Under the pieces are notes generated by a model. The model was given only the letters and a program-made list of their open reading frames with translations. It was not told the DNA's origin and made no database searches. Below are positions 1-31,351 of a stretch of DNA of 31,351 bases, in pieces. Position 1 is the stretch's first letter; each line of letters begins with the position of its first letter. The stretch is from a virus, in IMG/VR virus record IMGVR_UViG_3300021197_000414, positions 1 to 31,351 of that record, one strand, 5' to 3'. The translations under genes were made by a program, and so were the position numbers.

Positions 1-10
1 GCCCTTACAA

Positions 11-43
11 GCCTACTAGTACGCTGTTTTATGTGCCTATTAG
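11..43 (+). repeat. Imperfect direct repeat GCCTAYTAG
   Basis: GCCTACTAG (11-19) and GCCTATTAG (35-43) differ at one base and start 24 bases apart. The first copy contains the palindrome TACTAGTA (14-21). Repeats next to terS can be binding sites for the small terminase. Two short copies are weak support and chance is possible. Confidence 0.25.
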
Positions 44-63
44 CGTGATCTGAGCGGCGTTTT

Positions 64-102
64 GCAAAGGCGGGTATGGGGAGGGTGGGTCTGCCGCTTT
101 GC
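64..102 (+). other. Hairpin with G-quadruplex-type loop beside terS
   Basis: Left arm GCAAAGGCGG (64-73) pairs with CCGCTTTGC (94-102), with one bulged G. The stem partly overlaps and the loop contains four G-runs: GGG 72-74, GGGG 78-81, GGG 83-85 and GGG 87-89, with linkers of 3, 1 and 1 bases. This fits a canonical G-quadruplex pattern. Stem and quadruplex share G72-G73, so they are alternative folds. The element lies about 60 bases upstream of the small terminase gene, where pac or cos sites are often found in phages. That role is inference. A terminator or regulatory role is also possible. Confidence 0.5.
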
Positions 103-149
103 TTTGGGGGTGTCATAAAAAATTTTAGTGATTTTTTGGTAAAAGGTTT

Positions 150-155
150 TATAAT
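150..155 (+). promoter_or_regulatory. Candidate -10 box TATAAT directly before terS
   Basis: A perfect TATAAT lies 5 bases before the ATG at 161. No TTGACA-like -35 box is visible at 16-18 bases spacing. If used, transcription would start at or within a base or two of the start codon, giving a leaderless message. The match may be chance in AT-rich sequence. Confidence 0.3.
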
Positions 156-160
156 GGGTT

Positions 161-568
161 ATGTCAAAAGCACTATCACTAAAAGAAACAAAAGAGTTAT
201 TGAAATCTGACTCCATCGCTAAACGTGAAGCGGTCGAACAAGAGCTTGCCGCCATTGGAGCGTCAGAACTAACAGATGTTATTAGCTGGGATGATACGGG
301 GAGAGTAACAGTTATTGATTCACAACTGCTACCAGACCGAATCAAGCGCAGTATTAAGAAATTAAAGGTATCACCGTCACAATACGGTAACCAAATAGAG
401 ATCGAGATGCACGACAAGCTGTCCGCATTGCGTTTATTAGCAAAACATTATGGTATGTTGAATGTAGATACATCACAAAACAGACCATCGGTACTAGGTA
501 TTAACATCAAAGGACCCGAAGCGACTTATGACATCAAAGAAAAGAACCCCGAAGACACCGAAGACTAA
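161..568 (+). CDS. terS: Terminase small subunit (TerS-like)
   Basis: This 135-aa protein probably recognises phage DNA and guides the large terminase. The C-terminal half carries the pattern of small terminases of the Terminase_2 type: a charged SQYGNQIEIEMHDKLSAL segment followed by LRLLAKHYGML, matching the family's K-x-HDKxxALxxLxKHxGM signature (about residues 78-107). The N-terminal half is helical and highly charged, but I cannot point to a clear helix-turn-helix. The position just before the large terminase supports the call. No good Shine-Dalgarno is visible before ATG 161, and an in-frame stop at 152-154 excludes an earlier start. The next in-frame Met is deep in the protein, so 161 stands. 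Confidence 0.8.
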   Translation: MSKALSLKETKELLKSDSIAKREAVEQELAAIGASELTDVISWDDTGRVTVIDSQLLPDRIKRSIKKLKVSPSQYGNQIEIEMHDKLSALRLLAKHYGMLNVDTSQNRPSVLGINIKGPEATYDIKEKNPEDTED

Positions 569-575
569 GGTTACT

Positions 576-794
576 ATGGTTATCTGGTACGATGCCGTAG
601 CGGAAACGGGCTGGATGACCGACGAAACCGCCAAGAGAGAGTGTAAGTTGTCCGAGTGTGTGTCGATTGGACACCTGGTAGATGTTAATAAGGAGCGTAT
701 CTTGATTGCTTGTACTAAATCGGAAAATGAATATAATGCAATGATAAACATACCCAATGCATGGGTCAAAGAAACCAAAGATTATTGGATATGA
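576..794 (+). CDS. Small conserved-looking phage protein, unknown function
   Basis: The protein is 72 aa. I chose ATG 576 because AAGG (567-570) sits 5 bases before it. An in-frame ATG at 528 would overlap terS by 41 bases and lacks a comparable site. The sequence begins VIWYDAVAETGWM and contains a hydrophobic strand RILIACT, which resembles small soluble proteins often found between terminase genes in phages. No catalytic motif is visible. It overlaps the following membrane-peptide gene by 4 bases (ATGA at 791-794), so translation is probably coupled. Function unknown. Confidence 0.7.
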   Translation: MVIWYDAVAETGWMTDETAKRECKLSECVSIGHLVDVNKERILIACTKSENEYNAMINIPNAWVKETKDYWI

Positions 795-931
795 AAGATG
801 TGATTGTCATCGCAATATGTTTTATTTTGTTCGTAGTGGTTGCTAAACAGGCTAGAAAGGTAGATAGTAGTCCTGTAAGTGAGCAGTTATTTACCGACAA
901 GGAAATAGAGGAGTGGAAACCATTTGATTAG
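791..931 (+). CDS. Small single-span membrane protein
   Basis: The protein is 46 aa. It begins MKDVIVIAICFILFVVVAKQ, with one hydrophobic segment at about residues 4-18 followed by a basic then acidic soluble tail of about 28 residues. The start overlaps the preceding stop (ATGA). The large terminase starts 8 bases after the stop, and its Shine-Dalgarno GGAG overlaps this gene's end. Tight packing between two genes with the same direction supports a real gene. It could be a minor holin-like or accessory membrane peptide, but nothing in the sequence shows this. Confidence 0.6.
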   Translation: MKDVIVIAICFILFVVVAKQARKVDSSPVSEQLFTDKEIEEWKPFD

Positions 932-939
932 GAGTAGAT

Positions 940-2496
940 ATGGCTAGAGTTGAGGGGAGCAAAGACTTATCTAAGCGCAGAACCAAGAGTAGAAAACCTG
1001 TAGAAATACAAGATTTGAACCTAGATTTTGCTACATCTCCTACCGTATGGCAGTTTTTGAAAGACGAGTCGTTCGTGCGTGGACTGATGGGTCCAGTAGG
1101 GTCGGGGAAATCATACGCATGTGCGGCAGAAATTATGTTACGTGCGTTGCAACAACCTGTTTCCCCATTAGATAACGTTAGACACAGTCGGTTTGCAATC
1201 GTACGTAACTCTTATCCAGAACTTAGAACTACCACAATCAAGACGTGGTTAGAAATATTTGATGAAGCAACCTGGGGTCCGATGCGTTGGAGTCCACCGT
1301 TGACCCATCACATCGTGTTGCCGCCAAAAGGGAATTTGGCAGGGCTTGACATGGAAGTCATTTTCCTAGCCCTCGATACACCCAAAGATGTGCGTAAATT
1401 ATTGTCACTCGAACTAACAGGTGCTTGGGTGAACGAAGCCAGAGAGCTGCCAAAGGCAGTTATAGATGGCTTAACGCACAGGGTGGGTCGATTCCCAACC
1501 AAAGCACATGGCGGCTGTAATCATCGGTTTATTATCATGGACACCAACCCAATGGATGACGACCATTGGTGGCATAAGCTAGCTGAAAAAGAGAAGATGA
1601 CAGGCAAATACCCTTGGAAGTTTTACAAACAACCAGGTGGGGTCAAAGAAGTCGATGCACAATATGAGGATGCCATCTATGCGGGCGGTAAATACTGGGC
1701 GATGAACGAACGTGCCGAGAACATACCGAACTTAACCGAAGGGTACTACGAACAAATGCTAGCAGGTAAGAACTTGGATTGGATATCCTGCTATGCGCAA
1801 GGCAAATACACATTTGTGCAAGAAGGTCGGGCGGTATGGCAAGAATATACCGACAGTTTGATGAGCGATAACATTGAATTCTTACCAGAATATCCGCTAC
1901 AAATAGGACTTGACTTTGGATTAACACCCGCAGCGGTGTTCGGTCAGCGTTTGGACAACGGTCGTTGGCACATACTGCATGAGTTGGTAACCTTTGACAT
2001 GGGGTTAGAGCGATTCACCACGCAAATGAAGATAGAAATCAATAAAATGTTTCCAAAAGCCAAAGACATTCAGATATGGGGTGATCCAGCAGGTAGTAAA
2101 CGTGATGAAATATTTGAGGTGACAGCGTTTGATCACTTGAAAACACAAGGCATGAACGCCAGACCTACGGTTAGTAACGATTTTAAAGTACGTCGAGAAG
2201 CAGGTGCGATGCCAATGAACCGATTGATTGACGGTAAGTCGGGATTGATTGTGAATAAAAGTTGTGCCAGTCTGCGTAAATCATTATCAGGTGGTTATTA
2301 TTTTAAACGAGAAGCCATCGGTAGTGGGCAAGAGCGGTTCAAAGATGTGCCGTTTAAAAACAATTTCTCCCACATCGGAGATGCGTTTGGGTATTTGATG
2401 CTGGGTGGAGGAGAGCATCGAATCCTCACTCGTAAAAATGCAAGGTTCGGTACGCAACAACAAGCAACGGCTAAGGTAGAGTTTAATGTATTCTGA
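940..2496 (+). CDS. terL: Terminase large subunit (ATPase-nuclease)
   Basis: This 518-aa DNA packaging motor pumps the genome into the procapsid with ATP and cuts it. The Walker A motif GPVGSGKS is at residues 51-58. The Walker B/catalytic region is GAWVNEARELP, of the Asn-Glu type common in T7-like and related podovirus terminases. The C-terminal RNase H-like nuclease is indicated by acidic residues in GLDFGLTPAAVF, IWGDPAGSKRDE and HIGDAFGYL. Length is normal for the family (T7 gp19 is 586 aa). The Shine-Dalgarno GGAG precedes ATG 940. Base composition is higher in GC than the structural genes downstream. The 3' end overlaps the next gene by 11 bases. Confidence 0.95.
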   Translation: MARVEGSKDLSKRRTKSRKPVEIQDLNLDFATSPTVWQFLKDESFVRGLMGPVGSGKSYACAAEIMLRALQQPVSPLDNVRHSRFAIVRNSYPELRTTTIKTWLEIFDEATWGPMRWSPPLTHHIVLPPKGNLAGLDMEVIFLALDTPKDVRKLLSLELTGAWVNEARELPKAVIDGLTHRVGRFPTKAHGGCNHRFIIMDTNPMDDDHWWHKLAEKEKMTGKYPWKFYKQPGGVKEVDAQYEDAIYAGGKYWAMNERAENIPNLTEGYYEQMLAGKNLDWISCYAQGKYTFVQEGRAVWQEYTDSLMSDNIEFLPEYPLQIGLDFGLTPAAVFGQRLDNGRWHILHELVTFDMGLERFTTQMKIEINKMFPKAKDIQIWGDPAGSKRDEIFEVTAFDHLKTQGMNARPTVSNDFKVRREAGAMPMNRLIDGKSGLIVNKSCASLRKSLSGGYYFKREAIGSGQERFKDVPFKNNFSHIGDAFGYLMLGGGEHRILTRKNARFGTQQQATAKVEFNVF

Positions 2497-3040
2497 AGAA
2501 AAGAGGGTTAGTCAAAAGGGGGATAAGACTAACCCCGTTACTTTAACCACACATGAAGGTATTATAGAATTTTACAACAGTTTAAATCGCAATGAAAGAA
2601 TTAAGTACCGCTATTATGAATCTGATGACGCTTACCATCTTGATTATCGTGACGCTGATGCTATGTACTTTGGCACTTACGACTCAACTGTGGCATATGT
2701 GGAAACATTACAAGCCGTTGGACCTGCTATTACGATTGTATACCAAGGTAAGATTGCAGCGTGCTGGGGTTTTGCGCAAGTAGTGCCAGGCGTTTACGAA
2801 GCGTGGTGTCTAGGCAGTAAGTTATTTAACAAGTATCCAGTAGCCACGACTCGCACAGGTAAGTTTGTGATTGAACATGGCGCTAAATATTTGTCAGCAC
2901 ACCGAATCCAGGTTACCGTACACGATGAGAATCAGGTTGCAAAGAACTGGGCATCTGTATTACAATTCAACTACGAGGGTCTGATGAAACAGTTCGGACA
3001 CGATAAGGCAGATTACGTAATGTATGCCAAATATTATTAG
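2486..3040 (+). CDS. gp13-like protein of DUF2833 / GNAT-like fold
   Basis: The 184-aa protein has a central GPAITIVYQGKIAACWGF segment, a helix following TRTGKFVIEHG, and a C-terminal QVAKNWASVLQFNYEG. This pattern recalls the T7 gp13 family (DUF2833), which has an acetyltransferase-like fold and is needed for virion assembly. It is longer than T7 gp13 (138 aa). The catalytic status of the fold is unknown. ATG 2486 lies inside the end of terL, preceded by AAGGTAGAG (2473-2481), a usable ribosome binding site. In T7 gp13 sits with other virion genes, whereas here it directly follows the large terminase. The family call rests on pattern recognition only. Confidence 0.65.
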   Translation: MYSEEKRVSQKGDKTNPVTLTTHEGIIEFYNSLNRNERIKYRYYESDDAYHLDYRDADAMYFGTYDSTVAYVETLQAVGPAITIVYQGKIAACWGFAQVVPGVYEAWCLGSKLFNKYPVATTRTGKFVIEHGAKYLSAHRIQVTVHDENQVAKNWASVLQFNYEGLMKQFGHDKADYVMYAKYY

Positions 3041-3049
3041 GAGTGAGTG

Positions 3050-3184
3050 ATGGCTAAGAAAGGTTTGTACGCAAACATTAATGCACGTAAAAAAGCAGGG
3101 ACCAGTCGCCCTAAATCTAAATCAACTATTTCAGATAAAGCCTATGCTAATATGAAAGCTGGCTTTAAGAAAAAGAGGAAATAA
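3050..3184 (+). CDS. Small basic phage protein (MAKKGLYANI type)
   Basis: This 44-aa protein is very rich in Lys and Arg and begins MAKKGLYANINARKKAG. Short basic proteins beginning this way recur in the structural regions of many aquatic podoviruses and cyanophages, always without a known role. The Shine-Dalgarno is in AGGAGTGAGTG just upstream, and the stop is followed after 2 bases by the next ATG. It may bind nucleic acid or be a minor virion component, but that is only a guess from charge. Confidence 0.75.
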   Translation: MAKKGLYANINARKKAGTSRPKSKSTISDKAYANMKAGFKKKRK

Positions 3185-3186
3185 TT

Positions 3187-3444
3187 ATGGGTGGTATTAT
3201 ATCAAAACCAAAAATTGCAGGACCATCAGCACAAGAATTAAAAGCACAAGAGGATGCTCGTAAAGCACAAGAGGAAGAAAAAGCGTTACTAGCACAACAA
3301 AAGGATGAGGAAGAACGTAAGAAGATTTCTGAGATGCAAATGATGCAACAACGTAAACGTGGACAGCGTTACGGTGGTATGCGTTCATTACTAGCAGATC
3401 GTGAAGATCCAGAGATGGGTGTGAAGAAAACAACTTTAGGATAG
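3187..3444 (+). CDS. Small coiled-coil protein, unknown function
   Basis: This 85-aa protein starts MGGIISKPKIAGPSAQ and is followed by a long Glu/Lys/Gln-rich helix (about residues 16-60), strongly predicted as coiled coil by eye, then a basic patch RKRGQRYGGMRS and a short tail. It lies in a run of small genes between terL and portal in the same direction. Similar coiled-coil proteins at this position are common in podoviruses, and a minor head or assembly role is plausible but unproven. Spacing to neighbours is 2 and 4 bases. Confidence 0.7.
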   Translation: MGGIISKPKIAGPSAQELKAQEDARKAQEEEKALLAQQKDEEERKKISEMQMMQQRKRGQRYGGMRSLLADREDPEMGVKKTTLG

Positions 3445-3448
3445 GATT

Positions 3449-3829
3449 ATGATAAGTTTTGGGCAAATGATGGGGATGAGAAACAGAAATCCTTTTGAGA
3501 AATATTTTAAATCAGTTCAGATGCCTGATGGTAGTATAACTTATGAAAGACGATTAGAAGTAGCACCAGGGCAATCGTTGCAACAAGCACAACAAGATTT
3601 AAAACCAGTAACCAAAGAAGCCGCTGAAATCTACAAAGAAAAAACAGGCAAGCCTTATGGTGGAAAGATAATGACACCGAAAGAACCAGAGCCAGTAGAA
3701 GAAACAGCAACACTAGGACAATCAGAATCAGAATTATCTAGACGTGAACGATTACGTAGACGTAGAGATGCTTCGTTTCAATTTGCAGCAATACAAAAAT
3801 TAGGCGGTAAAGCGCAATCAGGAGCGTAA
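3449..3829 (+). CDS. Hypothetical phage protein
   Basis: This 126-aa protein is not recognised. Its N-terminal part includes a small beta-like segment, YFKSVQMPDGSITYERRLEV, followed by a Gln-rich stretch (residues about 44-55), a Pro/Glu-rich linker and a basic C-terminal helix (RRERLRRRR). No membrane segment or catalytic motif is seen. The start is preceded by AGGA at 4-5 bases. It ends one base before the hydrolase gene, so the two are likely co-translated. Confidence 0.65.
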   Translation: MISFGQMMGMRNRNPFEKYFKSVQMPDGSITYERRLEVAPGQSLQQAQQDLKPVTKEAAEIYKEKTGKPYGGKIMTPKEPEPVEETATLGQSESELSRRERLRRRRDASFQFAAIQKLGGKAQSGA

Positions 3830-3830
3830 T

Positions 3831-4562
3831 ATGCCTTACGAAGAACAAAGAGATAAAGAAAAGTTAAGAAAACTTTATATGGCATACGCTAATATTACTA
3901 GAGATGCAGATAAAGCTAAGTTTTTAACAGCACAAACCATTCAAGAAGCTGGTTGGGGAATGAAAGAAAGTGGTAAAAATAATTTTTCTGGTGTAAAAGA
4001 AAACAATATAAAAAAAGGTAGTATGGTTAAAACAACCGAAGATTTAAAAGCATACACACACAAAGATAAAAAAAGAATTTTAAGTGATGAAGAAGGATTA
4101 CTTAAATTAACAGACGATATATCTAAAAGAGGTGGTTCTGTTTTATATAACAAAAATGGTATGCCAGAAAAAAATAAAAAAGGATATATTTTTGTAATGG
4201 ATAGATTTAAAGATTTTGATACTATAGAAGAAAGTTTGCGATCTAAAGTTGAAATGATTGAAAGAAAATATAATAAAGCATATAACGCAAAAACAATAGA
4301 AGAATATACTAAAGGATTAGAAGGTTATGCAACTGACAGCGATTATTTTAAAGGTGTATCTGGGGTTGCTACTGGTAAAACTTTAAATAATAAAGTGTTA
4401 GGCGATTTAGTTCAAACAACTAAGGAAAATTTAAAAAATACTAGAATGGAAAGTTTTAAGGCTAGAGAAAATTTAATTAAATTAATGAACGCTAGTCCAG
4501 CACAAATGGAACAATACCATAAAGGCGTTGTTGATAGACAAAACAATCGAGGAACGAACTAA
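3831..4562 (+). CDS. Peptidoglycan hydrolase, glucosaminidase (GH73/FlgJ-like)
   Basis: This 243-aa enzyme is predicted to cut the glycan backbone of peptidoglycan. The key stretch is AQTIQEAGWGMKESGKNNFSG (broken in the family as QxxxEsGWG...NNxFGiK): Glu39 is the likely catalytic acid, followed by Gly-Trp-Gly and an Asn-Asn-Phe-Ser-Gly-Val-Lys turn. The rest is helical, Lys-rich and unrecognised. There is no signal peptide, so it would need a holin for lysis or would act as a virion-borne hydrolase. It sits between the small packaging genes and portal, not in the later membrane-protein cluster. It is notably AT-rich. The stop TAA overlaps the portal ATG (TAATG). Confidence 0.75.
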   Translation: MPYEEQRDKEKLRKLYMAYANITRDADKAKFLTAQTIQEAGWGMKESGKNNFSGVKENNIKKGSMVKTTEDLKAYTHKDKKRILSDEEGLLKLTDDISKRGGSVLYNKNGMPEKNKKGYIFVMDRFKDFDTIEESLRSKVEMIERKYNKAYNAKTIEEYTKGLEGYATDSDYFKGVSGVATGKTLNNKVLGDLVQTTKENLKNTRMESFKARENLIKLMNASPAQMEQYHKGVVDRQNNRGTN

Positions 4563-6112
4563 TGGCAAGCATACCAGTCGGTCAAATTATACAAAGATAT
4601 AAATCTGCGAAAGCTAAGAAAGATAACTGGGAATCAGTTTATGAAGATTGTTATCGTTATGCACTACCTAATCGTAATTTATACGAAGGTTATTATGAAG
4701 GTGGGGTTGTTGGTCAAAACAAAATGCCAGATGTATTTGACAGTACCGCTATTGATTCAACACAAAAGTTTGCTAATAGAATACAATCAGGTTTATTTCC
4801 ACCACAAACTAACTGGTGTAAGTTAGAACCAGGCAACGATATACCTGATGAAGCACAGCAAGACGTACAAAAAGTATTAGAAATGTACTCAGATAAAATG
4901 TTTAGTGTTATTCGTAATTCTAATTTTGACTTGGCTATGGGTGAGTTCTTATTAGACTTATGTGTGGGTACAGGAGTGATGCTAATACAACCTGGTGATG
5001 AAGATATGCCTATACGTTTTACTACGATACCAATGTATTTGGTTTGTTTAGAAGAAGGCGCACATGGTCAAGTAGAAAATGTATATCGTAGAATGAGATG
5101 TAGAGCAGAACAAATACAAGTCATGTATCCAGATGCTAAATTAAATACTACATTACAACAATGTGTAACTGACACACCAACTAAAGAAATAGAATTATTA
5201 GAATCTACTATTAAAGATGTTGAAACAGGATTTTATTATTACTGCGTTATCTATGAAAAAGAAAAACACAAGTTAGTTGATAGAAAATTAAATTCTTCTC
5301 CATGGGTGGTGTCAAGATACATGAAAGCAGCGGGTGAAGTGTATGGTCGTGGACCATTAACTGTTGCTATACCTGACATAAAAACTTTAAATAAAGTAAA
5401 AGAATTATTATTAAAGAATGCATCACTTGCAATTGCTGGTGTGTATACCGCAGCAGACGATGGGGTATTAAATCCTAATACAATGGTGTTGAAACCTGGT
5501 GCTATCATACCAGTAGCTAGAAACGGTGGACCACAAGGTGAATCACTAAGACCATTACAGCGTAGTGGGGATCCACAGTTATCACAAATTGTGATTGACC
5601 AATTAGTTATGTCGATTAAAAAAATATTACTGGATGAATCTTTACCAAGAGATGACATGTCAGCACGTAGTGCAACTGAAATACAACAACGTATACAAGA
5701 GTTAGCACAAAATTTAGGTAGTGCGTTTGGTAGATTGATTACTGAAGTGATGACACCTATTATTCAACGTACTTTAACTATCATGGATCAGCAAGGTTTA
5801 ATAGAATTACCATTAAAAGTTAATGGATTAGAGGTAAAAATTACACCAGTCAGTCCGATTGCTATGTCACAGAATACTAACGATGTAAACAATGTAGTAC
5901 AGTTTGCACAAATCGTAGCACAGCTTGGACCAGAAGGTGCAACTGCATTGAAGATTGGTGAGATTACCGATTACATTGCTGAAAAATTAGGGGTGCCAGC
6001 AGCTTTACGCAACAGCCCACAAGAACGTGCTGAAATAATTCAGCAAACTCAAATGATGGCAGAGCAGCAAATGCAACAACAGATGCCTGAGGAACCACCA
6101 ACGGAGGAGTAA
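4562..6112 (+). CDS. Portal (head-tail connector), T7 gp8-like
   Basis: This 516-aa protein would form the ring at the portal vertex through which DNA enters and leaves. The N-terminal WESVYEDCYRYALPNRN motif, the DSTAIDSTQKFANRIQSGLF segment and the DDMSARSATEIQQRIQELAQ helix match T7-like connectors (Head-tail_con family), and length is close to T7 gp8 (536 aa). The C-terminus is Gln/Met-rich and acidic (QQQMPEEPPTEE). The start overlaps the hydrolase stop by one base. It is followed by a Bbp19-like protein and the scaffold, the usual order for this gene. Confidence 0.95.
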   Translation: MASIPVGQIIQRYKSAKAKKDNWESVYEDCYRYALPNRNLYEGYYEGGVVGQNKMPDVFDSTAIDSTQKFANRIQSGLFPPQTNWCKLEPGNDIPDEAQQDVQKVLEMYSDKMFSVIRNSNFDLAMGEFLLDLCVGTGVMLIQPGDEDMPIRFTTIPMYLVCLEEGAHGQVENVYRRMRCRAEQIQVMYPDAKLNTTLQQCVTDTPTKEIELLESTIKDVETGFYYYCVIYEKEKHKLVDRKLNSSPWVVSRYMKAAGEVYGRGPLTVAIPDIKTLNKVKELLLKNASLAIAGVYTAADDGVLNPNTMVLKPGAIIPVARNGGPQGESLRPLQRSGDPQLSQIVIDQLVMSIKKILLDESLPRDDMSARSATEIQQRIQELAQNLGSAFGRLITEVMTPIIQRTLTIMDQQGLIELPLKVNGLEVKITPVSPIAMSQNTNDVNNVVQFAQIVAQLGPEGATALKIGEITDYIAEKLGVPAALRNSPQERAEIIQQTQMMAEQQMQQQMPEEPPTEE

Positions 6113-6113
6113 T

Positions 6114-6374
6114 ATGAGCTGGGATGAATTAGTTTTAGATAAAGAACAAGAGTTAGATTACCCAGACTATGTTGACCCACAAGAGTTAAATCGTTTATAC
6201 TTTAAGGTGTTTACGACTATAGAAGGGCAAAAAGTATTAGAGCATTTACGAGCTATTACGATTGAGCAACCAAGTTTTATACCAGGGGAATCTGCGTCAT
6301 ACGGCTATTGTCGAGAAGGACAAAATTCCATTATTAGAGAAATACAAAAACGCATAGAGAGGGCAAGGGGATGA
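6114..6374 (+). CDS. Bbp19-like small structural protein
   Basis: The protein is 86 aa. The pattern GQKVLEHLRAITIEQPSFIPG followed by YCREGQNSIIREI fits the Bbp19 family of small phage proteins, named after a Bordetella podovirus structural protein, in which a short helix (G-x-x-VLxxL) is followed by an REGxR-type helix. It lies between portal and scaffold, a frequent site for this family. GGAGG upstream of ATG 6114 is a strong ribosome binding site. It overlaps the scaffold gene by 4 bases (ATGA). The exact role is unknown. Confidence 0.65.
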   Translation: MSWDELVLDKEQELDYPDYVDPQELNRLYFKVFTTIEGQKVLEHLRAITIEQPSFIPGESASYGYCREGQNSIIREIQKRIERARG

Positions 6375-7192
6375 GCGAAGTACAAGAAAGTTTGTTAGAT
6401 CAACCAATGGAAGAATTAGCTGCTGAACAAGAAGCTGAGAAAGAAAGTAATCCTGAAGTTATTGAAGATGTTTTAGTTGAAACACCAGATCCAGTAGAAG
6501 CTAATACCATTTCAACAACAGAAGAAGACGTAGTTTACGAAAAACCAGATAACTTTCCAGATAAATTTTGGGATGACAAAGATGGTCCAGACATTGAAGC
6601 ATTAGTAAAGTCTTATGGAGAAATGGAAAAAAACTTTTCTCAAGGCAAACACAAAGCGCCAGAAGATTACGACGTTAAGTTTATAGAAGACAAAGGGATA
6701 CCTAACGATGATCCTTTACTACAAACCTTTCAAGGCTGGGCTAAAGAACATGGGGTATCACAAGCTGCATTTGAAGCATTAGCATCTAATTATGTAGATA
6801 CACAAATGCAAGAGTTAGAACAATACAACGTAGATGCCAGAGCTGAGAAAGAAAAGTTAGGTCCTAACGCAGATGCCGTTATCCGCTCTACCGCACAATG
6901 GGCTGATGGTTTATTTAAAAAAGGTGTTCTTAACGAAACTGAATTAGAAGCGTTTAAACAAACTGGGTCTACCGCAGATGGCGTTAGAGCATTACAAAAG
7001 CTTAGACGATTCTATGGTGAAGGCACCGTACCTATTGCCGAACCTACAGCAGAAGGTTTACCAACTAAAGAAGAACTGTATGAAATGGTAGGAAGACCTG
7101 AATACAAAACAGATGTTGCCTTTAGAAACAAAGTGCAAAAAATGTTTAAACAAAGGTTTCCTGATAACCCAGATACAGACTATATAATTTAG
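6371..7192 (+). CDS. Scaffolding / capsid assembly protein
   Basis: This 273-aa acidic protein has a Glu-rich disordered N-terminus (residues 1-55), the motif KPDNFPDKFWDDKDGPD, a KAPEDYDVKF segment and a basic C-terminal helix (NKVQKMFKQRF). This arrangement is typical of T7 gp9-like capsid assembly proteins, with the basic C-terminus expected to bind coat protein inside the procapsid. T7 gp9 is 307 aa. It lies directly upstream of the capsid gene, as expected. The AT-rich leader follows its stop codon. Confidence 0.88.
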   Translation: MSEVQESLLDQPMEELAAEQEAEKESNPEVIEDVLVETPDPVEANTISTTEEDVVYEKPDNFPDKFWDDKDGPDIEALVKSYGEMEKNFSQGKHKAPEDYDVKFIEDKGIPNDDPLLQTFQGWAKEHGVSQAAFEALASNYVDTQMQELEQYNVDARAEKEKLGPNADAVIRSTAQWADGLFKKGVLNETELEAFKQTGSTADGVRALQKLRRFYGEGTVPIAEPTAEGLPTKEELYEMVGRPEYKTDVAFRNKVQKMFKQRFPDNPDTDYII

Positions 7193-7352
7193 TTGCAATA
7201 ACTTGTAAACCTATTATAGAATACAGGATAAGGATAACAGTACATCTGCCCTTGAATGTCAAATGACTCGTGGTAGGCGGTACCTACAAGTTTGAAGCCC
7301 AACATGGACAACTTCTAGCGTAAAATTTAATTTAATTTTATGGAGTGATATT
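7193..7352 (+). promoter_or_regulatory. Capsid gene leader with candidate promoter and hairpin
   Basis: This is the longest gene-free gap within the rightward structural operon. TTGCAA (7193-7198) and TATAGA (7215-7220), 16 bases apart, are a plausible sigma70-type promoter. GTAGG (7273-7277) and CCTAC (7283-7287) form a short stem with a 5-base loop. No ORF of useful length is present. The end is AT-rich and holds the capsid Shine-Dalgarno GGAG. The region probably gives the capsid gene its own transcript or a stabilised 5' leader, but this is inferred. Confidence 0.45.
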
Positions 7353-8192
7353 ATGAGTACATCTATTAGTACAAGTTTTGTTACCATTTTTGACGCAGAG
7401 GTTAAGCAAGCCTATCAAAATGATAGACAGCTAGCTGGTACAGTTCGTGAAAGAACAGGCGTTTCAGGTAACTCATACAAGTTCAATAAGTTAGGCTCAG
7501 GTGTGGCGAACTTACATATTCCACAATCTGACGTAACTCCAATGAACTTAACACACACACAAGTTACAGCGACAATGGCAGATTACAATGCAGCAGAATA
7601 TAGCGATATATTTACAAGCGGCAAAGTATTATTTGACGAAAGAGCAGAACTTGTAAAAGCAGTATCAATGGCTGTTGGTCGTAGAATGGACCAATTAGTA
7701 ATTGACGCACTAGATGGAGCAGGTACATCTTTAACAGTTGCTAACTCTATTGGTGGTTCTACAACTAACTTAAACGTGGACAAAGTATTAGAAGCTAAAA
7801 AGTTAATGGACCAACAAGGTGTTCCAAGCGAAGATCGTTTCTTCTTATGTCATGCTAATAACATGGCTGCGTTCTTAGACGATAGTGATGTAAAAACTAT
7901 TGATGTCAACACAACTAAAGCATTAGCTCAAGGAACTGTTGATTCATTCTTAGGTTTTAAATTCATTATGGTTGGTGATAGAACAGAAGGCGGACTAGCT
8001 GTTGATGGTTCATCTGATCGTACATGTTTAGCTTGGCATAAAAATGCTTGTGGTCTTGCTATTAACATGGATAAGAAAACTGAAATCAATTATATTGCTG
8101 AGAAATCATCGTTCCTAGTGAACTCTATGTTCTCTGCTGGATCTGTTGGTATTGATACAGCGGGTATAGTTGAAGTCACTTGTCGTGAATAA
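7353..8192 (+). CDS. Major capsid protein
   Basis: This 279-aa coat protein builds the icosahedral head. The N-terminus MSTSISTSFVTIFDAEVKQAYQ and the following NDRQLAGTVRERTGVSGNSY segment are characteristic of a podovirus capsid family (a Phage_capsid_2-type coat) expected to adopt the HK97 fold. Further support comes from RRMDQLVIDAL, the internal GVPSEDRFFLCHANNMAAFL segment and a strand-rich C-terminus. It is shorter than T7 gp10A (345 aa). GGAG precedes ATG 7353. The codon use looks optimised and the composition is less AT-biased than the internal virion genes, consistent with high expression. Confidence 0.92.
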   Translation: MSTSISTSFVTIFDAEVKQAYQNDRQLAGTVRERTGVSGNSYKFNKLGSGVANLHIPQSDVTPMNLTHTQVTATMADYNAAEYSDIFTSGKVLFDERAELVKAVSMAVGRRMDQLVIDALDGAGTSLTVANSIGGSTTNLNVDKVLEAKKLMDQQGVPSEDRFFLCHANNMAAFLDDSDVKTIDVNTTKALAQGTVDSFLGFKFIMVGDRTEGGLAVDGSSDRTCLAWHKNACGLAINMDKKTEINYIAEKSSFLVNSMFSAGSVGIDTAGIVEVTCRE

Positions 8193-8204
8193 CAGGAGGA
8201 TAAT

Positions 8205-8489
8205 ATGGCATATGCAAGAGCAGGATTTGGAGCATTAGCTGGACAGGGCAGAGCAGGTGATTTACCAGCTTTGTACGTCTATACAACAACTGATGCCCAT
8301 ACAGCAGTAGATGCTGCTGGTTACTTTAATGACTTATCAGACCAACTTTCAGTTGGTGACATGATAATTGTTCATGGAGCAACTGGCGGTACAAGAACAG
8401 TTACTATGCACGTTGTCGTATCTAACGCATCTGGTGTCGTAGACATTAGTGACGGTACAACAATCGGAGCAGTTTCTGATTCTGACTAA
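8205..8489 (+). CDS. Probable head decoration protein
   Basis: This 94-aa protein follows the capsid gene at 12 bases with AGGAGG in between, one of the strongest ribosome sites in the window. It begins MAYARAGFGALAGQG and contains TTTDAHTAVDAAGYFND, VGDMIIVHGATGG and a C-terminal VVDISDGTTIG. This small beta-rich family is often found right after the coat gene in phages and is usually left hypothetical. A head-surface role is inferred from position, size and expected abundance. A terminator follows its stop codon, so coat and this gene form a unit. Confidence 0.65.
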   Translation: MAYARAGFGALAGQGRAGDLPALYVYTTTDAHTAVDAAGYFNDLSDQLSVGDMIIVHGATGGTRTVTMHVVVSNASGVVDISDGTTIGAVSDSD

Positions 8490-8502
8490 GTAATATAAAG
8501 TT

Positions 8503-8530
8503 GTCCTGCTTCGGCAGGGCATACTTTTTT
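8503..8530 (+). terminator. Rho-independent terminator with UUCG tetraloop
   Basis: GTCCTGC (8503-8509) pairs with GCAGGGC (8514-8520) over 7 bp, one of them G-U, around a TTCG loop. A run of six T follows at 8525-8530 after ATAC. It lies between the decoration gene and tail tubular A. Together with the candidate promoter at 7193 it would bound a short capsid transcript. The Shine-Dalgarno of the next gene follows immediately. Confidence 0.85.
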
Positions 8531-8541
8531 AAGGAGATTAT

Positions 8542-9168
8542 ATGGCAGCAGGAGATAGCAAGTTAACAATATGCAACGATGCACTTTTGATGCTTGGTGC
8601 TTCTGAGATGACTTCATTTAACGAAGGAACAGATTCAGCTAAAATTTGTGACCGTCTATATGATGACTTAAAAAAGTATATTTTATCAATTTATCCTTGG
8701 TCATTTGCTAAGGTTAAGGTTCAATTAGCACGTACTACAGATACTCCAATAACAGAATGGAAGTATGTGTATGCGTTACCAGCAGACATTATTGGCACAC
8801 CAAAAGCTGTATTTACAACAGCAACTGCGGGTGGTAAACCAGAAACTAATTTTGAATTATATTACGTAGACCAACCAAGACTATTAACAGATTATGAAAC
8901 TGTTTATGTTGATTATGTTGCAGACATAGATGAATCAAGATTTCCAGAATATTTTATTTACATGTTACGTCATGCTTTAGCAGCAGACATAGCAGAACCA
9001 TTAACTGATCAAATTACTAAAGCTGATTTTTTTAGAGCATTAGCATTTGGAAGTCCAGCCGAAAACGGCAGAGGTGGTTTATTTAGACAAGCATGTCAGG
9101 CAGATGCACAAGGACAACGAGCGCAAACCATTGGTAACGAGAGCTTTGATTTAATCGAGGTAAGGTAA
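8542..9168 (+). CDS. Tail tubular protein A (T7 gp11-like)
   Basis: This 208-aa protein would form the ring that joins the portal to the tail nozzle. The N-terminal LTICNDALLMLGASEMTSF segment and LYDDLKKYILSIYPWSFA are hallmarks of gp11-like adaptor proteins, and WKYVYALPADI follows as expected. T7 gp11 is 196 aa. AAGGAG at 8531-8536 is a strong ribosome site. The stop overlaps the start of tail tubular B (TAATG). The order A then B is the same as in T7. Confidence 0.93.
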   Translation: MAAGDSKLTICNDALLMLGASEMTSFNEGTDSAKICDRLYDDLKKYILSIYPWSFAKVKVQLARTTDTPITEWKYVYALPADIIGTPKAVFTTATAGGKPETNFELYYVDQPRLLTDYETVYVDYVADIDESRFPEYFIYMLRHALAADIAEPLTDQITKADFFRALAFGSPAENGRGGLFRQACQADAQGQRAQTIGNESFDLIEVR

Positions 9169-11147
9169 TGTCAAGAGTCATAGCGATTCAAAATAGTTTT
9201 ACATCTGGAGAACTAGACCCAAAGTTATTATCTCGTACTGATATCAAACAATACGAATCAGGTTTAACTTCAGCACTTAACGTAGTGGTATTACCACAAG
9301 GTGGTGTTAAACGTAGACCTGGACTTAAATATATAACAGAATTAGGTGGTAGTCCTGAAAATGGTATACGTTTAGTCCCATTTGAATTTAGTACGTCTGA
9401 TGCTTACTTGTTAGCATTTACCCACAATCGTATGTATATAATTAAAAATGGCGTAGTGCAAGCTAATATTGCAGGTAGTGGTAATGATTATTTAACTACA
9501 ACGATTACCTCAGCTATGCTAACCAAAATGTGTTGGACTCAAAGTGCAGACACATTAATTACGGTACAAGAAGATATGGTACCTAAAAAAATTACTCGTA
9601 CATCTGATACAGCATGGACTATTACAGATGTTACTTTTGATTTTAATCCACAGTATGCACCTAGTTTTACAATTGTAGATACATCTAGCGCTGGCACATT
9701 AACACCAAGCGCAGTATCAGGTAACATTACATTAACAGCACAACACAGTATATTTACCTCAGCTCATGTAGGACAATACGTTAACGTCATTGGTGGTAGT
9801 AGTTTTGGTCGAGCTAGAATTGTAGAATTTGATTCTGTAACTGTAGTCAAAGCACACGTTGAAATACCATTTTTTAATACGGATGCTATAGCTAATGCTA
9901 ACTGGGAACTAGAAACAGGCTATGTTGATACGTTTAGTGGTAGTAAAGGGTATCCTAGAAGTGCATGTTTTCATCAAGGCAGACTTTATTTTGGTGGCAG
10001 TAAGGCAAGACCATCAACTATTTTTGCATCTAGGGTAAATGAGTTTTTTAATTTTAACCCAGGAGAAGGTAATGCTGATGATGCTTTTACTGCTACATTA
10101 GATACCAGCCAATTGAATGCTATTGTAGATATTATCTCAGCTAACTATTTACAAATATTTACGACTGGTGGTGAATTTTTTGCACCACAAGAATTTAGTG
10201 ACCCATTAACACCTACTAACTTTATTGCTAAATTACAATCAAGTCATGGTAGTAAAGAAAGTATACGAGTACAAAACGTAGCAGGTAACACTTTATTTAT
10301 ACAAAGACAAGGCAAAGCATTAAACGAGTTTTTGTATAGTTCAGGTGAAGACGCATATACCTCAACACAAATTAGTTTATTATCAAGTCATTTATTAAAC
10401 ACGCCAGTAGACATGTCAATGCGTAAAGCAACATCAACTGATGAAGGTGATAGGTTAGCTATTGTAAATTCAACAGATGGTAGTATGGCTATTTATACTT
10501 TGCTAAGGGATCAAAACATTGTAGCTGCTAGTAAATTTACTACAGATGGTAATTTTTTAAATGTAGCAACAGTCGTGCAAGATCAATACGCAGCAGTTAA
10601 AAGAACTATTAATAGTGTTAATAAATACTATATAGAACTTTTTGATGAAGACATAACTGTTGATAGCGCTTTAACAGGTGGTGCAGCATCAAGTGTATCG
10701 TCAGGACATTTGCATGCAAAAACCGTTAAAGTTATAGGTGATGGCGTTATGCAAGACGATGTAACAGCAGGAGCAAGCACCATAACATTTGCTACAGCTA
10801 CAGCTAGTACATATGAAGTAGGGTTAGATTATACGGTAACGGTTAAAACTTTACCGATTGAGCCTGGTATACAAGGCTATGCTAGTTTAAAAGGATTTAA
10901 AAAACGTGTATTAGAAGTAAATGCGTTTTTAGTTGAAACACAAAATTTAACAATTAACAGCAATACGATACCTATTCGTACTTTAGGTACTGATAACTTA
11001 GATGTAGGTATACCAGAATTTACTGGAACTAAAACATTACATGGTATACTAGGGTACAGTTTAACTGGACAAATAGAAATTGGACAATCCGCACCTTTAA
11101 AATTACACTTACTAGGTATGGATTATAAGGTAAGCACAGGAGCATAA
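9168..11147 (+). CDS. Tail tubular protein B / nozzle (T7 gp12-like)
   Basis: This 659-aa protein would form the tail nozzle. The N-terminus has NSFTSGELDPKLLSRTD, then SALNVVVLPQGGVKRRPGL, a motif set found at the start of T7 gp12-like proteins and their relatives. A central ACFHQGRLYFGGSKARPSTI segment, also typical, is present. It is shorter than T7 gp12 (794 aa) but within the range of the family. It is followed directly by the first internal virion gene, with no spacer (TAA then ATG). Confidence 0.93.
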   Translation: MSRVIAIQNSFTSGELDPKLLSRTDIKQYESGLTSALNVVVLPQGGVKRRPGLKYITELGGSPENGIRLVPFEFSTSDAYLLAFTHNRMYIIKNGVVQANIAGSGNDYLTTTITSAMLTKMCWTQSADTLITVQEDMVPKKITRTSDTAWTITDVTFDFNPQYAPSFTIVDTSSAGTLTPSAVSGNITLTAQHSIFTSAHVGQYVNVIGGSSFGRARIVEFDSVTVVKAHVEIPFFNTDAIANANWELETGYVDTFSGSKGYPRSACFHQGRLYFGGSKARPSTIFASRVNEFFNFNPGEGNADDAFTATLDTSQLNAIVDIISANYLQIFTTGGEFFAPQEFSDPLTPTNFIAKLQSSHGSKESIRVQNVAGNTLFIQRQGKALNEFLYSSGEDAYTSTQISLLSSHLLNTPVDMSMRKATSTDEGDRLAIVNSTDGSMAIYTLLRDQNIVAASKFTTDGNFLNVATVVQDQYAAVKRTINSVNKYYIELFDEDITVDSALTGGAASSVSSGHLHAKTVKVIGDGVMQDDVTAGASTITFATATASTYEVGLDYTVTVKTLPIEPGIQGYASLKGFKKRVLEVNAFLVETQNLTINSNTIPIRTLGTDNLDVGIPEFTGTKTLHGILGYSLTGQIEIGQSAPLKLHLLGMDYKVSTGA

Positions 11148-11759
11148 ATGTCAGTAGCAATAGCAGCAGCAGCTTTTCAAGGGTTACAAGGGATATCAGC
11201 AATACAAAATGCTCGTTATCAAGCTAACTTAATTGATGCACAAAGTAGAGCGGCACAAGATAAAGCTGCGTTTGATCAAAACACATTAGAGATTGAAGCT
11301 GAAAAAGAACGCTTAAACAAAGCTATTTTAAAAAATACTAAATTAAAAGAAGCTCGTAAAATTATTAGTGAAAACATAGCGTCAGAAGCAGCAAGTGGTT
11401 TAGTTTTTTCAGGGGATGTTTTTCAAACTGTTAGTTTAAAAAATTTAAGTAATGAATTAAATATAATACATATGGAAGACGCATTAATTAAATCTAGGCT
11501 AAAAGGGCAGCAAGCACAATTAACTATAAAAACAGAAACTGATAAACGCATAGCTAAGGCTAAAGAAACACAAGTAAGAACAGCAGGATATATGCAAGCA
11601 GCAGGTTCTTTTGTCTCAGCTTATGGTATAGGATCTGATGCTGGCTGGTTTGACAAAGCTGGTGGACATATAGATTCTGGAAGTTCTCCTGTATTTAAAG
11701 CTAATACAGCAGGTAATGCTGCTCCTATTTATAGCACAACTACTTATGGTACTACATAA
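11148..11759 (+). CDS. Internal virion protein B (T7 gp14-like)
   Basis: This 203-aa protein belongs with the ejection proteins stored in the head and injected to form a channel. The Ala-rich start AIAAAAFQGLQGISAIQNAR is followed by long helices (residues 20-150) rich in Ala, Lys, Glu and Gln, and a Gly/Ser/Thr-rich tail. T7 gp14 is 196 aa with similar character. Sequence similarity at motif level is weak, so the call relies on size, helix pattern and position between the nozzle and two large internal proteins. It overlaps the next gene by one base. Confidence 0.75.
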   Translation: MSVAIAAAAFQGLQGISAIQNARYQANLIDAQSRAAQDKAAFDQNTLEIEAEKERLNKAILKNTKLKEARKIISENIASEAASGLVFSGDVFQTVSLKNLSNELNIIHMEDALIKSRLKGQQAQLTIKTETDKRIAKAKETQVRTAGYMQAAGSFVSAYGIGSDAGWFDKAGGHIDSGSSPVFKANTAGNAAPIYSTTTYGTT

Positions 11760-14410
11760 TGGCTAGAAAAAAATACGAACAAACTAAGACACAAATAAAT
11801 GTTGATACTTCAATAGTAAGTGCGGCTGTAGATTATTCTGGTTTAGCAAAAGTAGCTCAAGCAAAAAGTGAAGGAGTACAGCAATTACTTTCAGCAGGAA
11901 CAAAATATGCTTACGGTAAATTTAAAGAAGATGCGGTTAAAAAAGCACAACGCAGAGCAGTAGATAACGATCCTTATGTTGAATACTATGACACTAAAGA
12001 TAAAAGAGGATTAGAAGACAGATTAACTAATGAATTAGTTTTAATAGATATAGCTAATGATTATGTCACAGATGTATCTGTGTTAAGTAAAGAATTAGAA
12101 TTAGATAGTTTAGCAAGATCTGTTCCTAGTAACCAATTTGACGCTTTACTTGATAGAAAAGTTTTAGATATATATCAAAATTTTAGAGTTGATAGATTAG
12201 ATTCTCCACAACTAGAACTTGAAGCTAGAAAAACTTTAGACCCGTATATAAAACGTATGAAGATTGGGTATAGAGAAAAATTATTAAGTCAATTAAAAAG
12301 CAAAAAAGGAACAGCAGACAAAAAAAGAGGAACTGATTTAGCTAAATTTGCAGGTCTTAATATATATAGTCAAGAAGGACCACAAGCTATTCAAAATTAC
12401 ACAGATTGGCTAGAAGCTAATCCAGGGTCAGCAGAAAAATATGCTATAGATTTTTTAAATTCGTATGAGTCAGCAAGATTTGATGCGTTAACCACAGCAT
12501 CTAAATCAGATGATTTAAAATACAATACAATTCCACAGCTACAATATAAATACAATATGATTAAAAAATTTCCAGTTCCTACTGAAATGGCAAATTCTGA
12601 ATTATATTTAAATAAAGAAAAAGTGTTACAACAAATATTAACACAAGCAGGTTTAACTAAAAAAGCGTCAGAAGATCATGCTAAAGAAAGATTAACTATG
12701 ACACACGAAGTGTTTGTTGAAAAACACAAAGAAGATTTAAGTCCTGAATTATCAGCTATGTATAATTTAATTGACGCTAATATACGAAATTTAAATCGTG
12801 ATAACTATAAATCATTTATTGAATTGCATAATCAAACTGCATACCCACTTGACATTACAATAAGAGAAGAAGATGGAACTATACCTAATGCAGGTCCTGT
12901 AGAACTTGATGTTCCTTTTTGGCGTGCTGCGTCACAAGATTCATTAGAAGCATACACTTTAAAACGTATGCAACAATACCAAGAAGACCCAACAAAATTT
13001 GTAGAACAATTATTAAATAAACCAGGCGATATATTAGATGCTAATGGAGATAGAGTTCCAGAAATAGCAACACAAAGAGAAATTTTTAATTTACCTATTA
13101 TTGGTCCAACAGAAATAAAACCATTTTTAGAAGAAATAAATGGGTTACAAAACAGAGATGAAGCTAAATTAAAAGTTAATAATTTTTTTAATCAATTTAC
13201 GCTAGAAGAATTACAAACACTTGGTTATGATATGTTAACTAAGTTAGGTGATAATGAACAACAATTTACAACTTATTTAAATGCAGCCATACAAGATAAA
13301 TTAACTAACAATGAAAAAAATGTGTTAGGCAAAACTTTTCTTGGTTATGAAAAAATAAAAAATGCAGCTATTAGACCAGTAGCAAAAGAAGAAAAAACTA
13401 ATGATACTACATTGCAAAATCAAATAAGAGTACACACAGGCAATAATTTAACAGAAGAAATGATGTTAGGTGGTACTAGACCAAAAACAGTTGCTACTAT
13501 AGAAAATGATATGCGTGCGCATATTTATGGTAATCAACAAATTGCATACGGAAGTGAAGCTGCTTATGACGATGATATTATCGATGAAGCATTTAAAGCT
13601 GTTACGGGTTACAAAGAAATAAATAATGAACAAGTGCATGGTTATGGTTCTATTGGGTCGAATGAATCTGTCGTACATTTAAGAAGCACAGATAGAGAGG
13701 AAGAATTTAGTGACGTAGTAGTAGGTTACGACAGTATAAATGACACGATTGATATTATTGATACACCATTGTTAAATGATTACATGTATATAAAAGATCC
13801 TGAAACCAATCAAATAGTAAAATGGGAAGAAGGTTACAAAGTTCCTATTCAGCCTTTAATGGGTAGAGTTTTTTATGACGACTACACTAATACCTTAGAC
13901 CCACAAAAAGAAGTTATTGAATTTACAGGGGATCATTTAAGAGAGTTAAGTTTTAAAAATTCAAAAGCAAACTCTGATTATTATACAGTTAAAGACGTTG
14001 ACAATGTTATGACTGTTAATTACAAAGGCAGACCAGTAGAATTAATGGTTGATTTAAAAAAAGCAAGTTATGATTTTAAAAAATATATTGAACCTAATTT
14101 ACAATATGTAAGCGGAATTAATATATCAGACGATTATTTAGTTGAAAAAGGTTATGTAAACTTAGGACCAGGTGATATTAAAAGTGCTACATATACCAGA
14201 CGTTTTTTAACTAGAAATCCTAGAGAAGGAGATATACTAATGGCTCCAGATGGAACTAGAATAAAATATTCTAGTAGCCCTACAGGTATGGCTAAAAATT
14301 TAAAAGATGTAAGAGATAGAGCAATAGAACTTGAAACATTTGGTGGTACAAGTTTTGCGCCTATTGAAATTGGTACTGAGTTTCAAGATTTTTTTGGAGA
14401 AAATAAATGA
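11759..14410 (+). CDS. Internal virion protein C (T7 gp15-like)
   Basis: This 883-aa protein starts with a helical region that includes DYSGLAKVAQAKSEGVQQLL and KKAQRRAVDNDPYVEYYD, and has long charged helices throughout. It has no membrane segments and no recognised enzyme motif. T7 gp15 is 747 aa. Its place between the gp14-like and gp16-like proteins, and the 1-base and 4-base overlaps with them, make the assignment likely. It would line the DNA ejection channel in the periplasm. The gene is very AT-rich. Confidence 0.75.
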   Translation: MARKKYEQTKTQINVDTSIVSAAVDYSGLAKVAQAKSEGVQQLLSAGTKYAYGKFKEDAVKKAQRRAVDNDPYVEYYDTKDKRGLEDRLTNELVLIDIANDYVTDVSVLSKELELDSLARSVPSNQFDALLDRKVLDIYQNFRVDRLDSPQLELEARKTLDPYIKRMKIGYREKLLSQLKSKKGTADKKRGTDLAKFAGLNIYSQEGPQAIQNYTDWLEANPGSAEKYAIDFLNSYESARFDALTTASKSDDLKYNTIPQLQYKYNMIKKFPVPTEMANSELYLNKEKVLQQILTQAGLTKKASEDHAKERLTMTHEVFVEKHKEDLSPELSAMYNLIDANIRNLNRDNYKSFIELHNQTAYPLDITIREEDGTIPNAGPVELDVPFWRAASQDSLEAYTLKRMQQYQEDPTKFVEQLLNKPGDILDANGDRVPEIATQREIFNLPIIGPTEIKPFLEEINGLQNRDEAKLKVNNFFNQFTLEELQTLGYDMLTKLGDNEQQFTTYLNAAIQDKLTNNEKNVLGKTFLGYEKIKNAAIRPVAKEEKTNDTTLQNQIRVHTGNNLTEEMMLGGTRPKTVATIENDMRAHIYGNQQIAYGSEAAYDDDIIDEAFKAVTGYKEINNEQVHGYGSIGSNESVVHLRSTDREEEFSDVVVGYDSINDTIDIIDTPLLNDYMYIKDPETNQIVKWEEGYKVPIQPLMGRVFYDDYTNTLDPQKEVIEFTGDHLRELSFKNSKANSDYYTVKDVDNVMTVNYKGRPVELMVDLKKASYDFKKYIEPNLQYVSGINISDDYLVEKGYVNLGPGDIKSATYTRRFLTRNPREGDILMAPDGTRIKYSSSPTGMAKNLKDVRDRAIELETFGGTSFAPIEIGTEFQDFFGENK

Positions 14411-17400
14411 CCTTTAGTATTGAACCAGAAGAACTTACCAGTTATGACAAGTTAGATATAGAATTTAGTGCTGGAAAAGAGTTGTCTATTGCATACAACG
14501 ATGAGCTACGTTTTTTAAGTGATACTATAGACGACACTACCTACGATAGTATTGTTCAACAAAACATGATATTTGAAGAAGTTACAGGGCAATCAATTAA
14601 TAATCCTTATGATGCTGTATCTGATTTTATGGATGAAAATGGTTTGTTTGCTAATGATAGATTAAGAAAAATGACTTTAGATTTAGGCATGGATGCTAAA
14701 GATTACTTACATGTGCAATCATTAAATGGCTGGTACGAAAAAATGCGCCAGTTTAAAAATGATCCAAGGTATGCTAACGACCCTTTTGTTAAAAATTTTG
14801 TAACTAGTCAAGAAGAAATGGATAACCAATTAGCAGACGAAGCTATTAACAATCAATATGCTGCGCAAATGTTAAATCAAAATGATTATCGTAGTGGCTT
14901 TTTAAACTTTATGGGTCGTGCTGGAGCGCAACTAACTGATCCTGCAACGCTAACATATATGGCAACGATTCCATTAGTTGCTACACCAATAGGTATGATG
15001 GGCAACAGTATGCTAAGAGTAGCTGCTTGGATGACTGAAGGAGCTGTAGGTTCTACCATACTAGAAGGTTATCAACAAACAGGCACTAGAAAACTTATGG
15101 AAAAAATGGATCTTAGAATGAGTAATCCTGAAGTGCAAAAAGAGTTAGAAGAATTTAATATTGATGTTACAACACTAGGGATAAGTGAAGAAGAATTAAA
15201 TTCAAGATTAGAATATTCTTTTTTAGGTGGTGCTTTATTTGGTGGTGGACTGGCTGTATTAGGTGAAGCAGGTCGTAGTGTTATAAAAAGCATGATGAAA
15301 GGTGATGCTCAAGCTATTAATGCTATTAATGATCTAGCTAATGAAATTAAAACAAGTGGTTTAAATGATAAAATTATACAAAATTTATCTCCAAAAGAAC
15401 TAACTGCACATTTTAAAAAAATAGCACAAGAAAGTAATAACGTTAATTTTAACAAAAAATACCAACCTGTTATACATACTGTTAAACAACCGATTAAAGA
15501 TTTTGATAAAGCCATTGACGAAATTGAAACTAAATTATTAGCAGAAGGAGAAAAGTTAACAGCTAAACAACGCAGAACATTAAAAGGAGTTATGCGTTAT
15601 AACAACTACAATATTGATTTACATAATTCTATTACAACTAATCAATTATTAAAACATTCTGCTGAAACTGGTCAGTTTAGTTTACGTATAGAACCAACGT
15701 CGGAAGATATTTTATTAAAAAATGCAGATGATTTATTAACAAACTTTAAAGGTATCAAAGCAGGAGATGCTAACGAAAAATGGTTTATGTCTACTTTAAC
15801 AGGAACCAAGTCAGGGTTGCGAAATTTTTTAAATAAAGATGAGTATTTAAAAAGTTTAAGTAAAAACGAAGATGAAAGAGCCAGGCAAATATTAGATGAT
15901 ATTGCGTTGGTTAATTTACTAAATGCTGTAATGAAACAATATTCTAGGTTTCCAACAAGAGGTGTTGGTAAAGTTATAGGCAAAGGCAAAAAGCAAAGTA
16001 TGCAACAAATTATTACTGATGTCTTAGAAGTAAGTTATGGTCGTGACATTATTAATAATAATATTGTGTCTATGCAAAGAGCAACTAGACAAGACTTTAT
16101 GAATAGATTGGATGTTCCTGAATTGCACACAATGGATGTTAAAAAAATTAATAAGTTTCATGCGCATAATATTATTAGAGAAATATATGGAGAAGGAACT
16201 AGCGATGCTCACGCAAAAATATTAGCAAAACAAATTGGCTTGATGTTTGATGACATACATGAAGTAGCCACTAAACATGGAATGACATGGTCAAAACTAC
16301 AAGGGTTTTTTCCGCAAACTCATGTTGGTTATAAAGTAGGGCAAGTACCAAAAAACACATGGGTAGAAGAAATTTTTCCAGCATTAGATAAAGCCCGTAC
16401 AGGTAAATTATTAGACCTAGATCCTGAAGATGCAAATTTTGACGAGATGCTAAAAACACAATTAGCTAGAATTTATGACAACATTGTATTGGGTGACACT
16501 AAATCAGCTTTTGCTAACGTTGATGAAGGTTTTAAACTAAGATTAAAAAATGCACACAGTAGAGTTTTATTTTTTAAAGATGCTGATTCTTGGTTAAATT
16601 ATAATAAACAATATGGTAAAGATATTTTAGAATTATTAGATGATTATATGGACCATGCTAGCATGGAAATATCTATGCTACGTGTGTTTGGACCCAATCC
16701 TGTTCGTAACGCAAAACGATTAGAAAAGTTTGCTAGAGATTATGATGCTATATCAGGAGCTAAAGTAGGTGAACAAATGAAATTTAGTAGAATGTTTGAC
16801 CATTTATCAGGAGCAGAATTTGCTGTTAAAGGGCAAACACTTGGAAGAACTGCTAGCGAATTAAGAGCGTTGCTAGTAACAGCACAATTAGGTAGTGCAT
16901 ATATAATGACGTTGGCTGATTTAAGTTATGGTGCATTAACTAGAATGTTAAGTGGTATGCCAGCATCTAAAACAGTTAATGGTTATGTTAAGTTCATGGC
17001 TAATAGTAAAAAAACCAAAGCTATGGCAAGAGAAGCTAGAGTAGTAGCGCATGAAATTGGTGAAGAATTAAAAAATTCTAGTAGATTTTCTGGTGAAAAA
17101 TTTCAAAGTGGTTATATGTCATGGGCTGCAAATAAATTAATGAAAGTTAGTTTGTTAGCTCCAGGCACAGCCGCATCACGTACTGCTTTTAAATATGAGT
17201 TTCAATTTCATCTTAGAGATTTAGTGCAAAAACCATACGAACAATTAGATAGTAATGCTATATACATGTATAGACGTTATGGCATAACTAAAGCAGATCA
17301 TAAAGCAATGGGTAAACAAAAATTATATACTTCTAAATATGATACTAAAGTTAAATATTTGCGTATCGGAGATGTTGAAGATGAAGCATTGCGCCATAAA

Positions 17401-18177
17401 TATTATAATTATATGTTTGCTGAAACAGAAGCAGCAGTACCTACTGTCATGGCTAGAAGTCGTGCGTTTATGATGCAAGGAACTCAAGCAGGTACAGGAG
17501 CAGGTGAAGTAGCTCGTTCATTTTGGTTATTTAAAAACTTTCCAATGACTATTATGTATACACAGCTAGCTAGAACAGCTAATGTTATGTTGACACATCC
17601 TAGTCATGCGGCAAGAGTAGGGTACCCTTTAGGGTTATTAACATTTACTAGCTTTATGGGAGTGTTATTGTATCAAATTAAAAACCTTATTAAAGGTGAA
17701 GACCCAGCAGTAATGAATATGTCTACATTAACTAAAGGCATGATGTATGGAGGAGGATTAGGATTTTTTGCTGATGTTGCTTTGCAAGATACCAGTCAAT
17801 ACGGCAGAAGTTTTGTTGGAGGTGTAGCAGGTCCTGTTTATGGATTATTTGATGATTTAGCTAAACTAGGTTTAAAACCATTACACGATGGGTTATATAG
17901 AAACAAAAACAGTTTAGATAAATTAGACGAGGGATTGGTTACCATGTTAGCTAAGTACACACCATATAATAATTTATGGTATACCAGAGCAGCAACTAAC
18001 TCATTGATATTTGATAACTTAAAAAGACACGTAGATCCTAAATATAATGAAAAGAAAAGAAGGCGTGAAAAAAGATTATTTAAAGAACATAGGGGTATTT
18101 ATGTTGGCGAAGGCTTAGATATAAAACGTCAACCAAAATGGGAAAATATTTTTTCATGGAAACCACCAAGAGATTAG
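14407..18177 (+). CDS. Internal virion protein D (T7 gp16-like)
   Basis: This 1256-aa protein has a size close to T7 gp16 (1318 aa). Hydrophobic stretches typical of the family occur near residues 180-200 (TLTYMATIPLVATPIGMMGN), in YSFLGGALFGGGLAVLGE further on, and in the C-terminal third (LGLLTFTSFMGVLLYQI). These would help it cross the inner membrane during ejection. T7 gp16 begins with a lytic transglycosylase domain, but I see no such motif at this N-terminus. A separate GH73-like hydrolase at 3831 may replace it. The gene is extremely AT-rich: 15361-15420 has 11 G/C of 60. It overlaps the previous gene by 4 bases. Confidence 0.85.
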   Translation: MTFSIEPEELTSYDKLDIEFSAGKELSIAYNDELRFLSDTIDDTTYDSIVQQNMIFEEVTGQSINNPYDAVSDFMDENGLFANDRLRKMTLDLGMDAKDYLHVQSLNGWYEKMRQFKNDPRYANDPFVKNFVTSQEEMDNQLADEAINNQYAAQMLNQNDYRSGFLNFMGRAGAQLTDPATLTYMATIPLVATPIGMMGNSMLRVAAWMTEGAVGSTILEGYQQTGTRKLMEKMDLRMSNPEVQKELEEFNIDVTTLGISEEELNSRLEYSFLGGALFGGGLAVLGEAGRSVIKSMMKGDAQAINAINDLANEIKTSGLNDKIIQNLSPKELTAHFKKIAQESNNVNFNKKYQPVIHTVKQPIKDFDKAIDEIETKLLAEGEKLTAKQRRTLKGVMRYNNYNIDLHNSITTNQLLKHSAETGQFSLRIEPTSEDILLKNADDLLTNFKGIKAGDANEKWFMSTLTGTKSGLRNFLNKDEYLKSLSKNEDERARQILDDIALVNLLNAVMKQYSRFPTRGVGKVIGKGKKQSMQQIITDVLEVSYGRDIINNNIVSMQRATRQDFMNRLDVPELHTMDVKKINKFHAHNIIREIYGEGTSDAHAKILAKQIGLMFDDIHEVATKHGMTWSKLQGFFPQTHVGYKVGQVPKNTWVEEIFPALDKARTGKLLDLDPEDANFDEMLKTQLARIYDNIVLGDTKSAFANVDEGFKLRLKNAHSRVLFFKDADSWLNYNKQYGKDILELLDDYMDHASMEISMLRVFGPNPVRNAKRLEKFARDYDAISGAKVGEQMKFSRMFDHLSGAEFAVKGQTLGRTASELRALLVTAQLGSAYIMTLADLSYGALTRMLSGMPASKTVNGYVKFMANSKKTKAMAREARVVAHEIGEELKNSSRFSGEKFQSGYMSWAANKLMKVSLLAPGTAASRTAFKYEFQFHLRDLVQKPYEQLDSNAIYMYRRYGITKADHKAMGKQKLYTSKYDTKVKYLRIGDVEDEALRHKYYNYMFAETEAAVPTVMARSRAFMMQGTQAGTGAGEVARSFWLFKNFPMTIMYTQLARTANVMLTHPSHAARVGYPLGLLTFTSFMGVLLYQIKNLIKGEDPAVMNMSTLTKGMMYGGGLGFFADVALQDTSQYGRSFVGGVAGPVYGLFDDLAKLGLKPLHDGLYRNKNSLDKLDEGLVTMLAKYTPYNNLWYTRAATNSLIFDNLKRHVDPKYNEKKRRREKRLFKEHRGIYVGEGLDIKRQPKWENIFSWKPPRD

Positions 18178-18178
18178 G

Positions 18179-18184
18179 TATAAT
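18179..18184 (+). promoter_or_regulatory. Candidate -10 box before the tail fibre gene
   Basis: TATAAT lies directly after the stop of the gp16-like gene, 20 bases before the fibre ATG, with GAGGA in between as ribosome site. No clear -35 is present at 16-18 bases. It could serve a separate fibre transcript, but the match may be chance. Confidence 0.25.
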
Positions 18185-18204
18185 ACACAAAACGAGGACA
18201 GATT

Positions 18205-20583
18205 ATGGCAGATTATGATATAGCAGCAGTAACCAGGAGAGCGGTCTACTCAGGTAGTGCTGGTACTGGACCATACGCATTTAGTTTTGCGTGTCTAGAA
18301 ACCTCAGATATTGCGGTATATAAGGATACTACGTTACTAACAGAAACATCTGACTACACCGTTACATTATCTGCATCAACTGGTACAGGTAGTATTACAC
18401 TAGGTAGTGCTGCTAACTCAAACAATACAATTACCTTAGTAGGTGCTAGAGATTTGGCTAGAACCACAGACTTTGTGACTGCTGGATCATTAACCGCATC
18501 AGCGTTAAATACAGACTTTGATTCTCTTGTGATATTTGCACAACAGTTATCAGAAGAAAATAGTAGAAACTTAAAAGCACCTGTTACAGAAGGTATATCA
18601 GGAACGACTGATATGACTATACCTCCTAAAGCTACCAGGGCAAGCAAAATGTTAGAGTTTGATTCTGATGGAAACCCAGCAGTATCTATACCAGCTACCA
18701 ATTTAGCCACACTTGGAACAATAACAGGCAACATTACAACAGTTGCAGGCATAGCCAGTAATGTAACTACAGTCGCAGGCATTGCATCTAATGTAACTGC
18801 TGTTGCTGGAGATGCAACTGATATAGGCGCTGTTGCTGCCGTAGCTACTGAGATAGGTAGACTAGGCACAAGTGCTGCCGTAGCAGACTTAGCAATATTA
18901 GGCACATCAGCTATTGTAACTGACATGGATTTACTAGCTACTTCTGCCAATGTTGCAGCTATGGGACATTTAGGCACATCAGCTAACGTAACAGCAATGG
19001 GATTATTAGGCACAAGTGCAGTTGTAGCAGACATGGCTCTACTAGGAACAAGTGATGTTGTAGCTGATATGGCTTTACTTGCAACTTCTGACGTTATAGC
19101 TGATATGAATACGTTAGCAACCAGCGATATTGTAAGCGACATTAACACACTTGCGACAAGCGATATAGTATCTGACTTAAATACATTAGCAACTTCTGAT
19201 ATAGTTTCAGACATTAATACGTTAGCCACATCTGATATTGTGTCTGATCTTAATACGTTAGCTACCTCAGATATTGTAAGCGATATTAATACATTAGCTA
19301 CATCTGATATTGTGAGCGACTTAAATACATTAGCAACATCTGATTTTGTATCAGACTTAAACACATTAGCTAGCTCAACTGTAGTAACTAACATTGCTAC
19401 TGTTGCTTCTAATGTAGCAGGAGTTAACAGTTTTGCAGAAAGATATCGTGTTGGTTCTAGTGATCCTACATCATCTTTAGATGAAGGTGATTTATTTTAT
19501 AATAGTTCAGACAATGCAGTTAAATATTATAATGGTAGTGCTTGGGCGTCTATTACTGCTGGTATTGGTAATGTCGTAGAAGATACCACACCACAACTTG
19601 GTGGTAACTTAGCTAGTAATGGAAACGACATAGTTTTTGCAGATGACGACAAGGCTATCTTTGGTTCTGATACTGATTTAACTATTCGTCATAATGGAAC
19701 ACATGGCATAATAGACAACAATACAGGCGATTTGTTTTTACAAAGCGACACAGTTGTAAGGATAGTAAATAGTGCGGCATCAGAAACTGCGGCAAAATTT
19801 TTTGAAGATGGCGCAGTAGAACTGTACCATGATAACAGTAGAAAAATTAAAACAACCAGTTCAGGTGCTGAAATAACAGGTAATGTAGTTCTTTCAGATA
19901 ATGGCAAAGCTATCTTTGGTGCTGGCTCTGATCTACAAATTTTCCATGACGGATCTGATTCTTACGTGAAGGATGCTGGAACAGGAAGGTTGGTTGTGGA
20001 AACTGATGGTACAGATGTTTCTCTAAAGGCTGGGTCAGATAATATGCTCGTGGCAGCTAAAGACGGTGCAGTCACCCTTTATTACGACAACGCAGCTAAA
20101 CTTGCTACATCTAGTACAGGTGTTGATGTAACAGGCGTAATCACCACAGATGGCATGACTACATCTGCTGATGTAAACTTTGGCGATGACGACAAGGCTA
20201 TCTTTGGTGCTGGTAGTGACTTACAGATATATCACGATGGTAGCGACAGCTACATTGCTGAAGGTGGAAGCGGTACTGGAAGTCTTAAAATTAAGGCTAA
20301 CAATCTTCTCGCATATAATAATAGCGACGCACCTTACTTTCAAGGCGTTACTGGTGGAACATTTAGAATATACCACGACGGCAATCAAAAACTTTCTACC
20401 ACAGCCACAGGTGTTGACGTAACAGGTACTCTTAATGCTACAACAGTAGACTTAGGTAACTGGACTATAACTGAATCATCAGGTGTATTATTTTTTGCAA
20501 CATCTGGTACGAATAAAATGAAACTAGATGCTTCTGGTAATCTTACTGTAGTCGGGGACATCACAGCCTTTGGATCAATGTAA
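18205..20583 (+). CDS. Tail fibre with T7-type N-terminus and tandem repeats
   Basis: This 792-aa receptor-binding fibre would attach to the tail through its N-terminus. Residues 1-150 match the T7 fibre N-terminal domain: VTRRAVYSGSAGTGPYAFSF, then DYTVTLSASTGTGSITL and TSALNTDFDSL-like helices ending with ENSRNLKAP. Residues about 220-399 form 15 tandem 12-residue repeats of the form LxTSxxVxDxxx. Residues 480-680 contain three IFGxxxDLxIxHDG modules, common in marine phage fibres. The C-terminus (KLDASGNLTVVGDITAFGS) is also typical of such fibres. The stop overlaps the next ATG by one base. Confidence 0.92.
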   Translation: MADYDIAAVTRRAVYSGSAGTGPYAFSFACLETSDIAVYKDTTLLTETSDYTVTLSASTGTGSITLGSAANSNNTITLVGARDLARTTDFVTAGSLTASALNTDFDSLVIFAQQLSEENSRNLKAPVTEGISGTTDMTIPPKATRASKMLEFDSDGNPAVSIPATNLATLGTITGNITTVAGIASNVTTVAGIASNVTAVAGDATDIGAVAAVATEIGRLGTSAAVADLAILGTSAIVTDMDLLATSANVAAMGHLGTSANVTAMGLLGTSAVVADMALLGTSDVVADMALLATSDVIADMNTLATSDIVSDINTLATSDIVSDLNTLATSDIVSDINTLATSDIVSDLNTLATSDIVSDINTLATSDIVSDLNTLATSDFVSDLNTLASSTVVTNIATVASNVAGVNSFAERYRVGSSDPTSSLDEGDLFYNSSDNAVKYYNGSAWASITAGIGNVVEDTTPQLGGNLASNGNDIVFADDDKAIFGSDTDLTIRHNGTHGIIDNNTGDLFLQSDTVVRIVNSAASETAAKFFEDGAVELYHDNSRKIKTTSSGAEITGNVVLSDNGKAIFGAGSDLQIFHDGSDSYVKDAGTGRLVVETDGTDVSLKAGSDNMLVAAKDGAVTLYYDNAAKLATSSTGVDVTGVITTDGMTTSADVNFGDDDKAIFGAGSDLQIYHDGSDSYIAEGGSGTGSLKIKANNLLAYNNSDAPYFQGVTGGTFRIYHDGNQKLSTTATGVDVTGTLNATTVDLGNWTITESSGVLFFATSGTNKMKLDASGNLTVVGDITAFGSM
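18862..19401 (+). repeat. 36-bp coding tandem repeat in the tail fibre (15 units)
   Basis: Fifteen consecutive 36-base units encode 12-residue repeats in phase with the fibre frame. The first seven are divergent (LGTSAAVADLAI, LGTSAIVTDMDL and so on). Units 8-13 are LATSDIVSDINT and LATSDIVSDLNT in strict alternation. Unit 14 is LATSDFVSDLNT and unit 15 is degenerate. Synonymous codons differ widely between units with identical protein. A long antisense ORF (18354-19394) is a by-product. Confidence 0.9.
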
Positions 20584-21542
20584 TGGCGATACAAGGATCA
20601 GGTGCAATAAGTTTTAGTGAAATCCAAACAGAGTTTGGTGGTAGTAATCCAATCTCAATATCAGAATATTATGCAGGTGGTGCTAATGTACCATCTGGTA
20701 CTGGAAGTGTTCCAACATCAGGAGCAATAAGTCTAACTATATTTTATGGTACATCTAATAGAGTATCTATTACTCTAACTGTTAGTGGTAATACCAATGG
20801 TTATAACATCTTTAGTAATAAAGGTGGTACATATTCAGCAGGTAGTTCAGATGTAACATTAGTTAATAATGGAAATCTTTATTCTACTTCTGGTGTAGCT
20901 TTAGACACAGGTTCAGGTTGGGCATCAGGTGATACTATTACAATTGATAACAATAGTTTAATTGTTGGGCATGGTGGAAATGGTGGTGCTGGTGGTGGTG
21001 GAACTAATACAGTACAAGCTGGTAGCAACGGTGGCGGTGGAAGCACAGCAATTAATTTACAATTTGATACTACTATTAATAACTCAGGCGGAACTATCTC
21101 AGGTGGTTCTGGTGGCGGTGGTGGTGGTGGTTCTGCTCGTTCAACAGGTTCAAATAAAGGTGGATCATTTAGTGCTATAGCTGGTGGCGGTGGTGGAGGA
21201 GCTGGTCGTGCTTCTGCATCAGGTGGTGCTGGAGGTGATGTTACATTTACTGGATCTGGAAGTCAAAGTGATGGTGCTGGTGGCGGTTCTTCAAGTATTA
21301 CAGCTAGAGGTCTTGGCGGAGCTAGAGGAAGCACATCTTTTTCTGGGTCTACTGCAACAGGTGGGCATGGTGGACCTGGTGGCGCTGATAGCGCAAGTGC
21401 TGGTACAGCAGGTGCGACTGCTGCAACTGGTAGTCAAAAAGGTGCAGGTGGAGCTGGTGGTGCTGCTGGAAAAGCTATCAATCTTAATGGTAATTCAGTA
21501 ACATATACAGTAACAGGAACAATACATGGAGCAGTTTCGTGA
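20583..21542 (+). CDS. Gly-rich tail fibre tip / adhesin
   Basis: This 319-aa protein has an N-terminal domain with GSGAISFSEIQTEFGGSNPI, then SGAISLTIFYGT, a module widespread in marine phage fibre-associated proteins. Residues about 130-300 are dominated by Gly with Ser, Ala and Thr, including GGAGGGG, SGGSGGGGGGG and AGGGGGGAGRAS. This resembles the polyglycine-II sandwich seen in the gp38 adhesin of T-even-like phage S16, in which loops between Gly helices bind receptors. The C-terminus returns to a normal beta-like sequence. Position after the fibre supports a receptor-binding tip. The structural comparison is inference. Confidence 0.75.
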   Translation: MAIQGSGAISFSEIQTEFGGSNPISISEYYAGGANVPSGTGSVPTSGAISLTIFYGTSNRVSITLTVSGNTNGYNIFSNKGGTYSAGSSDVTLVNNGNLYSTSGVALDTGSGWASGDTITIDNNSLIVGHGGNGGAGGGGTNTVQAGSNGGGGSTAINLQFDTTINNSGGTISGGSGGGGGGGSARSTGSNKGGSFSAIAGGGGGGAGRASASGGAGGDVTFTGSGSQSDGAGGGSSSITARGLGGARGSTSFSGSTATGGHGGPGGADSASAGTAGATAATGSQKGAGGAGGAAGKAINLNGNSVTYTVTGTIHGAVS

Positions 21543-22354
21543 TTTTATTTAGAGCATTTATAAATAATAAAAAAGTAGTCAACAGAGTTTATTGGGCAGG
21601 TAGTGAAGATGCTGAAACAATAGCAGTTAAGAAAAGAGTTACTGATGTATTCACCAGCGAAACATTTCCATTCCCTATAAATATATGGGGTGTAAATATG
21701 GATGACAATGTAATTACCTTTCATCAATGTTCAGTAGAACAAGACCATAAAGACAGCAGTAAAATGCAAAATAGTTTATTGATTGATAAAGATTTTACTA
21801 GGTATATTTATAACCTTGATACGCAAACAAAAACATTTGAAGTATTTTATAAGCCTGATACTGCAACACCTGTTGTTAGTTTAGGTTCAGGAATATCTGT
21901 GTACCGTATATCTGATATGGCTAATGCAAACTTTGAATTACAAAAGACACAAGCAATTTATGTTCAGGGTACAAACGATAAAATATGGGCGTGGGCTACA
22001 TCATTAAAATCTGACATTGTGATGCCTATATCAAAAGACAAAACATTACACGCAGACGATTCATTTAAGTTTCAATTTAATAGTGCTGGTGAACTACAAT
22101 CGGTAGAACTCTTTGCACATTTAGAAAGATATATGGTGTATGGTATAGGTGATAATTTATTTACTGAATACACCGCAGACTTTGCAAATGAATTAACTAA
22201 CCTTGCTGATACTGAGATGGTTATACCTAAGACAGACAATCATGGCAATAGAGTTGCACAAGAAGTTAACAAAGCAAACATCCTGGAGTATGTAAAAGTA
22301 CCTAAAGAAGATGGAAGTGGTGGATATGATAAAGTCCTTCTTAAAGATTTATAA
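21539..22354 (+). CDS. Hypothetical protein next to the tail fibre genes
   Basis: This 271-aa protein starts at a GTG that overlaps the previous stop (GTGA), so translation is likely coupled to the adhesin. The sequence has mixed alpha/beta character, with segments such as PFPINIWGVNMDDNVITFHQ and WAWATSLKSDIVMPI, and no membrane segment or enzyme motif I recognise. Because it is coupled to the fibre tip it may be a fibre chaperone or another tail part, but nothing in the protein proves that. Its 3' end overlaps the cupin-like gene. Confidence 0.7.
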   Translation: MILFRAFINNKKVVNRVYWAGSEDAETIAVKKRVTDVFTSETFPFPINIWGVNMDDNVITFHQCSVEQDHKDSSKMQNSLLIDKDFTRYIYNLDTQTKTFEVFYKPDTATPVVSLGSGISVYRISDMANANFELQKTQAIYVQGTNDKIWAWATSLKSDIVMPISKDKTLHADDSFKFQFNSAGELQSVELFAHLERYMVYGIGDNLFTEYTADFANELTNLADTEMVIPKTDNHGNRVAQEVNKANILEYVKVPKEDGSGGYDKVLLKDL

Positions 22355-22724
22355 TCAATGTGGTATAGGTCCTACTCATGTGATAACTCGTACAGGACAT
22401 ATGACTATTGCTCGTTGGGGTTTTTGGACACCTTATCTAACTGTACTAATATCTAAGATATATCCTGTTAAACAAATTACACATAATCACGAAGGTTCTT
22501 TTATTTCTTTTTTATTGTGGGGTTCATATACTGAAATAGTAAATGGTATTGCAACAAAAAAGAAATGGATTAATAAACTATCTCATAAAAAATTTCATCA
22601 GATAGTTGCGGATAAACCTGTGTATACCCTTATGCTTATGGGTAAAATTAAAAACAAGATAACATCTGTTATTGTTAATGATAAAAAAATATCATCAAAT
22701 AAAATAATCAAGGGGTATAAATGA
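22326..22724 (+). CDS. Cupin-like metal-binding protein
   Basis: The protein is 132 aa from ATG 22326. An in-frame ATG at 22311 would add 5 residues. I prefer 22326 because GGAAG (22313-22317) lies 8 bases upstream. The pattern H53-x-H55-E then GSFISFLLWGSYTE (Glu70) and KKFHQIV (His91) followed by PVYTLMLMGK fits a compact cupin related to cysteine dioxygenase-like proteins, where two His, a Glu and a third His bind a metal. The full ligand set is present, so it could be an active oxygenase or isomerase. Substrate unknown. It overlaps the upstream gene by 29 bases and the downstream gene by 4 (ATGA). Confidence 0.65.
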   Translation: MIKSFLKIYNQCGIGPTHVITRTGHMTIARWGFWTPYLTVLISKIYPVKQITHNHEGSFISFLLWGSYTEIVNGIATKKKWINKLSHKKFHQIVADKPVYTLMLMGKIKNKITSVIVNDKKISSNKIIKGYK

Positions 22725-23242
22725 GAAGCCTAGCTTTTATAGTTATACTTGTGATAACTCTTACACACACAGCTACCATACACGCAGCTAACAGCACATC
22801 CAATATACACTACAAAGATATGCCAGTATCTCCACCATCTGTACCATCAATGGGTGCATCAGGTGCGTACTCTGATATCTGTGTCGTAGTAAGATCAGGT
22901 GGTATCTCAGGTGGATGGTTTGGTATCTCAGGTGGTGTGCATGTAGAGGACAAGAACTGTCAAAGGATAAAACTTTCTAGAGCATTAGCACAATTAGGTA
23001 TGAAGATCAGCGCAACCGCTATGCTTTGTCAGGATTTAAGGGTCTTCAAAAGTATGATAGCGGCTGGCAGCCCTTGTCCTATTAATGGTAAGATAGGTGA
23101 TGAAGCTATTGCTGAGTATCGTAAGCGTGGTATATTAGATGAGGACAATAATGTTATTGAAAACTATATGGCTACTCCTGTTAAGTTTGATGCTGACAAA
23201 TCTGTCGGCAGACGAAGCTACTACGGACAACCTACTAACTAA
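22721..23242 (+). CDS. Exported four-cysteine protein, unknown function
   Basis: This 173-aa protein begins with a signal peptide: MRSLAFIVILVITLTHTAT with probable cleavage after HA (about residue 22). The mature part has four Cys (54, 80, 103, 119), enough for two disulfides in the periplasm, a Gly-rich stretch SGGISGGWFGISGG and a conserved-looking LGMKISATAMLCQD helix. Similar exported proteins occur in other marine phage genomes near tail and lysis genes, with no known role. It overlaps the cupin-like gene by 4 bases. Its last 92 bases also encode the start of the next protein in another frame. Confidence 0.75.
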   Translation: MRSLAFIVILVITLTHTATIHAANSTSNIHYKDMPVSPPSVPSMGASGAYSDICVVVRSGGISGGWFGISGGVHVEDKNCQRIKLSRALAQLGMKISATAMLCQDLRVFKSMIAAGSPCPINGKIGDEAIAEYRKRGILDEDNNVIENYMATPVKFDADKSVGRRSYYGQPTN

Positions 23243-24674
23243 CAATACATTTAATGAGAACACAGATGACTGGACTTTGTCAGATAGTAATGTTAGGCGT
23301 GATGGTAATAGTTATAGTGATGCAGGTAATAGCCCTACCGTAAGATTCAAAGGACAGACTAGCACCATATCACAACTAGTGAACCTAACTGGTATAGAAG
23401 AAGGGAAAGAAATTAAATCATATACGGTATCTTACAACGGTTATGGTTGTGGTAATACTCCCAATGGTTGGTGTACTGCTGGTGGCGACGACACGATCAC
23501 AACCAACATAACGTTTACGGATGGTACGAACACAGAGATATCCAGTCATGTCATTGCTGTACCTTATGAGGATGGTTGGACTCATCACACCTTTACTAAG
23601 TCTATCAATGATACCTTTCTTACTGGCGAAGTAGCGATTAACTTTGAACTATCAGGCGTAGATACTGGTAACTCAAACAGTTGGCTAGGTCCTATCACCG
23701 ATAACTATGAGCTTGCTATTACTTACGATGATTACGTAGCACCAGTCGTTGAACCTATTGTTGTAGAACCTATTGTTATAGAACCTATTGTTGTAGAACC
23801 TGAGGTTATAGAACCTATTGTAGTTGTTGAGCCAGTCATTGAGGAGATTGTAGTTATTGAGGAAATAGTAGTAGAAGATCCTATGATTGGTGGTCTTGAG
23901 TTGTCTACTGAAATTACCTTAGACCTTATCCAGGATGTACCTACCTTGCCTAGTATTGGCGGTACGGTAGCAGACATACCAGACATACAACCTATCGCTG
24001 TTATTGATTCTGTTAATCCTATAGAAATGGTGGAGCTTCCTGTTATAATGGACACACCACCAATCCAGGAAATAAAAATAGAAATGCCTGCTGAGATAGT
24101 TGAGGTGGAACCCATACAAGAGATTCAAGAAATAACAATAGAAGAACCATTGGAGGTTACCGTTGAAATCGAACCAGAAGAAATTAATATTGACATTGAA
24201 ACAGAAGAAGTTACAACAGTTGAGGTACAAGAAGATGAGGGAAGCAACATATCAAACCAGTCAGCCAAAGTAAAGGAGATCAAAGATGAAACAAAATCTG
24301 AAACAAAAGAAAACACTAAAGAAAAAAACAGTAAAGAAAAATCACAATCTAAAACTGTTGCCGTCAACAAACCTGTGGCTAAATCTGCTACTGCTAAAAG
24401 CAAATCTACTAACAAAAGCAGAACACCTGTGGTCAAGGCTCCAACAACTCCGCAAATAGCACTACCGATTGAGTATTTGCAAGTCATAAAGGATACAATT
24501 ATAATGACGGAAACGATTGACTTGAGTCAGGAGATGATATATGGAGGGCAGCAAGAGTATAACCTTAACACCAGCGGTATTACTGTCGTTAGTCTTGACA
24601 ATAATTCCAGCAGCAGGTGGGGTAATCTACAAAATGAGCGCAAACGATTCAAAGCTCCAGTCTATCCAAGATAA
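23151..24674 (+). CDS. Large exported protein with beta domain and Pro/Val/Glu repeats
   Basis: The protein is 507 aa. I chose ATG 23151 because GAGGA (23141-23145) lies 5 bases upstream and the resulting N-terminus, MLLKTIWLLLLSLMLTNLSA, is a good signal peptide. An in-frame ATG at 23139 adds four residues. The gene starts inside the previous gene. Mature residues about 22-170 (LLTNNTFNENTDDWTL and a predicted beta-sandwich) resemble carbohydrate-binding jelly-roll domains. Then come VVEPI-type repeats, a long acidic Ile/Glu-rich region, a Lys-rich stretch (KETKEN-like) and a C-terminal IEYLQVIKDTII segment. The last 134 bases also encode the next protein. Function unknown; a cell-surface or envelope-spanning role is a guess. 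Confidence 0.7.
   Translation: MLLKTIWLLLLSLMLTNLSADEATTDNLLTNNTFNENTDDWTLSDSNVRRDGNSYSDAGNSPTVRFKGQTSTISQLVNLTGIEEGKEIKSYTVSYNGYGCGNTPNGWCTAGGDDTITTNITFTDGTNTEISSHVIAVPYEDGWTHHTFTKSINDTFLTGEVAINFELSGVDTGNSNSWLGPITDNYELAITYDDYVAPVVEPIVVEPIVIEPIVVEPEVIEPIVVVEPVIEEIVVIEEIVVEDPMIGGLELSTEITLDLIQDVPTLPSIGGTVADIPDIQPIAVIDSVNPIEMVELPVIMDTPPIQEIKIEMPAEIVEVEPIQEIQEITIEEPLEVTVEIEPEEINIDIETEEVTTVEVQEDEGSNISNQSAKVKEIKDETKSETKENTKEKNSKEKSQSKTVAVNKPVAKSATAKSKSTNKSRTPVVKAPTTPQIALPIEYLQVIKDTIIMTETIDLSQEMIYGGQQEYNLNTSGITVVSLDNNSSSRWGNLQNERKRFKAPVYPR
23751..23825 (+). repeat. 15-bp coding repeat (EPIVV/EPIVI)
   Basis: Five consecutive 15-base units based on GAACCTATTGTTGTA encode EPIVV, EPIVI, EPIVV, EPEVI and EPIVV. 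Less regular EP/VE-rich sequence continues to about 23880. The repeats are in frame with the exported protein. Slippage can change copy number without shifting the frame. Confidence 0.85.
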
Positions 24675-24876
24675 AGTTAAGAAGTTTAAAGCAACAGATG
24701 TGTCAGTATTAACAGAAAGGATAGCGGTACTCGAAGCTGATCTTAAAAACTTATCAGCCCTGGTCGATGATGTAGATAAAAGTGTATCGGAAGTTGAAAC
24801 TAATTTAAGCGATTGGACTGAGAAGGAATTCGGTAAGGTGTATAAGATACTTAACGACAATCCGTTAGGGAGATAG
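24541..24876 (+). CDS. Membrane-anchored coiled-coil protein, i-spanin-like
   Basis: This 111-aa protein has a hydrophobic segment LTPAVLLSLVLTIIPAAGGV (about residues 9-28) after a short polar start, then a long coiled coil (about 35-95) of Lys/Asp/Leu repeats. This type-II layout matches inner-membrane spanins and other phage lysis proteins. The start has a good ribosome site, AGGAG (24529-24533), 7 bases upstream. The first 134 bases overlap the end of the exported protein in another frame, and the membrane segment is encoded there. The gene is 1 base from the next one. No outer-membrane spanin lipoprotein was seen, so the spanin role is unproven. Confidence 0.6.
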   Translation: MEGSKSITLTPAVLLSLVLTIIPAAGGVIYKMSANDSKLQSIQDKVKKFKATDVSVLTERIAVLEADLKNLSALVDDVDKSVSEVETNLSDWTEKEFGKVYKILNDNPLGR

Positions 24877-24877
24877 T

Positions 24878-25315
24878 ATGGGTATACCAATGGAACTAAT
24901 CTCAATGGGTGCATCAACAGTCATCGGTGGTGTGCTATCCATCATGGCACAGAAAGCACAAGACAAAGCACAAGAACAGAAAGCATTGATGGCACGAGCT
25001 GGGTTCCAGTCAGCACAGTTTGACAAAGCACGTAACGTACAAGACCCATTCACTAAGAACACCAGACGATGGATAGCATTGATGTGTGTGATGGCAATCA
25101 TAGTATTACCAAAGCTTGCACCTTTCATTGATCCTAGTCTAAACATCTACGTAGGGTACACCGAAGCGGTATCATCTGGTTGGTGGATATTCAGTAGCAG
25201 TACCGACATGACACTATGGCAACCACTAGAAGGACTGGTCATTACCCCATTGGACACACACGTAGTATCAAGTATCATTGGGTTATACTTTGGAGGTAGC
25301 TTAGTCAGACGATGA
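24878..25315 (+). CDS. Putative holin, GTA_holin_3TM-like
   Basis: This 145-aa protein has three hydrophobic segments: about 5-24 (MELISMGASTVIGGVLSIMA), about 64-83 (RWIALMCVMAIIVLPKLAPF) and about 127-142 (HVVSSIIGLYFGGSLV), with a charged Gln/Lys/Ala helix (25-60) between the first and second. The KNTRRWIA motif before the second segment and the C-terminal GLYFGGSLVRR fit the three-span holin family first described in gene transfer agents. It would form lesions in the inner membrane at the end of infection. It overlaps the next gene by 4 bases (ATGA). Confidence 0.7.
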   Translation: MGIPMELISMGASTVIGGVLSIMAQKAQDKAQEQKALMARAGFQSAQFDKARNVQDPFTKNTRRWIALMCVMAIIVLPKLAPFIDPSLNIYVGYTEAVSSGWWIFSSSTDMTLWQPLEGLVITPLDTHVVSSIIGLYFGGSLVRR

Positions 25316-25542
25316 ACGTAGATTTTAAAACAGCATTAGTATTTTGTTTACCTATGATCGGGGTAGCTGTGGCATGGGGTGAAGGCATGTCCAGAATTGA
25401 AACCTTAGAAGCAAAGCAAGCACAGTTGGTTACGGTTGACCAGTTAGAAACGGTGAAGACACAGCTCAGATACGTAGAGCAAACCACTAATGAAAACAAA
25501 AAATTATTAATACAAATATGGGGGAAGATGAATGATAAATAA
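25312..25542 (+). CDS. Small membrane protein with coiled coil
   Basis: This 76-aa protein has a hydrophobic segment at about residues 6-22 (KTALVFCLPMIGVAVAW) followed by a coiled coil from about 26 to 68 (SRIETLEAKQAQLVTV and on). The layout is like the protein at 24541, so either could be the inner-membrane spanin. It starts at ATGA inside the holin-like gene's end. Its 3' end overlaps the start of the 22-residue membrane peptide by 11 bases. No function can be assigned from sequence. Confidence 0.65.
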   Translation: MNVDFKTALVFCLPMIGVAVAWGEGMSRIETLEAKQAQLVTVDQLETVKTQLRYVEQTTNENKKLLIQIWGKMNDK

Positions 25543-25600
25543 TCTAGGTTGGTACATAATTTTTTTAGGATTATTTGTAGCTTGGTATTTAGTTCTATGA
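25532..25600 (+). CDS. 22-residue membrane miniprotein
   Basis: The ORF encodes MINNLGWYIIFLGLFVAWYL followed by Val-Leu, almost entirely one hydrophobic helix. The start lies in the 3' end of the preceding gene (AAGATGAATG context, with GGGGAAG at 25520-25526 as ribosome site). The stop overlaps the next start as ATGA (25597-25600). Both junctions look like coupled genes in the rest of the operon, which supports translation. It could modulate the holin. Reality rests on context only. Confidence 0.55.
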   Translation: MINNLGWYIIFLGLFVAWYLVL

Positions 25601-25869
25601 CATTAAAGAAACATCAGAATCCAAAGGGTGGATTGAACGCAGCAGGTCGTAAACATTTTAAACGAACTGAAGGTTCAAACTTGAAAGCTCCAGTCAAGAA
25701 AGGTAAGAATCCAAGACGTGTATCATTTGCTGCACGCTTTGCTGGAATGAAAGGTCCGATGAAAGATGACAAGGGTAGACCAACTCGTAAAGCATTGGCA
25801 CTCAAAGCCTGGGGATTTGGATCAGTTGCAGCAGCAAGCAGTTTTGCAAGGAATAACAAAAAAACTTAG
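25597..25869 (+). CDS. Small basic protein, DUF6321-like
   Basis: The protein is 90 aa. I chose ATG 25597, coupled to the 22-residue peptide through ATGA, rather than ATG 25549, which would overlap that peptide almost fully. The sequence starts MTLKKHQNPKGGLNAAGRK, has LKAPVKKGKNPRRVSFAARF and then GPMKDDKGRPTRKALALKAW, with a strong positive charge. This pattern is the DUF6321 family found in marine phages and phage-like genomes. Function unknown. The charge suggests nucleic acid binding. Confidence 0.75.
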   Translation: MTLKKHQNPKGGLNAAGRKHFKRTEGSNLKAPVKKGKNPRRVSFAARFAGMKGPMKDDKGRPTRKALALKAWGFGSVAAASSFARNNKKT

Positions 25870-25904
25870 CGTCTAACAGGCTCATATGCAGACGTAAAGG
25901 AGGG
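25870..25904 (+). promoter_or_regulatory. Hairpin and strong Shine-Dalgarno before an 8-codon ORF
   Basis: CGTCT (25870-25874) pairs with AGACG (25890-25894) around a 15-base loop. AAAGGAGGG follows at 25896-25904, the strongest Shine-Dalgarno seen in this window, 5 bases (counted from GGAGG) before ATG 25909. The hairpin has no T run, so it is not a terminator. It may control ribosome access to the short ORF and the gene after it. This is inference from layout. Confidence 0.4.
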
Positions 25905-25908
25905 TGGC

Positions 25909-25935
25909 ATGGGTAAGGCAAGGGTAAGTTATTAA
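25909..25935 (+). CDS. Possible leader peptide MGKARVSY
   Basis: An 8-codon ORF begins after the strong ribosome site. Its stop TAA is immediately followed by the ATG of the fusion nuclease gene (TAAATG). Ribosomes could re-initiate there, since the fusion gene has no comparable site of its own. It may be a leader peptide controlling nuclease levels, or a remnant of a longer start. Confidence 0.4.
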   Translation: MGKARVSY

Positions 25936-26595
25936 ATGCCGAAGATGGCTAACAACAAGCGTCTGACAACGATTACGGATGATTACCTACAGAATTGGAA
26001 CCCAGATACCCTAGGTAAGAAGTCAATCTACATTCGTGACACTAAAGTTAGTTGTTTGCTGTGTTGTTTCTCAAGAAAAGGGATGCACTCATGGGCGTAT
26101 GACTATGCTAAAGGGCGAGTACATAAATCAAAAGTGTTTGGGTACTATCCAGGCATGACCATTAAACAAGCAAGGAAGAAAGCATTGGCAATACAAACAG
26201 AAGTGATAGATCAAGACAAAGATTACGATGAAGTGTTTGAGATCCATCGTCATCCATCTTACGTATATTTTTTAGAAAATAAATCAGGGCAAATAAAGAT
26301 TGGTAAGTCTACTAATTGGATGGCACGCATCAAAGAACTAACGGTATCAACCGAAGGAGTTAGGTTGATTGGTATTAGATTAGAATCAAAAACATTTAAT
26401 GAAACTGCTTGTCATCAACTCTACCGTAAGTACAGACAGCAGTCGAACGAGTGGTTTGATGATAAGTCTAATGAAATAAAAAAACTCATAACTGCTGCTG
26501 TAGTATACGGCGAGAAAGATCATATACTATCATCAATCATGGCAGAACAACACGAAAATATTTATGCGACCACAGTCAGCAAAAGCAAAGGGTAG
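25936..26595 (+). CDS. Integrase-type arm DNA-binding domain fused to GIY-YIG nuclease
   Basis: This 219-aa protein is unusual. Residues about 30-92 match the N-terminal arm DNA-binding domain of tyrosine integrases: HSWAYDYAKGRVHKSKVFGY, then YPGMTIKQARKKAL, the expected G-x-YP-x-x-(S/T)-x-x-x-AR pattern. Residues about 107-190 match T5orf172/MUG113-type GIY-YIG domains: YVYFLENKSGQIKIGKST with Tyr109/Tyr111 and K-I-G (121-123), Arg131, Glu156, His160 and EWF (172-174). No tyrosine recombinase core (R...H-x-x-R...Y) is present. The protein may bind specific repeats and nick or cut DNA. It overlaps the next nuclease gene by 32 bases. Confidence 0.7.
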   Translation: MPKMANNKRLTTITDDYLQNWNPDTLGKKSIYIRDTKVSCLLCCFSRKGMHSWAYDYAKGRVHKSKVFGYYPGMTIKQARKKALAIQTEVIDQDKDYDEVFEIHRHPSYVYFLENKSGQIKIGKSTNWMARIKELTVSTEGVRLIGIRLESKTFNETACHQLYRKYRQQSNEWFDDKSNEIKKLITAAVVYGEKDHILSSIMAEQHENIYATTVSKSKG

Positions 26596-26905
26596 AAAAC
26601 TACAGCAATGGGTGCGAGATAAACTCATTGACTTACTTGATGTTCATCCAGAAGACATAGAGTCCAGGAGTATGGGTGCAGGTGGTGAGGATCTCATCAT
26701 GGCTCGTGCTGCTAGACAAAAGTTTCCTTACTCTATTGAGTGTAAGAATGTAGAGAAGTTAAATGTTTGGGAAGCCTACGAACAAGCTAAGGCTAACTGC
26801 GGTGACTACGAACCTCTTGTTGTGATGAAGAAAAATAACAAGAAGCCCTTAGTCGTGATTGATGCAAAGTATTTTATTAAGCTAACTCATCCAACAGATG
26901 TTTGA
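26564..26905 (+). CDS. PD-(D/E)XK-fold endonuclease, resolvase-like
   Basis: This 113-aa protein has a helix KGRKLQQWVRDKLIDLL, then SRSMGAGGEDLIM and SIECKN. Asp43 and Glu59-Cys-Lys61 form the D...E-x-K metal site of small phage nucleases related to Holliday junction resolvases and VRR-type nucleases. Gly-Gly before Asp43 and the KKPLVVIDAKYF strand further support the fold. It may process branched DNA before packaging. It starts inside the fusion-nuclease gene and its 3' end overlaps the convergent exonuclease gene by 29 bases. Confidence 0.75.
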   Translation: MRPQSAKAKGRKLQQWVRDKLIDLLDVHPEDIESRSMGAGGEDLIMARAARQKFPYSIECKNVEKLNVWEAYEQAKANCGDYEPLVVMKKNNKKPLVVIDAKYFIKLTHPTDV

Positions 26906-27875
26906 TACTGACTGACTTAGCTCTGATTTGTCTGGCTGGTTTTGCTTCGACATACTTAGCAGGTTGTGCTTTGTACTGACGGATCGGTCGAGTCAGCCTG
27001 GTCACACCTCCGCTGTGTGCTATTGTACCTACCTCAGCATTGCCTAATGCTTCTATCATCTTCATCTGCAATCGTTCCATATCAGTATCAAGTTCTTTAC
27101 GTTTGTTTAAACAGTCTTCATACTGCTCAACAAAAGTTAACATCGTATTATCTAACTCAACCTTTGGTGTATTGATATCTGAATACTTACCTGCCATGGT
27201 ATCTAAATCATGTGGGGTGTAGTCCGTATCCTCATCAACATGCTGATACAAAGTCAATGACTTTTCTACAATAGTGTCCTGAATTTTTTTATCAGCTTTT
27301 ACCACAAAGACACGCATGTCATTGCCGTTAAACAAGCAACCGATGATACCAAACTGTGCATCAGCTATCATCATCTGTGCTTGCAGTTGTAGGAAACCAC
27401 GACCATAGTCTACGGTCATACACTCGATACTGTCGTACGGCTTGAACTGCATGTTCTTGATCTCAACAGGTACAGGTCCGAGTAATTCTATTGGTTCGTT
27501 ATCTTGTGTGTATACTCTACGATCTTCTGGCACGATAAGTGTTGGTTTGTTTGCATAAAACATACCATCCAATGATGCGTAGATATCCCATGGCTTGCGG
27601 TCTGCTGACATACCTATTTCTTTTGACATCACTTCATCAATCGGATAGTTGATCTTAATATCTAATCTGTCCTCTATCAATTGCATGATAGTTTCTTCTA
27701 ATACATTACCCATATCCATACGTTCCATAACTTTCTTGTCAAAGATTTGTGGTTCTTCTGTGCCATCAATCGCTGCTCTAATTTTTTCTAAAACTTTATG
27801 GGGTCTGTCGTACAGCATTGGCATTAGGCTTGCTGATATCCTATCGTTAGGACTTAGTTTTCCAAAACCTTTCAT
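26877..27875 (-). CDS. YqaJ-like exonuclease (PD-(D/E)XK)
   Basis: This 332-aa protein is the last gene of the leftward operon. Active-site pattern: Glu60 in MGNVLEETI, Asp103 in ASLDGMF, Glu138-Ile-Lys140 in VPVEIKN, and the glutamine-rich QLQAQMMIADAQ helix (163-173), as in YqaJ/RecB-type exonucleases. The C-terminal part has a coiled coil (about 238-270) and a basic tail. It likely resects double-stranded ends for recombination, as lambda exonuclease does, though no annealing partner of the Beta or RecT type was seen in this window. AAGGAG lies upstream of the ATG (plus-strand CTCCTTTT). Confidence 0.8.
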   Translation of the reverse strand: MKGFGKLSPNDRISASLMPMLYDRPHKVLEKIRAAIDGTEEPQIFDKKVMERMDMGNVLEETIMQLIEDRLDIKINYPIDEVMSKEIGMSADRKPWDIYASLDGMFYANKPTLIVPEDRRVYTQDNEPIELLGPVPVEIKNMQFKPYDSIECMTVDYGRGFLQLQAQMMIADAQFGIIGCLFNGNDMRVFVVKADKKIQDTIVEKSLTLYQHVDEDTDYTPHDLDTMAGKYSDINTPKVELDNTMLTFVEQYEDCLNKRKELDTDMERLQMKMIEALGNAEVGTIAHSGGVTRLTRPIRQYKAQPAKYVEAKPARQIRAKSVSIKHLLDELA

Positions 27876-27887
27876 ATGTTACTCCTT

Positions 27888-29489
27888 TTAAAATTGATTC
27901 TTCTGTTGTTTATTATTATCTTTCAACCATAACCATTGACTGCTTCTTGCTGACCCAGTATACATAACCTGGTTGGTAGCAATCAATCTTTCCATGGTAC
28001 GTTGGAACGATTTGTTCTTAGCGTTACTGGTACCTTCAAATAAATCTAAGCATTCTTCACGCAGACGTGAGCGATTGATAACCATCTGATCCTCAGGTAT
28101 ATCCTTATGGTTACGCACCTGTCCTTCATTGGCTAACAGTTTGGCAAGCTCACCTAACACATCCTCATCTGCGGTATACTTAACTGGGTTGTCATCCAAC
28201 ACAGGTACCAATGAGGTACCTTCTAAGAACGTGACTTCTTTCATGGTGAACTGGCGCTGCTCAAATGGGGTTGCATCTTTCTGTTTATCACAAGTAATGG
28301 TCAGAATATTTTCCTGTTTACCACACTCAATACTGGTATCAACACTAGCGTAGATAGCACTACTACCTCTGGCACCACGCTCTGCATTCTTACCTGTGTG
28401 ATGCACAAACAATACCGTACAACCTGTTACATTACGTATCCTATCTAAGTTGTTGATAAACATAGACATATCATTAGCCGAGTTCTCATCACCCGATTGA
28501 TTTCTGTTGAGTGTGTCTACCACAAACAGGCTAAGATCTAACTTCAATGTATCCACATCTTCCAATAAGATATCAATGGTTTCTTCTTTGAGTAAGTCAA
28601 CCGCACTTGGTAGTAAATAGAACCGATCAACCTCACGCTTATGATGTTCCTTCCAGGCACCGATCCTTGCACGATAGCCTGAGCTACCTTCACCTGCGAT
28701 ATACAATACATCACCTTGTTGCACGATGTTCTCATGGTACGGCTTACCTGTCGCAATACATAAGGACAAGTCCAATGCCGTAAATGATTTGTAACTACCA
28801 CTCGGTGCGATCAACATCGCTGTTGAATTTTCAAGTAAGTAATCGTACACCAACCATTTCGGTGGTGGCATATCCAGTATATCATTGTATGTTAATATTC
28901 TGTTGGTCAGTTTCTTAGGTAACGCTTGGTACTCCTTAGCTACCTTGACCTGTGCCTTTAATTTATCCACAGTACCACCATGACTGAACCAATCCGTTGC
29001 ATCGTTGATCACTTCAGACTGCTGCGGCTCTTGTAACCAAGCATGACGGACATCTTTGGCAATGGGTAGCAAGGCATCGTATGCTTCTTTGACACGCTTG
29101 GCACCCGCCTTATCGTAGTCACCCAAGATAAATACTTTCTTGTCAGCAAAATATTTAAGCGCATCACCAGGTAGGTCAGAGCTACCACCAAAAGTAGTAG
29201 CCACAAACCCAGCCTTAGCAAGCGTTGAGCAATCCTTTTCTCCTTCACATAAGAATACCCATTTACTATTAGCCGATAGTAATTCGGGCAGGTTGTAAGG
29301 CACACGTGTCGCACCCTTTAACCCATATCCTAATGGTGTCTTCCATGCAAAACTCTTAGGTTCATACTTTAATTTGGTGTAGACTACTTGACCTTGCTCG
29401 TCATGGTAGTCCCACTCTCCTACTATATGTCTATGTGTAGGTGAATGCCCGCCATCAACCCGAGTAGAAAATCTACTCCACCAAATTCT
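27888..29489 (-). CDS. Primase-helicase, TOPRIM plus RepA-like ATPase part
   Basis: This frame is open from 29489 to the stop at 27888. The first usual start codon is GTG 29303 (471 aa), but the frame upstream is clearly conserved protein: GEWDYHDEQGQVVYTKLKYE, then KSFAWKTPLGYGLKGATRVP, the linker seen in phage and plasmid primase-helicases. So the frame is probably entered from the N-terminal piece at 29423-29734. Counting from GTG: TOPRIM motifs CEGEKD (Glu20) and LGDYDKAG (Asp62, Asp64); Walker A APSGSYKS (166-173); Walker B LFVVDTLNR; then a VHHTGK motif (RepA/AAA_25 type). It would prime and unwind DNA at forks. The C-terminus is a helical, winged-helix-like region. Confidence 0.8.
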   Translation of the reverse strand, partial: RIWWSRFSTRVDGGHSPTHRHIVGEWDYHDEQGQVVYTKLKYEPKSFAWKTPLGYGLKGATRVPYNLPELLSANSKWVFLCEGEKDCSTLAKAGFVATTFGGSSDLPGDALKYFADKKVFILGDYDKAGAKRVKEAYDALLPIAKDVRHAWLQEPQQSEVINDATDWFSHGGTVDKLKAQVKVAKEYQALPKKLTNRILTYNDILDMPPPKWLVYDYLLENSTAMLIAPSGSYKSFTALDLSLCIATGKPYHENIVQQGDVLYIAGEGSSGYRARIGAWKEHHKREVDRFYLLPSAVDLLKEETIDILLEDVDTLKLDLSLFVVDTLNRNQSGDENSANDMSMFINNLDRIRNVTGCTVLFVHHTGKNAERGARGSSAIYASVDTSIECGKQENILTITCDKQKDATPFEQRQFTMKEVTFLEGTSLVPVLDDNPVKYTADEDVLGELAKLLANEGQVRNHKDIPEDQMVINRSRLREECLDLFEGTSNAKNKSFQRTMERLIATNQVMYTGSARSSQWLWLKDNNKQQKNQF

Positions 29490-29734
29490 TTAAACACATC
29501 GGTCTTCTTGCGATCTGGAAAGTGTTGATCAATAAAATCAACGACACCCCCACCGTTGTTGTCCGAGAAGTTAAACCAGGTACCATCTGCTACATTGACT
29601 GCGATTCCTTTTGACTTCTTGAATCTCACAATGCTGTCGGATGTATACGTTGGTTCACCGTAAACCTTAGTTGCCATGTCCAACAAAACGGTACCTAAAT
29701 TAGAAGTCATCAGGGAATTCATCCTCGAACTCAT
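29423..29734 (-). CDS. Primase N-terminal piece, separate frame
   Basis: This is a 103-aa ORF from ATG 29734; ATG 29722 and ATG 29710 are also possible and reduce the overlap with the SSB gene. The core VRFKKSKGIAVNVADGTWFN followed by FSDNNGGGVVDFI matches the N-terminal domain of TOPRIM primase-helicases (G-S-x-x-V-x-x-x-x-G-x-W-x-x-x-x-x-G-G-G). It has no cysteines, so it is not a zinc finger. After about residue 90 (DVFKEFGG) the frame runs through unlike sequence and ends at 29423, while the conserved continuation is in the -1 frame. It is either the first part of a frameshifted protein or a truncated gene. Confidence 0.65.
   Translation of the reverse strand: MSSRMNSLMTSNLGTVLLDMATKVYGEPTYTSDSIVRFKKSKGIAVNVADGTWFNFSDNNGGGVVDFIDQHFPDRKKTDVFKEFGGVDFLLGLMAGIHLHIDI
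29462..29478. repeat. Perfect inverted repeat at the primase frame junction
   Basis: GAGTAGA (29462-29468) and TCTACTC (29472-29478) pair over 7 bp with a 3-base AAA loop. On the coding (minus) strand a TTTT run falls across the loop. It lies exactly in the 67-base interval (29423-29489) where both primase frames are open. Confidence 0.8.
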
Positions 29735-30353
29735 CCACTACAGCAGGCTCGGCTTTAGCTTTTGGTTCTGCTTTTGGTTTAACAGTTGGCTCAGGTGATT
29801 CACCCTCACCAATTAATTGCAATGGTCTGGCTACGTATTTAACAATGCTAAACGTAGGCACATGGAACTCACCGTTCTTAGTGGTAAAACTTTCTACCCC
29901 TGTCTGACACACAGGCACTAGGTGCGGTGCAGTTTCGGTGCGGTTACGGTACGCATTAAATAATGGTGCGATACTACGGATAACTGATTGTGTACTGGAT
30001 GCAAAGCTACAAAAATCTAAGTCTTTGCTGTATAGATTCATCACAATCACAGGATCCCAATCATCTCCAGGTTGGTCGATACCATCTTGGTCTACCTTAG
30101 CTAACACATCAGTCGGCTTACGGTCTACCCACTTGCGCCAACCACGTTTAAAACCTGGCATGTCCACGACTATCTTTTCTGGCATGGCGACAGGCTTATA
30201 GATTGCCTTGTCGTTTTCATCTTTACCCTCATAGGTACTCCATCCACCACCGTTCATGCATGACCACTTCAATATGGCGGGCATGTTACCTGTTTCTATA
30301 TCATCATTGGATTCACCTGTGTTAAATCCAAACTCTTTTAACATATCAGTCAT
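29700..30353 (-). CDS. SSB-like single-stranded DNA-binding protein
   Basis: This 217-aa protein has a beta-rich body (about 20-175) with aromatic and basic residues, such as GWRKWVDRKPTDV and FHVPTFSIVKYVARPL. A Pro/Lys/Ala linker (PTVKPKAEPKAKAEP) leads to a very acidic end, DEFEDEFPDDF. An acidic tail that ends in an aromatic residue is the hallmark of T7 gp2.5 and bacterial SSB, where it recruits polymerase and primase. The neighbours, primase-helicase and exonuclease, support the role. I do not see an OB-fold signature at the sequence level, so the call depends on tail and context. Confidence 0.65.
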   Translation of the reverse strand: MTDMLKEFGFNTGESNDDIETGNMPAILKWSCMNGGGWSTYEGKDENDKAIYKPVAMPEKIVVDMPGFKRGWRKWVDRKPTDVLAKVDQDGIDQPGDDWDPVIVMNLYSKDLDFCSFASSTQSVIRSIAPLFNAYRNRTETAPHLVPVCQTGVESFTTKNGEFHVPTFSIVKYVARPLQLIGEGESPEPTVKPKAEPKAKAEPAVVDEFEDEFPDDF

Positions 30354-30609
30354 TGTCTACTCCTGTAGGTTGTTGTTGATTTTTAATGCTGTTAATCATC
30401 TCATCCACTTCTCTGATCTTGCCTTTGATACTGGCTAAATCTTCCATGTGGTTGTCGAGATACTCCATGTAATCCATACCTGGTTGCTTGCGTAACATGG
30501 TTAAACTAATTAATTTTTTATTTAGCTCTATCATGTATTGGTCTTTCAATAATATAAACTCTTGTGGAATTTGTATCACATCCCCTTGTACTTCTTTATC
30601 TTGCGCCAT
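30346..30609 (-). CDS. Small helical protein, unknown function
   Basis: This 87-aa protein is predicted mostly helical, with two amphipathic stretches (about 18-43 and 50-76) consistent with a short coiled coil, and a polar tail (QQQPTGVDND). There is no catalytic motif. It overlaps the SSB-like gene by 8 bases and the ribbon-helix-helix gene by 14, so it belongs to the same leftward operon. It may be a partner of the replication proteins, which is only context. Confidence 0.65.
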   Translation of the reverse strand: MAQDKEVQGDVIQIPQEFILLKDQYMIELNKKLISLTMLRKQPGMDYMEYLDNHMEDLASIKGKIREVDEMINSIKNQQQPTGVDND

Positions 30610-30817
30610 CTTCCCATCCCCTTTCTGTTGATTGTGGTTCGCCGTCTGGTTGATCGATGAATCGCAGCATGCAATCCGTCAACACATCCGTCATCGTAAA
30701 GTCATAGCTTGCACACTTGGTCTTGAATGCTGTCAATAACTCTGGACTTACAGCAATGTTGACCTGTCTTCTAAAGTTTGCGTAGTTTTCTGACTTGTCT
30801 TCTGTCTTCAGTTTCAA
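30596..30817 (-). CDS. Ribbon-helix-helix DNA-binding protein
   Basis: In this 73-aa protein, residues about 14-56 have the ribbon-helix-helix pattern: a short strand RRQVNIAVS, helix PELLTAFKTKCASYD, a turn, then helix TMTDVLTDCMLRFID, as in Arc, ParG and CopG-type repressors. The N-terminus is charged and the C-terminus is disordered. It would bind DNA as a dimer. Its place in the leftward operon suggests control of early genes, possibly its own. It overlaps the gene upstream by 4 bases (ATGA) and the gene downstream by 14. Confidence 0.7.
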   Translation of the reverse strand: MKLKTEDKSENYANFRRQVNIAVSPELLTAFKTKCASYDFTMTDVLTDCMLRFIDQPDGEPQSTERGWEDGAR

Positions 30818-31116
30818 TTATCCTCCCTTGTCGGTTCGATTAAATGTTTAATGATATTAATGTTGTCCAGGATATCATTGACATGCACCCTAATATAATT
30901 AATACCATCCTTTCTTTGCACAACGACATCGTTCTTACGTTCAACCAGTCCTTGTGCTAAAGCCTTGTAGTATGCGTTCTCTATTTTCTTACGCACGTTG
31001 TATTCCAATGCAAGATACAGGTAACAGAACTGATCTCGTTCTTCCTGTTGGTCCACATCCACATCCAATAAGGATATAAGTACGTGTCCATCTTTAGTGA
31101 GTGTTTGTTTGATCAA
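30814..31116 (-). CDS. Hypothetical protein in replication operon
   Basis: The protein is 100 aa. It has an early beta-hairpin (DGHVLISLLDVDVDQQ), a long helix from about 25 to 57 (RDQFCYLYLALEYNV and on), and a second strand-turn region (VVVQRKDGINYIRVHVNDIL). No domain is recognised. It overlaps the ribbon-helix-helix gene by 4 bases and the upstream partial gene by 23 bases. Its small size and place in the early operon suggest an early accessory function, but none can be named. Confidence 0.6.
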   Translation of the reverse strand: MIKQTLTKDGHVLISLLDVDVDQQEERDQFCYLYLALEYNVRKKIENAYYKALAQGLVERKNDVVVQRKDGINYIRVHVNDILDNINIIKHLIEPTREDN

Positions 31117-31351
31117 CCCCTGATACCCCCGTTAATGTAGCATTGAATTTTCTTTTCAGTTCGTATGCTATCTTGTCGTCTGATAATAATAAACTAAGCT
31201 CAGACATACTATAGATACATAGGTTATCATTGTCCAATTCCATACGCAAGATTGCTTTCATGTCCTCCGTTGGTACGACATATATTTCCTTGCCGTTGCT
31301 GCATTCTAAGTTAAAGAAATCAACGTCTAGTTTATGTAGTCCCCTTTCTTT
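31094..31351 (-). CDS. Partial gene cut by the right edge (C-terminal 85 residues)
   Basis: An open frame runs from the window edge to the TAA at 31094-31096. It reads KERGLHKLDVDFFNLEC, then NGKEIYVVPTEDMKAILRME and a C-terminal SLLLSDDKIAYELKRKFNAT. The 5' end lies outside, so no start can be given. It overlaps the next gene by 23 bases. Nothing recognisable remains, though the strand-helix pattern is compatible with a small regulatory protein. The continuing frame shows the leftward operon begins further right. Confidence 0.6.
   Translation of the reverse strand, partial: KERGLHKLDVDFFNLECSNGKEIYVVPTEDMKAILRMELDNDNLCIYSMSELSLLLSDDKIAYELKRKFNATLTGVSGVDQTNTH

Follow-up and report, generated by a model that had tools for sequence, protein, structure and literature searches.

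Introduction

The T5orf172 genes of phages are homing endonuclease genes, which are patchily distributed, lie near terminase or replication genes and at the borders of exchanged regions, and have had their DNA-binding domains swapped (PMC10448857). The DNA-binding part was a CapR, DUF723 or DUF4379-type zinc finger in 200 of the 229 surveyed, and RepA_N in a few (PMC10448857). ICP1 Odn (gp88) is a T5orf172 gene turned into an anti-satellite weapon via a domain closely similar to the RepA of the satellite (PMC8263062). With this RepA-type domain Odn cuts satellite origins, and the activity needs a conserved Glu (PMC8263062, PMC10448857). In the AP2-HNH (IPA-HNH) homing endonucleases, a small beta-sheet DNA-binding domain is combined with a nuclease (PMC10448857).

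The gene described here was found in a window of 31,351 nt of viral DNA (IMG/VR record IMGVR_UViG_3300021197_000414, positions 1 to 31,351; the window refers to this whole stretch). The fusion ORF was confirmed to encode, in one protein, a P4-like integrase arm DNA-binding domain together with a GIY-YIG domain of the T5orf172/MUG113 type. It resembles the T5orf172 homing genes in carrying the nuclease at one end and the DNA-binding domain at the other, in its patchy occurrence, in its location near terminase or replication genes and at exchange borders, and in domain swaps within the gene. In contrast to their DNA-binding part, which is almost always a zinc finger, the fusion has one integrase arm domain. 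Like Odn, it is a chimera in which a T5orf172 nuclease is joined to a DNA-binding domain from a mobile element; however, the RepA-type origin binder of Odn closely resembles its satellite target, whereas no close donor or target was found for the fusion. The arm domains of the P4-like HPI and HAI7 integrases (3jtz, 3ju0, 3rmp) share the fold of residues 12-94 at 16-20% identity, but the fusion has no recombinase core and a nuclease domain is linked instead. The AP2-HNH enzymes are similar in pairing a small beta-sheet domain with a nuclease, yet the nuclease belongs to another family, the domain order is reversed and the structural resemblance is weak (6sy0, Z 4.7).

No published report of an arm-domain/GIY-YIG fusion was found in the open-access literature. 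A DNA-binding domain with a T5orf172 nuclease is an already known kind of protein; as far as could be checked, the arm as its targeting domain is new. The fusion probably represents a novel design of nuclease, either of the homing type or directed at rivals.

Results

Domain architecture of the fusion protein

The gene and its two domains have the following positions in the window:

25936..26595, + strand, fusion gene; 219 aa, ATG start, integrase-type arm DNA-binding domain and T5orf172/MUG113 GIY-YIG domain
25969..26217, + strand, arm DNA-binding domain; residues 12-94 (PF13356 at 39-90), HS..DY....HKSKVFG..P.M....AR core
26260..26490, + strand, T5orf172/MUG113 GIY-YIG domain; residues 109-185, Tyr111, Lys121-Ile-Gly123, Arg131, Glu156, Glu172-x-Phe174

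Three lines of evidence, namely sequence profiles, conservation within the family and a structural match, support the architecture of an arm module before a GIY-YIG nuclease without a recombinase core. These three agree with the initial annotation, made from the sequence alone, in which an integrase arm domain fused to a T5orf172/MUG113 GIY-YIG domain had been proposed and the integrase catalytic core had been described as missing. The C-terminal end is the GIY-YIG domain, and the core (PF00589) was found in none of 18 records, namely that of the window and 17 related ones, with all 14 control genomes positive. An integrase of the carriers' own, or a temperate lifestyle, was rejected on the same result. 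In these 18 records, the arm domain was present exactly once in each and T5orf172 was matched at most once in each.

The whole fusion protein had no match among cultured phages at E 0.01, matched no known defence family and no NCBIfam entry, and matched solved structures by sequence at chance level only.

A mini-ORF encoding MGKARVSY (window 25909-25935, ATG at 25909) follows a good ribosome-binding site, and its TAA abuts the ATG of the fusion gene (TAAATG). An equivalent mini-ORF, MGKARESY, has the same arrangement in L002, and in L003 the mini-ORF is fused in frame to the fusion gene. Translational coupling at the TAAATG junction is possible.

Nuclease domain

With Pfam, T5orf172 (PF10544) was matched at residues 109-185 with 32.2 bits against a cut-off of 20 (E 1.6e-7), and MUG113 (PF13455) at residues 121-185 with 26.6 bits against a cut-off of 22.3. 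T5orf172 was matched in 18 of the 19 aligned members. Tyr111, KIG 121-123, Ser125, Arg131, Glu156, Glu172 and Phe174 are invariant in 22 members. The positions given beforehand for KIG (121-123), Arg131, Glu156 and EWF (172-174) were right, and KIG, Arg131, Glu156, Glu172 and Phe174 among them proved to be invariant; the catalytic Tyr, Arg and Glu are thus in place as Tyr111, Arg131 and Glu156.

The second Tyr of canonical GIY-YIG domains is replaced by Lys121. The spacing in UvrC is Tyr-10-Tyr-10-Arg, and the Tyr-10-Lys-10-Arg of the fusion fits it. Some GIY-YIG homing nucleases, such as I-TevI, double as repressors. The replaced Tyr, as well as the location of the fusion gene at the meeting of two operons in the podovirus lineage, would suit a DNA-binding regulator whose nuclease domain is dead or weak and which acts, for example, on transcription at the convergent operon junction. 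We consider this very improbable, as the same Lys occurs in the two Vibrio-phage T5orf172 proteins compared, and Tyr111, Arg131 and Glu156 do not vary among the members. Odn, of the same family, also cuts DNA (PMC8263062).

When the nuclease domain was modelled alone (22 rows, pLDDT 87.1), most of the twelve top rows of the structure comparison were GIY-YIG proteins (1ywl, 7wme, Slx1, 1zg2, I-TevI) with low Z values of 3.5-4.2, and nothing significant was obtained with Foldseek. The predicted GIY-YIG fold of this half is based mainly on the Pfam matches.

The nearest cultured T5orf172 matches were Vibrio phage proteins with zinc-finger domains, and a terminase gene adjoins in L026. In these Vibrio phages of the Nahant collection (L026 1-918), the zinc-finger T5orf172 gene overlaps the start of the large terminase gene.

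Arm domain and its kinship with integrases

In the single protein, Arm-DNA-bind_3 (PF13356) was matched by Pfam at residues 39-90 with 27.4 bits against a cut-off of 27 (E 3.8e-6). As a match barely above the cut-off is thin evidence, the domain was tested across the family, where PF13356 was matched in all 19 aligned members and exceeded the cut-off in 16 of the 18 phage records. The invariant columns of the arm half are HS...DY, HKSKVFG and P.M....AR; a few members depart from HKSKVFG at one position, and L243 at more than one.

The AlphaFold2 model of the whole protein was built from a 19-row alignment with a mean pLDDT of 84.8 and a pTM of 0.57, the latter as expected because the protein has two domains. 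Residues 12-94 of the model superposed on three P4-like integrase arm domains: 3ju0 (Z 11.3, 2.4 A over 89 residues), 3jtz (Z 10.7, 1.6 A over 77 residues) and 3rmp (Z 9.9, 1.9 A over 75 residues). Every other structure had a Z below 5, the next being the AP2 domain 6sy0. The same three were again the top three with Foldseek (E about 1e-3). The arm fold suggested for the N-terminal part was thereby recovered by structure prediction with Z values of 9.9-11.3, but its extent had been placed at about residues 30-92 and is wider in the structure match, residues 12-94.

Homology of the arm domain to integrase arms is indicated by sequence, independently of the fold match. An arm-only profile matched 63 of 398 Pseudomonadota genomes; most of the matching open frames were about 400-490 aa long, the size of integrases. 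In L370 and L371, two of the best arm matches, the rest of the protein matches integrase/recombinase families. The nearest arms, L371 and L372, share the GKR..Y.DTK....GT.TF....GRYPD.....AR pattern with the fusion family. The best integrase arm scored only about 35 bits against the fusion-family profile; because of this distance, either the fusion is old or its donor is unsampled. A motif scan of 84,980 GTDB species yielded 22 stretches and no close relative or donor, although distant ones could escape such a pattern scan. The arm-profile search matched none of five SAR11 genomes and 4 of 397 Pelagibacteraceae genomes.

A 1.2-Mb Pseudomonadota genome (G762, contigs C34 and C36; L371 1492-2679) encodes two integrases with arms among the closest to the fusion family. 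These two are candidate kin of the arm-domain donor.

The origin of the arm bears on a reading modelled on Odn, in which the arm domain would steer the nuclease to the attachment-site arms or arm-type sites of a competing integrating element or satellite. The plan is the same, a T5orf172 nuclease combined with a DNA-binding domain taken from a mobile-element protein; tyrosine integrases of cellular genomes are matched by the arm profile, arm domains recognise the arms of att sites, and, with no integrase found in the carrier records, no att site of the carriers themselves is an obvious partner for the arm domain. Against this, the Odn domain is 42% identical to its target RepA, whereas here the closest integrase arm reaches only the above 35 bits or so, and the GTDB motif scan gave no relative. 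The rarity of arm matches in Pelagibacteraceae also speaks against it but is not decisive, since that family may not be the host of the window phage. Such a weapon is possible but unlikely. Its broader form, a phage weapon of a new class, which borrows the att-site recognition domain of integrases to cut satellites, islands or prophages at arm-type sites within the shared cell in abundant ocean bacteria, is held to be more doubtful still.

Carriers and selection

By scanning IMG/VR, the same fusion was found on about 30 marine viral contigs including the window, as the initial annotation had suggested looking for in other phages; 29 loci were obtained first, one divergent member was added later, and some contigs are near-identical to one another. 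Identity of the fusion across these contigs ranges from 39 to 94%. A broken integrase was rejected as an explanation, since the fusion is kept at this identity with intact frames. No internal stop was found in any of 22 aligned members, and the dN/dS of the whole gene against its nearest relatives was 0.11-0.24; therefore the fusion protein has been kept functional.

The carriers fall into two unrelated phage lineages. The window is a podovirus fragment; its large terminase shares 63% identity with the protein of Methylophilales phage MEP301 and 43% with that of a Pelagibacter phage. MEP301 has no such fusion gene. In the second lineage, the DNA polymerase is 72% identical to that of Pelagibacter phage HTVC023P, and the fusion is located immediately before, or close to, a homologue of the HTVC023P small terminase subunit, a position at which HTVC023P itself has no fusion gene. 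Judging by these relatives, the hosts may be Methylophilales and Pelagibacter.

Exchanged cassette

In the window, the fusion gene is part of a cassette:

25597..25869, + strand, DUF6321 gene (PF19846); left boundary of the exchanged cassette, frequent among marine viral contigs
26564..26905, + strand, PDDEXK/RusA-like gene (phrog_244); 32-nt overlap with the fusion gene, right end of the exchanged cassette
25597..26881, unstranded, horizontally exchanged cassette of 1.29 kb; nucleotide identity 89.8% to L001 and 93.7% to L002

The genes flanking the cassette were only 28-50% identical in protein sequence between the window and L001/L002, or unmatched. As the cassette is 90-94% identical in nucleotides amid diverged flanks, the DUF6321-fusion-RusA block was swapped between diverged phages with sharp borders. 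L004 is closer to the window genome-wide (exonuclease 68%, helicase 76%), and its fusion is only 61% identical.

DUF6321 and the RusA-like gene were each confirmed in at least 598 stretches of marine viral contigs, and among the best 80 loci of each the fusion occurred in two already known carrier contigs only. These two genes could supply the homology for cassette exchange. In several carriers, a small HNH-like gene (87 aa; L001 2473-2733) adjoins DUF6321 as a further nuclease gene at the locus.

Empty and occupied sites at the operon junction

The right-hand neighbour of the cassette marks the junction:

26877..27875, - strand, RecE/YqaJ-like exonuclease gene; ends 3' at the convergent junction where some relatives carry the fusion and others lack it

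Relatives for the comparison were gathered by this exonuclease. In L240, the end of the exonuclease directly adjoins a short convergent gene and DUF6321, and the site is empty; in L238, the contig of L006, it is occupied. The alignment of the two breaks at L240 4898/L238 4409 and resumes at L240 4901/L238 5131. The 721-nt insert in L238 contains the fusion gene only and both flanks are continuous, with 71-82% nucleotide identity to L240, the only clean empty allele found. The fusion gene thus behaves as a mobile module, which some related phage genomes carry and others lack at a single site.

Other occupants were also detected. L239 has about 1 kb with a C5-methyltransferase gene (1555-2583) in place of the fusion, and in L008 the fusion lies beside a C5-methyltransferase gene (5237-6211) at the same junction. 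L243 carries a 46% identical fusion (5011-5667) there, in the opposite orientation to DUF6321 and with a short insert in the arm domain. The junction can hold a fusion, a methyltransferase or nothing, so that the point where the two operons meet is a hotspot of gene swapping.

Exchange was also observed inside the gene. L006 and L008 have 98% identical helicases; their arm halves are 70-83% identical in nucleotides and most of the nuclease half 88-95%. The dS was 0.78 in the arm half against 0.23 in the nuclease half, which points to an exchange of the arm half within the gene and not only to selection.

The surroundings of the gene could also suggest an ordinary DNA-metabolism nuclease, which would serve the phage in recombination, replication or packaging alongside the RusA-like gene and the exonuclease, and would be carried along when this module is exchanged. 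The fusion overlaps the PDDEXK/RusA-like gene and faces the exonuclease, a small terminase gene is nearby in the other lineage, the gene is under purifying selection, and Slx1, a GIY-YIG nuclease of branched DNA, is among the closest folds, though within the low Z range given above. But L240, L239, HTVC023P and MEP301 hold the neighbour genes or their kin without the fusion, the RusA-like gene is not beside it in L004, L006, L007 and L008, and a sequence-specific arm-type domain is unexpected in a structure-selective nuclease. We regard this role as decidedly unlikely.

Discussion

On balance, the fusion is more probably than otherwise a free-standing, mobile and site-specific T5orf172 (GIY-YIG) nuclease which acts like a phage homing endonuclease. 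Judged from sequence, it fits the known T5orf172 homing pattern in all the genomic features open to testing. Among the roles offered by the initial annotation, namely a site-specific nicking enzyme, a homing-like nuclease, host-DNA attack or superinfection exclusion, the homing-like nuclease is the one favoured by the presence or absence at one site, the empty allele and the sharp-bordered exchanged cassette.

According to the proposed mechanism, the arm domain would bind a short DNA site, and the tethered GIY-YIG domain would nick or cut close by with Arg131 and a metal held by Glu156. Breaks made at such a cut site in gene-less genomes would be repaired with a co-resident gene-bearing genome as template, and through this repair the fusion gene would spread with its neighbours as a module of 0.7-1.3 kb; cutting would then be the driver of the spread.

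The suggestion that the nuclease is aimed at particular repeats found no support in the sequence: no family of short arm-like repeats stands out across the window, and those repeat families that are large consist of coding repeats within tail genes. The tail-fibre gene (window 18354-19394 and 18863-19251) contains 36-nt tandem coding repeats (SDINTLATSDIV-like), which incidentally create a long open frame of 346 aa on the antisense strand.

Three considerations weigh against homing. Homing genes often decay, yet all 22 members are intact with low dN/dS, which fits a useful function too. The single clean empty allele, that of L240, has flanks that are well short of near-identity to those of the occupied relative. 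In addition, general gene exchange at an operon junction, with no nuclease involved, could yield the same pattern, as the cassette moved with DUF6321 and the RusA-like gene.

The finding extends the sources of targeting domains of phage T5orf172 nucleases beyond zinc fingers and RepA, and provides an example of an integrase arm domain that exists apart from a recombinase. Since the sites bound by arm domains are short and defined, and structures of such domains have been solved, the target of the fusion should be easier to find than those of most homing enzymes. With empty and occupied alleles known from marine phages, either homing or an attack on integrating elements can be put to a direct test. 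The locus also illustrates how individual nuclease genes come to mark the limits of exchanged regions in ocean phages.
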